Shown: one piece after another, positions 1 through 64,000 of the stretch | Position numbering within the stretch: position 1 is the stretch's first letter | Layout: every line of letters begins with the position of its first letter | From: Pseudomonadota bacterium | GTDB lineage: Bacteria > Desulfobacterota > Binatia > UBA9968 | DNA length: 64,000 bases | Reading direction: 5' to 3' | Assembly (NCBI GenBank): GCA_021324155.1 | Contig: JAJPJQ010000036.1 | Location: 62,001-126,000 of the forward strand | Program-made: the position numbers and the translations under genes | Notes under the pieces: model-generated | The model's input: only the letters and a program-made list of their open reading frames with translations | What the model was told of the DNA's origin: nothing | Database searches by the model: none

Positions 1-1
1 T

Positions 2-1717
2 CAGCGCGCCGGCGACGGCATCCCGTATTCTGTCAGCCGCCTGGTCGACGGGAATCTCTTCGACCGAACCGTCCCGGCGGCGTCGCACCTCGACGCAGCC
101 CTTGTCGAGCCCCTTGGCGCCGATCGTGATGCGCAGCGGAACGCCGATCAGATCGGCGTCCTTGAATTTGACGCCCGGCCGCTCGTCGCGGTCGTCGAGC
201 AGCACATCGACCTTGCGCGCGCGCAGCTCTTCGTACAGGCGATCGGCGGCGGCGCGGATTCTTTCGTCGAGATAGTTGATGGGCAATAGTATCACCTCGA
301 AGGGCGCGATCGCGAACGGCCAGATGATGCCGTTCGCGTCGTGATTCTGCTCGATCGCCGCGGCGAGGAGCCGCGAGACGCCGATGCCGTAGCAACCCAT
401 TTCGATCGGCTGCTCGCGCCCTTCCGGATCGAGATAAGTAGCGCCCATCTTGGCGCTGTATTTGGTTCCGAGATAGAACACCTGCCCGACTTCGATGCCG
501 CGATGAATCTCCAGCTTGCCTGCTTCGCAGCGCGGGCAGGCGTCGCCGGCAACCGCCGCGCGCAGATCGGCGAATGCCGCGGGCGTGAAGTCGCGCTCCT
601 GATCGACGTCGACGAAGTGCGCGTCCGTCTCGTTCGCGCCCGTGACGGCGCCGCGCACGCCCTGGATCGCATGATCGGCGATCGTGCGCAGCTTGAGCCC
701 GATCGGCCCCAAAAAGCCGGTCGGCACCCGAGTCGCTTTTTCCACTTCGGCCTCGCTCGCGAGCGCGACCTCGTCGGCATGGAGCGCGTCTTTCATCTTG
801 ACTTCATTGATCTCATGATCGCCCCGGACCAAAACCGCCACGAGCTCGCCGTCGGCCTTGTAGACCATCGTCTTGATGAAGCGCTCCGGCGGCAGCGACA
901 AAAACTCCGCGACTTCCGCTACGGTCTTTTTCCCAGGCGTCGCGACTTTTTTGTGTGCGGCGGTCGTTTCCTTGACGTCGCGGCCGGAGTGCGGCCGCAC
1001 TTTGACCTCGGCCTTTTGGATGTTCGCCGCGTAATCGCAATGATCGCAGCTCGCGATCGCGTCCTCGCCGGATTCCGCCAGGACCTGGAACTCATGTGAC
1101 AGGCTGCCGCCGATCGCGCCTGTATCGGCCTCGACCGGACGGAACTTAAGCCCCATGCGCGTGAAGATGCGCCGGTAGGTGTCGAACATATTGTGGTATT
1201 CGCGCCGGCAGTCCTCCACGGTCGTGTGAAAACTGTAGGCGTCTTTCATGATGAACTCGCGCCCGCGCATAAGCCCGAAGCGCGGACGCACCTCGTCGCG
1301 AAATTTGGTCTGGATCTGGTACAGGTTGAAGGGCAGCTCGCGGTAGGAGCGCACGGCGCGGCGGACGAGATCGGTGATGACCTCTTCGTGCGTCGGTCCG
1401 AGACAGAAGTCACGCTCGTGGCGGTCCTTGAACCGCAGCAGCTCCTTGCCGTAGACGTCCCAGCGGCCGCTCTCCTGCCACAGCTCGGCGGGCGAGGCGA
1501 TCGGCAACAGCAGCTCCTGCGCGCCGGCGCGGTCCATCTCCTCGCGCACGATGGTCTCGATTTTTTTCAGCGATCTCAGCGCGAGCGGGAGGTAGTCGTA
1601 AATGCCGCGGGTCAGCTGGCGGATCATGCCGGCGCGGACGAGGAGCTTGTGGCTCACGACCTCGGCGTCGGCGGGGTCCTCCTTGAGCGTAGGGATAAGG
1701 GTTCGGCTCCAGCGCAC
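2..1717 (-). CDS. proS: Prolyl-tRNA synthetase, 3' end cut by window edge
   Basis: Charges tRNA-Pro with proline in the cytosol. Class II signatures are visible: motif 2 around RGREFIMKDAYSFH, motif 3 GCYGIGVSRLL, and an editing insertion domain between them, the bacterial ProS layout. The C-terminal anticodon-binding domain has DVLLDDRDERPGVKFKDADL. About 572 codons are visible and the frame is still open at the left edge, so only the last residues or the stop are missing. I chose the GTG at 1715-1717 because the protein then begins RWSRTLIPT, a typical ProS N-terminus. No in-frame ATG lies upstream and the ribosome site is weak. The start is 22 bp downstream of the ispG stop, so the two genes are probably cotranscribed. 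Certain as to family; start moderately sure. Confidence 0.95.
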   Translation of the reverse strand, partial: MRWSRTLIPTLKEDPADAEVVSHKLLVRAGMIRQLTRGIYDYLPLALRSLKKIETIVREEMDRAGAQELLLPIASPAELWQESGRWDVYGKELLRFKDRHERDFCLGPTHEEVITDLVRRAVRSYRELPFNLYQIQTKFRDEVRPRFGLMRGREFIMKDAYSFHTTVEDCRREYHNMFDTYRRIFTRMGLKFRPVEADTGAIGGSLSHEFQVLAESGEDAIASCDHCDYAANIQKAEVKVRPHSGRDVKETTAAHKKVATPGKKTVAEVAEFLSLPPERFIKTMVYKADGELVAVLVRGDHEINEVKMKDALHADEVALASEAEVEKATRVPTGFLGPIGLKLRTIADHAIQGVRGAVTGANETDAHFVDVDQERDFTPAAFADLRAAVAGDACPRCEAGKLEIHRGIEVGQVFYLGTKYSAKMGATYLDPEGREQPIEMGCYGIGVSRLLAAAIEQNHDANGIIWPFAIAPFEVILLPINYLDERIRAAADRLYEELRARKVDVLLDDRDERPGVKFKDADLIGVPLRITIGAKGLDKGCVEVRRRRDGSVEEIPVDQAADRIRDAVAGAL

Positions 1718-1739
1718 GGTGAGTTTCAGGCGGACGGGA

Positions 1740-2834
1740 TCAATCGGGAGAAGCCGCCGTCGTCGCCTCCTTCTCAGCCACGAGCTTCTCGACCTCTTCC
1801 ATCAGCGCATCGACGATCTGAACCTCGGGAACTTTGCGGATGACTTCACCCTTTTTGAAGATGAGGCCGATGCCCTTGCCGCCGGCGACTCCCAGCTCGG
1901 CGGCGCGCGCCTCGCCGGGGCCGTTCACTTCGCAACCCATGACTGCGATGTGAATGTCTTTGTTCGCGTAAGGCGCCATGCGCTCTTCGACTTTCTTCGC
2001 GAGCGCGATGAGATCGACGTCGGCGCGTCCGCACGAAGGGCACGCGACGAAGGTCATGCCGTGCTTGCGCAGCCCGAGCGCTTTCAGAATCTCCAGCCCG
2101 ACGCGCACCTCCTCGACCGGATCGGCAGACAGCGAGACGCGGATAGTGTCTCCGATGCCCTCGGCGAGCAGCGTGCCGATGCCGACGGCGGATTTGATCG
2201 TGCCGATTCCCGGCGTCCCCGCCTCGGTGACTCCCAGATGAAGCGGGTAATCGACCTTTCCGGCGAGCATGCGGTATGCCTCGATCATCATGAGAGGATC
2301 GGAGGCCTTGAGCGAAATTTTAATTTCCGGATAGTTCAGATCTTCGAGAATGTGGATGTGGCGCAGCGCGCTTTCGACCATGCCTTCGGCGGTCGGACCG
2401 TTATATTTCTTCAACAGGTCTTTTTCGAGGGAGCCGGCGTTGACGCCGATGCGGATCGGGATTTTGCGCTCGGCGGCGAGCTTCACGACTTCTTCGACGC
2501 ACCAGCGCTCGCCTATGTTGCCCGGATTGAGACGGAGGCCGTCGACGCCTTGCTGAAGTGCGATGAGCGCGAGCTTGTAGTTGAAATGTATGTCGGCGAC
2601 GAGCGGAATGCGGATGCGGCTTTTGATCTCGCCGAGCTTCTCGGCCGCTTCGCGCACCGGGACGGCGACGCGCACGATGTCGCAGCCGGCCGCCTCGAGC
2701 GCCCAGATCTGGTCGCGCGTGGCGCGCACGTCGCGCGTGTCGGTCTTGGTCATGGACTGGACGGTGATCGGGGCGTCGCCGCCGACCACGACCTTGCCGA
2801 CCCGGACGGGCCGTGTTTTGCGCCGCTGTATCAT
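1740..2834 (-). CDS. ispG: 4-hydroxy-3-methylbut-2-enyl-diphosphate synthase
   Basis: IspG (GcpE) reductively converts MEcPP to HMBPP, the penultimate step of the MEP isoprenoid pathway, using a [4Fe-4S] cluster. The 364-residue protein is the short bacterial form. It has the TIM-barrel N-terminal half (QSMTKTDTRDV near residues 26-35, RLNPGNIG near 101-108) and three cluster cysteines, C265 and C268 in CPSCGR and C301 in GCEVNGPGE. The ATG start gives the usual family N-terminus. A good promoter ends only a few bases before this ATG and no Shine-Dalgarno is visible, so the mRNA may be leaderless. proS follows 22 bp downstream. Confidence 0.97.
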   Translation of the reverse strand: MIQRRKTRPVRVGKVVVGGDAPITVQSMTKTDTRDVRATRDQIWALEAAGCDIVRVAVPVREAAEKLGEIKSRIRIPLVADIHFNYKLALIALQQGVDGLRLNPGNIGERWCVEEVVKLAAERKIPIRIGVNAGSLEKDLLKKYNGPTAEGMVESALRHIHILEDLNYPEIKISLKASDPLMMIEAYRMLAGKVDYPLHLGVTEAGTPGIGTIKSAVGIGTLLAEGIGDTIRVSLSADPVEEVRVGLEILKALGLRKHGMTFVACPSCGRADVDLIALAKKVEERMAPYANKDIHIAVMGCEVNGPGEARAAELGVAGGKGIGLIFKKGEVIRKVPEVQIVDALMEEVEKLVAEKEATTAASPD

Positions 2835-2842
2835 GAATTTAC

Positions 2843-2871
2843 ACTATAATGGAGCGCCGAAATGCGTGCAA
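2843..2871 (-). promoter_or_regulatory. Predicted sigma-70-type promoter of ispG-proS
   Basis: Read on the minus strand: -35 TTGCAC (2866-2871), a 17-bp spacer, -10 TATAGT (2843-2848). A start about 7 bp downstream of the -10 falls near 2836, two bases before the ispG ATG. This is a pattern match only. Confidence 0.6.
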
Positions 2872-2887
2872 CGCCGCGGCTCACGCC

Positions 2888-3901
2888 TCAGGCGTTCGGT
2901 TCTTCCACACCCTGCGCCGGCTCGGCGTTTTTTCGCGGCCGGCTGTCGGCGCGCTTGAAACCTAGCCAGTTCCACTGCTCGGGATGGCGGCGGATGATCC
3001 GCTCCAGATGGCGCGTGAAAACGGCCGTATTGGCCGCGACGTCGGCTTCCATGTCCCCGGTCTCGATCAGCTCGATCTCAGGATCGACATGCAGCGTGAG
3101 CCGGTCGGCGGCGTCGCGCGTCATATACATCGGCACGACAGCGGCGCCGGTGCGAAGAGCGAGCGTCGCCGGCCCGCGCGGCGCGGGAGAATCGAGACCG
3201 AAAAATTCCACCGGCACGCCGCCGGACTTGAACTCATCCGCAATCACAAGGACGACGTGGTTGGCCCTTAGCGCCTTGAGCACGCCGCGTGCGGCGTCGC
3301 GGCGAGGCTTGGCCGAGACCGTCGCGACACCGGCGTCGGCCCGATACCGGTCCATCATATCGGCGAAGCGGCGATCGCGCGGCTGTTTGACGATTGCGGT
3401 GAAGGCATATCCGCTCGCTGCGAGCCGCGGGCCGATGGTCGTAAAGTTGCCTAGGTGCGCGCTCAGCGCGATAACGCCTTTACCTTTGGCGAGAGCGCGC
3501 TTCAAATGCTCCTCGCCGTCGATGGCGACGAGCGAGACGAGCCGCGGACGCGGCAGGTGCATGAAAAAAACCGTCTCGACCAGGCATTGCGCGAAGTTAC
3601 GCCACGCCCGCCTGAGCACGTTCATGCGCTCCGAGCGCGTGGGAAACTCGCTTCCCATGGCGAGCTCGAGGTTGCGCTCCATCCGGCTTCGATAGCGCCA
3701 TAACATTCCGAATGTCGCCCGGCTCGTCGCGCCCGTCAGCATCGAGAGCGCGCGGGCGGGCAGCCGAGGCAGCACATTGACGAATCCCCGCAGGCAATAC
3801 TCGCCAACGCGGTATCTAAACCCATCGAACGCGACCGTAACCGGTCCGCGCTTCGGAGGCTTCTTCAGCCTTCTAAGCTTCTTTTCTCTCGGCGAGGGCA
3901 T
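2888..3901 (-). CDS. LpxL/HtrB-family lysophospholipid or lipid A acyltransferase
   Basis: Belongs to the LpxL/HtrB acyltransferase family, which transfers acyl chains onto lipid A precursors or related lipids at the inner membrane. The 337-residue size fits, as do GKGVIALSAHLGNF (catalytic His near residue 149) and the later VPVEFFGLDSPAPRGPATLALRTGA segment and HPEQWNW. The family motif is H-x4-[D/E]; here the fifth residue after His is Thr (HLGNFT), so the acidic partner is missing or displaced. I chose the ATG at 3901: a longer frame begins inside the upstream terminator, and a good promoter lies between. The gene is alone between two intergenic gaps. Family fairly sure, substrate unknown. 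Confidence 0.82.
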   Translation of the reverse strand: MPSPREKKLRRLKKPPKRGPVTVAFDGFRYRVGEYCLRGFVNVLPRLPARALSMLTGATSRATFGMLWRYRSRMERNLELAMGSEFPTRSERMNVLRRAWRNFAQCLVETVFFMHLPRPRLVSLVAIDGEEHLKRALAKGKGVIALSAHLGNFTTIGPRLAASGYAFTAIVKQPRDRRFADMMDRYRADAGVATVSAKPRRDAARGVLKALRANHVVLVIADEFKSGGVPVEFFGLDSPAPRGPATLALRTGAAVVPMYMTRDAADRLTLHVDPEIELIETGDMEADVAANTAVFTRHLERIIRRHPEQWNWLGFKRADSRPRKNAEPAQGVEEPNA

Positions 3902-3917
3902 TGCTGGAGGGAAGTTT

Positions 3918-3947
3918 TTTATACACTTATTTCCGCCCGAGCGGCAA
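3918..3947 (-). promoter_or_regulatory. Predicted promoter of the LpxL-like gene
   Basis: Minus strand -35 TTGCCG (3942-3947), 18-bp spacer, -10 TATAAA (3918-3923). The leader would be about 10 nt with no clear Shine-Dalgarno before the ATG at 3901. Confidence 0.5.
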
Positions 3948-3957
3948 GGAAAGAAAC

Positions 3958-3995
3958 AAAAAAGGCGGCGGGCCACTCGGCCCGGCCGCCTTTTT
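3958..3995 (-). terminator. Rho-independent terminator after the 150-residue unknown gene
   Basis: GC-rich inverted repeat: arms 3964-3974 and 3979-3990 around a short ACTC loop with one bulge. It is flanked by A-runs on the left and T-runs on the right, so it would work in both directions. It lies 17 bp past the stop of the gene at 4012-4464 and upstream of the acyltransferase promoter. Confidence 0.8.
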
Positions 3996-4011
3996 CGCGC
4001 GCGTGGTAAGC

Positions 4012-4464
4012 TCAGTCGGCCGCGGCTTTCAGCAGGCGCTCTTCCGCATTGCGGCGCTTGCGGCTTTCATTTCCCGCTTTACGCCGGTCGATGTCGTAGA
4101 CTTTCGCCGTCGAGTCCTTTTCCAGGGCGGCCCGCTTCCAGCGGACGAGACCTTCACGCATATATTCCGGATTGATGCCGAAGGACTCGCAGATGTTGTC
4201 GAACGAGAACAGCCATGCGTGATCTTCCTGCATCATCCAGGCCTCGGCGTCGCGGAAAAGCTCCATGCCCCGCTCATCCTTCGCCTGCACGTACTTTTGA
4301 TAGCACGCGACGGCGTCTTCGAGCACGGCAAGCATCAGCCGCGTCTCCGGTTCCATGTAGGACTTCCGGCGATATGTCTCCAAATATTGTTCGGGAAGCA
4401 GCGTATCGGGCTGAAACAGCGACGCGACACGATCCTCCACATTGAATCCATTTTGATTTGCCAT
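4012..4464 (-). CDS. Conserved hypothetical protein, 150 residues
   Basis: I do not recognise a named function. The protein is soluble, largely helical and charged. The segment FSFDNICESFGINPEYMREGLVRW (about residues 87-110) reads like a small helix-turn-helix or helical-bundle motif, and the C-terminus is a basic KR/E-rich tail. I recall similar short proteins in other GC-rich environmental genomes, without a known role. The start is supported by a good Shine-Dalgarno (GAGGTGA about 5 nt before ATG). The leader carries a long imperfect inverted repeat that overlaps this ribosome site, and a strong terminator follows, so the gene seems to be its own transcription unit, possibly with post-transcriptional control. 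Confidence 0.8.
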   Translation of the reverse strand: MANQNGFNVEDRVASLFQPDTLLPEQYLETYRRKSYMEPETRLMLAVLEDAVACYQKYVQAKDERGMELFRDAEAWMMQEDHAWLFSFDNICESFGINPEYMREGLVRWKRAALEKDSTAKVYDIDRRKAGNESRKRRNAEERLLKAAAD

Positions 4465-4470
4465 AATTCA

Positions 4471-4549
4471 CCTCTCTATCGGGTGAGGCATGCGTGCTGT
4501 ATTGACGTTCGCGCGAAAGCGAATATTCATGCCGCACCCGATGGAGAGA
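4471..4549 (-). repeat. Inverted repeat in the leader of the 150-residue unknown gene
   Basis: Arm 4478-4492 (ATCGGGTGAGGCATG) pairs with 4528-4542 (CATGCCGCACCCGAT) with one mismatch. Allowing a second mismatch, pairing extends outward through CTCTC/GAGAG. A small inner hairpin TTCGC/GCGAA sits in the loop. On the minus strand the promoter-distal arm runs into the GAGAGGTGA ribosome site of the gene starting at 4464. Confidence 0.65.
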
Positions 4550-4652
4550 ATCAATTTAACCACGATTTTTTCCTCGGCCAGTCCCCCTGATGGAGGTCCG
4601 AAAGCAGGAATACGGGCTGGGATAAGCCCGGGTGAAAGACGAGAGGTTGGGA

Positions 4653-5849
4653 TTATCCCGCCACAGTCTTGGCGGAATCCTGTTTTCCGAGTTTTCCTAA
4701 GGAAGAAAGGCCGCTTAGCCTTTCGACGATCGAGGGCACGATTCGGTTGACAAAATCGACTTCTTCGGCGGTCGTATAGCGGCTCAGGCTGAACCTGACG
4801 GCCCCTTGGAGCCAGTCGGGCGGCACGCCCATCGCTCGGAGCACATGGGAGGGCTCGGAGGAGCCGGCCGTGCATGCCGAGCCGGTCGACGCGCAGATGC
4901 CTTCCTGATCGAGCAGAACCAAGATCGCCTCGCCCTCGAGGAACTTGAAACTCATGTTGAGGGTATTCCCGAGCCGCTTATCGCGGGCTCCGTTCACCCT
5001 ACTCCCGGCGCAGGACTCAAGGAGGGACTTCTCCAACCGATCTCTCAGCGCGTGCACGCGCGGCTCATCCTTGACCATCGTCTGCAAGGCCATCTCCGCC
5101 GCCTTGCCCATACCGATGATCCCGGCGACGTTCTCCGTCCCGGCGCGCCGGCCGCGCTCCTGGTGGCCGCCGACCAGAAACGGGTGGAACGTAACGCCGC
5201 GCTTGACGTACAAAGCTCCGACCCCTTTGGGGCCGTGGAACTTATGCGCCGAAATCGTCAGCACGTCGACGGGAAGCTTTTTTAATCCCAGGGCGGCTTT
5301 TCCCGCCGCCTGAACGGCGTCGACGTGAAAAGGGATGCCCTTTGCCTTGACGATCTCGGCGATGTCGGCGACCGGGAAGACCACGCCGGTCTCGTTGTTC
5401 GCCCACATGATCGTGACCAGCGCCGTATCGTCGCCGAGCGCTGCTTTTAACTCGTCCACATCGAGCATGCCGTCGCCGTCGACGCCGAGCCAGGTCACGC
5501 GATAGCCTTTTTTCTCCAAGTGCTGACAGAGACCCATGACCGCCGGATGCTCGACCTTCGTCGTGACGATGTGGCGCTTTTCCGGGCGCGCCGCCAATAC
5601 CGAGCGGATCGCGGCGTTGTCACCCTCGGTGCCGCAGCTCGTAAAAACGATCTCGACGGGGTCGGCGGCGCCGAGCAGCGATGCGACCTGGGCGCGCGCT
5701 TCCTGAAGCTTGCGGCCGACGTCGCTGCCGAAGCGGTGGATGCTCGACGGATTACCGTAGAATTCCGTCAGATACGGCTCCATTGCCGCGAAGACCTCGG
5801 GCGCGACGCGTGTGGTTGCGTTATTATCGAAGTAAACGACGGGATCCAT
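4653..5849 (-). CDS. Cysteine desulfurase, NifS/IscS type (second copy)
   Basis: PLP enzyme that takes sulfur from cysteine and passes it as persulfide to Fe-S scaffolds. At 398 residues it has N-terminal VYFDNNATT, the PLP lysine in TISAHKFHGPKG, and the mobile-loop catalytic cysteine in [21 protein letters not shown]. The ATG lies 4 bp beyond the sufB stop, so it is the last gene of a four-gene minus-strand cluster that also starts with a cysteine desulfurase (7662-8870). The two paralogues differ in the active loop (TAGSSEPSH here, TTASLEPSH there). Having two within one cluster is unusual; one may serve SufB and the other the IscA-type carrier. Function sure; division of labour is inference. 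Confidence 0.93.
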   Translation of the reverse strand: MDPVVYFDNNATTRVAPEVFAAMEPYLTEFYGNPSSIHRFGSDVGRKLQEARAQVASLLGAADPVEIVFTSCGTEGDNAAIRSVLAARPEKRHIVTTKVEHPAVMGLCQHLEKKGYRVTWLGVDGDGMLDVDELKAALGDDTALVTIMWANNETGVVFPVADIAEIVKAKGIPFHVDAVQAAGKAALGLKKLPVDVLTISAHKFHGPKGVGALYVKRGVTFHPFLVGGHQERGRRAGTENVAGIIGMGKAAEMALQTMVKDEPRVHALRDRLEKSLLESCAGSRVNGARDKRLGNTLNMSFKFLEGEAILVLLDQEGICASTGSACTAGSSEPSHVLRAMGVPPDWLQGAVRFSLSRYTTAEEVDFVNRIVPSIVERLSGLSSLGKLGKQDSAKTVAG

Positions 5850-5853
5850 GGCG

Positions 5854-7311
<1,458 letters not shown>

Positions 7312-7320
7312 TCCTCTCCC

Positions 7321-7650
7321 CTATACCGAAAACGAAGTGCCGCAGCCGCACGCCCGCTTTACGTTCGGGTTCTGGAACACGAACCCCGATTGCATCAGCT
7401 CTTCCTTGTAGTCGAGCTCGGTGCCGTTCAAATAAAGCAGGCTCTTCATGTCGACGAGAATTTTCGCGCCGTCCTTCTCGAAGACCTTGTCGCCGGGCCG
7501 GGAACTGTCGAGATCCATCTTGTATTGCAATCCCGAGCAGCCGCCGCCGACTACCTTGAGCCGCAGCCCTTCTTTTTGTTTTTGATCGTCCGCCGCCAGA
7601 AGCTGCTTGATCTTGGCGGCGGCGTTTTCCGTTATGCTGACCCCGACCAT
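7321..7650 (-). CDS. IscA/ErpA-type Fe-S carrier (HesB family)
   Basis: A-type carrier that delivers Fe-S clusters to apo-proteins. The 109-residue protein has the three family cysteines: C38 in GGGCSGLQY, and C101 and C103 in the ACGCGTSFSV tail. I chose the ATG at 7648-7650 because it gives the usual MVGVSITE start, with GGAGG five bases upstream; a longer open frame reads back into iscS and is not needed. It lies between iscS (11 bp upstream) and sufB (9 bp downstream) and is surely cotranscribed. Whether it is IscA, ErpA or SufA cannot be told from sequence alone. Confidence 0.94.
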   Translation of the reverse strand: MVGVSITENAAAKIKQLLAADDQKQKEGLRLKVVGGGCSGLQYKMDLDSSRPGDKVFEKDGAKILVDMKSLLYLNGTELDYKEELMQSGFVFQNPNVKRACGCGTSFSV

Positions 7651-7661
7651 AATGCCTCCAA

Positions 7662-8870
7662 TTACGAGACCGTCTCGGCGCTCGCCCTGCCGGCGCGCTG
7701 CGCGGCGGCGTAGAGCGGCGAGAGTTTCCGCAGACGCGTTACTTCTTCGGCCACGCGCCCGACCGTATAGTCGATCTCCTCCTCGGTATTGAAGCGTCCG
7801 AGGCCGAAACGTATCGACGCGTGGATCAGGTTTTCGTCTAGACCGAGCGCGCGTAGCACGTGCGAAGGCTCCAGGCTCGCCGTCGTGCATGCCGATCCGG
7901 TCGAAAGCGCGATGTCTTTCAGCGCCATCATGAGCGATTCGCCTTCGATGTATGCGAAGCTCAGATTCATGTTGCCCGGCAGACGCTCGCCGCCGCCATT
8001 CACGCAAACCTCGTCGAGGCGCCCGAGAAGCCCGTCTTTAAGCCTCTCTCTCAATTTAATCATTTGTTGCGCCTCTGGCATCATTTCCTCGCGCGCGATC
8101 TCGCACGCCTTGCCGAAGCCGACGATCCCGGGAACGTTCAGCGTACCGGATCGCAGCCCGCGCTCGTGACCGCCGCCGTCGATGATCGGTTTCAAGTTGA
8201 CCTTTGGCGCCTTCGAGCGGACGTAAAGCGCCCCGATGCCTTTGGGTCCGTACATCTTGTGCGCCGATATCGACAGCAGATCGATGCCCGCCTCCTCCAC
8301 GTCGAGTGGAATCTTGCCGACCGCCTGCGCCGCGTCGGAATGAAAAACGATATTCCGCTTCCTTGCCATGCGGCCGATCTCTTTCAGCGGATGCAGGGTG
8401 CCGATCTCGTTGTTCGCCGCCATCAGCGAGATAAGGATTGTCTTGTCCGTCAGGGCGGTCTCCAGCCGTTCGAGACTCAGGTGCCCGGCGCGATCAACCG
8501 GCAAATAGGTTACTTTGAAACCGTGCCGCTCCAGGGACTTACAGCTGTCGAGCACGGCATGATGCTCGGTTACGCAGGTCACGATATGATCGCCCCGATC
8601 TTTGTAAGCCTCTGCCGCGCCTTTGATGGCCAGGTTATTCGACTCAGTAGCACCGCTCGTGAAAACGATCTCGCGCGCCGACGCATGGATCAGGCGGGCG
8701 ATCTCCGCGCGCGCCTGATCGACCGCCGCTTCCGCCTCCCAGCCGAAGGCGTGGTTCCGGCTCGCCGCGTTGCCGAATTTCTCATTAAAATACGGCAGCA
8801 TGGCGTCCAAGACCCGCGGATCGACCGGGGTCGTGGAATGATTATCCAAGTAAATCGGAAGCTTAAGCAT
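7662..8870 (-). CDS. iscS: Cysteine desulfurase IscS
   Basis: PLP-dependent cysteine desulfurase of 402 residues, the usual IscS length, with N-terminal [14 protein letters not shown], His in [12 protein letters not shown] lysine in [12 protein letters not shown], and catalytic loop [21 protein letters not shown]. It is the first gene of the iscS-iscA-sufB-nifS cluster. No iscU or iscR is adjacent. The promoter is strong (TTGATT/TATAGT, 17-bp spacer), and a perfect 15-bp inverted repeat covers the expected transcription start just before the ATG, so a local repressor site is likely. No strong Shine-Dalgarno is visible, only AAGG inside that repeat. Confidence 0.95.
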
Positions 8871-8873
8871 TGT

Positions 8874-8888
8874 AGACCTTGTAGGTCT
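8874..8888. promoter_or_regulatory. Perfect palindrome at the iscS transcription start
   Basis: AGACCT-TGT-AGGTCT, six-base arms with a three-base centre, 4-18 bp upstream of the iscS ATG and overlapping the expected start of transcription. It looks like an operator or an early hairpin. It does not clearly match the known IscR type 1 or type 2 consensus as I recall them. Confidence 0.55.
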
Positions 8889-8894
8889 TAATTA

Positions 8895-8923
8895 ACTATA
8901 TCCAAGGACCTTTTTTTAATCAA
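8895..8923 (-). promoter_or_regulatory. Predicted promoter of the iscS-iscA-sufB-nifS cluster
   Basis: Minus strand -35 TTGATT (8918-8923), 17-bp spacer rich in A at its upstream side, -10 TATAGT (8895-8900). It is the AT-rich island between uvrA and iscS. Confidence 0.7.
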
Positions 8924-8972
8924 GTACGCCTAACTTAACGACGGCAAAGGAATTTCCAGGGTTGAATCGACA

Positions 8973-11501
8973 CTAACGCGATTGCAGGAATGGCTTTAAA
9001 TACCTGCCGGTATATGAACTCTCGACCTCGGCGACCTGCTCCGGCGTACCCGACGCGACGACTTGTCCGCCCGCTACGCCCCCTTCCGGACCCAAATCGA
9101 GCACGAAGTCGGAGGCCTTGATCACGTCCAGATTGTGCTCGATGACGAGGATGGTGTTGCCCGCGTCGGCCAGGCGGTTCAAGACATCGAGCAGCTTGCG
9201 AATGTCGTCGAAATGAAGCCCGGTGGTCGGTTCATCGAGAATATACAGCGTCGACCCCGTCGAGCGCTTGCTCAGTTCACGCGCGAGTTTCACGCGCTGC
9301 GCCTCGCCGCCCGACAGCGTCGTCGCTGGCTGGCCGAGGCGCACATACCCCATGCCGACGTCTCGCAGCGTCTCGAGCTTACGCCGTATCGCCGGAAAGC
9401 TGCTCAAGAATTCCAGCGCCTCGTTGACCGTCAAGTCGAGCACGTCGGCGATGCTCCTGCCCTTGTATAAGATCTCCAGCGTCTCGCGGTTATAGCGACG
9501 GCCGCGGCAGACCGCGCACGGGACATAGACGTCGGGCAGGAAATGCATCTCGATGCGCACCATGCCCTCGCCCTGGCAGGCTTCGCAGCGGCCGCCCTTG
9601 GCGTTGAACGAGAAGCGTCCCGGCCCGAAGCCGCGCATGCGCGCCTCCGGGAGCTGCGCGAAGAGGTCGCGAATGTTGGGAAACAAATCGGTGTACGTCG
9701 CCGGGTTCGAGCGCGGCGTGCGGCCGATCGGATTCTGATCGATGCTGATAACGTTGTCGAAGAATCGGGCGCCCGAAAGCTCGTCGTGCGGCCCGGGCTC
9801 GAGCTCTGAGCCGTGCAACGTGCGCGCGAGCACGCGGTAGATCGTGTCGATCACGAGACTGCTCTTACCGGAGCCGGACACGCCGGTCACGCAGGTGAGC
9901 GTTCCGAGAGGAATTTCGACGTCGATGCTTTTTAAATTATGCGCGCGCGCGCCTGTGACCCCGAGCCAACGGCCGCTGCCTTTTCTCCGCCGCTCGGGAA
10001 GCGGTATTTGCAGATCGCCGGAGAGATAGCGGCCCGTGAGGGATGCGGGGCTGGCGGCGATTTCATTCGGCGCGCCCTGCGCCACCACCTCGCCGCCGGC
10101 CGTGCCAGCGCCCGGCCCCATGTCGACCACGTGATCGGCCGCGAGGATCGCCTCGCGGTCATGTTCGACGACTAAAACCGAACTTCCGCTTTGCTGTAAC
10201 TCGCGCAGCAGCGCCAGCAGCCTCTCGTTGTCGCGCGGATGCAGCCCGACGCTCGGCTCGTCCAGCACATAGAGCACACCCACCAGCCCCGAGCCGATCT
10301 CCGTCGCGAGGCGCACGCGCTGGCTCTCGCCGCCCGAGAGCGTGACGGCGGCGCGGTCGAGGCTCAAGTACTCCACCCCGACGCGGACGAGAAATTTCAT
10401 GCGCTCGACGATTTCGCGCAGAATACGGTCGGCGATGCCGCGCTCGCGCGAGGAGAGATCGAGGTCGGAGAAGAAATCGAGCGCCGCGTCGATCGGCAGC
10501 GCGGCAACCTCGGCGATGTTTTTCCCCGCGATGAGAACGTAAAGCGCCTCTGTGCGCAGGCGCGAGCCTTTACAAACCTGACAAAGAGGTATGTAGCTTA
10601 CCTCCGTCTCGTCGTCTTCCTCGTCCTTTTTCTTATCGTCAACGAGCCGGCCGAGGCCGCCGCAAGCGGGACACGCGCCCTCGGGGCTGTTGAAAGAAAA
10701 AAACTGCGGCGTGATCTCGGGATAGGATACGCCGCATTTCAAGCAGACGGATTTGCGGCTGAAGACAAGGTCTTCATGCCCGCCGTCGGGATAAACCACG
10801 GCGGCCTTGACGGCCTCCTTGCCGTAATGCGACGCGATCTCCAGCGAATCGGCGAGCCGCTTCTCGATGCCGGGCCGCACGGTCAACCGGTCGACCACCA
10901 GCTCGAGGCTCTCGGCTTTCTTTTTCGCCGCAGACGGTTCTCCCAGGTCGTGAATTTCGCCGTCGATGCGCACGCGGGCGAAGCCGGCGCGCGCGAGACG
11001 GTCGAGCTCGGCCTCGAGATCGCTCGACTCAACCGCGACCGGGGCTAGCACCAGCAGCTGGCTCCGGGCCGGCAGCGTCATGAGGCGGTCGACGATCTCC
11101 TCGATTGTCACGGCGGCGATCTCCGCGCCGCATTTCCAGCAATGCGGCTTGCCGACGCGGGCGAACAGGAGTCTTAGAAAATCGTAAATCTCCGTCAGCG
11201 TGCCGACGGTCGAGCGCGGGCTGCGGCTCGCGCCCTTCTGCTCGATCGCGATCGCGGGCGAGAGTCCCTCGATGGCGTCGACGTCGGGCCGCTCCATGCG
11301 CTCCAGAAACTGCCGCGCGTACGCGGACATCGACTCGACGTAGCGCCGCTGACTCTCGGCGTAGATGGTGTTGAAAGCGAGCGAGGACTTACCGGAGCCG
11401 GAAACGCCGGTAATCACGACCAGGCGGTCGCGGGGAATTTCGAGATCGATGTTTTTTAAATTGTGCTGGCGCGCGCCTCGGATGACGATCTTGCCGGCCA
11501 T
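8973..11501 (-). CDS. uvrA: Excinuclease ABC subunit A, compact form
   Basis: Damage-recognition ATPase of nucleotide excision repair. Two ABC modules are present, each with a GVSGSGKSS Walker A (near residues 32-40 and again in the second half) and LSGGE signature motifs. Zinc-finger cysteines are in place ([18 protein letters not shown]...[14 protein letters not shown]...CAVCRG). At 842 residues it is about 100 shorter than classical UvrA. The missing part lies between CPACGGLG and CQVCKG in the first half, where only about 21 mostly acidic/lysine residues remain. The ATG abuts the stop of the upstream phosphohexomutase, so it is the last gene of the surA-pdxA operon. Confidence 0.96.
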
Positions 11502-12860
11502 CTAGGAGCGCTGGAGGTCGCGCAGCGCGGACTCCACGATGCCGCGGTACTCCGCAAGCTTTGTCTCGCTCGAAGCTTCGAAGCGGAGAACGAGCGCTGG
11601 CTGCGTGTTGGAGGCGCGGATAAGGCCCCAGCCCTCCGGAAACTTCACGCGCACGCCGTCGACGTCGATTACGGGGTAGCGCTGCCGGAAATACGCGGTC
11701 GCTTTCTCCGCGATCTTGAACTTTTTGTCGTCGGGGCAATCGACGCGAATCTCCGGCGTGCTGACGCTCTTCGGCACGTCGGCAAGGAGCTGCGAGAGCG
11801 GCTTGTTCGAGCGCGCGAGCAATTCGACGAGGCGCAGCGACGCGTAAATCGCGTCGTCGTAGCCGAAGTAGCGGTCGGCGAAGAACATGTGGCCGCTCAT
11901 CTCGCCGGCGAGAACCGCTTTGGTCTCCTTCATCTTTGCCTTGAGCAGCGAGTGGCCCGCCTTCCACATGATCGGCTTGCCGCCGTGCTTTTCGATGTCG
12001 TCGAACAGTCGCTGCGAGCATTTCACTTCCGAGATGATCGTCGCGCCAGGCCGGTTCTTCAGGATGTCGCGCTCGAAGAGAATCAACAGCTCGTCGCCCC
12101 ACAGAATGTTGCCTTTTTCGTCGACGGCGCCGATGCGGTCTGCGTCGCCGTCATAAGCTATACCGACGTCGGCTTTGACTTCTTTGACCTTGTCGATCAG
12201 GAGCTCGAGGTTTTCCGGAATCGTCGGGTCGGGATGATGGATTGGAAACCTGCCGTCCATCTCGCAGGCGATCTCCCAGACCTCGCAGCCGAGATGGCGA
12301 AAAACCGGCGGCGCGACCGGCCCGGCGACGCCGCTGCCGGCGTCGAGCACGACTTTGAGCGGGCGCGCGAGCGACGGCACATCGCGCCGGAGATGTTCGT
12401 GATACGGAGGAATAATCGCGTAGCTCTCGCGCTTGCCGCCGGGATTTTCCTTGAACTGATTGCGCTGCATGCGCTCGCGCAGGTCTTGAATCTGCGCGCC
12501 GTGGAGCGTTTCTTTCCCCATGCACACTTTGAAGCCGTTGTACTCGGCGGGGTTGTGGCTCGCCGTGATCATCACGCCGCCGTCGACGTCGAGATGAAAA
12601 AGCGAGAAGTAGAGCAGCGGCGTCGGGCACACACCGACGTCGTAGACGTGGAGACCGGCGGAGATGAGTCCCTTGATGACGGCTTCGGCGTAGGGATCGG
12701 AGGTCGCGCGGCAGTCGCGCCCGACGGTGACGCGCCGGCCGCCCTTGGCGTAAACCGCCGTGCCGTGGACTTTGCCCAACAGATGCGCGAAATCGGCATC
12801 GAAATCCTTCTCCGCCAGGCCGCGTATGTCGTATTCGCGAAAGATCGCCGGGTTCATCAT
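11502..12860 (-). CDS. Phosphomannomutase/phosphoglucomutase
   Basis: Alpha-D-phosphohexomutase interconverting hexose 1- and 6-phosphates, feeding sugar nucleotides for cell-surface polysaccharide. In 452 residues all four family signatures are present: TASHNP with the phosphoserine S101, metal loop DGDADR at 237-242, sugar-recognition GEMSGH at 318-323, and the phosphate-binding [12 protein letters not shown] near 423. This matches the AlgC/ManB (PMM/PGM) subgroup. It overlaps the pdxA stop by 4 bp and directly precedes uvrA, so translation is coupled with both neighbours. Substrate preference between mannose and glucose cannot be read from the sequence. Confidence 0.94.
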
Positions 12861-13873
12861 CTCCTCCGACGTTTGGTCATGTGCGCGAGACGCGCCGCCA
12901 GCAGGATCGCTTCCGTCATGCTCGTTGCGTCCGCGCGATTCTTGCCGGCGATGTCGTATGCCGTCCCGTGGTCCACAGAAGTCCTAACGAACGGAAGCCC
13001 CAACGTCAATGCCACGCCGCCGATAAAATGATGAAGTTTCAGCGGAATCAGCCCCTGATCGTGAAACATGCAGACGACGGCATCGTAGTCGCCCTGCGCG
13101 GCCAGATAAAACAGGCTATCGGCGGGAAAGGGACCGAATGCCGCGACGCCGCGATGCTTCGCGTCCGCTACCGCGGGGAGAATAATGCGTCTCTCCTCAC
13201 GGCCGAAAATCTCTTCCTCACCGGCGTGCGGGTTCAGCGCGGCGACGGCTATGCGCGGCCTGCGGCAGGCGAAATAGCGCTTTAGCGCGCGATCCGTGAG
13301 CTCGATCGTGACCCGGATTTTTTTCCTGTCGAGTTGTTGCGAGACGCGCATCAATGGAAGATGCACCGTGACCAGGACCACTTTCAGCCTGCCGCCGAGC
13401 AGCATCATCCGGCTTTCCGGAACGCCGGCGATTTCCGTTAGCAGCTCGGTATGGCCGGGATACCGATGCCCGGCCATGTGAAGGACTTTTTTATTGAGCG
13501 GCGCCGTGGCGATCGCGTCGACCGACCCGGCAAGCGCGGCGCGCGCCGCCTCGGTGACATAGCGATAAACCGCCGCGCCGCAGGCGCGCGAAGGTACCCC
13601 AGGCTTCGCTTGCGCAGGCGAAAGCGCGGATAGCGATCGGACGGGGACGCCGTCCGGCCATGATCTTCCCGGCTCCCATGAAGTCAGACGGACATGCGAG
13701 CCGATTTTTTTTCGTGTGCGCTCAAGCACGCCGAGATCGCCGAAGACGACCGGGCGGCATGCGCGGCGAACCGCCGGCTGCGCCAGCGCCTTCAAGACGA
13801 CCTCCGGCCCGATGCCGGCCGGATCGCCGATCGTCACAGCGATAAGGGGTTTATCCGTTTTATGGGATGGCAT
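12857..13873 (-). CDS. pdxA: 4-hydroxythreonine-4-phosphate dehydrogenase
   Basis: NAD-dependent oxidation of 4-phosphohydroxy-threonine in the DXP-dependent route to pyridoxal phosphate. The 338-residue protein begins with the family N-terminus IAVTIGDPAGIGPEVVLKAL and has MAGHRYPGHTELL, ALNPHAGEEEIFG and CMFHDQGLIPLK, which contain metal- and substrate-binding His/Asp residues. It follows surA by 54 bp, the same surA-pdxA order as in enterobacteria. Its stop overlaps the mutase start (ATGA). Assignment is secure. Confidence 0.97.
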   Translation of the reverse strand: MPSHKTDKPLIAVTIGDPAGIGPEVVLKALAQPAVRRACRPVVFGDLGVLERTRKKIGSHVRLTSWEPGRSWPDGVPVRSLSALSPAQAKPGVPSRACGAAVYRYVTEAARAALAGSVDAIATAPLNKKVLHMAGHRYPGHTELLTEIAGVPESRMMLLGGRLKVVLVTVHLPLMRVSQQLDRKKIRVTIELTDRALKRYFACRRPRIAVAALNPHAGEEEIFGREERRIILPAVADAKHRGVAAFGPFPADSLFYLAAQGDYDAVVCMFHDQGLIPLKLHHFIGGVALTLGLPFVRTSVDHGTAYDIAGKNRADATSMTEAILLAARLAHMTKRRRR

Positions 13874-13927
13874 TGAGATCGCGAGAGCCGCGCCGGCGGC
13901 ACGCGAAGCTCGGGATAACGGCCGCGG

Positions 13928-15235
13928 CTATTTCGAGAATGGGTTGAGCTTGCTCCAGAAGCCGCGCTGTTCCTGCGGTTTTTCCGCCGGCGCGTTGGGA
14001 TTCTCGATAGGCGCCAACACTTCGTTGACGGTATCCTGATCGTCCGCAGATTCGGTGCGGAAAAGCGGCGTGCCGAAGAGGCTGACGACGTTCTGGCCCG
14101 CACGGGGGCTCGGCTTTCCTCTCTCATCGACGTCTTCGGTCGGCGTCTTCTTGAACGGATTCAAAAAATCATACCAGTTCGACTCTTCGATCCGACGGCC
14201 GGAAGCGACGAGCGCATCCATCGTCCCTTCCTTCGTGTCTTCCGGACGGAAGACGACGCCCGCGAGCTTGACGTCGACGCGGTGCTTCCTTCGCAGATCG
14301 CTTCGGAGCCACTTCTTGAAGCGCTCGTCCATGGCCTTGGCGAGGACTTCCTCGCGCACTTTGTCCTTCACATCGGCGAATGCCAGCTGCTTGCCGCCCT
14401 CGCGCGCTTCAAGCTTGATCAGATGAATTCCGGCGCTGGTTCGCAACGGTTCGCTGATCTCGCCGACATTCAGCTTGCCGAACGCGGCCTGGTCGATTTC
14501 TTTCAATAAGCTACCCTTGGTGACCCATCCGATGTCGCCGCCTTCGCTCGCCCCCGCGCCCTCGGAATAGGTCTCCGCGAGCTTGGCGAAGTCTTCGCCC
14601 GCGAGAATTCTCCGGCGCACTTCGGCGGCTCGGTCGGCAACGGATTTTTCCTTCGCCTTATCGGCGCCTTCGGGAATGGTCAACAGGATATGGCGCAACC
14701 GCACTCGCTGGTCGGAGACGTATTTCTTTTGATTGAGGTTGTAGTAGCGCTCGACATCTTCGGGCGTGATGTTGACGCGCTTTCTCACCTGCGCGTCAAT
14801 GATCTCGCTCTTCTCGATTTCCGCGCGAATCGAGGAGCGATATTTCTCCCACGTGACGCCCTCCGCGGCGAGCGCCTTTTTAAGCTGCGGTTCGTCGATT
14901 CGGTTTTTTTCCTTGACATCGTTGATGTAGCTGTCGATGTCTTCGTCCCCGACTTTAATGCCGGCCTGTTTGACTTCGCCGGCGAGCATCTTATCGGTGA
15001 TGAACTGCTCGACGACCTGCTGATCCTCCTTACCCAAGTCGTTCAGATCTCCGGCGGGAAAGTCGCGGTTCATCTGCCGCTTGGCGTACGTTTTAAAGTC
15101 GCTGAGCGTGTAAGGCTCGCCGTCGATGACGACGAGGACCTGGTCGACCACACCGCCGCGAGCGATGGTGGCGATCGGACCGGCAACCGTCAGGAGAAGA
15201 ACGAAAACCGCGCAGGAAAACCGTTGCGTCAGCAT
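13928..15235 (-). CDS. surA: SurA-like periplasmic peptidyl-prolyl isomerase
   Basis: Chaperone/PPIase that helps outer-membrane proteins fold. There is a signal peptide (about residues 1-26), a SurA N-terminal helical domain (about 30-155), and one parvulin domain (about 178-276) with RHILLTIPEGA, FAKLAETYSEG, GGDIGWV and AGIHLIKLEAREGG. E. coli SurA has two parvulin domains; this one has a single copy, common outside enterobacteria. A tail of roughly 140 residues after it is Pro/Glu-rich and probably disordered. pdxA follows 54 bp downstream, as in other surA operons. A tiny membrane-protein gene lies 70 bp upstream. Confidence 0.92.
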   Translation of the reverse strand: MLTQRFSCAVFVLLLTVAGPIATIARGGVVDQVLVVIDGEPYTLSDFKTYAKRQMNRDFPAGDLNDLGKEDQQVVEQFITDKMLAGEVKQAGIKVGDEDIDSYINDVKEKNRIDEPQLKKALAAEGVTWEKYRSSIRAEIEKSEIIDAQVRKRVNITPEDVERYYNLNQKKYVSDQRVRLRHILLTIPEGADKAKEKSVADRAAEVRRRILAGEDFAKLAETYSEGAGASEGGDIGWVTKGSLLKEIDQAAFGKLNVGEISEPLRTSAGIHLIKLEAREGGKQLAFADVKDKVREEVLAKAMDERFKKWLRSDLRRKHRVDVKLAGVVFRPEDTKEGTMDALVASGRRIEESNWYDFLNPFKKTPTEDVDERGKPSPRAGQNVVSLFGTPLFRTESADDQDTVNEVLAPIENPNAPAEKPQEQRGFWSKLNPFSK

Positions 15236-15305
15236 AGGCGAGCCATACTTCCGGAATTTATGCTTGAGAATCGACTAGCTATCACAGGCCGACTCGAAAA
15301 GAAAG

Positions 15306-15395
15306 CTAATCTTCCTTGTCAGCGCTGCGCTTGGCAAAGTAAAAGATCAGCGCGATGATCAGGATCATGACAATGGGCGGCAATATTGCGGCCAT
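15306..15395 (-). CDS. 29-residue single-pass membrane protein
   Basis: A short frame with strong features: ATG at 15393-15395 preceded by GGGGGAG with about eight bases spacing, then a hydrophobic helix of about 16-17 residues (PPIVMILIIALIFYF) and a charged end AKRSADKED before TAG. It fits a cytoplasm-facing C-terminus by the positive-inside rule. It is 70 bp upstream of surA on the same strand and could share its transcript. I recognise no family; stand-alone one-helix proteins of this size often associate with larger membrane complexes. Too short to be certain it is translated. Confidence 0.5.
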   Translation of the reverse strand: MAAILPPIVMILIIALIFYFAKRSADKED

Positions 15396-15508
15396 ATAAC
15401 GCTCTCCCCCTTATCTGTTTGGAGGACCTCATTCTGCCATTCACCGCCGAAGCGGTCAACAGTAAGCGCCGCGTAGACGGGCCGCGGGCCCCCTGCTATA
15501 CAGGACGC

Positions 15509-16111
15509 ATGCAACCTGTCCGGCGCGCAGGCATTTTTCTCGTATTGACGATCATCGCCGCCGGGCCGTTGTTCGCCGCTGAGGACCAACGCCACCTCGT
15601 CGGATGGTTTCTCGTCGCGGCGCCGACGATGGGCGATCCGCGCTTCAAAGAGGCCGTGATCTACATGATCGGCCACGGGGAAGACGGCGCTCTCGGCCTG
15701 GTCATCAACCGGCCGGTAGCCGAAGGGCCGCTTTCGGACCTACTGAAAGGACTCGGCAGCGAGGCGACGTCCGCAAAGGGCAACGTCACGATTTATTACG
15801 GCGGGCCTGTCGAGGTCGAGAAGCTTTTTATCCTGCACAGCAACGATTACGCGACTAAAAATACCCGCTTCATCGGAAACGGGCTGGGCGTCACGTCCGA
15901 CGATGATATCCTGCGCACGATCGCCGCAGGCAAGGGGCCGCGGCAAAAACTTTTCATTTTCGGCTACGCGGGGTGGGGACCGGGCCAGCTCGAAACTGAG
16001 ATCGAATCCGGCGCTTGGTTTGCCATCCCGGCCGAGACCTCGCTCATCTTTAACAACCAGCCTGACAAAACTTGGGAGCGCGCGCTCGCGAAGCGGAAGG
16101 TCAAGACTTGA
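15509..16111 (+). CDS. YqgE/AlgH family protein with signal peptide
   Basis: UPF0301 (YqgE/AlgH) family, of unknown molecular function; AlgH was named from alginate regulation in Pseudomonas. Family features are GWFLVAAPTMGDPRFKEAVIYMIGHGEDGALGLVINRP near the N-terminus of the mature part, YYGGPVEVEKLFILH, and FIFGYAGWGPGQLETEIESGAW. Unusually for a family normally predicted cytosolic, the chosen start (ATG 15509) gives MQPVRR plus a hydrophobic stretch ending LFAAED, a convincing secretory signal. A longer frame upstream lacks support. The gene converges with mfd, with 2 bp between the stops. Confidence 0.9.
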   Translation: MQPVRRAGIFLVLTIIAAGPLFAAEDQRHLVGWFLVAAPTMGDPRFKEAVIYMIGHGEDGALGLVINRPVAEGPLSDLLKGLGSEATSAKGNVTIYYGGPVEVEKLFILHSNDYATKNTRFIGNGLGVTSDDDILRTIAAGKGPRQKLFIFGYAGWGPGQLETEIESGAWFAIPAETSLIFNNQPDKTWERALAKRKVKT

Positions 16112-16113
16112 GC

Positions 16114-19653
<3,540 letters not shown>

Positions 19654-19656
19654 GAT

Positions 19657-20016
19657 TCAAAACAAGCCGAAGCGCTGCACGGAAATCTTCGGCAACTTCG
19701 GAGCGGCGCCGCGGTCCTTTTCGGACGCCTCGGCCCACTGCTCGACCGCCTCCATCAGCGGCGTGACTTTTACTCCGAGATAAGCCGGTCGGTAATTTTC
19801 CAGGCGGATAAGCGCCTGGCGCGTCGCGCGCACCGGACCTTTGACCTCGCCGAAATCGACGCGCATACGAAACGCGGCGGCCAGCTGGATCAGCGCCTCG
19901 ATGAACGGCTTATGCGTTTCCTCGGCGCGCTGGAAAAAATCCTCCCAGGCCTCGTGCGCGGCAAAGTAATGCCCGTCGTTGAACAGACCAATACCCTCTC
20001 GGAGCCGAGCGTCCAT
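19657..20016 (-). CDS. DUF309 family protein
   Basis: Small all-helical protein (119 residues) of the DUF309 family, whose function is unknown. The signature is in the first third: FNDGHYFAAHEAWEDFFQRA, followed by EALIQLAAAFRM. The His-Glu pairs have suggested a metal or nucleotide site in the family, which is not demonstrated. It starts an apparent two-gene unit with mfd (3 bp gap). Upstream is an intergenic segment with ACTCC-type short repeats. Confidence 0.88.
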   Translation of the reverse strand: MDARLREGIGLFNDGHYFAAHEAWEDFFQRAEETHKPFIEALIQLAAAFRMRVDFGEVKGPVRATRQALIRLENYRPAYLGVKVTPLMEAVEQWAEASEKDRGAAPKLPKISVQRFGLF

Positions 20017-20100
20017 GCGGCGAACCTCGAATTTAATTTAACAACTTCGCGCCGGGCACTCAACTTAAGATTGGAGTGTCCTTGAAGGATTCCGGGTAAC

Positions 20101-20128
20101 CAGTACTCCCGGCACTCCATAACTCCAG
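20101..20128. repeat. Short ACTCC intergenic repeat
   Basis: Three near copies of ACTCC with 8-10 base spacing (ACTCCCGGC, ACTCCATA, ACTCCAG) between the divergent DUF309 and molybdopterin enzyme genes. A related inverted unit, TTGGAGTG, occurs at about 20071-20078. It resembles low-complexity intergenic repeats of other GC-rich environmental genomes. Confidence 0.45.
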
Positions 20129-20164
20129 CTTGTTCCTTGAGCACAGTTGCAGTATGTTTTGGCT

Positions 20165-22555
20165 GTGGAAGCGGCGGCGCAAAACTCCTACACGGTTCGC
20201 GGCTTCTGCGCGCTCTGCACGGCGCGGTGCGCGACAATCGCGACCGTCGATGACGGCCGTGTGACGCGCCTCGACCCCGATCCAGACCATCCGCACGGCG
20301 GCGTCATGTGCATCAAAGGCAAGGCCGCGCCGGAGCAGCTCTATCACCCCGATCGCCTCGACTATCCGCTCAAGCGTACGCGCCCGAAAGGCGACGCCGA
20401 TCCCGGCTGGCAACGCGTCAGCTGGGATCAGGCGCTCGACGAGATCGCCGCGAAGCTGCTCGAAATCCGCGATCGTTACGGCGCCCGCGCCATCGCTCTC
20501 GCGAAGGGGACCAAGAGCGGCACGTCGGTCGGCGACGCCGAGCGCTGGCTCGGACGGCTGCTCTACGGCTTCGGCAGCCCCAACTGGGTTTCGACCACGC
20601 ACGTCTGCAACTGGCATCGCGACACGGGCTTCAGCTTTACCTTCGGCATGCCGCTACCGATGCCCGATCTCGAGCACAGCAAGGCGTTTCTCCTCTGGGG
20701 GCACAACCCGAGCTCCACCTCGCTCATCATGGCGCACGACCTGGTCGAGGCGCGCGGGCGCGGCATGAAGCTCGTCGCGGTCGATCCGCGGCGCATCGGC
20801 ATCGCGAGTCAGGCGGACGTTCATCTCCAGGTCCGGCCCGGCAGCGACGGCGCGCTCGCGCTGGCGCTGATTCACGCAGTTTTGGAGGAAGGCTGGTACG
20901 ACGCGGAGTTTCTCCGCCGGTGGAGCAACGGATCTTTTTTACTCCGGCGCGACACCGGCGCGGCGCTAACCGAAGCCGATTTATCGCGCGCCGGCTCGCG
21001 CGAGCGCTACGTCACGTGGGATGAGATCGGCGACAAAGCCGTCATCTACGATCCCGCCTCGGGCGCCGAATCGGAGCGCGCGCGGCCGATGCTCTTCGGC
21101 GAGAAGGTGATTCGCGGCGCCGACGGCGAGATCCCGTGCGAGACCGCGCTCTCGGCGCTCGCGCGCATTGCGGCGCGATTCAGCCCGGACCGTTCGGCGG
21201 CGATCACGCGCGTACCCGCGGAAAAGGCGTGGAAGGCGGCGCAAATTCTCGCGCACAGCCGGCCGGTCAGCATGTACATGTGGAACGGCGTCGGCCAGCA
21301 CACCAATGCCACGCAGACGAGCCGCGCGATCTCGTCGCTCTACGCGTTGATCGGCGACATCGATCGGGCCGGCGGCAACGTGGTTTTCCCGAAGCCGAAG
21401 ATGAACGGCGTCGAAGGCAGGGAATTTCTGCCGAAGGAGATGGCCGCGCAGCGCGTCGGCCGAGAGCGCAAGCCGCTCGGTCCGCCGGCGAGCCCGGGAA
21501 ATTGCGCTTCCTACGACATCTATAACGCGATCCTCGAAAGCCGGCCCTATCCCGTCAAGGCGCTGCTCAACTTCGGCTCGAATACTCTCATCTCTGGAGC
21601 GGACCCGCGCCTCGGACGCAGAGCGTTCTGCGCGCTGGAATTCGGCGTCGCCGCCGAGCTTTTCATGACCCCCACGGCGGAACTTTGCGACTACGTGCTG
21701 CCGGCGGCTTCGTTCCTCGAAATGGCGACGCTGTGGAACGGTTTCGAGCACCGGCGCAGAGGCAAGCTGCATATTCAATACCGGCCCGAGGTCGTGCCGC
21801 CGCTGGGTGAGCGGAGATCGGACACCTGGATCATCTTCGAGCTCGCCAAGCGCCTCGGCATCGGCGATAAATTCTGGGGCGGCGACATCGACGCGGGCTA
21901 TGCCTACGAGCTGGCGCCGAGCGGCGTCACGCTCGAGCAGCTGAAGAACGCGCCGGGAGGCATCACGGTCGATATACCGACGCGCTACGAGAAATATGCC
22001 GAGAAAAAAGACGGCGGCGCGGCGCGCGGCTTCGCCACGCCGACCGGAAAGGTCGAAATCTATTCGCACCGCTTCGCCGCCAACGGCTACCCGCCGCTGC
22101 CCGACTACGTCGAGCCGGCGATGAGCCCCGTGAGCAAGCCGGAGATCGCGAAAGACTTTCCGCTGATTCTAACCAACGCGAAGTTCACGACCTTCATCCA
22201 CAGCCAGCACCGCGGATTGCCCTCGCTGAGAAAAGTCTCACCCGACCCGACGGCGGATATCCATCCCGACACGGCCGCGGCGTACGGCGTGAAAAATAAA
22301 AGCTGGATCATCGTGGAAAGCCCGAAAGGCGGCGTGCGCGTGAAGGCGAACGTGACCGAACGCATCCTGCCCGGCGTCGTCTGCTGCCAGCACGGCTGGT
22401 GGCAGGAGTGCAAAGAGCTCGACAAGCCGGGCTACGATCCGCTCGCCGACGACGGCGCCAACCCCGGTCTGCTCGTCGGCACCGAATTGTCCGATCCTGT
22501 CAGCGGCTCGCTGCCGCACCGGTCATATCTCTGCCGGGTGAGACCGGCGGAATAG
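20165..22555 (+). CDS. Molybdopterin-dependent oxidoreductase, DMSO reductase superfamily
   Basis: Large Mo/W-bis-MGD enzyme of about 796 residues. The N-terminal [4Fe-4S] motif is visible: C15, C18, C22 and C49 (GTG numbering) in CALCTARC...VMCIKGKA. A likely Mo-ligating cysteine is C148 in STTHVCNWHR, with a C-terminal molydop-binding domain after FPLILTNAKF. No Tat or Sec signal precedes the cluster, so it should be cytosolic. No electron-transfer subunit or membrane anchor is adjacent. That leaves a hydratase- or hydroxytransferase-like chemistry, or an external partner, both possible; the substrate is unknown. Starts are non-ATG: TTG 20147 or GTG 20165; I prefer GTG. The stop abuts a CGAAAC-type inverted repeat. 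Confidence 0.88.
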   Translation: MEAAAQNSYTVRGFCALCTARCATIATVDDGRVTRLDPDPDHPHGGVMCIKGKAAPEQLYHPDRLDYPLKRTRPKGDADPGWQRVSWDQALDEIAAKLLEIRDRYGARAIALAKGTKSGTSVGDAERWLGRLLYGFGSPNWVSTTHVCNWHRDTGFSFTFGMPLPMPDLEHSKAFLLWGHNPSSTSLIMAHDLVEARGRGMKLVAVDPRRIGIASQADVHLQVRPGSDGALALALIHAVLEEGWYDAEFLRRWSNGSFLLRRDTGAALTEADLSRAGSRERYVTWDEIGDKAVIYDPASGAESERARPMLFGEKVIRGADGEIPCETALSALARIAARFSPDRSAAITRVPAEKAWKAAQILAHSRPVSMYMWNGVGQHTNATQTSRAISSLYALIGDIDRAGGNVVFPKPKMNGVEGREFLPKEMAAQRVGRERKPLGPPASPGNCASYDIYNAILESRPYPVKALLNFGSNTLISGADPRLGRRAFCALEFGVAAELFMTPTAELCDYVLPAASFLEMATLWNGFEHRRRGKLHIQYRPEVVPPLGERRSDTWIIFELAKRLGIGDKFWGGDIDAGYAYELAPSGVTLEQLKNAPGGITVDIPTRYEKYAEKKDGGAARGFATPTGKVEIYSHRFAANGYPPLPDYVEPAMSPVSKPEIAKDFPLILTNAKFTTFIHSQHRGLPSLRKVSPDPTADIHPDTAAAYGVKNKSWIIVESPKGGVRVKANVTERILPGVVCCQHGWWQECKELDKPGYDPLADDGANPGLLVGTELSDPVSGSLPHRSYLCRVRPAE

Positions 22556-22623
22556 TTTCAGGTTTAAAGTTTCTGGATTCGAGTTTCATTTTTACGTGAA
22601 GCCTGAAACTAGAAACTTGAAAC
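22555..22623. repeat. GTTTC/GAAAC inverted repeat between convergent genes
   Basis: GTTTCAGG at 22555-22562 pairs perfectly with CCTGAAAC at 22602-22609. Further GTTTC units lie inside the left arm and GAAAC units inside the right arm (to 22623). It fills the whole gap between the molybdopterin enzyme and the MFS gene and even encodes the last residues of the MFS protein. It may act as a bidirectional terminator. The unit is shared with repeats at 56372-56399 and 62084-62099. Confidence 0.6.
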
Positions 22624-23847
22624 GTCTTTTGCCCATAATCTTTGATCGTAGCGCGCCACCCACGGCGCGGTCACAAGCCAGATGCAGACGTCGGAGAGCA
22701 GCAGGACGACCGTCGATAACGTGAACGAGACGAGATAGCTGCCGCTCACGTCGTAGAAGAATCCGCCCAGCCAAGAGCCCCATGCGCCGCCGATGCCGAC
22801 GCTGACGACGGAGAAGCCGAAGATCGCGCCGAAGCCTTTGCCGGAAAAAATATCGGCGGAGAGCGCCGAGAAGATCACCGCGCGCGAGCCGAAGCCGATG
22901 CCGAAGCAGATCACGTAAACATAGAGCAGCCACGGCTTCGAAGGATCGGACGCCAGGACCAGCGCCGCAACGCCGACGACCGTCGTCAGGATGTTCATAG
23001 TATAGGCCGTCTGCTTGGACGTGCGATCGGCGATGTAGCCGAAAACCGCGCGGCCGGCAGTGCTGGTCATGCCCATGAAGCCGAAAATCGTCGCCGCGTA
23101 GAGCCGGCTGTAGCCGATGTCGACCACGTGCGCGACCTGATGCGTCACGATGACCGTCGTGCCGCCGGCGGCGAAGACACGCGCGAGAAAAATCAGCCAG
23201 AATTGCATGCTCTTGAGCGCGAGCTTCGCCGTCCAGTCGTTGCCCGCGACGTTCTCCTCGCCGCGGTGATGCATGTGCGGCCCGGTGGCGTAGAATAGCC
23301 ACACGATCGGCAGCAGCACGACGGCGATGATGAGCGACAGGATCTCGAGCGCGTGCTGCCAGCCGGTATTGGAAATGAGCCATTCGATCGAAGGCGCGAG
23401 CAGAAGAATACCGACCCCCGTGCCGGCGTAGACCGCCCCGAGAGCGGACGCGCGCTTGGTCGTGAACCATTGCGAGATCAGCACGACGTGCGGCACCATG
23501 CCGACGAAGCTGAATCCCAGCGCGCACACGAGGCCGAAGTAAAGGTAAAACTCCCAGAGGCTCGTAATTCGACTGCTGAGAAACAGCCCCGCGGCGAGCA
23601 AGGCGCATCCGGTCGCGGCGACTTTTTTTGGTCCGAAGCGGTCGAGGAGATGGCCGACCACCGGGGAGACGATCGCGTCGACGATCTGTACGGCGGAGAA
23701 GACGCCGGCGGTGACCGCGCGGCTCCAGCCGAAGCTATCGAGGAGCGCGACGTAAAAGACACCAAAAGAGGATGTTAGGCCGCGGCCGAAGCCGAGGATC
23801 AGAAAGGCGAGCGCCGCGATGAACCAGGGACGATGAAGAGAGCGCAT
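22609..23847 (-). CDS. MFS transporter, monocarboxylate/oxalate-formate type
   Basis: Twelve-helix major facilitator (412 residues). The opening RPWFIAALAFLILGFGRGLTSSFGVFY, GHLLDRFGPKK (the loop 2-3 motif) and GRAVFGYIADRTSKQ (loop 8-9) fit the oxalate/formate antiporter-like and monocarboxylate-porter branch, so a small organic acid is a plausible substrate. Specificity cannot be read. The gene stands alone, converging on the molybdopterin oxidoreductase. Its last residues (VSSF) and stop are encoded by the intergenic GTTTC repeat, suggesting the original 3' end was replaced or eroded by it. Confidence 0.9.
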   Translation of the reverse strand: MRSLHRPWFIAALAFLILGFGRGLTSSFGVFYVALLDSFGWSRAVTAGVFSAVQIVDAIVSPVVGHLLDRFGPKKVAATGCALLAAGLFLSSRITSLWEFYLYFGLVCALGFSFVGMVPHVVLISQWFTTKRASALGAVYAGTGVGILLLAPSIEWLISNTGWQHALEILSLIIAVVLLPIVWLFYATGPHMHHRGEENVAGNDWTAKLALKSMQFWLIFLARVFAAGGTTVIVTHQVAHVVDIGYSRLYAATIFGFMGMTSTAGRAVFGYIADRTSKQTAYTMNILTTVVGVAALVLASDPSKPWLLYVYVICFGIGFGSRAVIFSALSADIFSGKGFGAIFGFSVVSVGIGGAWGSWLGGFFYDVSGSYLVSFTLSTVVLLLSDVCIWLVTAPWVARYDQRLWAKDVSSF

Positions 23848-23893
23848 GTGGTGCGCTCTTTACGTATCAAGAATGTTGAGGACGGGAAAGCAG

Positions 23894-23926
23894 AAAAAAA
23901 GAGGCGCCCGAGCTCCCGGGCGCCTC
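23894..23926 (-). terminator. Strong rho-independent terminator
   Basis: Perfect 10-bp stem, GAGGCGCCCG (23901-23910) with CGGGCGCCTC (23917-23926), a 6-nt loop, followed on the minus strand by seven T. It lies 18 bp past the stop of the exported low-complexity protein gene. Confidence 0.9.
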
Positions 23927-23943
23927 CGATACCGAGCCGCGAG

Positions 23944-24390
23944 TTACTTCGTCGCGGGCTTTGTGTCGGTCGACTTCGATGTCGACGAGCTCGACGAGCC
24001 CGACTTGGTGGTCGGCAGCTTCGATTTCGCGATCGACTTCAACATCAGCTTGCCGTCGCTGTCGGTGTAGGCGACGCGGACCGAGTCGCCGACTTTCATT
24101 TTCGCCAGCGAGTCTTTCACCTCCTGGCTGTCGGTGCTCAGGCTCAATTCCTTGTCCTTGGTCTTCACCTTCGCCGTGCCGGCTTTCGCGTCCGCCGCGG
24201 TCAGCTCGCCGCGCGCGCGCTGCGGCTTACTCGCAGTCGACTTGGTCGACTTCGTCGTATCCGACTTAGTCGCCGGCGGCGTTGACTTCGACGGCCCCGT
24301 GCCGCCCGTCGGTCCGGTCTGGGCCGAAACCGCGCCGGCGAACGAGAGCGTGACGACAGGAACGAGCAGAAATCTCAGGATGCTTTTCAT
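23944..24390 (-). CDS. Exported Ser/Thr/Lys-rich low-complexity protein
   Basis: A 148-residue protein with a clear signal peptide (LRFLLVPVVTLSFAGAVSAQ). Then come a Gly/Thr/Ser/Lys-rich spacer, a small folded middle (about residues 60-118: GELTAADAKAGTAKVKTKDKE and MKVGDSVRVAYTDSDGKLML, which looks like a small beta-barrel of the DUF5666 or OB type), and an S/T/K-rich tail. No enzyme motif. It is probably periplasmic or surface-associated and strongly basic. The Shine-Dalgarno is near perfect (AGGAGGTGAG, 6 bases before ATG) and a strong terminator follows, so it is a monocistronic, possibly well-expressed gene. Function unknown. Confidence 0.8.
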   Translation of the reverse strand: MKSILRFLLVPVVTLSFAGAVSAQTGPTGGTGPSKSTPPATKSDTTKSTKSTASKPQRARGELTAADAKAGTAKVKTKDKELSLSTDSQEVKDSLAKMKVGDSVRVAYTDSDGKLMLKSIAKSKLPTTKSGSSSSSTSKSTDTKPATK

Positions 24391-24502
24391 GGGTTCTCAC
24401 CTCCTCTGCAAAGTTAGACGCCCGGTTTGGCAAACGCTTCAAAATGCTCGTACAAGTAAGCTGGAAGCCCAGGCTTGTCAAGAGCTTAGCGTTACGGTTC
24501 GG

Positions 24503-25552
24503 TTACGCGAAAAGCTTCAACTGCTCTCGCGGCCTGCGGAAATGACTCGTGCTTAGCTGCGGCGAGCGGTCCTTGAATCCCGCTTTCTTGCACGCGAGCC
24601 GAAACAGCTCCGCCATCTGCTCGGCGTAAATCCCCTGACCGTTCATGCGGCTGTGAAAATTCGGGTCGTTCAAGTTGCCGCCGCGGATCGCCCGAATGCG
24701 GTTGAGCACCTTCTCCTTCCGCTCGGGGTAGTTTCGCTCGAGCCAATCCTCGAAAAGTTCTTTCACTGCGTGCGGCAGCCTAAGCGGCACGTAACCGGCA
24801 TAGCGCGCACCTGCCGCCGCGGCGGCGGTCGCGATCGCCGGCGCTTCGGAATCGGTGAGGCCCGGGATCATCGGCGCTTGCAGGTAACCGACCGGAATCC
24901 CGGCACGCGCGAGCGCGCCGATCGCGGCCAGACGCCGCGCCGGCCGAGACGCGCGCGGCTCCATGAGACCCGAGAGCTTTTCGTCCAAGGTCGTGATCGA
25001 GACGAACACGGCCGCGCAATCGTAGCGCGCGAGCTCCGACAAGATGTCCATGTCGCGCGTAACGAGGTGGTTCTTTGTGATGATGATGACCGGATTGCGG
25101 AATTCGACCAGCACTTCGAGGCATTGCCGCGTGAGCTGGAGCTTTTTCTCGATCGGCTGATAACAGTCGGTCACGCCGCTGAATGCCAGCACCTGCGGCT
25201 TCCAGCGCGGGCTGGACAGCTCTTTCCGGAGAAGCTGCGGCGCGTCGCGCTTGACCATGATGCGGGTCTCGAAATCGAGGCTCGCGGAGAAGCCGAGATA
25301 TTCGTGCGTCGGGCGCGCGTAGCAGTAGATGCAGCCGTGTTCGCAGCCGCGGTAGGGATTGATGCTCGCATCGAAGCCGACATCCGGGCTGTCGTTGTAC
25401 GCGATAATCGATTTCGAAGCGTCGGGGAGGAACTGTGTCGCCGGCGAGGAGGTCTCGTCGGCTTCGGGCTCGGCGACCCGCTCGACTTTCTCGAACCGGT
25501 TTTTCGGATTGTCGGCGGAGCCGCGGCCTTTGAAACCGGACGGCTTTTTCAT
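24503..25552 (-). CDS. PA0069-family radical SAM protein
   Basis: Radical SAM enzyme of the PA0069/SplB-like group (349 residues). The cluster motif is C70-x3-C74-x2-C77 in NPYRGCEHGCIYCYAR, followed by the family's THEYLGFSASLDFETRI. Later come AFSGVTDCYQPIEKKLQLTRQ and ITKNHLVTRD. Relatives are annotated as spore photoproduct lyase-like, but their substrate is unknown. It lies 4 bp downstream of a small Rho-N-like gene and is probably cotranscribed with it. Function beyond the radical SAM class is not known. Confidence 0.92.
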   Translation of the reverse strand: MKKPSGFKGRGSADNPKNRFEKVERVAEPEADETSSPATQFLPDASKSIIAYNDSPDVGFDASINPYRGCEHGCIYCYARPTHEYLGFSASLDFETRIMVKRDAPQLLRKELSSPRWKPQVLAFSGVTDCYQPIEKKLQLTRQCLEVLVEFRNPVIIITKNHLVTRDMDILSELARYDCAAVFVSITTLDEKLSGLMEPRASRPARRLAAIGALARAGIPVGYLQAPMIPGLTDSEAPAIATAAAAAGARYAGYVPLRLPHAVKELFEDWLERNYPERKEKVLNRIRAIRGGNLNDPNFHSRMNGQGIYAEQMAELFRLACKKAGFKDRSPQLSTSHFRRPREQLKLFA

Positions 25553-25556
25553 CTGT

Positions 25557-25970
25557 CTAAGTGGCCGGCGGCGTCTCCGGAGCTGGGGCGGCCGGCGCGG
25601 CAGCCGACGCAGCCGCGGGCGCGGCTTCGGCGGCGGGCGCCGCCTGAGCGCTCTTCGCTTCGTGCGCCAAGTGGCGCGTGAGGCGCTTGAGCCGCCTGAT
25701 CTTTCGCTGCACTTTTTTAAGTTTCTTCGCGTCGCGCGAAGAAGTCAGCAGCCCGCTTTTTTCTTTCTTGAGCTCGCGGATATCGTGCTTGATCGAATGG
25801 ATCGCGTTTACATCCTTACCGGTCACGTCGTAGGGAATATCTTTGGCCTTGGCGATCGCCTTGATCAGCTCTTCCTTTTCCATGCCGCCGACCCCTTGAA
25901 GATCGGTCTCGGCTTTGGCGACATCGCGGAGCTTCGGCATCGGCAAGCGGCGCAGGTCTTTCAAATCCAT
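25557..25970 (-). CDS. Small basic protein with Rho N-terminal-like (SAP) domain
   Basis: The first about 42 residues, MDLKDLRRLPMPKLRDVAKA continuing to MEKEELIKAIAKA, match the Rho_N/SAP-like helix-extended-helix fold that binds nucleic acid. A second half is rich in Lys/Arg helices (KKLKKVQRKIRRLKRL), and the tail is Ala/Pro low complexity. The architecture suggests a small RNA- or DNA-binding protein; no catalytic residues. At 137 residues it is the first gene of a pair with the PA0069-type radical SAM gene (4 bp gap) and diverges from nth. The function is inference from the domain only. Confidence 0.78.
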   Translation of the reverse strand: MDLKDLRRLPMPKLRDVAKAETDLQGVGGMEKEELIKAIAKAKDIPYDVTGKDVNAIHSIKHDIRELKKEKSGLLTSSRDAKKLKKVQRKIRRLKRLTRHLAHEAKSAQAAPAAEAAPAAASAAAPAAPAPETPPAT

Positions 25971-26005
25971 TCGTCTATTCCTCCCTCGCTCTATAATCTG
26001 CTAAC

Positions 26006-26731
26006 ATGATTCCCCGGAAAAGCAAAATGGCGAAAGCGGTCAAAAACGCCACGCATCCCGCGGCCACGCGGGATCGTCTCGTGAAGATTTACGAGCTCCT
26101 AGATAAGGAGCATGCCGACGCGAAACTCGCGCTCGATTACACCAATCCGCTCGAGCTGCTCGTCGCGCTCATCCTCGCCGCGCAGTCGCACGACACCCTC
26201 GTGAACCAGATCACGCCGGCGCTGTTCGCCAAATACAAGACCGCGAGGGACTACGCCGACGCGCCGCGCCAGGAAATCTTCGAATTCGTGAAGCGGATCA
26301 ATTTCGCCGGGATCAAGACCGGCCGCATCCAGAGCTGCTGCCAGGAATTGGTGAAAAATTTTCACGGCGAGGTGCCGAAGACGCTCGACGAGCTAGTCAC
26401 CCTACCGGGCGTCGGACGCAAGACGGGGAACATCGTGCTCGGCAACGCCTTCGGCATTCCCGCCATCGGCGTCGACACGCACGTCATGCGCCTCTCGCAG
26501 CGGCTCGGCTTTACCAAGAACAGCAATCCCGACAAGATCGAATTCGATCTAACGCCGATCGTGCCCAAGGAGAAGCAGATCCGCTTCTGCCATTTGCTGC
26601 AATATCACGGCCGGCGCGTCTGCATCGCCAAGAAGCCGCGCTGTCCCATGTGCGTGATCAACCATCTCTGTCCGTATCCGGACAAGACCAAACCCGAAGA
26701 GTTAAAGAGCCGCCCGCGCAAATCCTCGTAG
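26006..26731 (+). CDS. nth: Endonuclease III
   Basis: Base-excision DNA glycosylase/AP lyase for oxidised pyrimidines. The 241-residue protein has the helix-hairpin-helix LPGVGRKTGNIVLGNAFG with catalytic Lys139, catalytic Asp157 in GVDTHVMRL, and the [4Fe-4S] loop C206-x6-C213-x2-C216-x5-C222. N-terminal residues 1-20 are basic and not conserved; a second ATG at codon 8 is possible. The last 30 bp overlap the 3' end of the LLM oxidoreductase gene on the other strand. Confidence 0.96.
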   Translation: MIPRKSKMAKAVKNATHPAATRDRLVKIYELLDKEHADAKLALDYTNPLELLVALILAAQSHDTLVNQITPALFAKYKTARDYADAPRQEIFEFVKRINFAGIKTGRIQSCCQELVKNFHGEVPKTLDELVTLPGVGRKTGNIVLGNAFGIPAIGVDTHVMRLSQRLGFTKNSNPDKIEFDLTPIVPKEKQIRFCHLLQYHGRRVCIAKKPRCPMCVINHLCPYPDKTKPEELKSRPRKSS

Positions 26732-27688
26732 CGTCTCCTCCCTGCTGCCGCCGGGCGGGCTGTAGGGGATGATTGCGATCTGCTGGATGATGCCGCTCTT
26801 CTTGATCCGCTCGACCTGCGCGCGGCACTCGGCGACGGTTCCGGCGATCGCGAATTTATCGACGAGCCAGTCGGGAATCACTTCCGCATGGTTCGCCTCC
26901 TGCTCCATGTGTCGGTAGTAGTCGTAGGTCTTCCTGATCTCCGCCAGGACCTTTTGCTCCTTTTCATCCAGCACGTACGGCTGCGGGTGCGCGACGACGC
27001 GCGCGACGTGCGCCTTGACCGCGTCCTTCGCGGGCGCCTTGTCCGACACCGCGGACGGCACCCAGAGGACGAGATGGATGTCGCTCAGCTTTCTTCCCGC
27101 CGCTTTCGCGCCGGCCTCGATTTTCGCCTTTGCCTGCGCGAGGTACTCGTCGGCGACACCAACCAGCACGATGATGCCGTCGGCGATCTTGCCGGACAGC
27201 TCGAGCATCTTCGGGCCGCTCGCCGCGATGTAGATCGGCATTCCCTTTTTAGCCGGATGCTTGAGGTGAATCTTACCGGTCGGAAGCTGGACTTCTTTGC
27301 CCGCGATCAGCTCGCGCATCTCGCGCATCGTCCGCTCGAAAAAATCGAGCTTCGCGGGCTTCATTCCCATCGTCTCGACCGAGCTGTCGCCGAGGCCGAT
27401 GCCGACAATGAAGCGTCCGGGCGCCAGCTCCTCCAGCGTCGCGTAAGCGCTCGCCACGACCGACGGATGACGCGTCAGCGGATTGGTCACGCCAGTGCCG
27501 AGCTTTACTTTTTTCGTGTTCAGCGCAGCCGCCGCCATGTTGACGTAGGCCTCGCGCCAGATGAGATGCGAGTCGCCGATCCAAACATGGCTATAGCCCA
27601 GCTCTTCGGAGAGCTTGGCGAGCTGAATCATTTTGGGCAGCGGCTCGGTCGGAAAAAGCCCCGCGCCGAATTCCATGGATGCGTTCAT
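26702..27688 (-). CDS. LLM-class flavin-dependent oxidoreductase
   Basis: Luciferase-like monooxygenase-fold enzyme using FMN or F420; the subgroup resembles F420-dependent reductases of the MER type. Visible features: FGAGLFPTEPLPKMIQLAKL at the N-terminus, VKLGTGVTNPLTRHPSVVA, GRFIVGIGLGDSSVETMG, and PIYIAASGPKMLELSGKIADG. I chose the ATG at 27686-27688 (328 residues). The frame extends 42 codons further but that part is low-complexity, basic and without family similarity; an ATG at 27676 is also possible. It lies downstream of enamidase-like, VOC and hisC genes on the same strand, with a 130-bp gap. Substrate unknown. Confidence 0.87.
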   Translation of the reverse strand: MNASMEFGAGLFPTEPLPKMIQLAKLSEELGYSHVWIGDSHLIWREAYVNMAAAALNTKKVKLGTGVTNPLTRHPSVVASAYATLEELAPGRFIVGIGLGDSSVETMGMKPAKLDFFERTMREMRELIAGKEVQLPTGKIHLKHPAKKGMPIYIAASGPKMLELSGKIADGIIVLVGVADEYLAQAKAKIEAGAKAAGRKLSDIHLVLWVPSAVSDKAPAKDAVKAHVARVVAHPQPYVLDEKEQKVLAEIRKTYDYYRHMEQEANHAEVIPDWLVDKFAIAGTVAECRAQVERIKKSGIIQQIAIIPYSPPGGSREETLRGFARAAL

Positions 27689-27818
27689 GCTATTTCTATG
27701 CTCCCGTTCTTTTTCTTTTTTTCGAGGCGAGGGGCGCGGGTCGACGGCCACGGACGTCCGACTCCAAAATGAATTAAGCACAGGTCCATCGTCCGCGGCC
27801 AGAACCCGCGTCACGCGC

Positions 27819-28985
27819 CTATTTGTGCGTCGCGGCGCGCTCGGGCGGCGGCGTCTGCTGGCTGCGGCCGGCGACGCGGACCTCGCCGTCGATAATCACC
27901 GTCGAGATGCCGGGCAGATCGCCCTTGGCGAAGCAGTCGAGCGCGTCTTCGGCCACCGAGCCCGTGATCTTGTGCAGCAACACGATATCCGCCGGCCGCC
28001 CCTCCTGGATGAATCCGATGTCGAGTCCGTGCGCGCGGCCGACGTTGCCCGTCGCCATGCACAGTACTTTCTCCGGCGGAATTTCACCGACCGACGAGAG
28101 GTAGGAGACCTCGCGCAGGATGCCGCGCGGGATGATGCCGGTGCCGCCCGGCGTGTCGGTGCCGATGAGCACGCGGCGATAGGCGTTATGCTGCTTCACG
28201 GCGCGCGCGAGAACGAGCGCCATGCGATAATTGCCGGAGCTGCAGGACTCCACGTAGTGATCCGTCTCCGCGACGATGCGGATCATCTCCGCTTCGGCCA
28301 TCGGGATCGGCCCGCCGGTGATGTGGCCGATGATATCCGGCTTGATGCGGCTGACGATCTCCCAGCCGGCGATCTGGCTCACGCCCGAACGCGAGACTCC
28401 ACCGGAGTGAATCTTCACCTTGATGCCGCGCGCGTGCGCCCAGCGGACGTAGCGCTCGGCCTCGCCGTTCGGCAGCAGGCTGTAATCGTAGAAAATGAAT
28501 TTGACCAGGCGGATGCCGGCGGCGGCGATTTCGTCGAAATCCTTCTCGCTGAGACCGGGAACGAGCAGCAGCGTGCCGGCGAAGACTTTCACGCCCGACG
28601 GGCGCAGGTTGTCGTAGCAGCGCTTGGTCACGAGCGCGAGCGAGAGCGCCGTGCGCGCGTCCGGCGGCAGCGGCAGTCCGGGGATATGCAGCTCGCCTGC
28701 GGAGATGAGCGCCGTAACGCCGCCATGCATATAATTGGTGATCCATGAGAGCGAATTCTGCGCCGGGGTGTATTCGCCGATCGACGGGTGCGAGTGCGAA
28801 TCGACCAAACCCGGAATCGCCGTGATACCCTGCGCGTCGATGACGCTGTCCGCCCGCTGCGACAAATTCTTGCCGACGGCGCGGATGACGCCGTCTTCGA
28901 CGTAGATCGAATCCGCGGACGCGAGCGGCTTGTCGATGTCGCCGGTGACGAGCGCGCCGATGTTCTGGATCAGCAGGGAAGACAT
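27819..28985 (-). CDS. Enamidase-like amidohydrolase
   Basis: Metal-dependent amidohydrolase of 388 residues. The HxH metal motif is VDSHSHPS (H64, H66), further ligands are likely in KIHSGG and GHITGGP, and the late Asp in LIGTDTPGGTG. The pattern (THSHPS-like motif, MHGGVTALISAGELHIPG, HSGG, HITGGP) recalls enamidase, which opens 6-oxo-tetrahydronicotinate in nicotinate fermentation, so a cyclic enamide or lactam is a reasonable guess. It is flanked by a VOC protein 6 bp upstream and an LLM flavoenzyme downstream, consistent with breakdown of a heterocycle. Substrate is inference. Confidence 0.82.
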   Translation of the reverse strand: MSSLLIQNIGALVTGDIDKPLASADSIYVEDGVIRAVGKNLSQRADSVIDAQGITAIPGLVDSHSHPSIGEYTPAQNSLSWITNYMHGGVTALISAGELHIPGLPLPPDARTALSLALVTKRCYDNLRPSGVKVFAGTLLLVPGLSEKDFDEIAAAGIRLVKFIFYDYSLLPNGEAERYVRWAHARGIKVKIHSGGVSRSGVSQIAGWEIVSRIKPDIIGHITGGPIPMAEAEMIRIVAETDHYVESCSSGNYRMALVLARAVKQHNAYRRVLIGTDTPGGTGIIPRGILREVSYLSSVGEIPPEKVLCMATGNVGRAHGLDIGFIQEGRPADIVLLHKITGSVAEDALDCFAKGDLPGISTVIIDGEVRVAGRSQQTPPPERAATHK

Positions 28986-28991
28986 CGGCGG

Positions 28992-29387
28992 TCAGTAGCA
29001 GCGAATCTCGATCTCGTTTTGGTCGGGATCGTTGAAGTACACCGAGGTCGCGCGCCCGCGCGCGCCCCAGCGCGAGATCGGGCCGTTCAAAATCTTCACA
29101 CCGTGACCGTTCAAGTAATCGACGATTCCGGAGAAATCGTCTTTGCCGACGACGAGACAGAAGTGGTTGAGATTGCCCGGCCGCGCCGCCGCTTCTTTCG
29201 CGGGAAAGAGATCGATGATCGTATCCGAGTTGATGCGCACCGAGGGGAAGCCGATCTTTCCGGCGCGGAACTCGTCGAGCCGCTCGATTTTAAGTCCGAG
29301 AACGTCGCCGTAAAACGCGAGCGCACGGTTGATGTCTTTGACGTTAAGAACGATGTGGTCGAGCTCGGTGACTTGAATCGATTTCAT
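28992..29387 (-). CDS. VOC-family protein (glyoxalase/dioxygenase fold)
   Basis: 131-residue protein of the vicinal oxygen chelate superfamily: TELDHIVLNVKDINRALAFY gives the first metal His, then NLNHFCLVV (second His), and the terminal YFNDPDQNEIEI gives the Glu. The VOC fold serves lyases, dioxygenases, epoxide hydrolases and resistance proteins; the exact reaction is not readable. It lies 11 bp downstream of hisC and 6 bp upstream of the enamidase-like gene, so probably the same transcript. Confidence 0.88.
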   Translation of the reverse strand: MKSIQVTELDHIVLNVKDINRALAFYGDVLGLKIERLDEFRAGKIGFPSVRINSDTIIDLFPAKEAAARPGNLNHFCLVVGKDDFSGIVDYLNGHGVKILNGPISRWGARGRATSVYFNDPDQNEIEIRCY

Positions 29388-29398
29388 GGCGACGCTCC

Positions 29399-30454
29399 TT
29401 AGCCCTTTATAATCGCCGCGAGCCGGTCGAGCAACGCCCGCACCTCCGCCGGCGCGCCCACTGTGATGCGCAGGCAGTCTTCCAGCCCGGGTTGATCGAA
29501 ATAGCGCACCAGGATTTTGCGGCGCTTGAGCTCCTCGTAAAGTCCGCGGAGATTCTGCCCCTGCCGACGCGCGAGCACGAAATTCGCCTGCGACGGATAA
29601 ACGTGAAAGCCGAGCTTTTTAAGCCCGCCGATTAATCTTTTACGGCTCCGCTGGATGCGGCCGACGCTCCGCTCCATCCACGGGAGATCCCCTAGCGCGG
29701 CGGCGGCGGCGATCTGGCTCAGACGATTCACGTTGTACGAATCTTTGATCTTGACGAGACCGGCGATTATTTCTTCGGGCGCCAGCGCGAGGCCGACGCG
29801 CACGCCGGCGAGCGAGAAGGATTTCGAAAAAGTCCTGAGGACGATCAGGTTGGGAAATTCCTTCAGCAGAGGAATCGCCGTCGCGTTCGCATCGGAGAAG
29901 TCTATGTACGCCTCGTCGACGACGACCGCGCCACCGGAAGAGCGCGCGAGGCGCTCGATGTCGCTCACCGGCAGCAGCGTGCCCGACGGCGAATTGGGAT
30001 TGCAGACGAAGGTAAGCGCGGCTTTTTCGGTGAAAAATTGCTCCGGCAAGGAGAAATCGGCCGCGTACGGCAGCGCCGCTTTGACGCCTTCCTGAATGGC
30101 CACCAGCGTATCGTAAAGCGTGTAAGTCGGCTCCGGGTACAGCACCCGGTCGCCGGCGCCGACGAACGCGCGGACGATGATCGACAGGAGCTCGTCCGAG
30201 CCGTTGCCGACCAGCACGTTGTTCGGCGCGAGACCGTAGATCGATGCCGCCAAAGCGCGCACGTCGCGTCCCATCGGCTCGGGGTACAAACGGAGCGCGC
30301 TGCCAGCGGCCTTTTTCACTGCCGCCACGACGCGGGGCGACGGCGGGTATGGATTTTCGTTCGTGTTGAGCTTTATATAGGCGCCCCCCTGGGGCTGCTC
30401 GCCGGGAACGTAGCCCGACATTGCTTCGATATTTTTCCTGAAACGGGCCAGCAT
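29399..30454 (-). CDS. hisC: Histidinol-phosphate aminotransferase
   Basis: Class I/II PLP aminotransferase converting imidazole acetol phosphate to histidinol phosphate. Length 351. Seen: KLNTNENPYPPSPRV at the N-terminus, LVGNGSDELL, the PLP Asp/Tyr segment VVVDEAYIDFSD, PLP lysine in RTFSKSFSLAGVRVG, and RITVGAP near the end. The other his genes are not adjacent; it instead heads a run with VOC and amidohydrolase genes, so a paralogous role on another amino acid is conceivable. Family sure, pathway likely. Confidence 0.9.
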   Translation of the reverse strand: MLARFRKNIEAMSGYVPGEQPQGGAYIKLNTNENPYPPSPRVVAAVKKAAGSALRLYPEPMGRDVRALAASIYGLAPNNVLVGNGSDELLSIIVRAFVGAGDRVLYPEPTYTLYDTLVAIQEGVKAALPYAADFSLPEQFFTEKAALTFVCNPNSPSGTLLPVSDIERLARSSGGAVVVDEAYIDFSDANATAIPLLKEFPNLIVLRTFSKSFSLAGVRVGLALAPEEIIAGLVKIKDSYNVNRLSQIAAAAALGDLPWMERSVGRIQRSRKRLIGGLKKLGFHVYPSQANFVLARRQGQNLRGLYEELKRRKILVRYFDQPGLEDCLRITVGAPAEVRALLDRLAAIIKG

Positions 30455-30536
30455 GAGGCTTTCTTACGCGAAACACTGAGGCCAAGCAACCGAGTGCTTT
30501 CATAGTCGGCTTAGTGTATGATGAAAATGCTGTTCT

Positions 30537-31400
30537 ATGTCGGAAAAGACCGAAAAGGGAGAGAAAAACAAACGGGTCGGGACCGGCGTCGAAGGACTCG
30601 ACCCGTTGATCCAAAATGGGTTTCTTCCCGGCAAATCCTACGTCGTAACCGGCGACGCCGGTACCGGTAAGACCACCGCCTGCTTGCAATTTTTGCTGAA
30701 AGGCCTGACGAGCGGCGAAAAGGCCGTGTACGTCACCGTGGATGAGCGCCCCACCGATCTGCTCGATTCCGCCGCATCCCTCGGCTGGGATTTACAGTCA
30801 TTCGTCCAGGATAAAAACCTCGTCATCCTGGACGCAGCGCCATACTTCAGCACCCGCGCGGGGCCGGTCAAGGAGCGCGAGGTCGACGTCCAAAGGATCG
30901 TCACCGACCTGGCGAGCCACATCACGCGCATGGAGGCGAAGCGTCTCGCCATCGACCCCGTCGGGCCGCTCATCAAGGCCGATACCCCGAGCGGCCGGTC
31001 CGAGGAGCAGGCCCGGCTCTTAATCCGGCTGCTCCAGACACAGCTTCAAACGACCAATATGCTGAGCTCGGGCCGGACCGAGGACGAGTCCAGCAGCGTC
31101 GAGGAGTTCCTCGCCGCCGGCGTCTTGTCGCTCCGTATGTTCCGCCAAAGCGACCGCTTCGTACGCACACTTTGGATCAAGAAGATGCGCGGCACGGCCG
31201 TGGTACCGACGGAATACGAATTCAACATTACCAAAGGCAAGGGCATCGTTCTCTTGTCGCCATACATCGAGTCGGCCGCAGCTGTTCAGCCGGCGGCGGA
31301 AAACGGCCATCGTCCGCCCCAGACCAATGGCTCCGCGCCGACCGTCGAGGATTCCGGCAGCATCCTGCAGCCGTTCGAGCCGGAAAAAGCCTCAAAGTAA
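30537..31400 (+). CDS. KaiC/RAD55-like single-domain RecA ATPase
   Basis: 287-residue RecA-fold protein of the KaiC family with one domain. Walker A GDAGTGKTT at 39-47, catalytic Glu candidate E70 in YVTVDERP, Walker B-type RLAIDPVG near 136-142, and the family opening GTGVEGLDPLIQNGFLPGKSYVVTG. KaiC clock proteins have two such domains; single-domain forms are widespread signalling or chromatin-like ATPases with unknown partners. A Pro/Ala/Gly/Ser-rich tail of about 40 residues is probably disordered. It is upstream of clpB on the same strand, but clpB has its own promoter. No Shine-Dalgarno is evident; a -10-like TATGAT lies just upstream. Confidence 0.87.
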   Translation: MSEKTEKGEKNKRVGTGVEGLDPLIQNGFLPGKSYVVTGDAGTGKTTACLQFLLKGLTSGEKAVYVTVDERPTDLLDSAASLGWDLQSFVQDKNLVILDAAPYFSTRAGPVKEREVDVQRIVTDLASHITRMEAKRLAIDPVGPLIKADTPSGRSEEQARLLIRLLQTQLQTTNMLSSGRTEDESSSVEEFLAAGVLSLRMFRQSDRFVRTLWIKKMRGTAVVPTEYEFNITKGKGIVLLSPYIESAAAVQPAAENGHRPPQTNGSAPTVEDSGSILQPFEPEKASK

Positions 31401-31446
31401 ATCCCCATTATCACGCAATTTCCGTCGGATCGTAGCTCGTCATTCC

Positions 31447-31475
31447 TTGACGCCCCCCTGGGTCGTGGTTAAATT
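31447..31475 (+). promoter_or_regulatory. Predicted promoter of clpB
   Basis: -35 TTGACG (31447-31452), 17-bp C-rich spacer, -10 TAAATT (31470-31475), followed by the ribosome site AGGGGG and ATG at 31499. No clear heat-shock sigma-32 element or CIRCE repeat is visible. Confidence 0.5.
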
Positions 31476-31498
31476 CCTCGCATTCATAGGGGGATTTC

Positions 31499-34123
<2,625 letters not shown>

Positions 34124-34145
34124 CTGCTGCCATACCATTTCGCTC

Positions 34146-34182
34146 AAAAACGCGGATTTCGCTTGCGAGATCCGCGTTTTTT
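34146..34182 (+). terminator. Rho-independent terminator after clpB
   Basis: AAAAACGCGGAT...ATCCGCGTTTTTT: seven-base stem CGCGGAT/ATCCGCG with an inner TCGC/GCGA stem and a short loop, flanked by A5 and T6. It is 22 bp past the clpB stop. Confidence 0.85.
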
Positions 34183-34252
34183 ATTTCCCAAGGCTGAGAC
34201 CTCACTCGCAACCCGTGAGTTTTTTCGCCATATGCGCTAGGACTAGAAGCTC

Positions 34253-35728
34253 GTGGCGAATTCAACGAGAGAAATCGCCGGCGCGATGCAGCCGACGGCG
34301 GCGGAGCGCGCGCGGCTGCGGCTCATCCTCGTCAACGTCTGCATCGGGCAATTTATCGTCGGCCTCGACAACCGCGCGCTGCTCGTCGCGCTGCCGACGC
34401 TCACCGAAAGCTTTCACACCACGCTCACGACGATCCAGTGGACCGTCCTCATCTACGACATCGCACTCGTCGGCTTCGTCATTACCGTCGGCCGCCTGGG
34501 CGATCTCATCGGGCGCCGGACGATTTACGCCGGCGGATTTTTGATTTTCATCCTCGCGTCGGCCTTTTGCGGCCTCTCGCGCTCGCCGGCGCAGCTGATC
34601 GCCTTCCGCGCGCTCCAGGCGATCGGCGGCGCGATGATCGTCGCGAACGGCCGCGCGATCGCCTCGCTCGCCTTCCCCTCGAGCGAGCGCGGCAAAGCGT
34701 TGGGCTTCATCTCAATGGCCTTTCACACGGGATTCCTCACCGGGCCGACGCTCGGCGGCTTTCTCATCGACACCGTCGGCTGGCGCTGGATTTTTTACAT
34801 CAATCTGCCGGTCGGCCTGTGGGGCGCCTATCTCGCGTGGACGATCATGGAGGAGACGCGCGAGCGCAAAGGCGCGGTTTCGATCGATGTCCCCGGCGCT
34901 TTGCTCCTGCTGCTCGCCAACAGCTCGTTTATCTACGCGATCGACCGCCTGCCGGGACTCGGCTGGCATCATCCGCTGTTTTTGTCACTCCTCGCGGTAT
35001 CGCTCACGGCGGTCGCGCTGCTCGTGATGACCGAGCTGCGCTCGCGCACGCCCATCATCGATTTCTCGCTCTTCCGCATCCGGCTTTTCAGCGCGGCGAT
35101 ACTGAGCCTCTTTTTCATCACCTCGACGCAGTCGGCGATCAGCTTCATCCTGCCGTTCTATCTCCAGAACATCATGGGCTACTCGCCGAGTCATATGGGC
35201 TGGATCATCATTTCGAATTCGGTCGTGATCATCCTGCTCGCGCCGCTCGCCGGCTGGATGTCGGACCGCCTCGGCTCTCGGCTGCTCTGCACCGTCGGCT
35301 CGGCGATCATCGTCTTCGCGCAATTCCTGATGGCGACGCTCTGGCTCGATTCGCCCGCATGGCGCATCATGCTCCCGCTCGCGCTCTCGGGCCTGGGCTG
35401 GGCGATCTTCAATTCGCCCAACCAGAGCGCTATCCTGGGCTCGGTCCCTACGGACAAGGTCGGCGGCGCGTCGGGCATGGTCGCGACGACCGCGCGCACC
35501 GGCGGCGCGATGGGCGTCGCCCTCTCGGCCACGCTCTTCACCTATTTCCTGCGCGCGGGCGGTCTCACGCCGAGCCAGATCGAATCGCCGCAAAGCTGGA
35601 GCGCGACGCCGGATGTTTTCATGCACTCCTATAATCACACCGTCCATCTGGTAAACTTCTTCACGTTTCTTTCGGTCTTTTTCTCGGCCGTGCGCGGCTC
35701 GCGCCGGCCGGAGTTCGGTCGTAGGTAG
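34253..35728 (+). CDS. MFS efflux transporter, DHA2 (EmrB/QacA) type
   Basis: 14-helix proton-linked drug exporter family, 491 residues. Opening helix IGQFIVGLDNRALLVALPTL corresponds to the DHA2 D-x3-[IV]-V-x2-ALP motif (here DNRALLVALP). Then GRLGDLIGRRTIYAGG (motif A), the RALQAIGGAMIVANGRAI helix and FHTGFLTGPTLGGFL (motif C). The start is GTG at 34253; no strong ribosome site. It lies 4 bp upstream of dinB, an unusual pairing, so both may be cotranscribed. Substrate unknown. Confidence 0.9.
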   Translation: MANSTREIAGAMQPTAAERARLRLILVNVCIGQFIVGLDNRALLVALPTLTESFHTTLTTIQWTVLIYDIALVGFVITVGRLGDLIGRRTIYAGGFLIFILASAFCGLSRSPAQLIAFRALQAIGGAMIVANGRAIASLAFPSSERGKALGFISMAFHTGFLTGPTLGGFLIDTVGWRWIFYINLPVGLWGAYLAWTIMEETRERKGAVSIDVPGALLLLLANSSFIYAIDRLPGLGWHHPLFLSLLAVSLTAVALLVMTELRSRTPIIDFSLFRIRLFSAAILSLFFITSTQSAISFILPFYLQNIMGYSPSHMGWIIISNSVVIILLAPLAGWMSDRLGSRLLCTVGSAIIVFAQFLMATLWLDSPAWRIMLPLALSGLGWAIFNSPNQSAILGSVPTDKVGGASGMVATTARTGGAMGVALSATLFTYFLRAGGLTPSQIESPQSWSATPDVFMHSYNHTVHLVNFFTFLSVFFSAVRGSRRPEFGRR

Positions 35729-35732
35729 ACAA

Positions 35733-36851
35733 ATGCGCTCCTACTTTCACATCGACATGGACGCCTTCTACGCCTCGGTCGAGCAGGCGATGAATCCCGA
35801 CCTCAAAGGCAAGGCGGTCATCGTCGGCGGCAGGAGCGGCCGCGGCGTCGTCACCTCGGCATCCTATGAGGCGCGAAAATTCGGCGTGCGCTCGGCGATG
35901 CCCGGATTTCAGGCGCAGCGGCTCTGCCCGCACGGAATTTTTCTCCCGAACCGCCACGCTCTTTACAGCGAATATTCCGACAAGGTATTCGCGATCCTGG
36001 AACAATTCTCGCCCGCGGTGCGCGCGCTGTCGATCGACGAGGCGCTGATCGATCTCACCGGCACCGAGAAGCTTTTCGGCGCGCCGATCGCGACCGCCGA
36101 GCGCATCATCGCGCGCATCCGCCGCGACCTCGATCTGCCCGCTTCCGGCGGCCTGGCGTCGAGCCGCGTGATCGCGAAAATCGCCGCGACGCTGGCGAAG
36201 CCGCAGGGGCTGATTCACGTTTTTCCCGGCTCGGAGGAAAATTTTCTCGCGCCGCTGTCGGTCTCGCTGGTTCCCGGCGTCGGGCCGAAGACGCGCGAGA
36301 CGCTGTTCGCGCGCGGCGTCAAAACGATCGGCGACTTACTCGCCGCGCCCAAGCTGCGCGATCAGTATTTCGACTTCGACGCGCGCGGCGAAGCGCGGCG
36401 CCACGATCATTCGATCGGCAGCGAGACGACATTGGACAAGCCGGTAAAGCAAATCGGCGAGATGGAAGAGGTCCTGTGGGGACTCGTCGAAGAAGTCGGA
36501 CGGCGGCTTAGAACCGACGGTGTTTTTGCGCGCTGCATCGCCGTGAAAATCCGCTACAGCGATTTCAAAACGCTGACGCGCTCGCTCACGATCGAAACTC
36601 CAACCTGCGTCGACCGGGAGATCTTCGGCGTCGCCGACGCGCTGTTAAAAAAACACGTCGCGCCCGGACGGCCGGTGCGCCTGCTCGGCGTGAGCGCGAG
36701 CGCGTTCGTGCGCTCGGGCTGGCAGGAGTCGCTGTTCGATGCCGGACGCGAGCGCGCGCTGGAAAATTTATACCGCGGCATCGATCGGTTGCGCGGGAAA
36801 TACGGCGCCGGGGCGATCGGCGCCGCCGGCGCGCGCCGCCGCTCGCGTTGA
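35733..36851 (+). CDS. dinB: DNA polymerase IV (Y family)
   Basis: Translesion polymerase. 372 residues with HIDMDAFYASVEQA (D8 and the Phe/Tyr steric gate) and the catalytic pair D102/E103 in LSIDEALID. Little-finger domain is at the C-terminal third, and a likely clamp-binding motif QESLFD is near the C-terminus. Deviations from typical DinB: SIDEAL instead of SIDEAY, ASSRVIAKIAATLAKP where most have N-K-x-[LI]-AK, and a short HhH-to-palm link. These may mark a divergent DinB branch rather than loss of function, since all carboxylates remain. It follows the MFS gene by 4 bp and precedes hemE by about 30 bp. Confidence 0.92.
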   Translation: MRSYFHIDMDAFYASVEQAMNPDLKGKAVIVGGRSGRGVVTSASYEARKFGVRSAMPGFQAQRLCPHGIFLPNRHALYSEYSDKVFAILEQFSPAVRALSIDEALIDLTGTEKLFGAPIATAERIIARIRRDLDLPASGGLASSRVIAKIAATLAKPQGLIHVFPGSEENFLAPLSVSLVPGVGPKTRETLFARGVKTIGDLLAAPKLRDQYFDFDARGEARRHDHSIGSETTLDKPVKQIGEMEEVLWGLVEEVGRRLRTDGVFARCIAVKIRYSDFKTLTRSLTIETPTCVDREIFGVADALLKKHVAPGRPVRLLGVSASAFVRSGWQESLFDAGRERALENLYRGIDRLRGKYGAGAIGAAGARRRSR

Positions 36852-36883
36852 TTTTATCGGGCGATTGCCGCTAGGCTGTGCCG

Positions 36884-37915
36884 ATGGCCGAACCTCATCC
36901 TTTTCTCGCCGCGTGCCGCCGCGAGAAAACTCCTTATACGCCGGTATGGCTCATGCGCCAGGCCGGCCGCCACATGGAGGAGTACCGCAAGCTCCGCGCG
37001 GAGTATTCCTTCCTCGATCTCTGCAAGCGTTCCGATCTCGCGGCGGAGATCACGGTCGCGCCGGTCCAGAAGCTCGGCGTCGACGCGGCGATACTATTCG
37101 CCGACATCCTGCTGGTGCTGGAGCCGATGGGGCTCGGCCTGGAATATTCGAAGGACGACGGGCCGGTCATCCGCGCGCAGATCCGCAGCCGCACCGACGT
37201 CGAGGAGTTGAACGACTTCGAGCCGCAAACCGAGTTGTCTTTCGTATTCGAGACCGTGCGCAAGGCGCGCGCGGCGCTCGACGGCAAGGTGCCGCTCATC
37301 GGCTTCGCCGGCGCGCCGTTTACGCTCGCCTCCTACATCGTCGAGGGCGGCGGCTCGCGGAATTATCTCAAGACCAAGAAGCTCATCTACTCCGATCCCG
37401 GCGCGTGGAAGGCGCTGATGGAGCGGCTCGCGACCGTGATCGCGAAGTATTTGAACGCGCAGATCGCCGCCGGCGCCGAGGCCGTGCAAATCTTCGACAG
37501 CTGGGCCGGCTGCCTGTCGCCCGCCGATTATCAACGATACGTTCTGCCCTACACGCGCGCGGCGATCGCCGCCATAACGCCGGGAACGCCCGTGATCCAT
37601 TTCAGCACCGGCACAGCGGGAATGCTCAAGCTCGTGCGCGAGGCGGGCGGCGACGCGATCGGCGTCGACTGGCGCGTTCATCTCGATGAGGCGTGGGCAG
37701 CGGTCGGCCACGACGTCGGCATTCAGGGAAATTTGGATCCCGCCGTCCTGCTCGCGAAGCCGAAGGAGATTCGCTCGCGCGTGGAAGAGATTCTCAACCG
37801 CGCCGGCGGCAGGCCCGGACATATTTTCAACCTCGGCCACGGCGTTTTTCCGGAGACGCCGGTCGACAACGTCACCGCGATGGTGAAAGCGGTACATGAG
37901 CTGAGCGCGCGATGA
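36884..37915 (+). CDS. hemE: Uroporphyrinogen decarboxylase
   Basis: Decarboxylates uroporphyrinogen III to coproporphyrinogen III. About 343 residues. The signature PVWLMRQAGRHMEEYR carries the substrate-binding Arg residues, with the family segment GFAGAPFTLASYIVEGGGS and a later HFSTGTAG motif. I prefer the ATG at 36884 over the GTG two codons upstream. Its stop overlaps the hemH start (ATGA), and hemY follows hemH by 3 bp, so the three form one translationally coupled operon for late heme synthesis. Coproporphyrinogen oxidase is not in the window. Confidence 0.97.
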   Translation: MAEPHPFLAACRREKTPYTPVWLMRQAGRHMEEYRKLRAEYSFLDLCKRSDLAAEITVAPVQKLGVDAAILFADILLVLEPMGLGLEYSKDDGPVIRAQIRSRTDVEELNDFEPQTELSFVFETVRKARAALDGKVPLIGFAGAPFTLASYIVEGGGSRNYLKTKKLIYSDPGAWKALMERLATVIAKYLNAQIAAGAEAVQIFDSWAGCLSPADYQRYVLPYTRAAIAAITPGTPVIHFSTGTAGMLKLVREAGGDAIGVDWRVHLDEAWAAVGHDVGIQGNLDPAVLLAKPKEIRSRVEEILNRAGGRPGHIFNLGHGVFPETPVDNVTAMVKAVHELSAR

Positions 37916-38862
37916 GCGCGTCACATCCATACGACGCCGTGCTTTTGCTCGCCTTCGGCGGCCCCGGCGACGAGAACGAAATCCGGCCGTTTCTCGAGCG
38001 CGTCCTGGCCGGGCGCCCCGTCCCGCGCGCACGCATCGAGGAAGTCGCGCACCACTACGAAGCGCTGGGCGGCCGCTCGCCGCTTCCCGACATCACCCGG
38101 CTGCAGGCGCACGCCCTCGCCGAAGTGCTGAAGCAGCTCGGCCTGGAAGTTCCGGTTTATGTCGGCTTCCGCCACTCGGCTCCCTTCTTCCTCGAGAGCC
38201 TCGCGACGATGTCGGCCGAAGGCGTCGTGCGCGCGCTTGGCTTCATTCTTTCGTCGCACCACACCGAGGCGAGCTGGGAGCGCTATCAAAAAAACATCGC
38301 CGACGCGCGCGCGGGTCTCGGCAACGCGCCCGCCGTCGATTTCTGTTCCGGCTGGCACGACCACCCGCTTTTCATCGAGACCTGGGTCGATCAGATCGAA
38401 GACGAGCTGGAAAAGATCGCGCCGGAGCGGCGCCGCGACGCCGCGCTCATTTTCACCGCGCACAGCATTCCTACGGCGATGGCCGCGCGCTCGCCGTACG
38501 TCGCCGAGCTCGAAGCGAGCTGCCGGCTGGTCGCCGAAGGTCTCGGGCACGCGCGCTGGTCGCTCGCGTACCAGAGCCGGAGCGGCGACCCGCGCGAGCC
38601 GTGGCTCGAGCCCGATATCGGTCCCGCGCTGCGCGAAGCCGCGCGCGAGGGCGCGCAAGACGTCATCGTCGCGCCCATCGGCTTCGTCGCCGATCACGTC
38701 GAGGTGCTCTACGATCTCGATATCGAGGCGAAAGCGATCGCGATGAAAACCGGCATCGCGTTTTATCGCGCGGTCGCGCCCAACGACCATCCGCTGTTCA
38801 TCCGCATGATCGCCGACGTGGTGGAGAAGCAATTCCTGATCGCCGGCGAGCGGTCCTGCTGA
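37912..38862 (+). CDS. hemH: Ferrochelatase
   Basis: Inserts Fe2+ into the porphyrin in the last step of heme synthesis. 316 residues with opening AVLLLAFGGPGDENE, VGFRHSAPFFLE, SSHHTEASWERY, the catalytic His in FTAHSIPTAMA and the Glu in FVADHVEVLYDLD, plus YQSRSGDPREPWLEPDI. The gene is ATGA-coupled to hemE and followed after 3 bp by a HemY-type oxidase. If this lineage used the coproporphyrin-dependent route, the enzyme would act on coproporphyrin III; HemH/HemY sequence alone cannot settle protoporphyrin versus coproporphyrin. Confidence 0.96.
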   Translation: MSASHPYDAVLLLAFGGPGDENEIRPFLERVLAGRPVPRARIEEVAHHYEALGGRSPLPDITRLQAHALAEVLKQLGLEVPVYVGFRHSAPFFLESLATMSAEGVVRALGFILSSHHTEASWERYQKNIADARAGLGNAPAVDFCSGWHDHPLFIETWVDQIEDELEKIAPERRRDAALIFTAHSIPTAMAARSPYVAELEASCRLVAEGLGHARWSLAYQSRSGDPREPWLEPDIGPALREAAREGAQDVIVAPIGFVADHVEVLYDLDIEAKAIAMKTGIAFYRAVAPNDHPLFIRMIADVVEKQFLIAGERSC

Positions 38863-38865
38863 TCC

Positions 38866-40305
38866 GTGGACGAAATGCGAGTCCAACGTATCGCCGTCGT
38901 CGGCGGCGGCATCGCCGGCCTCGCCGCGGCGCACCGGTTGACCGAAATCGCGCGTGAGAAAAATCTCGCGCTCGAAATTCTCCTCATCGAAGCGCGCGAG
39001 CGCCTCGGCGGCGCGATCGGCACCGAGCGCGTCGAGGGCTTCCTCGTCGAGGCCGGTCCGGACTCGTTCATTTCCGCCAAGCCTTGGGCGCTGGCGCTCT
39101 GCGAGCGCCTCGGGCTGCGCGAACGGCTGATCTCGACCAATCCCTCGCGGCAAACGGTCCTCGTCGTGCGGAACGGACGCGCCGTGCCGCTCCCGGAAGG
39201 CTTTTTGCTGATGGCGCCGACGCGCTTCCTGCCTTTTATGACGACGCCGCTTTTTTCGCTCGGCGGAAAGCTCAGGATCGCGGCGGAATATTTCACGCCG
39301 CGCGCCGCGGCTCGAGAAGACGAGAGCCTCGCGTCTTTCGTAACGCGGCGGTTCGGCCGCGAGGCTTTGGAGCGCGTGGTCCAGCCCTTAATCGGCGGCA
39401 TCTACGCCGCCGATCCGGAAAAATTGAGCCTGGCCGCGACGATGCCGCGCTTTTTGGAGATGGAGCAAGCGCGCGGCAGCGTCATCAAGGGAATGCTGCG
39501 CGAAAAACGCCAGAGCCCCGCCCAGCCGGCCGAGAGCGGCGCGCGCTGGAGCCTTTTCCTCGCGCTCGCCGGCGGCATGCAGGAGCTGGTGGACGCGATC
39601 GCGGCGCGACTGCCGGAAGGATGCGTGCGCACGGGCACGCGAGTGACGGCGGTCTCCTGGGATGCGGAGAAAAAAAATTGGACGATAGCCGCCGACGGCG
39701 GCAGCGCCGACGTAGACGGCGTCATTCTGGCCACGCCGGCATACGCCGCCGCCGCTTCGATCGGCCCGGCTGCGCCCGCAATTGCGCGCGAGCTTAACGC
39801 CATTCCCTATACATCTGCGGCAACGGTGACGCTCGCGTATCGAGACGCGGATGTCCCGCGCGATCTCGGCGGCTTCGGGATGATCGTCCCCGCCGTCGAG
39901 AAACGGAAGATCCTCGCGTGCACGTTCAGCAGCGTGAAATACGCCGGCCGCGCGCCGGCGCGCTCGCTTCTGCTGCGCGCGTTCGTCGGCGGCGCTCTGC
40001 AGCCGGAGCTTTTCGAGGAGGACGATGCCGCCATGGAGGCGAGCGTGAAAAAGGAGCTGAGAGAGCTGTTAGGCATCGACGGCCGGCCGATATTTACGCG
40101 CGTGCATCGTCATCCGCGCGCGATGCCGGCGTATCCCGTCGGCCACCTCGCATCGATGCGGCGGATCGAGGAAGCATTGAAGACCTGCCCCGCGCTGCGG
40201 CTTGCGGGAAACGCTTATTACGGCGTCGGGATCGCCGATTGCGTTCACAGCGGCGAGACGGCGGCCGAAGAGATCGTGGCGGCCCTGACTACGGCGCCGC
40301 TTTGA
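38866..40305 (+). CDS. hemY: Protoporphyrinogen/coproporphyrinogen oxidase, HemY type
   Basis: FAD enzyme that oxidises the porphyrinogen with O2. 479 residues with the Rossmann dinucleotide motif RIAVVGGGIAGLAAAHRL at the start, an early RERLGGAIGTERVEGFLVEAGPDSFI segment, and FAD-binding GNAYYGVGIADCVHSG near the end, the standard HemY frame. GTG at 38866 is 3 bp past the hemH stop; an ATG three codons later (38875) is equally possible. The last 17 bp overlap the convergent M16 peptidase gene. HemY works with oxygen, which agrees with other oxygen-using genes in the window. Confidence 0.93.
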   Translation: MDEMRVQRIAVVGGGIAGLAAAHRLTEIAREKNLALEILLIEARERLGGAIGTERVEGFLVEAGPDSFISAKPWALALCERLGLRERLISTNPSRQTVLVVRNGRAVPLPEGFLLMAPTRFLPFMTTPLFSLGGKLRIAAEYFTPRAAAREDESLASFVTRRFGREALERVVQPLIGGIYAADPEKLSLAATMPRFLEMEQARGSVIKGMLREKRQSPAQPAESGARWSLFLALAGGMQELVDAIAARLPEGCVRTGTRVTAVSWDAEKKNWTIAADGGSADVDGVILATPAYAAAASIGPAAPAIARELNAIPYTSAATVTLAYRDADVPRDLGGFGMIVPAVEKRKILACTFSSVKYAGRAPARSLLLRAFVGGALQPELFEEDDAAMEASVKKELRELLGIDGRPIFTRVHRHPRAMPAYPVGHLASMRRIEEALKTCPALRLAGNAYYGVGIADCVHSGETAAEEIVAALTTAPL

Positions 40306-41785
40306 CCGGCATGGGCGGCGCGACGACGTTGCCGAGATTATCGTAGACTTCGACCGCCCCGTACTGCTCGAGGACGGGCTTGATCTGCCGCGCGTCGCCG
40401 ACCGCGACGATCTGCGCCGTCGCGGGATCCAGATATTTGCGCGCGACGCGCTCGACGTCGTCAGCCGTCACCGCCATCACTTTCGCGGGATAGGTGTCCC
40501 AGTAATCGTCCGGCAGGCCGTAGATTTTGCGGGCGACCGCGAAGCCGAGCACGCGCGCCGGCTGCTCGAGCGCGAGCGCGAAGTTCGCCACGACCGAGCG
40601 CTTCGCGTCATCGAGCTCGGCGGCGGGCGTCTTCTCGTCGCGAATGCGCCGGAACTCGTGGAAGAACTCCTTGAACGCGCCCTCGGTCACCTCCGTGCGC
40701 ATATTTCCGCCGGCGCGCCATGGGCCGGGATATTCGCCGGCGCTGAAGCCGCTGTAGACGCCGTAGGTGTAGCCTTTCTCTTCGCGCAAATTGAGGAACA
40801 GCCGCGCCGCCGAGCCGCCGCCGAGAATCTGATTCATCACGACCATCGGCACGTAATCGTCGCTCCGGCGGTCGATCGCGATGTTGCCCATCGTGACCGT
40901 CGTTTGGACGGAATCGGGGCGGTCGACGACGAATATCCTGCGGCTCGCGACCGGCGCCGGATTCGCCGGCAAAGCCGTATCGATGCCGCGGCGCGGCCAC
41001 GGCGCGAGCCACTTTTCGAGCTTCGGCATGAGCTCGGCGGCGTAGACGTCGCCGGAGATGCCGAGAATCGTCTTCGCCGGGTCGAAGCGCTCGCGATGCC
41101 ACGCGGCGAGCGCCGCGGGCGTAATCGCGTCGACGGATTCAGCCGTCGCCGAGACGATCGCCGCCGGGTGGCTGCCGAAAACCGCCCGCGCAAAGCGCTC
41201 GTCGGCGAGAAAGCCGGACGATGAGCGCTGCTGCCGGAGCTGCACCTTGATGCGCTGCTTCATCCGGTTGAGCTCGAGCTCCGGAAACGTCGGATGCAGC
41301 AGAACGTCGACCGCGATGCCGAACCAGGCGTCGAAATTATCTCTGAGGCCGGACGCGCCGACGGCGGTCTCGACCGAGCCGAAGCCCGACGATGCCCACA
41401 GCGAAGCGCCGAGCCGATCCATCTGCTCCGCGATCTGCCTGCTCGTGCGCGTCTTCGTCCCTTCGCGGAGCATCTCCGCCGTCACGCTCGCGAGGCCGCG
41501 CTGTTTTTCGGGCTCGAAAAGCGCGCCCGCGCCGCGCACGTGAAATTCCGTAACGACCGCGGGAAAGCGGTGGTCCTCGAGGATCAGCACCGTCATGCCG
41601 TTCGAGAGCTTGCGCTCGATCGGCCGTTGCAGCTTGACCTCGAGCACTTCCTTCGAAACCGGCGCGCGGTTTTTTTTCTCGACCTTGCTGAGAGGCGTCG
41701 CCGCGGCTTCCTGAGCGAGCAGCCGCGCCGGCGCGCTGAAGATAATGATCGCGGCCGCAAACAAATTAAAGCATCGTTTGATCAT
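40289..41785 (-). CDS. M16-family peptidase homologue lacking the zinc motif
   Basis: 498-residue exported protein of the M16 (pitrilysin/insulinase) family. Signal peptide: MIKRCFNLFAAAIIIFSAPA. The family helix after FHVRGAGALFEPEKQRG reads LASVTAEML instead of HxxEH, so both His and the Glu are missing. The C-terminal M16 part is intact, including GGGSAARLFLNLREEKGYTYGVYSGF with the Arg/Tyr pair. This is the pattern of the non-catalytic partner in two-subunit M16 peptidases. It follows the catalytic gene directly (stop at 41788, ATG at 41785). I rejected a much longer frame upstream because it only reads the neighbour out of frame. Confidence 0.9.
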   Translation of the reverse strand: MIKRCFNLFAAAIIIFSAPARLLAQEAAATPLSKVEKKNRAPVSKEVLEVKLQRPIERKLSNGMTVLILEDHRFPAVVTEFHVRGAGALFEPEKQRGLASVTAEMLREGTKTRTSRQIAEQMDRLGASLWASSGFGSVETAVGASGLRDNFDAWFGIAVDVLLHPTFPELELNRMKQRIKVQLRQQRSSSGFLADERFARAVFGSHPAAIVSATAESVDAITPAALAAWHRERFDPAKTILGISGDVYAAELMPKLEKWLAPWPRRGIDTALPANPAPVASRRIFVVDRPDSVQTTVTMGNIAIDRRSDDYVPMVVMNQILGGGSAARLFLNLREEKGYTYGVYSGFSAGEYPGPWRAGGNMRTEVTEGAFKEFFHEFRRIRDEKTPAAELDDAKRSVVANFALALEQPARVLGFAVARKIYGLPDDYWDTYPAKVMAVTADDVERVARKYLDPATAQIVAVGDARQIKPVLEQYGAVEVYDNLGNVVAPPMPVKAAP

Positions 41786-41787
41786 AG

Positions 41788-43218
41788 TCACTTGCTTGTC
41801 GCTCCCGCCGCGGATTTCGGCAGCGTCGTCAGCACCGTGCGATTGCTCGGCTTTAGATACAGCCGCGCGACGCGCTGGAGATCGGCGGCGCCGACGCGCT
41901 CGATTTTCGCCTGCACGGTATTGACGAGCGACGGATCGTTGAAATAGACGGCGTAATGGCCGAGCTGATTCGCGCGCGACTGCGTGCTGTAGAGGCCCTG
42001 CGCGCGCTGGCGCCGCGACTGCATGCGGACTTTTTCCAGCTCCCACGCGGCGATTTTTCCCGTTTTGACGCGCTCCAGCTCGCCGTAAACGAGCTTCTCG
42101 ACCTCCGCCAAATCCGTGCCGGGACGGACCGAGACGCTGATGTAAAACAGCGCCGGACCGCGCCGCTCGTCCGGCCCGGCGGAGACGCCGACCGCGACTT
42201 CCTTCTCCTTTACCATTAGCTGGTAAAGCCGCGAGGAATCTCCGGAGGTCAAGACGTCGCCCAGCACGTCGAGCGCGTACCAATCCGGAGTGTTGCCGGG
42301 TGGAATTTTAAAGACGATGTCGATGCGCGGCGTCTGCGCGAACGGGTCTTCGATCGTCTTGCGCCGCTCGGCTTTCTGCACCGGCTCGGTCGCGTCGACC
42401 GGCGGCGGCGGCGCGTGCGCGGGAATGTCCTCGAAATATTTTTTGATCAGCGCGAGCGCCTCCTCGGTGTTGAAATCGCCGACGAGCGCGAGCACGGCGT
42501 TGTTGGGCGCGTAATACGTGGCGAAGAACTTGCGCGCGTCTTCGACCGTCGCCTTGTCGAGGTCTTCCATCGAGCCGATCGTCGAGTGCTTGTAGGGAAA
42601 CCTGTCGTACGCCAGGTCGAGCAACACCTCGCCGGTCTTGCCGTACGCGCGGTTGTCGTAGCTCTGCCGCCGCTCCTCCTTTACGGTGCGCCGCTGGTTC
42701 TCGAAATTCTCCTCGGTAACGTTGAGCGAGCGCATGCGGTCGGCTTCGAGAAAAAGCGCGAGCTCGAGCTGATTCTTCGGCAGCGTCTCGAAATAATTGG
42801 TGCGGTCGGCGTTGGTCGTCCCGTTCATCCTCCCGCCGTTGTTCGAGATCACGATGAAATGCTCGCCTTTGCCGACGTTCTCCGATCCCTGGAACATCAT
42901 GTGCTCGAAGAGATGGGCGAAGCCGGTCTTTCCCGGCGGCTCGTCGCGCGAGCCGACGTTGTAGGTGACGTTGAGCGAGTAAGTCGGCGCGGCATGGTCT
43001 TCGGAGATAATGACTTTGAGGCCGTTCTTCAGCATGAAGACGCGAAACGGCACCTCGACGGATTGCGCGGGAGGAATCTTCTTCTCGGCCGCCTTCTGCG
43101 CCGCCGGCTTCGGCGCGGGCTTGGCTTTCTTCGCCGAGGCCGCCGCCTCGGACGACGGCGCGTAGACAAAAACCGCGGCCGCCATGGCCGCTGAAAAAAT
43201 GACATTGCTGATTTTCAT
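41788..43218 (-). CDS. M16-family zinc peptidase, catalytic subunit
   Basis: 476-residue exported peptidase. Signal peptide, then an Ala/Lys/Pro-rich linker (about 25-52), then the inverted zinc motif H102-x2-E105-H106 (AHLFEHMMFQG), with the third ligand at E182 (VKEERRQ), a 76-residue spacing typical of the family. The GGxxSRLYQLMVKEKE segment in the second half is also typical. The gene heads a pair with a zinc-less homologue 2 bp downstream; together they resemble the heterodimeric periplasmic M16 peptidases. A VOC gene lies 6 bp upstream and shares the strand. Substrate unknown. Confidence 0.93.
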   Translation of the reverse strand: MKISNVIFSAAMAAAVFVYAPSSEAAASAKKAKPAPKPAAQKAAEKKIPPAQSVEVPFRVFMLKNGLKVIISEDHAAPTYSLNVTYNVGSRDEPPGKTGFAHLFEHMMFQGSENVGKGEHFIVISNNGGRMNGTTNADRTNYFETLPKNQLELALFLEADRMRSLNVTEENFENQRRTVKEERRQSYDNRAYGKTGEVLLDLAYDRFPYKHSTIGSMEDLDKATVEDARKFFATYYAPNNAVLALVGDFNTEEALALIKKYFEDIPAHAPPPPVDATEPVQKAERRKTIEDPFAQTPRIDIVFKIPPGNTPDWYALDVLGDVLTSGDSSRLYQLMVKEKEVAVGVSAGPDERRGPALFYISVSVRPGTDLAEVEKLVYGELERVKTGKIAAWELEKVRMQSRRQRAQGLYSTQSRANQLGHYAVYFNDPSLVNTVQAKIERVGAADLQRVARLYLKPSNRTVLTTLPKSAAGATSK

Positions 43219-43224
43219 AAATTC

Positions 43225-43626
43225 CTATTCTCGTGGACTGATATGGGGCTCGTAAAGCATTTGAATCACGATGCCGTCGGGATCGGCGAGATAAAACGAC
43301 GCGCTGCCGTCGCGGTGGACTTTGAACGGCTGGACGATTTTGACGCCGCGCGCGCGAAACTCGCCTTCCAGCTCGCGCACGCGCTCAATGCTGTCGACGA
43401 CAAAACCCAAATGATCGAGCTGCTGCCGCTCCGCCGGCGCGCTTTCGCCGCCCGTCGCATGCAGCGCGAGATTGTCGCTCCCCGAAGAAAGGTAGACGTT
43501 CGCGGGATCGGGCTCCCAGACGACCTCCATGCCGAAATTCTCGCGGTAAAAAGCCTTCGAGCGGCCGAGATCGCGCACGCGGAGCGCGACGTGGCGCATA
43601 CCGCGAAGCCCGGAAACCGATGGCAT
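43225..43626 (-). CDS. VOC-family protein
   Basis: 133-residue VOC-fold protein. GMRHVALRVRDLGRSKAFYRENFGM has the first metal His; QQLDHLGFVVDSI the second; FYLADPDGIVIQMLYE the Glu. Reaction unknown. The stop lies 6 bp before the M16 peptidase start, so it may be the first gene of that operon. The start ATG at 43624-43626 is about 10 bp from an extended -10 element (TGGTATAAA), leaving little room for a leader and no Shine-Dalgarno; translation may be leaderless as for ispG. Confidence 0.87.
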   Translation of the reverse strand: MPSVSGLRGMRHVALRVRDLGRSKAFYRENFGMEVVWEPDPANVYLSSGSDNLALHATGGESAPAERQQLDHLGFVVDSIERVRELEGEFRARGVKIVQPFKVHRDGSASFYLADPDGIVIQMLYEPHISPRE

Positions 43627-43634
43627 AGGGTAAA

Positions 43635-43643
43635 TTTATACCA
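43635..43643 (-). promoter_or_regulatory. Possible extended -10 promoter of the VOC-M16-M16 operon
   Basis: Minus strand TGG-TATAAA (TATAAA at 43635-43640) with no good -35. The predicted start would fall about two bases before the VOC ATG. Confidence 0.4.
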
Positions 43644-43690
43644 TACCGGTGAGGCTTGCGTAAGCCGCGCAAAGGCGGGATGATTTTCTC

Positions 43691-44743
<1,053 letters not shown>

Positions 44744-44774
44744 GCGCGCGCCAACGCGGGGATTTTCCGCACAA

Positions 44775-44804
44775 TTGTATTTCTCCGGTGAATCCGCTTA
44801 CAAT
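44775..44804 (+). promoter_or_regulatory. Predicted promoter of ptsP
   Basis: -35 TTGTAT (44775-44780), 18-bp spacer, -10 TACAAT (44799-44804), ending 11 bp before the ptsP ATG. No strong Shine-Dalgarno follows. Confidence 0.5.
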
Positions 44805-44815
44805 GCTGGTTTGTC

Positions 44816-47218
44816 ATGGCGAAGGCGAAGCCCAAACAGCGCGAGGCGTACCCCGGCCTGGTGATCCTCGAGGACATCAGCGCCCTTATCAGCCATTCGC
44901 ACGATGTTCGGGACACGCTTAACCGGCTTGTCGACATCGTCGCCGAGCGGATGGAGACCGAGGTCTGCTCGCTCTACATCCTCGAGCCCAAGAAAAACCG
45001 CCTGACCCTGTGGGCGACGACGGGCCTCGACGAGGAATCGATCGGCAAGGTCTCGATGGCCGTCGGCGAGGGCCTCACGGGGCTCGTCATCGAGAAGATG
45101 AGCCCGGTCATGGTCGTCGACGCCCAGGCGCACCCCCGTTATAAATATTTCCCGGAGACCGGCGAAGAGCGTTTCCATTCCTTTCTCGGTGTACCGCTGA
45201 TCGAGCGGCGGCTGACGCTCGGCGTGCTCGTCGTCCAGACCTCGCGCCGGCGCGAGTTCTCGCGCGACGAGATCCGGCTGCTGCGCGCGATCTCGGCGCA
45301 GGTCTCGGGCATCGTCATTCAGGCGCGCCTGGCCGACACGCTGAAGAACAAGGAACGCGAGCGCAAGGAATACCAGAAGCAGCTCGGCGACGCGCTGAAG
45401 AAAATCCGCTCGTACGAAGGGCGCCGGCGCGAGGGCGCCGTGCGCGGCGCGGCGCAGAAATGGCGCGGGCGGCTGAACGGCCTCTCGGTCGCGCCGGGCT
45501 TCGGCCGCGGCAAGGCGTTCCTCATGAAGCCGCGCATCGATCTCAACTCGGTCAAAAAAGAGCGCGCGCGCAATCCCAAGCGCGAGATCGAGCGCTTCCG
45601 CGCCGCCGTCGAGCGCGGCATCGAGCAGCTGCAAAACATTAAGCAGCGCATGAGCGCGCTCGTCTCCAAAGAGGAAGGCGCCGTCTTCGAGGCGCACCGC
45701 CTCATTATCGGCGACCCGGTGCTGATCGATCAGATCGAAAACCGCATCCGCAAGGAGCGCTCGATCGCCGAGTATGCCGTCAGCAGCGTTTTTCTGGAGC
45801 ACCTGCATTCCTTCAACCGCATCGAGGACGAATATCTCCGCGAGCGCGGCGCGGACGTGAAAGACGTCGCCCAGCGGCTGCTCGAGAATCTCTCGGGTTT
45901 GAGCGAACAGAAGCTCATCCTGCCGCCGAACTCCATCCTCGTCGCCGAAGACCTCCTGCCGGCGGACTTGAGTATGATCGAGGGCGATCACTTCCGCGGC
46001 ATCGTGCTCGCGACCGGCAGCGTCACGTCGCACGCGTCGATTCTCGCCAAGTCGTTCGAGATACCGAGCGTCGTCGCCGTCGAAGGACTGCTGGAGAACG
46101 TGCGCGAGGGCGATTCGCTCATCGTCGACGGGAATTCGGGCGTCGTCTACATCAATCCCAGCCAGGAGGTCGTGCGCGAATACGACCGGCTCGAGCGCGA
46201 GTATCTGGCGCTCAACAAAGAGCTGGGCGAGCTCAGAGATCTTCCCGCCGAGACGCGCGACAGCCATCGCGTCCTGCTGCACGCGAACGTCGGCATGCTG
46301 AGCGATATCGCCTTCGCGCAGCTTCACGGCGCGCAAGGTATCGGCCTTTACCGCACGGAGATCCAGTTTCTCGCGCACCGCGACTTTCCGAGCGAGGAGG
46401 AGCAGTTTACGATCTACCGGCGCGTCGTGGAGGGCTTCGGCGGCAAACCGGTGACGATCCGCACGCTCGACATCGGCGCGGATAAGTATCCCGCGTACGT
46501 GCGGCGCGGGACCGCCGAGCAGAACCCGTTTCTCGGCTGGCGCTCGATCCGCATATCGCTGGAGATGCCGGAGATTTTCAAAACCCAGCTCCGGGCGATC
46601 CTGCGCGCCGGCGCGTACGGCTTCGTGCGGCTGTTGATCCCGATGGTCACGAGCCTCGAAGAGATCCTGCAGGTCAAGGAGATCCTCGCCGAGGTCAGGG
46701 ACGAGCTCGAGCGCGAGCGCACGCCTTTCGACCGGCAGATGGAGCTCGGGATTATGGTCGAGGTGCCTTCGGTCGTCCACCAAGTATCGCGCATCGTGCG
46801 CGAGGTCGACTTTCTCAGCATCGGCACCAACGACCTGATCCAATACATTCTGGCGGTGGACCGGGGCAACCATAAGGTGGCCGGGCTCTACGAACCGCTT
46901 CATCCGGCCGTCCTCTCGGCCTTGGTCGATGTCATCGAGGGGGCCAAAAAACAGGGTAAAAGGGTCGGCATGTGCGGTGAGATGGCCGGCGACCCGCTGT
47001 GCACCCTGCTCCTGCTCGGCATGGGCCTGGAGGAGTTCAGCATGGGCTCGCTCTTTATACCGGTGGTAAAAAAGGTAGTCCGTACAGTAACTTACAGAGA
47101 AGCCAAGGCGACTGCCGACATCGTTCTCCGGATGGACACCGTCGGCGAGATCAAGAAATATCTGTTCGATCGCATGCGCGAGCTCGGCATGGTCGAGCTG
47201 CTGGAGCTCTATAGCTAA
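44816..47218 (+). CDS. ptsP: PEP-protein phosphotransferase EI-Ntr with GAF domain
   Basis: 800-residue PtsP: GAF sensor domain at about 15-165 (LVILEDISALISHSHDVRDT, the SFLGVPLIERR segment), a basic linker, then PTS enzyme I. The phospho-His is H406 in GSVTSHASILAKSFEIPSVV. The PEP-binding TIM barrel contains the family motif IGLYRTEIQFL, later VPSVVHQVSRIVREVDFLSIGTNDL and VGMCGEMAGDP. It passes phosphate from PEP to NPr in the nitrogen PTS, a regulatory rather than sugar-transport chain. No NPr (ptsO) or EIIA-Ntr gene is adjacent. Assignment secure. Confidence 0.96.
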   Translation: MAKAKPKQREAYPGLVILEDISALISHSHDVRDTLNRLVDIVAERMETEVCSLYILEPKKNRLTLWATTGLDEESIGKVSMAVGEGLTGLVIEKMSPVMVVDAQAHPRYKYFPETGEERFHSFLGVPLIERRLTLGVLVVQTSRRREFSRDEIRLLRAISAQVSGIVIQARLADTLKNKERERKEYQKQLGDALKKIRSYEGRRREGAVRGAAQKWRGRLNGLSVAPGFGRGKAFLMKPRIDLNSVKKERARNPKREIERFRAAVERGIEQLQNIKQRMSALVSKEEGAVFEAHRLIIGDPVLIDQIENRIRKERSIAEYAVSSVFLEHLHSFNRIEDEYLRERGADVKDVAQRLLENLSGLSEQKLILPPNSILVAEDLLPADLSMIEGDHFRGIVLATGSVTSHASILAKSFEIPSVVAVEGLLENVREGDSLIVDGNSGVVYINPSQEVVREYDRLEREYLALNKELGELRDLPAETRDSHRVLLHANVGMLSDIAFAQLHGAQGIGLYRTEIQFLAHRDFPSEEEQFTIYRRVVEGFGGKPVTIRTLDIGADKYPAYVRRGTAEQNPFLGWRSIRISLEMPEIFKTQLRAILRAGAYGFVRLLIPMVTSLEEILQVKEILAEVRDELERERTPFDRQMELGIMVEVPSVVHQVSRIVREVDFLSIGTNDLIQYILAVDRGNHKVAGLYEPLHPAVLSALVDVIEGAKKQGKRVGMCGEMAGDPLCTLLLLGMGLEEFSMGSLFIPVVKKVVRTVTYREAKATADIVLRMDTVGEIKKYLFDRMRELGMVELLELYS

Positions 47219-47223
47219 CGGTC

Positions 47224-47252
47224 TTGACTTTCCCTTAAATGGTTGCCATAGT
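47224..47252 (+). promoter_or_regulatory. Predicted promoter of the di-iron oxygenase operon
   Basis: -35 TTGACT (47224-47229), 17-bp spacer, -10 CATAGT (47247-47252). It starts 6 bp after the ptsP stop; the palindromic operator lies immediately downstream. Confidence 0.65.
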
Positions 47253-47259
47253 TAATTAA

Positions 47260-47273
47260 CGAACGCTCGTTCG
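47260..47273. promoter_or_regulatory. TetR-type palindromic operator
   Basis: CGAACG-CT-CGTTCG: six-base arms with a two-base centre, beginning 8 bp after the -10 and covering the expected transcription start, a position fitting repression. It fits the pattern C-N-AACG-NN-CGTT-N-G that I recall for the TetR-family repressor PaaR of Thermus, which senses phenylacetyl-CoA. No TetR gene is in the window, so the regulator must be elsewhere. Confidence 0.65.
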
Positions 47274-47305
47274 AATAATTGTGGCGAAGAGAAAGGGAGA
47301 CCGGC

Positions 47306-48406
47306 ATGGCGAAAATATCGACTTTTGACGACTGGGTTGATTATTTCAGACAATGGCAGAAAGACATCGGGTACGACCCGTCGCTTTTGGGCGACTATAA
47401 ATTCGAGACCAAGCTCGCCGACATCCACAGCCCGGAGATCGAGTTCGGCGACTTCAGAGGCCAGCGCAAGTGGGAGCGGCCCGAGCAGGCGCCGAATCAG
47501 TCGATTCGCGACGCCCTGCTGAACCTGATCGTCTATCAGGGCGATACCGAGTTCGCCTCGGTCGAGCAGCAGAAAAATCTGCTCGACAACGCCCCGACGG
47601 ACTACGATCGCCAATCCTTGATCCGCGTCAACAGCGAGGAGATGCGCCACGGCTGGCAAATGTGCTATCTCTTGGTAAAATATTTCGGCGACTCGGGGAA
47701 GCTCGAGGCGCAGAAAATGCTGGAGCGGCGCGCGTTCGAGGGCGACCGCCTGTTGGGCTCGTTCAACGCGCCGGTCAACAACTGGCTCGACTTTTTTACC
47801 TACACCCAGTTCGTCGACCGCGACGGCAAGTTTCAGCTTACGATGTTGAGCCATTCCGCTTTCGCGCCGCTCGCGCAAAGCGTGACGGCGATGCTGAAGG
47901 AAGAATTCTTCCATATGTTCACGGGCAATACCGGCCTCACGCGCATCGTGCGCGCGAACAAGATACCGATTCCGATCATCCAGAAATATTTCAACAAGTG
48001 GCTCTCGACCGCCTACGACCTCTTCGGCACCGACAATTCCTCATCGGCGCAGTGGGCGTATGTCTGGGGCTTGAAGGGCCGTTACGACGAGCACGAAGCC
48101 GCCGGCCCCGCCGACAAGGAGAAGCTCAACCAGGAATCGCGCGATCACTACATGGCCGAAAGCCGCAGCCTGATCGACGCGCTGAACCGGTTTGTTCCCG
48201 AGGGGGAGCCGAAGATCTACGCGCCGGATCTCAAGTTCAACCGCTCGATCGGCGATTTCGCCGGCAAGCCCTACAGCATCACCGGCGAGCTGCTCTCCGA
48301 AGAGGCGTACCGCAAGCACATCGCAGAGACGCTGCCGGGCGCGGCGGACGAGGCGAAGCTGAACGATATCTTCAAGGAGAAGGACTGGGTGCTGCAGATG
48401 AATTAG
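47306..48406 (+). CDS. PaaA/BoxB-like di-iron protein, putative acyl-CoA oxygenase
   Basis: 366-residue ferritin-like protein of the phenylacetic-acid-catabolism family, relatives of PaaA (phenylacetyl-CoA epoxidase) and BoxB (benzoyl-CoA epoxidase). Candidate iron ligands: E82, E112-x2-H115 (SEEMRHGWQ), D171 and E200-x2-H203 (KEEFFHMF). As I recall, BoxB uses the same order, with similar spacings. It is shorter than BoxB (about 470) and longer than most PaaA (about 310-330). I chose the ATG at 47306 (GGGAG nine bases upstream); an in-frame TTG at 47279 would start inside the operator region. A [2Fe-2S] ferredoxin and NuoF-like flavoprotein follow at once, and no other Paa or Box gene. Substrate unknown; CoA-thioester oxygenation is inference. 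Confidence 0.82.
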   Translation: MAKISTFDDWVDYFRQWQKDIGYDPSLLGDYKFETKLADIHSPEIEFGDFRGQRKWERPEQAPNQSIRDALLNLIVYQGDTEFASVEQQKNLLDNAPTDYDRQSLIRVNSEEMRHGWQMCYLLVKYFGDSGKLEAQKMLERRAFEGDRLLGSFNAPVNNWLDFFTYTQFVDRDGKFQLTMLSHSAFAPLAQSVTAMLKEEFFHMFTGNTGLTRIVRANKIPIPIIQKYFNKWLSTAYDLFGTDNSSSAQWAYVWGLKGRYDEHEAAGPADKEKLNQESRDHYMAESRSLIDALNRFVPEGEPKIYAPDLKFNRSIGDFAGKPYSITGELLSEEAYRKHIAETLPGAADEAKLNDIFKEKDWVLQMN

Positions 48407-48435
48407 CCTCGCGCCCGGCGCAAAAGGAGACTTGA

Positions 48436-48762
48436 GTGAAGCGGATTTGTCTGGTTTGCCAAAACGTCGACTGCAAGAACCGCGGCTCCGAAGAGATCAT
48501 GAAGGAGCTGCAGCAGCGGGCGAGCGATAAAGGCCTCGACGCGGACTGGGAAGTGAAGCCCTACATGTGCTTCGGCGCCTGCCAGGAAGGGCCGAACGTC
48601 GTGCTTTACCCCGAGAAGACCTGGTACGCGGGTGTCAAGAAAGACGACGTCGGCGAAATCGCCGAGCACATGGCCGGCGGCCCGGACGTGAAGCGGCTCG
48701 ACACCATCGACGCTTCGCTGAAAGATCTCATCTACCAGCTGCTCGACACCGGAGTCTTCTAG
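48436..48762 (+). CDS. Thioredoxin-fold [2Fe-2S] ferredoxin (NuoE C-domain-like)
   Basis: 108-residue protein with the C8-x4-C13 and C45-x3-C49 pattern (LVCQNVDCKNRG, MCFGACQEGPN) of thioredoxin-like [2Fe-2S] proteins, the fold of the NuoE C-terminal half. It should carry one electron at a time. The GTG start has an AAAGGAG site about eight bases upstream. It sits 29 bp after the di-iron protein and 3 bp before a NuoF-like gene, so it is the natural link between them. Stand-alone ferredoxins of this type also serve hydrogenases and formate dehydrogenases. Confidence 0.87.
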   Translation: MKRICLVCQNVDCKNRGSEEIMKELQQRASDKGLDADWEVKPYMCFGACQEGPNVVLYPEKTWYAGVKKDDVGEIAEHMAGGPDVKRLDTIDASLKDLIYQLLDTGVF

Positions 48763-48765
48763 AAG

Positions 48766-50028
48766 ATGGAAGGTATTCTCTTTCCGCGCGGCGTCGTCGA
48801 CGGCAAAGAAACGCTCGACGCGTACCGCGCGCGCGGCGGCTATCAAGCGCTCGACAAAGCGCTCAAGCGGATGTCGCCGCGCGACGTCCTGCAGGAGATC
48901 GACGCCTCGGGCCTCCGCGGCCGCGGCGGCGCGGGCTTTCCCACCGGCAAGAAATGGACCTTCACGGCGGATACGCGCGAGACGCCGCGCTACGTTATCT
49001 TAAACGGCGGCGAGGACGAGCCCGGCAGCAAGAAAGACCGCTTGCTGATGGAGAACGTGCCGCATTTGATCCTCGAAGGCGTGATTCTCGCCGCCTACGC
49101 CGTCGGCGCATCCAAAGCCTATCTCTACATCAACGCGGACTATAAAGACGCGATCCGGGCGATGGAAGAAGCGGTCGCGGACGCGAAGAAATTGGGCTAT
49201 GTCGGCGAGCGCATCGGCGGCAAGGATTTCAGCCTCGAGATCGAATTCTTTCCCGCGCCGCACGATTACGTCGCGGGCGAAGACAGCGCGGTCATCGAAG
49301 TCATCGAGGGCAAAAGGCCCCTGCCGCGGCAGAAACCGCCGTTTCCGGCGACCGCCGGACTGAACGCAAAGCCGACCGCCGTCAACAACGTCGAGACGCT
49401 CGCGAACGTCGCGCCGATCATCCTGCGCGGCGCCGCATGGTACCGCGGCATCGGCACCGCCGAGAGCGCCGGCACGATGGTCTTTTCGCTGAACGACGAG
49501 GTGAAGCGGCCGGGCGTCTACGAGCTGCCGTTCGGCACGCCGCTGCGCCATTTGATCGAAAGCTGCGGCGGCGGCACGCGCGATGGAAAGAAGATCAAAG
49601 CGGTGCTGCCCGGCGGCCCGTCGTCGGCGTTTTTATCCGGCGACCAGCTCGACGTCGCGCTCGACCACAACTCGGTGCGCGCGGCCGGCTCGTCGATCGG
49701 CTGCGGCGTCATCGGCATCGTCACCGAGGATCAATGCATCGTCGAGGAGGCTTTGCGCATCGCGGAGTTTTTCGCCAAGGAATCGTGCGGCCAGTGCCCC
49801 GCCTGCCGCATGGAGACCAACACGCTCGCCATGCTACTGAGAAAAATTCAGCAGGGCCAGGGACAGGCGGCGATGCTGGAGCAGTTCGGCAAAGTGATCG
49901 CCTTCAACAAAGGCAAGGGGTTTTGCAGCTTGATCAATATGCCCGGCCCGCCGATCGAGAGCGCGGTCCGGCTATTCCGCGGGGATTTCGAGGCGCATCT
50001 GGCGGGAAAGTGTTCCAGCACTTCGTGA
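48766..50028 (+). CDS. NuoF-like NAD(P)H-binding flavoprotein
   Basis: 420-residue homologue of the 51-kDa complex I subunit. GLRGRGGAGFPTGKKW (50-64) and NGGEDEPGSKKDR are the FMN/NADH-binding motifs. The [4Fe-4S] site is CGQCPAC-R near residue 345 plus a cysteine about 40 residues later (GFCS). It would oxidise NADH or NADPH and pass electrons via FMN and the cluster. It follows the [2Fe-2S] ferredoxin by 3 bp and lacks the rest of complex I, so it is not a Nuo remnant. As the last gene of the di-iron operon it is best read as the dedicated reductase. A structured, repeat-bearing intergenic region follows. Confidence 0.88.
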   Translation: MEGILFPRGVVDGKETLDAYRARGGYQALDKALKRMSPRDVLQEIDASGLRGRGGAGFPTGKKWTFTADTRETPRYVILNGGEDEPGSKKDRLLMENVPHLILEGVILAAYAVGASKAYLYINADYKDAIRAMEEAVADAKKLGYVGERIGGKDFSLEIEFFPAPHDYVAGEDSAVIEVIEGKRPLPRQKPPFPATAGLNAKPTAVNNVETLANVAPIILRGAAWYRGIGTAESAGTMVFSLNDEVKRPGVYELPFGTPLRHLIESCGGGTRDGKKIKAVLPGGPSSAFLSGDQLDVALDHNSVRAAGSSIGCGVIGIVTEDQCIVEEALRIAEFFAKESCGQCPACRMETNTLAMLLRKIQQGQGQAAMLEQFGKVIAFNKGKGFCSLINMPGPPIESAVRLFRGDFEAHLAGKCSSTS

Positions 50029-50030
50029 TG

Positions 50031-50155
50031 GCAAATCTCAAATCGCAGATTTTAAATAAGAAAAATCGAGCCGGCGTCAGAAACGAATCGGCAATTTGTA
50101 CATGATCCGACGGTCCTCGCTCGGATCTGAGATTTGCAATATGAGATCTGAGATT
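50031..50155. repeat. ATCTGAGATT direct and inverted repeats after the NuoF-like gene
   Basis: GCAAATCTC (50031-50039) is the inverse of GAGATTTGC (50129-50137). ATCTGAGATT occurs twice, near 50125-50134 and 50145-50154. A small TCCGA/TCGGA inverted repeat lies between. This AT-rich segment lies between the convergent NuoF-like and SH3-like genes and could fold or act as a terminator, though no T-run is present. Confidence 0.45.
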
Positions 50156-50171
50156 CCGAGCGAACCGAGGA

Positions 50172-50351
50172 TTAGCCGATATATTTCTTCGGCACGTTGA
50201 AGACCTGGTTGTCCTTCTTTACCAGGCAGGCGTCGTTCTTAAATTCTCTTAAAACCTGGACCTCTTCGCCGGCCGCGAACGCGACTTCGACGATCTGCGC
50301 GTTCTTGTTGCCCTGATACTTCATCTTGAACGCTTCTTTGACCTTGGCCAT
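50172..50351 (-). CDS. 59-residue SH3-like small protein
   Basis: A small frame: ATG at 50349-50351, with GGAGG about seven bases upstream. The sequence MAKVKEAFKMKYQGN, VEVAFAAGEEVQVLREFKND and ACLVKKDNQVFNVPKKYIG fits a five-strand SH3-like barrel (a hydrophobic/charged alternation and a turn-rich centre). No signal or membrane segment. It is antisense to and 143 bp from the NuoF-like gene. Function unknown; the strong ribosome site and coherent composition support real translation. Confidence 0.68.
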   Translation of the reverse strand: MAKVKEAFKMKYQGNKNAQIVEVAFAAGEEVQVLREFKNDACLVKKDNQVFNVPKKYIG

Positions 50352-50397
50352 TCAATCCCTCCGGTGATCGGTTTCAGCCGCCGAGCATAGCAGATTT

Positions 50398-51087
50398 TCA
50401 GCCGCTTTCCACGTTCCAGCTGCCGCGGATGGTCGGCAGCTCGAGCGCCGCGTCGAGCTGTTTGAGAAAGACTTTCCGCGAAATCTCTTTCGCCCCGAGA
50501 CTCAACATATGCCGCGTCGTCACCTGCGCGTCGAGCAGGCGGAAGTCCCATTGCTTCAGGCGCTCAACCAGCGCCGCGATCGCCGTCTTCGACGCGTTGC
50601 TTTCGTACGAGAACATCGACTCGCCGAAAAAGCATTTGCCGAGCGACACGCCGTAAATCCCGCCGACGAGATTGCCGTCGAGCCAGCTCTCGACCGAATG
50701 CGCGTAGCCGAGCTGGTGCAGGCGGACATACGCGCGCCGCATCGCGGGAACGATCCAGGTGCCGTCCTGTCCGCGGCGCGGCACCGTCGCGCAGGCGGAA
50801 ATGACGGCGGAAAACGCGACGTCGAAGGTGATCTTGAAGCGCCCTTGCCTGATCGTCTGCGCGAGCCGGCGCGAGACGTGAAAATCGCGCGGCGCGAGCA
50901 CGAGGCGCGGATCGGGCGACCACCAGAGAATCGGCAGCCCCTCGCCGTACCAGGGAAAAATTCCCGATTGATAGGCGAGCAGCAGCCGGTCGCTCGATAG
51001 ATCGCCGCCGACCGCGAGCAGCCCATCGGGCTCGGCGTTTTCCGCCGGCGGAAAAAGAAGTTCTTTGGTCAACCGGTAGATCGGCAT
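50398..51087 (-). CDS. aat: Leucyl/phenylalanyl-tRNA-protein transferase
   Basis: Adds Leu or Phe to proteins with N-terminal Lys/Arg, making them N-degron substrates for ClpS-ClpAP. 229 residues with the family core: PDGLLAVGGDLSSDRLLLAYQSGIFPW, WWSPDPRLVL, DGTWIVPAMRRAYVRLH, HSVESW, GGIYGVSLGKCFFGESMFS and DAQVTTRHMLSLGA. It is a lone gene here; no clpS or clpA is nearby. Assignment secure. Confidence 0.97.
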   Translation of the reverse strand: MPIYRLTKELLFPPAENAEPDGLLAVGGDLSSDRLLLAYQSGIFPWYGEGLPILWWSPDPRLVLAPRDFHVSRRLAQTIRQGRFKITFDVAFSAVISACATVPRRGQDGTWIVPAMRRAYVRLHQLGYAHSVESWLDGNLVGGIYGVSLGKCFFGESMFSYESNASKTAIAALVERLKQWDFRLLDAQVTTRHMLSLGAKEISRKVFLKQLDAALELPTIRGSWNVESG

Positions 51088-51187
51088 CGCGCGATCATCT
51101 TACGGCTGTGTCGCTGTTGCGGCAAGACGCGTCGCTTGCAATAAGGCGAAGCAAGGGCATATGCTTCAACTGCGTTCAGGAGTGTAG

Positions 51188-51553
51188 ATGTTCCGGAGAA
51201 TAGACCACGTCGCGATCCACGTGAGCGACCTCGACCGCTCGGTCGCGTTCTACGAGGCGCGCTTCGGCTTCAAAAAATACTTTCAGCACGCCGCCGGCGG
51301 CGGCATGCAGATCGCCTATCTGAAGCTCGGCGATACCGTCCTGGAGCTCACACACCGGGCCGAGCCGATGAAGGGCTTCCATTTCTGTCTGGAAGCGGAA
51401 AATTTCGACGACGCCGTCGCGCGATTGCAGAAAGACGGCGTCGAGATGGCGCGCGCGCCGCACGACACCCCCGCGCGCGAGCCGCGCGAGCGCGGCTGGC
51501 GCCGCGTGGTCTTTTACGGCCCCGACGGCGAGCAGATCGAGCTGCGCGGATAA
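51188..51553 (+). CDS. VOC-family protein
   Basis: 121-residue VOC-fold protein, with RRIDHVAIHVSDLDRSVAFYEA (first His), FHFCLEAENF (second His) and FYGPDGEQIEL (Glu). The pattern is close to methylmalonyl-CoA epimerase or glyoxalase-like lyases; exact reaction unclear. AGGAG is seven bases before the ATG. It precedes a small zinc-ribbon protein by 13 bp, so both may share a transcript. It is one of three VOC genes in the window, all of different sequence. Confidence 0.85.
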   Translation: MFRRIDHVAIHVSDLDRSVAFYEARFGFKKYFQHAAGGGMQIAYLKLGDTVLELTHRAEPMKGFHFCLEAENFDDAVARLQKDGVEMARAPHDTPAREPRERGWRRVVFYGPDGEQIELRG

Positions 51554-51566
51554 TTGGGGAGGCATT

Positions 51567-51872
51567 ATGGCCGATAACACTGCAACGATTCAGGTCCTAT
51601 GTCCCTGCTGCGGATCGACGCTGACGATCGATCCCGCGCTCGCGGCCGTCTTGGAGCACAAGCTGCCGGCGAAACCGCCTCCGGTCGCGCATCTCAAAGA
51701 TGCCGTGCAGCTCGTCAAAGACGAAGCGGCGCGACGCGACGAAAAATACCAGCAGATCGCCGAGGCGGAGAAGAACAAGGGCAAAGTCCTCGACCGCAAA
51801 TTTCAGGAATTGCTCAAGAAGGCTCAGGAAGAGCCGATCACAAAGCCGATCAAAGACATCGACCTCGATTGA
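51567..51872 (+). CDS. Small protein with CxxC zinc-ribbon-like start
   Basis: 101 residues. The N-terminus has IQVLCPCCGSTLTID (CPCCG), a half zinc knuckle, followed by a long charged helix rich in E/K/Q (about 45-95), probably a coiled coil. The ATG has an in-phase GGGGAGG site about six bases upstream. I recognise no family function. Its place between a VOC gene and an exported phosphodiesterase is not informative. Confidence 0.75.
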   Translation: MADNTATIQVLCPCCGSTLTIDPALAAVLEHKLPAKPPPVAHLKDAVQLVKDEAARRDEKYQQIAEAEKNKGKVLDRKFQELLKKAQEEPITKPIKDIDLD

Positions 51873-51901
51873 TCCGTCCGCCGACACCTCGTCCAAGCTC
51901 G

Positions 51902-53266
51902 ATGCATCGCCTGCGCGCGATATTTCTCGCCGCGCTCTTTCTCTGCGCCGCGGCCGTCTCCGAAGCCGCGGACCGCGCGCAGCCGGTCCGCCGCGTCATT
52001 ATCGTCTCGATCGACGGCCTGATGCCTGCGACCTATGTCGCGCCGGACGTGCACGGCCTTGCCATTCCGACGCTGCGCGAAATCGTGAAAAACGGCGCCT
52101 GGAGCGACGGCGCGCGCTCGGTGTTTCCCACCGTCACCTATCCCGCGCACGCATCGATCGCCACCGGCGTCAATCCCGGCGTTCACGGTATCGTATCCAA
52201 CGGCGCCTTCGATCCACTGGGAAAAAATCAGCAGGGCTGGCGCTGGTACGCGGAGGATATCCGCGCGCCGACGCTCTGGGACGCTGCGCGCTTGCGCGGC
52301 CTCACCGCCGCGCTCATCTGGTGGCCGACGACGGTCGGCGCGCGCGCCGCCGCCGTCGTGCCCGAGTACTGGCGCGCCGGCAGCGAGGATGACGTCAAGC
52401 TCGTCCGCGCGCTGGCGACGCCCGGACTGCTCGACGCCGTGGCCGCGCGCTTCCCGGCGTTTAACGAAAACTTTACGCCGCCGGCGCTGCAGGACGAGGC
52501 GCTGACCGACATCGCGGTGCATGCGATCGAGACGGTGAAGCCGAACCTGCTCATGCTGCACCTGCCGCGCGTCGATCACGAGGAGCACGAGGGCGGCCCG
52601 TTCAGCGACAAAGCGAAGGCGGCGATCGAGGTCGTCGACCGGCAGCTTGCGCGCATCATCGCCGCCGCCAAGGATGCCGGCACATGGAGCGAAACGGCGC
52701 TCGTCGTTCTCTCCGATCACGGCTTTGCGCGCATCTCGCGGCGCGTGCGGCCCGGCACGCTGCTGCTGGATAAAAACCTCGTCACGTACGATCAGAGCCG
52801 CATGAGCGATTGGAAAGCCTCGATTCTGGCCACGGCCGCATTCGCGTACGTTTATGTGAAAGATCCCGCCGACGCGGCGACGCGCAAAACGCTGCTGGAG
52901 ATTTTTCCGCCGCTGCAGCACAAGCCGGACAGCGGCATCCGCCGCGTCTACCGCCAGGAGGAAATCCGCGCCAAGGGCGGCGACCCGGCGGCATTCCTCG
53001 CGCTCGAAGCTGCCGAAGGCTACGAGATGGCCGGCGGCTACCGCGGCGCGCATTTCGCGCCGTCGTTTCAGGCGGGGACGCACGGCTACGATCCCGAGCG
53101 GCCGGAGATGCTCGCGTCGCTTTTGATTTATGGTCCGGCGATCGCGCCGGGAAAGATCAAGCAGGCGCGCCTGATCGACGTCGCGCCGACGGTCGCGCGC
53201 TGGCTGGACTTGAAGCTGGAGCGCGCCGAGGGCAAGGCGCTGGCGATTACGTTGCGGCCCCGATAA
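51902..53266 (+). CDS. Exported alkaline phosphatase-superfamily phosphodiesterase
   Basis: 454-residue secreted protein of the nucleotide pyrophosphatase/phosphodiesterase family. Signal peptide RLRAIFLAALFLCAAAVSEA. Metal and nucleophile residues: Asp in IIVSIDGL, nucleophile Thr in FPTVTYPAHAS, Asp and His in RVDHEEHEG, Asp-His in LSDHGFAR, and His in AGTHGYDPERPEM. I chose the ATG at 51902; a longer open frame runs back into the small zinc-ribbon gene and is an overlap artefact. Convergent with the substrate-binding gene at 53269 (2 bp gap). The natural substrate is unknown. Confidence 0.9.
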   Translation: MHRLRAIFLAALFLCAAAVSEAADRAQPVRRVIIVSIDGLMPATYVAPDVHGLAIPTLREIVKNGAWSDGARSVFPTVTYPAHASIATGVNPGVHGIVSNGAFDPLGKNQQGWRWYAEDIRAPTLWDAARLRGLTAALIWWPTTVGARAAAVVPEYWRAGSEDDVKLVRALATPGLLDAVAARFPAFNENFTPPALQDEALTDIAVHAIETVKPNLLMLHLPRVDHEEHEGGPFSDKAKAAIEVVDRQLARIIAAAKDAGTWSETALVVLSDHGFARISRRVRPGTLLLDKNLVTYDQSRMSDWKASILATAAFAYVYVKDPADAATRKTLLEIFPPLQHKPDSGIRRVYRQEEIRAKGGDPAAFLALEAAEGYEMAGGYRGAHFAPSFQAGTHGYDPERPEMLASLLIYGPAIAPGKIKQARLIDVAPTVARWLDLKLERAEGKALAITLRPR

Positions 53267-53268
53267 GT

Positions 53269-54261
53269 CTACTTCTCGTACAGCTTCTTGATAAAGCCGC
53301 TCTTGTCCAATTCCTCGACGAAGCTCGCATCGACGAACTCCTCCGGCTTGTGGCTCCAGACGTCGGGGCGCGTGAGGGCGACGTAATCGTAGCTCGTCTT
53401 CATGCCTTTGACGTTCGGATAGGGCGCGGCGATCCGGTATTTCGCGAACAGCTCCCACGATTCCTGCGCGAGCGAATCGTCGTCCACGCGGAGCGTTTTC
53501 TTGATCACTCTTTTTCCGAGCTCCGGATCTTTTTTGAACAGCGCGATCCCCTCGATGTGGGCGCGCATGTAGCGCATGACGAGGTCGCGGTCTTTGGCGA
53601 TCAGCGATCGGGTCGAGGCGATCTCGCTCCAGGGATAGTCCACCTCCTTGAAGAAATCCCACAGCGTCGTGAAGCCCGCGCGCGCGGCGAGGATGAACGC
53701 CGGATGCGAAAGCGTCGCCGCCTGAATTTTCCCCTGCTTCAATGCGATCAGGCGCTCGTTGTCGGCGCCGATCTGGAGCAGGGCGAAGTCTTTATCCGGG
53801 TTGAGTCCTTTTTTCTTCGCGAGATAGCGGACGAGAAAATCCGTCAGCGAGCCGAACGTCGTCACGCCGATCGTTTTGCCTTTCAGGTCTTCGGGGCGCT
53901 TGATGTCGGGCCGCACCATCAGCGACTGCACCACGCCGGGCATCGTATGCGCGAGAATCACCATGTCCGAGCCGGCGAGCACGGCGTTCATGACCGACGG
54001 GGTCGCGACGGAGGAAATCACGACGCTGCCGGCGATGAGCGCGCGCGAGGCGATGCCGGATCCCTGCATGACGACGACGTCGGCGTCGAGGCCGTGCTTC
54101 TCGAAGAGCTTCGCCTCCTTGGAGAAAAAAATGATCATGTTGCCCATGCTGACGGAGGGCACGCCGACATGAATCTTGCGCAAATTTTTCCCTTGCGCGA
54201 GCGCGCCGGCGGGCGCGAGCAAACATGCGGCGAGAAGCAGCGGGAGCACGGGGCGGTTCAT
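53269..54261 (-). CDS. NMT1/SsuA-like solute-binding protein
   Basis: 330-residue periplasmic binding protein of the NMT1/THI5/SsuA class. Signal peptide cut near ALAQG, then IHVGVPSVSMGNMIIFFSKEAKLFEKHGLDADVVVMQGSG (the typical first lobe), IGVTTFGSLTDFLVRYLA, and a C-terminal tail VDASFVEELDKSGFIKKLY. No permease or ATPase gene is adjacent. It is a close paralogue of the next gene (54346-55347). Relatives bind thiamine precursors, sulfonates, taurine or aromatic acids, so the ligand is open. Confidence 0.88.
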   Translation of the reverse strand: MNRPVLPLLLAACLLAPAGALAQGKNLRKIHVGVPSVSMGNMIIFFSKEAKLFEKHGLDADVVVMQGSGIASRALIAGSVVISSVATPSVMNAVLAGSDMVILAHTMPGVVQSLMVRPDIKRPEDLKGKTIGVTTFGSLTDFLVRYLAKKKGLNPDKDFALLQIGADNERLIALKQGKIQAATLSHPAFILAARAGFTTLWDFFKEVDYPWSEIASTRSLIAKDRDLVMRYMRAHIEGIALFKKDPELGKRVIKKTLRVDDDSLAQESWELFAKYRIAAPYPNVKGMKTSYDYVALTRPDVWSHKPEEFVDASFVEELDKSGFIKKLYEK

Positions 54262-54291
54262 TGCGCACCTCCCGAACGATGGCTATGTGCG

Positions 54292-54321
54292 GGTATAGTC
54301 TCCGCCCGCGGCGGCTGTCAA
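54292..54321 (-). promoter_or_regulatory. Predicted promoter of the 53269-54261 binding-protein gene
   Basis: Minus strand -35 TTGACA (54316-54321), 18-bp spacer, -10 TATACC (54292-54297), then GGGAGGTG before the ATG. A perfect -35 hexamer. Confidence 0.6.
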
Positions 54322-54345
54322 TCGGAGAGCGAAAAGAGAATCGCC

Positions 54346-55347
54346 TCAGGGTCTCTGGTACATGCCTTTGATGAAGCCGCTCTTGTCGAGCTCCTCGACG
54401 AAGCTCGAATCGACGTACTCTTCCGGCTTGTGACGCCAGATTTCGGGATGGGTCTGCGCGACGTATTCGAAGCTCGTGCGCATACCGGGAATATTGGGAT
54501 AGGGCGCGGGAATGAATAATTTAGCGAACAGCAGGTAGGCGTCGCTGACAAGCCCTTCGTCGTCGACCTTCAGCGTTCTTTTGATCTCGCGCCGGCCGAA
54601 GGTCGGATTGGTCTTGAACAGCGCGATGCCCGCGAGGTGCGCTTTGATGTAATTCATGACGAAGTCGCGGTCGCGCTGGATCGTCGCGCGCCGCGTGACG
54701 ATCTCGATGCCGGGATAGCGGATCTCTTTCGACGAATCCCACACCATCGAATAGCCGAGCTTCTGCGCCTTCGCGTATCCCGGGAACGATAGCGCCGCCG
54801 CGTCGACGGCGCCGCGGCTCAATGCGGTCAGCCGCTCGGCGTCGCCGCCGATCTGCACCAGCGTCACGTCGCGCTCCGGGTTGAGTCCCTTCTGGCGCAG
54901 GATGTGGCGCACCAGAAAATCCGTCAGCGAGCCGAAGCTCGAGATCGCGATCTTCTTTCCTCTGAGATCTTCGGGGCGCCGGATCTCGGGGCGCGCCATC
55001 AGCGCGTGCGTGACGCTCTCCAGAGTATGCGCGAGGATCGTGAGATCGGCGCCCGCCAAATCCGCCTCGATTGCCGTCGGCGTCGCGATCGGCGCGAAGT
55101 CGATGTGCCCGGCGGTCATCGCCTTGGCGGCGGCGGCGGAGCCCTGCATCTGAACGATCTCGGCGTCGAGTCCTTTTCGCTCGAACAGCTTCGCGTCGCG
55201 CGCAACGTAGGTGATGATGTTGCCGACGGTCACGGACGTGACGCCGACGCGAACTTTCCGGAGCGGCCGCGTCTGCGGAAACGCGGCGGAGGTGAAAATC
55301 AGCGTGAGTATGAAGCCGAAAACGGCACGGCCGGCGAGGCTGCTCAT
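54346..55347 (-). CDS. NMT1/SsuA-like solute-binding protein (close paralogue)
   Basis: 333 residues with a signal peptide (FGFILTLIFTSAAFPQ), lobe-1 VRVGVTSVTVGNIITYVARDAKLFERKGLDAEIVQMQGSA and KKIAISSFGSLTDFLVRHIL, and tail VDSSFVEELDKSGFIKGMY. It is clearly a duplication relative of the downstream gene: the lobe-1 layout and tail match nearly residue for residue, but the ligand-facing regions differ. No transport genes are adjacent. The likely promoter region has a TTGACG -35-like element about 60 bp upstream, with no convincing -10. Confidence 0.87.
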   Translation of the reverse strand: MSSLAGRAVFGFILTLIFTSAAFPQTRPLRKVRVGVTSVTVGNIITYVARDAKLFERKGLDAEIVQMQGSAAAAKAMTAGHIDFAPIATPTAIEADLAGADLTILAHTLESVTHALMARPEIRRPEDLRGKKIAISSFGSLTDFLVRHILRQKGLNPERDVTLVQIGGDAERLTALSRGAVDAAALSFPGYAKAQKLGYSMVWDSSKEIRYPGIEIVTRRATIQRDRDFVMNYIKAHLAGIALFKTNPTFGRREIKRTLKVDDEGLVSDAYLLFAKLFIPAPYPNIPGMRTSFEYVAQTHPEIWRHKPEEYVDSSFVEELDKSGFIKGMYQRP

Positions 55348-55485
55348 TCGTTTACCGGTGAAAAATCTTGAGCAAAATGCCGCATAGCGCTGCGCGCGTC
55401 AATCCCCGCTGTGGGCCGTCGGGTTAATTGCCGAGCGCACATTTTCTCATATTTTTGACGGGCCCGCGAACGGAACCTTCACGCG

Positions 55486-56202
55486 CTATAGACCGGGGGC
55501 ATAGAGATCGGGAGGCAGCCGCTCGATGTAGTCGATCGTCTCCCGCAGCGACACCACGTCCGCGTATTTCATGTTCATGTCGAAGAGATTGATCTTGTGC
55601 GACGCCTGCCCGCGGTCGAAGACGCACTCCTCGACGACCGCGACTTTGAAGTTGTAGGAGAACGCGTCGAGCACGCTCGCGCGCACGCAGCCGCCGGTCG
55701 TGCAGCCGGTTACGAGCATGGTGTCGGCTTTGACCTCGTTCAGCATGCTCATCAGCGCCGTGCCGAAAAAGGCGCTGGGCTTCTGCTTGCGCACGAGGAC
55801 GTCGCCCGTCTGCGGCGCAATCTCGGCGACGATCTCGTTTCCCTGCTTCCACTGGCTGCCGAGGTCCTCGTTGCCGCGGCTGTTCTTGCCGTGCCAGCGG
55901 CCGTACGCGACCGCGCTGCCGCCTTCGTGTCCGGTCGTGTAAAAAGTCGGCAGGTGCTTCTTGCGCGCCGACCCGAGCAGGTCGCGGATGCGGTAGACGC
56001 TTTCCCAGCCTTCCTCGCCGCAGCTGTTGCGGAAGCGCTCGATCGATTTGAGAATCGGCTCCGGCTTGTCGCCGACGAAGTTGTAGTTCATGTCGATGAT
56101 CAGCACCGCCGGCCGCGTGCCGAAGCCCGCGCGCTTGCCGTAGCCCGATTTCGCGAAGACTTCTTTATCCCGCGGCGTTAAAATGTCATCCCAGATGGCC
56201 AT
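55486..56202 (-). CDS. Isochorismatase-fold cysteine hydrolase
   Basis: 238-residue hydrolase of the isochorismatase/N-carbamoylsarcosine amidase superfamily. The triad is visible: D37 (VLIIDMNY), K139 (LVRKQKPSAFFGT) and C172 (CTTGGCVRAS). The N-terminus carries a longer lead-in than nicotinamidases, which suits the carbamoylsarcosine-amidase-like subgroup, acting on C-N bonds of small amides. It has its own strong promoter and a GAGGGGGG ribosome site. Neighbours are substrate-binding and amidohydrolase genes, so a role in degrading an amide or heterocycle is plausible. Substrate unknown. Confidence 0.88.
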   Translation of the reverse strand: MAIWDDILTPRDKEVFAKSGYGKRAGFGTRPAVLIIDMNYNFVGDKPEPILKSIERFRNSCGEEGWESVYRIRDLLGSARKKHLPTFYTTGHEGGSAVAYGRWHGKNSRGNEDLGSQWKQGNEIVAEIAPQTGDVLVRKQKPSAFFGTALMSMLNEVKADTMLVTGCTTGGCVRASVLDAFSYNFKVAVVEECVFDRGQASHKINLFDMNMKYADVVSLRETIDYIERLPPDLYAPGL

Positions 56203-56227
56203 GGCGCCCCCCTCTTGGAACCTACCT

Positions 56228-56256
56228 TAAATAGGCGGACGAACGTGAGGTGTCAA
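56228..56256 (-). promoter_or_regulatory. Predicted promoter of the isochorismatase-fold gene
   Basis: Minus strand -35 TTGACA (56251-56256), 17-bp spacer, -10 TATTTA (56228-56233). A perfect 10-bp palindrome CGATTAATCG lies further upstream at 56289-56298 in the shared divergent region. Confidence 0.6.
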
Positions 56257-56350
56257 GCATTTGTGCGTTCCGCGTAGGGCATGCTAGACGATTAATCGGT
56301 GGACTCATGCACTATCTGTGTAAATCCGGCGTAAAAGGCACAAAATATAA

Positions 56351-56935
56351 GTGAATCACTACCTCCGTCCTCGAAACTCGAAACCCGAAACGCGAAACTC
56401 AACGTTTTCGTATGTCACTGCCGCACTGTTCGTCTCGGCTTTGTGGGCGTGCAACCTCCCCGGCTACACCGCCGGCGAAGTGCCGTTCGTTCCCACGCCG
56501 CCCGAAGTGGTCAATCGCATGCTCGAGCTCGCCGACGTCAAGCCGGGCGACGTGGTCTATGACGTCGGCAGCGGCGACGGGCGCATCGTGATCGCGGCGG
56601 CGAAGAAATACGGCGTGCGCGCGGTCGGCATCGAGATCGACGGCGATCTCATCGACAAGGCGCGGAGCCGCGCGCGCACCGAAGGCGTGGCGGATATAGC
56701 GGAATTCCGCGAGCAGGACGCGCTCGCGGCGGACATCTCGGAAGCGACGGTGGTGACGATCTACATGCTGCCGGAGTTCAACTACAAGCTAAAGCCGAAA
56801 CTCGAAGCGCTGAAGCCGGGCACGCGCGTCGTGTGCCACGATTTCGGCGTCGAGGGCTGGACGCCCGCGCGGACGGAGAAGTTCCCCGACCGGACCATCC
56901 TCCATACGCACACGATCTATTTCTACAAGCGATAG
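56351..56935 (+). CDS. SAM methyltransferase-like protein with N-terminal export signal
   Basis: 194 residues. The core has methyltransferase motif I DVVYDVGSGDGRIVIAAAKK and an acidic GIEIDGDL after beta-2, then FREQDAL and YMLPEFNYKL: a class I Rossmann fold, short of the C-terminal strands of many methyltransferases. Residues 20-35 (YVTAALFVSALWAC) form a hydrophobic signal ending in a Cys, lipobox-like but with Trp at -2, so the protein may be exported or lipid-anchored. The first about 19 residues are encoded by four CGAAACN tandem repeats; the start is GTG. The last bases overlap the amidohydrolase on the other strand. Substrate unknown. Confidence 0.8.
   Translation: MNHYLRPRNSKPETRNSTFSYVTAALFVSALWACNLPGYTAGEVPFVPTPPEVVNRMLELADVKPGDVVYDVGSGDGRIVIAAAKKYGVRAVGIEIDGDLIDKARSRARTEGVADIAEFREQDALAADISEATVVTIYMLPEFNYKLKPKLEALKPGTRVVCHDFGVEGWTPARTEKFPDRTILHTHTIYFYKR
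56372..56399. repeat. Tandem CGAAACN heptamer, four copies
   Basis: Four exact-phase copies of CGAAAC followed by T, C, G, T. They lie inside the predicted 5' coding region of the methyltransferase-like gene. The unit recurs at 22555-22623 and 62084-62099. Confidence 0.75.
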
Positions 56936-58044
56936 AGCGCGAGCGGATTTTTCTCCAGGATTGCGCTCTTGGCGGATTCGCCGACATCCTCCCGCTTCAA
57001 CAGCTCGCGCGCGGCGAAGCGCTCGCGGTCGCCGTGCGGCATGTCGGAGCCGAAGACGATCTGCTTCTCGCCGATGAGGTCGAGCACCTGCGGCAAAAGC
57101 TTGTCCTCCACCTCGGCGCTGAAATAAAGATTGCCGCGCCGGACATATTCCATCGCCGGCAGCTTCTGGATCGGCGCGGTGTCGGAGACGACCTGCGAAA
57201 GATTTTTCGCGGAATGCTGGAAGCGGTGGTCGAGGCGGTCGACGATGAAGTGAATCCACTGGCAGCCGGCTTCCAAAAATACCACGCGTAAATTGGGAAA
57301 GCGGTCGAGCACGCCGCCGCTCATGAGCGAGACGAAGCCCATCAGCACCGGCATGAGGAACGCGATGACGCCGGACGGATAAATGTGCGTGAAGAGATTG
57401 TTGATCGCCGGCGCGGCCCAGCCGACGTGGACCGCGAGAGCGAGGTCTTCCGCGGCGACGGCTTCATAAAAAGGCAGCAGCCGCGGGTTGTCGAGCAGAT
57501 CGTCGCCCGCCGTGCCGAGCACCATCATGCCGACCGCGCCCATCTTTTTGCATTCGCGCGCCTGCGCGGTCGAAGCGGGGATGTCGTCGAGATTGACGAC
57601 GCCGACCCATTTGAGCCGCTCGTGCTTTCCGAGCCGGTCGCCGAGCCAGCGGTTGTAAGAGGCGCACATGGCGGTCACGAGGCCCGGATTCGAGCTCAGC
57701 GGATACGCGAGAAACAGCGTCGGGTAGAGCACCTGCACCTCGAGCTCTTCCTCGGTCATGATCTTCAAGCGCGCGCTCAAGTCGCTCAGCTCCATGCTTT
57801 CCAGGCTGTCGGGCTTGCGCGCAGCGTGGCGCGTCGGCTTGCCGTTGTAGCTCACCGGCGTGCCGAGATTGTGGCAGCCGCGGCCGACGCGCCGCGGATA
57901 GAGCTTCTCCTCGATCATCCAGTAGGCGAGGCCGTCCATGCCGATGATGGACGGACGGTCGGCGCGCCATTTCGGATCGAAGTAGGCGTCGCTGAAGGTA
58001 ATCGGATTTTCCTCTACATGCCCGTCGGCGTCGATAATATGCAT
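56923..58044 (-). CDS. Amidohydrolase_2-family protein
   Basis: 373-residue TIM-barrel hydrolase or decarboxylase of the ACMSD/LigW-like group. The usual N-terminal HxH is replaced by IDADGHVEE (D5, D7, H9). Later ligand candidates are H in LAVHVGWAAP and D in FGSDMPHGD, and a C-terminal CALYRL-like end is present. The DxDxH variant recurs in the second amidohydrolase of this region. It is preceded by a 48-residue membrane-protein gene (3 bp gap). Relatives decarboxylate aromatic acids or open cyclic amides. The substrate is unknown. Confidence 0.85.
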   Translation of the reverse strand: MHIIDADGHVEENPITFSDAYFDPKWRADRPSIIGMDGLAYWMIEEKLYPRRVGRGCHNLGTPVSYNGKPTRHAARKPDSLESMELSDLSARLKIMTEEELEVQVLYPTLFLAYPLSSNPGLVTAMCASYNRWLGDRLGKHERLKWVGVVNLDDIPASTAQARECKKMGAVGMMVLGTAGDDLLDNPRLLPFYEAVAAEDLALAVHVGWAAPAINNLFTHIYPSGVIAFLMPVLMGFVSLMSGGVLDRFPNLRVVFLEAGCQWIHFIVDRLDHRFQHSAKNLSQVVSDTAPIQKLPAMEYVRRGNLYFSAEVEDKLLPQVLDLIGEKQIVFGSDMPHGDRERFAARELLKREDVGESAKSAILEKNPLALYRL

Positions 58045-58047
58045 GGG

Positions 58048-58194
58048 TTACCTCGTGTCTCGAATCTTTGATTCTTTATTCTTCCTGAGCAGCTTCAGAA
58101 GCCAATTAATCACCCAGTAAGCCGCCATGAAAGCGAAAACCGACATAGCGAGCAGCCAAGCAATAATTTTCGCGTTAGGATCCCAATAATACAT
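58048..58194 (-). CDS. 48-residue single-helix membrane protein
   Basis: ATG at 58192-58194, TAA at 58048-58050, 3 bp before the amidohydrolase ATG. Sequence MYYWDPNAKI followed by a helix of about 20-22 hydrophobic residues (IAWLLAMSVFAFMAAYWVI), then a basic tail LLKLLRKNKESKIRDTR, a classic N-out/C-in single pass. The start site has only a weak AAG. No family recognised. It sits between the solute-binding gene at 58240 and the amidohydrolase, on the same strand, and may be cotranscribed with them. Plausible as a membrane adaptor; not demonstrated. Confidence 0.58.
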   Translation of the reverse strand: MYYWDPNAKIIAWLLAMSVFAFMAAYWVINWLLKLLRKNKESKIRDTR

Positions 58195-58239
58195 GACTTA
58201 CGAGACTTTTAATTTCGTCCAAGCTGACGAAAGCAACGC

Positions 58240-59235
58240 TTATTTCCCGTACAGCCGGCCGATGAAGCCGCTCGCTTCGAGCCGGCGCACGATCGTATCG
58301 TCGTAAAACTTTTTCGGGTCCTCGCTCTGCGCCTTGGGGTTGCGCGGGGCGAGCTCCTCCAGCACCGCCTTCACAGCTTCGGGAGTCGGCAGAGGAACGG
58401 ATTGCAGATATTTCTGCACGTAAACGTCGTAGGCTTCGCTCAGCAGCTCGGGATCGCTGATGCGCAAATATTTGCGCATGACGGCCATCGCGAACGGCTT
58501 GTCCTGCTTCATGCGCGCAATCGCCTCGACGAGCGCCGTCACGTAGCGGCGCGCGAGGTCGGGATCGCTGCGCAGCAGCTTGCCGGTCGTTGTGATGCCC
58601 GTCGAGGCGTAGGGAATCCCCAGCGCCGCGATGTCGAGCAGCACGCGGTTGCCTAACTTCTGCGCGCGGTTGATCGTCGGATAAGACAGAATCCCGCCCT
58701 GCACGCGGTTGCCCTGCATCGCGGCGACGATCGACTCGACCGCGCCGACCTGCACGATCGCCACGTCTTTCTCCGGGACGAGGCCGAAGTGGCGCAGCGC
58801 GACGCGCGCGCCGGTGTCGATCGAAGTGCCGAAGCGGCTGATGCCGATCGCCTTGCCGCGGAGCTGCTCGGCGCGCTCGATCTCGGGCCGGACGACCAAA
58901 CTCTGCACGAAAGTGTTGATCGTCGTCGCCAGAATCAGCACGTCGCCGCCGCCGACCGCCGCGCTCACCGTGGTGCCGCCGGCGATGTGGAGAAACTGCA
59001 CTTCGCCCGCGAGCAGCGCGTTCATGCCCTCGACGCCGCTCGGCATCGCGATGACCTCGACGTCGAGCCCCTGCTTGGCGAAATAGCCGCCTTCGCGCGC
59101 GAGCCACGGCGGCGCCATCGAGCCCGACAGCGACGTGAACGCCATGCGGAGCTTGCGCGGCTGCTCCGCCGCGTTCGCCGGCGCCGCAAAGGAAAATGCC
59201 AGCAGCGCCGCGAGGCACGCGCCGGCGAGTCTCAT
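58240..59235 (-). CDS. NMT1/SsuA-like solute-binding protein
   Basis: 331 residues with a signal peptide ending ANAAEQ, lobe-1 KLRMAFTSLSGSMAPPWLAREGGYFAKQGLDVEVIAMPSG, and tail YDDTIVRRLEASGFIGRLYGK. The stop of the upstream amidohydrolase and this start overlap as ATGA (59232-59235), so the two are translationally coupled: a direct pairing of a binding protein with an enzyme. No permease or ATPase is nearby. A longer upstream frame is rejected because it lies inside the amidohydrolase gene. Ligand unknown. Confidence 0.88.
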   Translation of the reverse strand: MRLAGACLAALLAFSFAAPANAAEQPRKLRMAFTSLSGSMAPPWLAREGGYFAKQGLDVEVIAMPSGVEGMNALLAGEVQFLHIAGGTTVSAAVGGGDVLILATTINTFVQSLVVRPEIERAEQLRGKAIGISRFGTSIDTGARVALRHFGLVPEKDVAIVQVGAVESIVAAMQGNRVQGGILSYPTINRAQKLGNRVLLDIAALGIPYASTGITTTGKLLRSDPDLARRYVTALVEAIARMKQDKPFAMAVMRKYLRISDPELLSEAYDVYVQKYLQSVPLPTPEAVKAVLEELAPRNPKAQSEDPKKFYDDTIVRRLEASGFIGRLYGK

Positions 59236-60242
59236 CCGCGCTCCCAGCCGTAAAAGCGCGCGGCGTTGCCGCCGAGAATTTTCTCCTTGGCGCTGTCGGA
59301 AAGGTCCTTGCGCCCGCGGATCGTCGCTGTGACTTTGGGGAACATGCCGTCCCAGTGCGGATAATCGGACGCGAAGAGGATTTTGTCCTCGCCGATGCGC
59401 TCGATCACGTACGGCAGCATCTCCTCTTCCGGCTCGGTCGCGAAGAACCAGTTGCCGTGCTTGACGTATTCGCTGGGCTTTTTCTTGCAAAGCGGCGCCT
59501 CGACCTTGCCGCGCTTCTCCCACTCCTCGTCCATGCGCTCGAGCCAATAGGGCACCCAGCCGACGCCGCACTCGAGGAAGCCGATGCGCAACCGCGGAAA
59601 GCGCTCGGCGACGCCGCCGTACATGAGGCCGACGAACTGGATGAAGGTCTCGACCGGCCGGCCGATCGTGTGCATGTGGATGAAGCTCTCGTAGCGGTCG
59701 TCGCCGGCGGGCGCGGCGCGCCGGTTGTGGACGCAGAGCGGCACGTTGAGCCGCTGGATCTCGTCGTACAGCGGCCAGAAGCGCTGGCTGCCGAGATGCT
59801 CTTTCATCCCCTGGGTCGCGACCGCGACCGAGGCGAGGCCGAGCTTCGTGACCGCGCGCTCCAGCTCCTCGACCGAAGCGTCGAGGTCCTGGAGCGGCAG
59901 CAGCGCGATGCCTTTGAGCCGCGGGCTCTCTTTGCAGATGTCCGCGATGAAATCGTTGTAGGCGCGCGCGTACGCGACCGCGTAGTCGCGCTCCATGAAG
60001 CGCGTGACGGAAAAACTGCCGGTCGGAAACAAGACTGACGTGTCGATGCCCTCGGTGTCCATGTCTTTGAGGCGCGTCGGGACGTCGACGTGCTCGCGCC
60101 CGCCGACGAGACCGCCCATGCTGGTGTCGAGGCCGTCGCCGGGCAGCAGCGCGCCCGAGCGGTCGCAGTAAGGCCGCGGCAGATAGGCGCGGATGTCGCG
60201 CTCTTTCTCGACGATGTGGCCGTCGGCGTCGATGACTTTCAT
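59232..60242 (-). CDS. Amidohydrolase_2-family protein
   Basis: 336-residue barrel enzyme of the ACMSD/LigW-like group. The start KVIDADGHIVEKE has the same DxDxH variant as the amidohydrolase at 56923-58044 (D5, D7, H9). Later candidates are H in VPLCVHNRR and D in ILFASDYPHWDG. The gene is coupled by ATGA to a solute-binding gene downstream and has its own promoter upstream, separating it from the TPP-enzyme gene. A decarboxylase or hydrolase on a cyclic or aromatic acid is possible. Substrate unknown. Confidence 0.86.
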   Translation of the reverse strand: MKVIDADGHIVEKERDIRAYLPRPYCDRSGALLPGDGLDTSMGGLVGGREHVDVPTRLKDMDTEGIDTSVLFPTGSFSVTRFMERDYAVAYARAYNDFIADICKESPRLKGIALLPLQDLDASVEELERAVTKLGLASVAVATQGMKEHLGSQRFWPLYDEIQRLNVPLCVHNRRAAPAGDDRYESFIHMHTIGRPVETFIQFVGLMYGGVAERFPRLRIGFLECGVGWVPYWLERMDEEWEKRGKVEAPLCKKKPSEYVKHGNWFFATEPEEEMLPYVIERIGEDKILFASDYPHWDGMFPKVTATIRGRKDLSDSAKEKILGGNAARFYGWERG

Positions 60243-60280
60243 AAAGCCTCCTTCCGATCGCGGAGTGCGAACGGAAGAAG

Positions 60281-60308
60281 ACTATTCACTTTCGCCGCGG
60301 CCTGTCAA
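60281..60308 (-). promoter_or_regulatory. Predicted promoter of the amidohydrolase/binding-protein pair
   Basis: Minus strand -35 TTGACA (60303-60308), 16-bp spacer, -10 AATAGT (60281-60286). It lies in the 81-bp gap between the TPP-enzyme stop and the amidohydrolase start. Confidence 0.5.
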
Positions 60309-60323
60309 CGAGCGGTGGGCGCG

Positions 60324-62063
60324 CTAGATCATCTGGATGATGACGTCGATGAGCGCCGGGCGGCGCTCGTTCTTGATCAGCTTGATGGCGCGCTCGATCG
60401 CCGGGCGGATCTGCTCCGGCTCGGTGATCGGCCCCTCGCCGGCGACGCCGAACGAGCGCGCCAGCGCGGCGAAGTCGACCGACGGATTCTCCATCTGCAT
60501 GCCGATCAATTTATTTTCCGGCGGCCGGCCGCGCGCGATCGCGACCTTCTCCTGGTGCTCGACGTCGTTATAGTAAACGCGATTGTTGGTCATGATCGTG
60601 AGCAGCGGCACGCGCGTATTCGCCGCCGTCCAGAGCGCGCTCGTCGTGTAGAGCATGTCGCCGTCGCGCTGGAGGTTGATGCAGATCGTGCCGTCGCCGC
60701 GATGCGTGAGCGCCGCGCCGATGGAAGCGCCCGGCGCGTAGCCGAGCCCGCCGCCGCCGTAGCCGCCGAGATAGAGCCCCGGCTTGTCGAAATCCCACAA
60801 CCGGTTCGGCCAGCTTCTAAATCCGCCGGCCGCGAGCAGCCATTTCTCGTGCTTGATCGCTTCCCAAATTTCGTACGCGAGGCGCGGCGGCGAGATCGGC
60901 TTCTCGTCCCAGCGCTTCTTCAAGTCCGCCTGCCAGCGCGCGCGGATCTCGCCGTGCTGCGCGGCGAGCGCTTTCTGCCGCTCTTCGACGGCGGTCTTGG
61001 AGAATTTTCCCTGGCGGCGAATTTCTTCCGTCAGCGCCGGGATAAAGACGGCTGTGTTCGCCGTGATCGGCAGATCGACCGCGGCGAGCTCCTGGAAGTC
61101 GCTCGTCCAGCCGCGCGTCGACAGGTCGGCGAGCGTCGCGTGAATGACCTTGCAGCCCGGCTTGGTCGCCGGCGCGGCCGCGTGCGTCGCGGGATCGCTG
61201 CGCGTGAGCGCGCCGTAGAGGTCCATCACGTCGAGGCCGAGAATCACGTCGGCGTTGGCGATCAGCTCGCGGTTCTTGCCGGTGAGGTTGAGCGGGTGCG
61301 TATTGGGGAAATTGAGCCGCGCGCCGAGGTCGACGACCGGCGCGCCTAAAGTCTCGGCCAGCTCAACGAGCGAAAGCACGGCCTGATTATTTCTGCCGAC
61401 ATAATCGGCCAAGATCACCGGATGCTCGGCCGCGGCGAGCAAGCGTGCGGCTTCTTTGATCGCATCGGCGTCCGCCTGGAGCGGCGCGGGAGCGCGGTAG
61501 CGCGCCGGGTCGGGCAGCGGTATTTCTTTCGCCAGCTTCGCCTCCTGATCGCTCACGTCGAAGCAGAGATAAACCGGGCCTTTCGGGTCGCTCGTCGCGA
61601 GCCGATAGCCGCGCAGCATCGAGGACGGGATCGCCTCGACGCCGACCGGCTGATCGTCCCATTTGACGAAATCGCGCACGAGGTTGCCCTGCACGAGCGC
61701 GGTGTGGATCCAGTCGATCCACGGCCGGCGCTTGGCGCTGTTCATCGGGCCGGTGCCGCCCATCACGAGGATCGGCGCGCGGTCGCACCAGGCGTTGTAG
61801 ATCGCCATCGAGGCGTGCTGGAGGCCGACGACGTCGTGCACGATCGCCGCCATCGGCTTGCCCGCGGCCTTGGCGTAGCCGTGCGCGAGCGAGACCGCGA
61901 TCTCCTCGTGGCAGCACAGCACCATCTCCGGCTTGCCGCCGCTGTAGTTCACGAGCGAGTCGTGAATGCCGCGAAAACTCGAGCCGGGATTGAGCGCGAC
62001 GTAGTCGACGCCCAGGACTTTCAACAGATCGACGATCAGGTCGGAGCCGAATTGCGCGGGCAT
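60324..62063 (-). CDS. Thiamine-diphosphate-dependent enzyme, acetolactate-synthase-like
   Basis: 579 residues with the three TPP domains. Catalytic Glu is E53 in CCHEEIAVSLAHGYAKAAGKP. The GDM-x24-NN variant of the TPP motif is RDGDM...LTIMTNN near residues 450-480. The middle domain includes VVDLGARLNFPNTHPLNLTGKN. The family covers acetolactate synthase, benzoylformate decarboxylase and similar C-C bond lyases or ligases. No regulatory subunit (ilvN) adjoins it, which argues against acetolactate synthase. A cupin gene lies 66 bp upstream and shares the strand. Substrate unknown. Confidence 0.88.
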   Translation of the reverse strand: MPAQFGSDLIVDLLKVLGVDYVALNPGSSFRGIHDSLVNYSGGKPEMVLCCHEEIAVSLAHGYAKAAGKPMAAIVHDVVGLQHASMAIYNAWCDRAPILVMGGTGPMNSAKRRPWIDWIHTALVQGNLVRDFVKWDDQPVGVEAIPSSMLRGYRLATSDPKGPVYLCFDVSDQEAKLAKEIPLPDPARYRAPAPLQADADAIKEAARLLAAAEHPVILADYVGRNNQAVLSLVELAETLGAPVVDLGARLNFPNTHPLNLTGKNRELIANADVILGLDVMDLYGALTRSDPATHAAAPATKPGCKVIHATLADLSTRGWTSDFQELAAVDLPITANTAVFIPALTEEIRRQGKFSKTAVEERQKALAAQHGEIRARWQADLKKRWDEKPISPPRLAYEIWEAIKHEKWLLAAGGFRSWPNRLWDFDKPGLYLGGYGGGGLGYAPGASIGAALTHRGDGTICINLQRDGDMLYTTSALWTAANTRVPLLTIMTNNRVYYNDVEHQEKVAIARGRPPENKLIGMQMENPSVDFAALARSFGVAGEGPITEPEQIRPAIERAIKLIKNERRPALIDVIIQMI

Positions 62064-62083
62064 GGGAACCTCCGATAAAGAAT

Positions 62084-62099
62084 CGTTTCGAGTTTCAAG
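62084..62099. repeat. CGTTTCGAGTTTCAAG repeat unit
   Basis: Two CGAAAC/GAAACT units, the same family as the repeats at 22555-22623 and 56372-56399, in the gap between the TPP-enzyme and cupin genes. The gap is 66 bp. Confidence 0.5.
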
Positions 62100-62129
62100 G
62101 AAACCGCGATACTCGGAACGGAGTCGGCG

Positions 62130-62570
62130 TTATTCGAAGAAGGCGTTCTCGATTAGCTCGGGATCGCCGTAGCCTTCGGCGGCGCGGCCGCCGATCTGCT
62201 CGCCCTTGGGATTGATGCGGTGATCGAACTTCTCCGCGTGCGCGCCGAAGCGGATCATCACGAGCGGCTCGTCGCCGTAGTTGGCGAACTGGTAGAAGCA
62301 GCCCTTCGGCAGCACGACGGCGTTGTTCTTCGCGACCGTGAACGGCTTCTCGTCGATGCCGGTGAACGTCGCGACGCCCTTCAAGACGACGAAAGTGTGG
62401 TCCTCGTTCAAATGCGCGTGCAGCGCGTTCTCGCCCGTGCCGGTCGCGTAGCAGTGGATGCGAAACGTGCTGTTGTCGGTCTCTGAGAGCAGAATGCGGC
62501 TGCGCCCCTTCTTCACCAGCTGCGTTTTCAGCTGGATCGTCTGCGGCTTTACGCTGGTATCGACGGCCAT
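62130..62570 (-). CDS. Cupin-domain protein
   Basis: 146-residue cupin barrel. Metal-binding motif 1 is HAHLNEDHTFVVLKG (His, His, Glu pattern), motif 2 about residues 100-115 has LPKGCFYQFANYGDEPLVMIRFG. GGGAGGTGAG precedes the ATG. Cupins of this size are isomerases, dioxygenases or ligand-binding regulators; chemistry cannot be inferred. It lies 13 bp downstream of a solute-binding gene and 66 bp upstream of the TPP enzyme, so it belongs to the same catabolic run. Confidence 0.87.
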   Translation of the reverse strand: MAVDTSVKPQTIQLKTQLVKKGRSRILLSETDNSTFRIHCYATGTGENALHAHLNEDHTFVVLKGVATFTGIDEKPFTVAKNNAVVLPKGCFYQFANYGDEPLVMIRFGAHAEKFDHRINPKGEQIGGRAAEGYGDPELIENAFFE

Positions 62571-62583
62571 GGCTCACCTCCCG

Positions 62584-63567
62584 TCAGAAAAGACCTTCCT
62601 TCTCTAGCTTACGCACGACGCGGTCGTCAACGAGGTCCTCGGCCTTCAGGCGCCTGACCTGCTCGCTCGACCGGCCGAGGATGCGGATGACGTTGCGCAG
62701 CCCCTCGACGTCGGGATAGACGCGCTTGTCGTAGAGCGTGCGCATCATCTCGTAGCCGGCCTCGGCGTCTTCGAGCTTGTCGAGGCGGAGGCTGCGCGCG
62801 AGGCTCCGCACCACCGCGGATTTATTCTCGGGATTGTTGATGAAGCGAATCGCGTCGATCGACGCGCGCACCGCCTTCTCGGCGGTTTCGAAGTTGCGGT
62901 CGAGCATCGCGCGCTTCGCCATGAGGCCGAGGCCCTGGAACGGAATGTTCATCTTGCCGAGGTCGCCGAGGATGGGAAAGCCCTGCTTCTCCATCTGCGC
63001 GCCGAAGGTGTAGCCGAGATACGCGCCGTCGACCGCGCCGGTCGCGAGCGCCTGCGCGAGCACGGATTGATCGCCGATGACGCGGAGCTGGATCTTGTCG
63101 CGCTCGACGTTGAGGCCCCACTTTTCGAAGGCGAGCAGCGTGAACATCCACACGCCGCCGCCGATGCTCTGCACGCCGACGCGCTTGCCCTTCAAGTCCG
63201 CAGGCGCGCGGATCGACGGATTGACGACGAAGGTGCCGTCGAGCTTGTTGATGAGCCCGGCGATGAAGACGAGGTCGAGGCCGCCCGCCATCGCGCCGAT
63301 CGACGCACCGGTCGCCGAGCCGGCGTGGAACTGCGTCTCGCCGGAGGCGAGCGCCGACATGCCGACCGGGCCGCTGCGCACGTGCACCACCTGCGCGTCG
63401 AGACCGTATTTGGCGAAGAGGCCGGCGTCTTTGGCGACGAAGAGCACGCCGGTGCGCTCGTTCAAGCCGCCGAAGGTGATGATCGCCTTCGGCGCCGGCG
63501 AGGCGGCGTGCGCCGCCGCGGCGCAGCAGAGCGCGAGATGGCACGCGAGAAGCGCGATCGTCCGCAT
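62584..63567 (-). CDS. NMT1/SsuA-like solute-binding protein
   Basis: 327 residues, signal peptide IALLACHLALCCAAAAHA. Lobe-1 AIITFGGLNERTGVLFVAKDAGLFAKYGLDAQVVHVRSG and KRVGVQSIGGGVWMFTLLAFEKWG are typical. The tail VDDRVVRKLEKEGLF is the shared family ending in shortened form. The gene lies 8 bp after the next binding-protein gene, and a cupin follows after 13 bp. Two adjacent binding proteins without transporter genes are unusual. Ligand unknown. Confidence 0.87.
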   Translation of the reverse strand: MRTIALLACHLALCCAAAAHAASPAPKAIITFGGLNERTGVLFVAKDAGLFAKYGLDAQVVHVRSGPVGMSALASGETQFHAGSATGASIGAMAGGLDLVFIAGLINKLDGTFVVNPSIRAPADLKGKRVGVQSIGGGVWMFTLLAFEKWGLNVERDKIQLRVIGDQSVLAQALATGAVDGAYLGYTFGAQMEKQGFPILGDLGKMNIPFQGLGLMAKRAMLDRNFETAEKAVRASIDAIRFINNPENKSAVVRSLARSLRLDKLEDAEAGYEMMRTLYDKRVYPDVEGLRNVIRILGRSSEQVRRLKAEDLVDDRVVRKLEKEGLF

Positions 63568-63575
63568 GGCTGCTC

Positions 63576-64000
63576 CTATTTATAGAGGTTTTCGAAATAG
63601 CCGCTGTCGTCGAGCTCTTTCACGAACGAGAGATCGACGAACTGCTCGGGACGCGCGCTTTTCGCGGCCGGACTGCGCTCGCCGAGCTCTTCGAGCGCCA
63701 TCTGCACGCCGCCTACTGCGGGATAGGGCTTGCGCAAAAGTATTCTCGTGTAATGCTCGTAGCCGGCTTCGATCTTTTCTATGTCGTTGCTGCGAGTGTA
63801 TTTCGCGATCACGTCCATCGTGAATTTCTTGTTCTTGAGATAAAAGCTCAAGCCCCGCGCGAGGCTCTTGATATATCTCAGCGCGACCTCGCGCGACTCG
63901 CGCGCGTAGCGCCGCGTCGTGACGACATCGCTGGTCAGTCCTTCGATGCCGAGAGCGCTCACGTCCAGCAGAACCGACAAGCCCATCCTTTTCCCGACGA
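63576..64000 (-). CDS. NMT1/SsuA-like solute-binding protein, C-terminal part
   Basis: The frame is open to the right edge, so about 140 C-terminal residues are seen. GKRMGLSVLLDVSALGIEGL corresponds to the second-lobe segment of the other family members, and the tail VDLSFVKELDDSGYFENLYK matches the shared ending. The N-terminus and signal peptide are beyond the window. It lies upstream of the other binding-protein gene, so it heads this cluster as seen here. Confidence 0.82.
   Translation of the reverse strand, partial: VGKRMGLSVLLDVSALGIEGLTSDVVTTRRYARESREVALRYIKSLARGLSFYLKNKKFTMDVIAKYTRSNDIEKIEAGYEHYTRILLRKPYPAVGGVQMALEELGERSPAAKSARPEQFVDLSFVKELDDSGYFENLYK

Follow-up and report, generated by a model that had tools for sequence, protein, structure and literature searches.

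A three-gene operon in the 64,000-nucleotide stretch of Binatia DNA analyzed here (the window) likely encodes a variant epoxidase of the aerobic benzoyl-CoA (box) pathway, one fed with electrons from NAD(P)H through a complex I-type NuoF/ferredoxin module in place of BoxA. An earlier note had described the operon as encoding a PaaA/BoxB-like di-iron oxygenase with its own ferredoxin and NuoF-like reductase, and that interpretation is partly supported by the results below.

Operon and Gene Content

The three genes are real and lie in a single operon (Table 1), with gaps of 29 bases between the oxygenase and ferredoxin genes and 3 bases between the ferredoxin and NuoF genes. The oxygenase scores 43.2 bits against PF05138 (cutoff 28.5) and the ferredoxin 34.0 bits against PF01257 (cutoff 24.8), and the NuoF-like protein exceeds the cutoffs of Complex1_51K (154 bits), NADH_4Fe-4S (66.6 bits), and SLBB (38.4 bits). 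The operon contains no electron-transfer gene besides those for the ferredoxin and NuoF.

Table 1. Features of the operon and its upstream region (window coordinates)
Feature	Positions	Strand	Description
Promoter-like site	47224..47252	+	TTGACT, 17 nt, CATAGT; consensus match, weak alone
Palindromic operator-like site	47258..47275	.	AACGAACGCTCGTTCGAA, core GAACGNNCGTTC
BoxB-like di-iron oxygenase gene	47306..48406	+	366 aa; predicted, probable benzoyl-CoA (aryl-CoA) epoxidase
Thioredoxin-fold [2Fe-2S] ferredoxin gene	48436..48762	+	GTG start, 108 aa; NuoE C-terminal domain type; Cys8, 13, 45, 49
NuoF-like flavoprotein gene	48766..50028	+	420 aa; FMN and [4Fe-4S] domains; predicted, probable reductase

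The Oxygenase Is BoxB-like

The oxygenase scores 237.6 bits with the BoxB profile versus 41.8 bits with the PaaA profile, values that lie below the cutoffs of both models (499.1 for TIGR03225, the BoxB equivalog, and 280 for TIGR02156, PaaA). The ligand pattern given in the earlier note, E82, E112xxH115, D171, and E200xxH203, is correct: the six residues align with E120, E150, H153, D211, E240, and H243 of the crystallized BoxB, as numbered in PMC5489048, and all 82 family proteins aligned retain them. Five of seven BoxB pocket positions are kept as well. Q116, T119, S123, and F193 correspond to Q78, T81, S85, and F153, all invariant in the family, and F203 corresponds to F163, which is found in at least 90% of its members; at the other two positions the family has Tyr for F206 and Val or Ile for T210, so the substrate may differ from that of BoxB. 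PaaA, the epoxidase subunit that acts with PaaBCE on phenylacetyl-CoA, shares the superfamily and the ligands but has H, S, and G where the BoxB-like family has Q78, T81, and S85.

The AF2 model of the oxygenase (pLDDT 94.6) has as its best PDB match BoxB, the benzoyl-CoA 2,3-epoxidase of Azoarcus evansii (PDB 3PM5, 3Q1G), with a VIA Z of 44.2 and an rmsd of 1.7 Å over 357 residues, whereas Z for PaaA is at most 22.3. Sequence identity to BoxB is ∼37–38%, and the protein is shorter, with 366 residues against 475 in the BoxB of Mycetohabitans. With profile, pocket, and fold each favoring BoxB, a PaaA-like assignment was rejected; the BoxB half of the earlier description stands, and the oxygenase is not midway toward PaaA. 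The tree with PaaA and BoxB that had been proposed was built, leaving out three PaaC-type proteins and two short PF05138 proteins of the window's genome. BoxB, on a branch of 3.64, is drawn as the sister of locus L066 inside the family (97/86), perhaps through long-branch attraction, and the placement of BoxB and PaaA is not firm.

A Probable Complex I-Type Reductase Module

The electron donors of PaaA and BoxB, PaaE and BoxA respectively, are flavoprotein reductases with different folds. Here the ferredoxin has Cys8, Cys13, Cys45, and Cys49, present in 27 of 27 aligned sequences, and the NuoF-like protein, above the Pfam cutoffs of PF01512 and PF10589, has the glycine-rich loop and four cysteines; at 442.1 bits it does not reach the cutoff for the NuoF of complex I (TIGR01959, 558.65). 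In a tree from which the fragmentary NuoFs of L018 and L023 were omitted, the 21 oxygenase-linked NuoFs group together with an SH-aLRT support of 100 (quick method), separate from all 14 comparison sequences. Among these are NuoFs of complex I and of formate dehydrogenase; two of the 14 are the same gene, and the set was picked by hand from search matches and the loci studied. The NuoFs listed in the alignment carry N(G/A)GEDEPGS where the genome's own complex I NuoF has NADESEPGT, with GED for GEE, so the pyridine nucleotide may be NADH or NADPH. The genome encodes this complex I, NuoE and NuoF included, on contig C39, and a reading of the operon's ferredoxin and NuoF as a complex I fragment was rejected on this ground.

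In architecture the module is close to HydB and NuoEF, as found in NADH-dependent hydrogenases and in complex I (7q4v, 7t2r, 2fug): the ferredoxin matches the N-terminal domain of HydB and the NuoF its middle. The module differs in consisting of two separate proteins without a C-terminal ferredoxin domain, in belonging to its own NuoF clade, and in being encoded in an operon with no hydrogenase or NuoG gene. According to PMC4498308, BoxA has two [4Fe-4S] clusters and uses FAD and NADPH; its likeness to the module lies in the proposed role, a flavin and Fe-S carrier drawing on pyridine nucleotide, whereas here the carriers would be a NuoF bearing FMN and [4Fe-4S] domains and a [2Fe-2S] ferredoxin of another fold.

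The BoxB-like family is found in Binatia, Acidobacteria, and others, and its loci were taken from the best 80 of 270 relatives, with neighboring genes predicted by a simple gene caller that missed or mis-framed some. Counting the window, the ferredoxin gene is downstream of the oxygenase gene in 19 of the 19 window-clade loci whose contig is long enough, and NuoF in 18 of the 18 whose contig reaches that far, so the trio is conserved together, and the lack of such conservation that the earlier note had named as a refutation is not seen. ptsP upstream and, at several loci, aat downstream also recur within this clade, and adjacency in that clade alone is thus weak evidence. Outside the clade, the ferredoxin (counted at >90 bits, which excludes a 60-bit match in L079) occurs at 7 of 62 family loci, 3 of them also with NuoF; these loci have other flanking genes, and at two of them (L032 and L038) the partner genes are on the opposite strand. 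Of the 32 family genomes searched, 26 yielded no NuoF above 47% identity. The 24 genomes that belong to other BoxB-like clades (loci between L024 and L082) fall in this group, as do two further genomes, including one from clade B (L067). The absence from other clades indicates that this oxygenase type does not always need the NuoF module. Five genomes that have lost the clade A oxygenase but retain a second BoxB-like copy also retain the ferredoxin and NuoF. In the window clade, the complex I-type module is the probable dedicated reductase of the oxygenase, as the earlier note had suggested.

Likely Pathway Partners

The earlier note saw no other Paa or Box gene. Within the operon and among the four flanking genes that were scanned this is right, with no PaaB, PaaC, or PaaE there; the genome at large, by contrast, carries three further PF05138 genes, one of them a BoxB-like paralogue (63%), as well as likely pathway partners. 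Profile searches of the genome gave nothing over the cutoff for BoxA (best 23.8 vs 459.2 bits) or full-length BoxC (best 70.8 vs 712.3 bits). The top BoxC match is a crotonase, ECH-0, on contig C18 (the next match has 47.1 bits), with an aldehyde dehydrogenase gene alongside. At 263 residues and a single crotonase domain it is far shorter than the 548-position profile, but it keeps the FSAGA(D/N)I.ML stretch; its best curated matches, also under cutoff, are general enoyl-CoA hydratases. When at most 10 candidates per genome were scored, ECH-0 occurred in exactly 3 of 247 genomes of a phylum sample, the same 3 that have a full-length BoxB-like gene, and the sole genome with classical boxB and boxC had none. 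The gene is present at 29 of the 82 BoxB-like loci, and an aldehyde dehydrogenase gene adjoins it in 20 of 21 loci, the remaining one ending at a contig end.

Contig C2 carries a benzoate-CoA ligase gene (580 bits vs a cutoff of 375) and a second aldehyde dehydrogenase gene (ALDH2). Neither aldehyde dehydrogenase exceeds a curated cutoff among the 25 families listed for each; their candidate BoxD role is based on gene position. In Acidobacteria, 7 of 7 full-length HcrA-like (4-hydroxybenzoyl-CoA reductase) neighbors tested exceed the curated cutoff, partial copies at further loci having been left out except that of L023. Formate dehydrogenase genes stand next to pathway parts at three loci of three lineages. 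Together with the pocket, the HcrA-like, ligase, and formate dehydrogenase contexts support the acyl-CoA substrate proposed earlier and would narrow it to benzoyl-CoA or a close aryl-CoA. An anaerobic fate of benzoyl-CoA was considered and rejected, as the marker for the ring hydrolase (TIGR03200), the one anaerobic-pathway enzyme searched for, reaches at best 88.5 vs 464.45 bits.

Proposed Pathway and Alternatives

In the proposed scheme, NADH or NADPH would reduce the FMN of the NuoF-like protein, from which electrons would pass to its [4Fe-4S] cluster and on to the separate thioredoxin-fold [2Fe-2S] ferredoxin, the pair taking the place of BoxA. The reduced ferredoxin would then supply the di-iron site of the BoxB-like protein, which may activate O2 and epoxidize the ring of benzoyl-CoA, provided by the ligase on C2, or of a close aryl-CoA. 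The half-length BoxC-like crotonase on C18 is a candidate for opening the epoxide to formate and a semialdehyde, which one or both of the aldehyde dehydrogenases (C18, C2) could oxidize.

The same type of enzyme and reductase could instead act on another acyl-CoA, whether alicyclic or a benzoyl-CoA that is substituted or heteroaromatic, and this has a real if small chance of being so: T210 and F206 of BoxB are replaced, identity to BoxB is modest, the presence of two paralogues in the same genome might reflect two substrates, and gene sets near the relatives vary. The main pocket residues are nevertheless retained, and the ligase, HcrA-like, and formate dehydrogenase contexts point to benzoyl-CoA chemistry. 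We regard it as unlikely that the ferredoxin and NuoF serve a different acceptor while the oxygenase is reduced by, for example, a general ferredoxin or the GlpC-like Fe-S protein beside the paralogue. In clade B, 15 of 19 copies have such a GlpC-like gene nearby, this NuoF is missing from other clades, and six genomes of the order retain ferredoxin and NuoF genes without an intact adjacent BoxB-like gene; in one of the six (G001, 81% complete) no family member was found. Set against this, the linkage is repeated in separate lineages and in differing orientation, the linked NuoFs are a dedicated clade, and the operon offers no further electron-transfer gene.

The recurrence of ptsP and aat would also fit a trio held together by lineage-specific synteny with no functional link, a reading made improbable by the return of the trio or its parts amid different neighbors in Acidobacteria and in G069. 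Di-iron ferritin-like proteins often remove O2 or peroxide, and with an NADH-type module attached, the protein could be an NADH oxidase or peroxidase rather than an oxygenase; the invariant BoxB pocket residues and the pathway context in relatives make this very improbable.

If a NuoE/NuoF-type donor does feed this epoxidase, O2 activation is a further use to which the NADH-input module shared by complex I and hydrogenases has been put, and lineages that are little known and for the most part uncultured gain a route for benzoate and 4-hydroxybenzoate that can be tested. It would also mean that such organisms are overlooked when annotation relies on the profile cutoffs for BoxA, BoxB, and BoxC. 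We think it rather probable that the aerobic benzoyl-CoA pathway has a separate branch, widespread in Binatia, Acidobacteria, and relatives seen mostly in metagenomes, that uses a BoxB-like epoxidase of its own, a half-length BoxC, a TetR-type operator, and, in part of the branch, a NuoF/ferredoxin reductase of complex I type. To the extent that the literature was searched, no oxygenase has previously been proposed to draw its electrons from such a module; the search, of titles and abstract beginnings with most subscription journals outside it, returned no paper on a NuoE/NuoF module feeding an oxygenase, which is a weak absence.

Upstream Palindrome and Promoter-like Site

A palindromic site precedes the operon. 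All 19 sister loci carry its core GAACGNNCGTTC between −34 and −49 relative to the start codon, 11 of them exactly and the others with a single mismatch, and the site turns up in Acidobacterial operons too. In the window alone the palindrome is not significant, with 1 match vs a mean of 6.1 in shuffles (up to one mismatch). The site may match that of Thermus PaaR, and a TetR-type repressor bound there probably controls the operon. With up to two mismatches allowed, no operator was found in the 200 bases ahead of ECH-0 in any of 16 genomes, nor before ALDH2 or the ligase in the window's genome; the dispersed parts are therefore not tied into one regulon. A promoter-consensus search of the region found 5 sites vs a mean of 1.1 in shuffles. 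The site listed in Table 1 begins at the very base taken as the start of the region in the earlier note, and a TTGA(T/C) box stands at roughly the same place before the gene in most sister loci.

A probable BoxB-like oxygenase encoded with a ferredoxin and a NuoF-like protein

The operon proposed in the earlier note, a di-iron protein followed by a thioredoxin-fold ferredoxin and a NuoF-like flavoprotein, is present with all three genes head to tail on the same strand of this draft genome (4.8 Mb, 53 contigs), in which the window covers positions 62001-126000 of contig C27. Within complex I, the counterpart of the ferredoxin is the C-terminal portion of NuoE. Four neighbouring genes were scanned, two upstream (radical SAM and ptsP-like) and two downstream (leucyl/phenylalanyl-tRNA transferase and glyoxalase), and they give no metabolic clue.

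Coordinates and scores of the features discussed
Feature	Location	Strand	Details
BoxB-like di-iron protein gene	window 47306-48406	+	first of three, head to tail
Stand-alone thioredoxin-fold [2Fe-2S] ferredoxin gene	window 48436-48762	+	counterpart of C-terminal NuoE
NuoF-like protein gene	window 48766-50028	+	FMN, SLBB and [4Fe-4S] domains
Altered NuoF motifs	window 48991-49317		residues 76-92 and 168-184
Clade B paralogue L003	own-genome contig C1, L103 12799-13923
PF05138 di-iron protein gene, then etfB, etfA	own-genome contig C18, L154 6862-9653	-	254 aa
BoxB-like gene, then shorter PaaA/PaaC-like protein	L047 5998-7898
Formate dehydrogenase alpha subunit	L041, Planctomycetota		886 bits, cut-off 666
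Formate dehydrogenase gene	L155 (G069)		842 bits, cut-off 666
Formate dehydrogenase gene, split	L099 (G012)		642 bits, cut-off 666

The di-iron protein scores below the cut-off of both the BoxB profile (237.6 bits, cut-off 499.1) and the PaaA profile (41.8 bits, cut-off 280), and it is not a member of the BoxB equivalog as curated. The di-iron ligand pattern claimed for it holds: E82, E112, H115, D171, E200, and H203 align with E120, E150, H153, D211, E240, and H243 of BoxB, and all six are invariant in 82/82 family proteins. The top PDB match of a structure model built from 52 sequences (mean pLDDT 94.6) is BoxB, with a VIA-align Z of 44.2 and an rmsd of 1.7 Å over 357 residues; the Z against PaaA is 22.3. 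Among the residues that orient or bind the benzoyl group in BoxB, with numbering and roles as given in PMC5489048, Q116, T119, S123, and F193 correspond to the invariant Q78, T81, S85, and F153 of the family, F203 to F163 (retained in at least 90%), and F206 to Y166, while the position of T210 holds V in 47 proteins, I in 34, and Q in 1. PaaA, in contrast, aligns H, S, and G with Q78, T81, and S85.

Family tree and linkage of the module

The 82 proteins are the best 80 of 270 relatives from a pattern scan of a species-genome collection, together with the window protein and its own-genome paralogue L003. Record titles among those best 80 include Binatia, Deltaproteobacteria, Acidobacteria, Planctomycetota, Chloroflexi, and Gemmatimonadaceae. 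In the tree that the earlier note had called for, the window protein falls in a well-supported clade A of 20 Binatia and Deltaproteobacteria records (support 100/99); adjoining it is clade B, with L003 among 19 Acidobacteria and Binatia rows (support 100/100), and the remaining clades are mainly Acidobacterial. A family member occurs in 32/35 genomes of the window's order (16/16 among the high-quality ones), and only 4/247 genomes of a phylum sample match the BoxB-like query. Beside L003 we observed a convergently adjoining gene for a GlpC-like Fe-S/CCG protein, which lies within 6 kb in 15/19 clade B loci.

The proposed co-occurrence of the three genes was borne out in clade A, where, counting the window, the ferredoxin gene is next in 19/19 loci that have downstream sequence at all, and NuoF follows in 18/18 reaching further, some being cut by a contig end. 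No strict family-wide pairing was seen. Among the 62 other loci, a ferredoxin above 90 bits occurs in seven (L032, L038, L043, L045, L048, L055, and L077), joined by NuoF in L032, L048, and L077; the flanking genes of these seven are not those of clade A, and L032 and L038 have the ferredoxin on the opposite strand. Two clade B genomes, G308 (L053) and G311 (L045), carry a NuoF orthologue on another contig, adjoined in G308 by a ferredoxin. The four ligand cysteines of the ferredoxin are retained in 27/27. In a tree made with a quick method, the linked NuoFs group into a single clade (SH-aLRT 100), apart from 14 others that belong to complex I, to formate dehydrogenase, or to comparable complexes. 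In an alignment, seven NuoFs of this clade have N(G/A)GEDEPGS and GED versus NADESEPGT and GEE in the genome's own complex I; these segments presumably lie near the nucleotide site, and a changed donor specificity is possible.

A strict oxygenase-NuoF pairing is disfavoured because NuoF at 49% identity or more occurs in only 6/32 family genomes searched and because in six genomes of the order the ferredoxin and NuoF are intact but no intact oxygenase adjoins them. No such NuoF was found in the 24 searched genomes from the mainly Acidobacterial other clades or in the L067 (clade B) and L071 genomes. In G002, G003, G005, and G007 the oxygenase was lost and the module kept, since a short piece of the 3' end of its gene can still be recognised directly upstream of the ferredoxin; a search at E 1e-3 found no remnant in G006 or G001. 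A second oxygenase copy, about 62% identical, lies elsewhere in five of the six, and we read the ferredoxin and NuoF of these genomes as probably serving it. Service to another acceptor is also allowed, and in G001 (81% complete) the second copy was not found. Loss of the clade A oxygenase concerns genomes of one genus (L092, G002; L093, G005; L095, G007; L096, G003; also L094, G006), and a TctC-like gene divergently adjoins ferredoxin/NuoF loci lacking the oxygenase in L094 and others.

Likely pathway partners

Taken together, the components are consistent with a variant of the box pathway in which the epoxidase is fed by the NuoF/ferredoxin module; the oxygenase would work as BoxB does but with another reductase, and every enzymatic step is one that we infer. 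Searches of an open-licence library turned up no paper about an oxygenase served by a NuoE/NuoF module. Profile searches of the own genome gave no BoxA, BoxC, or BamA over cut-off; the top BoxC-profile match (70.8 bits) is ECH-0, a 263-aa crotonase on contig C18 followed by an aldehyde dehydrogenase (ALDH) gene. Homologues of ECH-0 (at least 50%, linked as one group) occur in 29/82 BoxB-like loci. In the window's order, ECH-0 is present in 28/35 genomes, with ALDH adjoining it in 20/21 loci examined. In L077, two ALDH genes and ECH-0 divergently adjoin the BoxB-like, ferredoxin, and NuoF genes.

With at most 10 crotonase candidates scored per genome, ECH-0 was found in 3/247 genomes of the phylum sample, exactly those with a full-length BoxB-like gene, although two of the three belong to one family, so that the independent cases number about two. 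The remaining genome that matched the BoxB-like query, G155, carries both genes of the classical type, boxB (65.7% to Mycetohabitans) and boxC (57.6%), and gave no ECH-0 match in that search. On contig C2 of the own genome, a second ALDH gene precedes one for a benzoate-CoA ligase, which scores 580 bits against a cut-off of 375.

Many Acidobacterial loci combine the family gene with TetR, crotonase, ALDH, and molybdenum hydroxylase genes. The cut-off for HcrA, the alpha subunit of 4-hydroxybenzoyl-CoA reductase (994.55), is narrowly exceeded by 7/7 full-length large subunits tested (1001.7-1036.4); for the distant and partial homologue in L023, the stricter limit used yielded no match. NAD-type formate dehydrogenase genes adjoin BoxB-like or ECH-0 genes in three loci (Table), and formate is a by-product of the BoxC step according to PMC4782131.

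An operator-like palindrome and other di-iron genes

Just 3' of a promoter-like site, at 31-48 bases upstream of the oxygenase start codon, is the operator-like sequence AACGAACGCTCGTTCGAA. Its core, GAACGNNCGTTC, recurs 34-49 bases before the gene in 19/19 sister loci with at most one mismatch (exact in 11/19), where the rest of the upstream sequence has largely diverged, except for a -35-like box. The own-genome clade B paralogue also has an exact core at about -47. Across 61 further loci, 649,296 bases in all, the core occurs 23 times; for comparison, 29 permuted palindromes averaged 1.07 occurrences and ten simulations gave 0-2. The core is present in 11/11 loci with the conserved TetR gene and in 19/29 ECH-0 loci, counts that are not independent, since close relatives make up many of the loci. 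No copy of it was found upstream of ECH-0 in 16 genomes.

On contig C18, the gene for the PF05138 di-iron protein, which is possibly an ETF-fed relative judging from its etfBA neighbours, has the same operator-like site, with one mismatch, at 33 bases upstream. The shorter PaaA/PaaC-like protein encoded after the BoxB-like gene of L047 resembles those on own-genome contigs C18 and C47.
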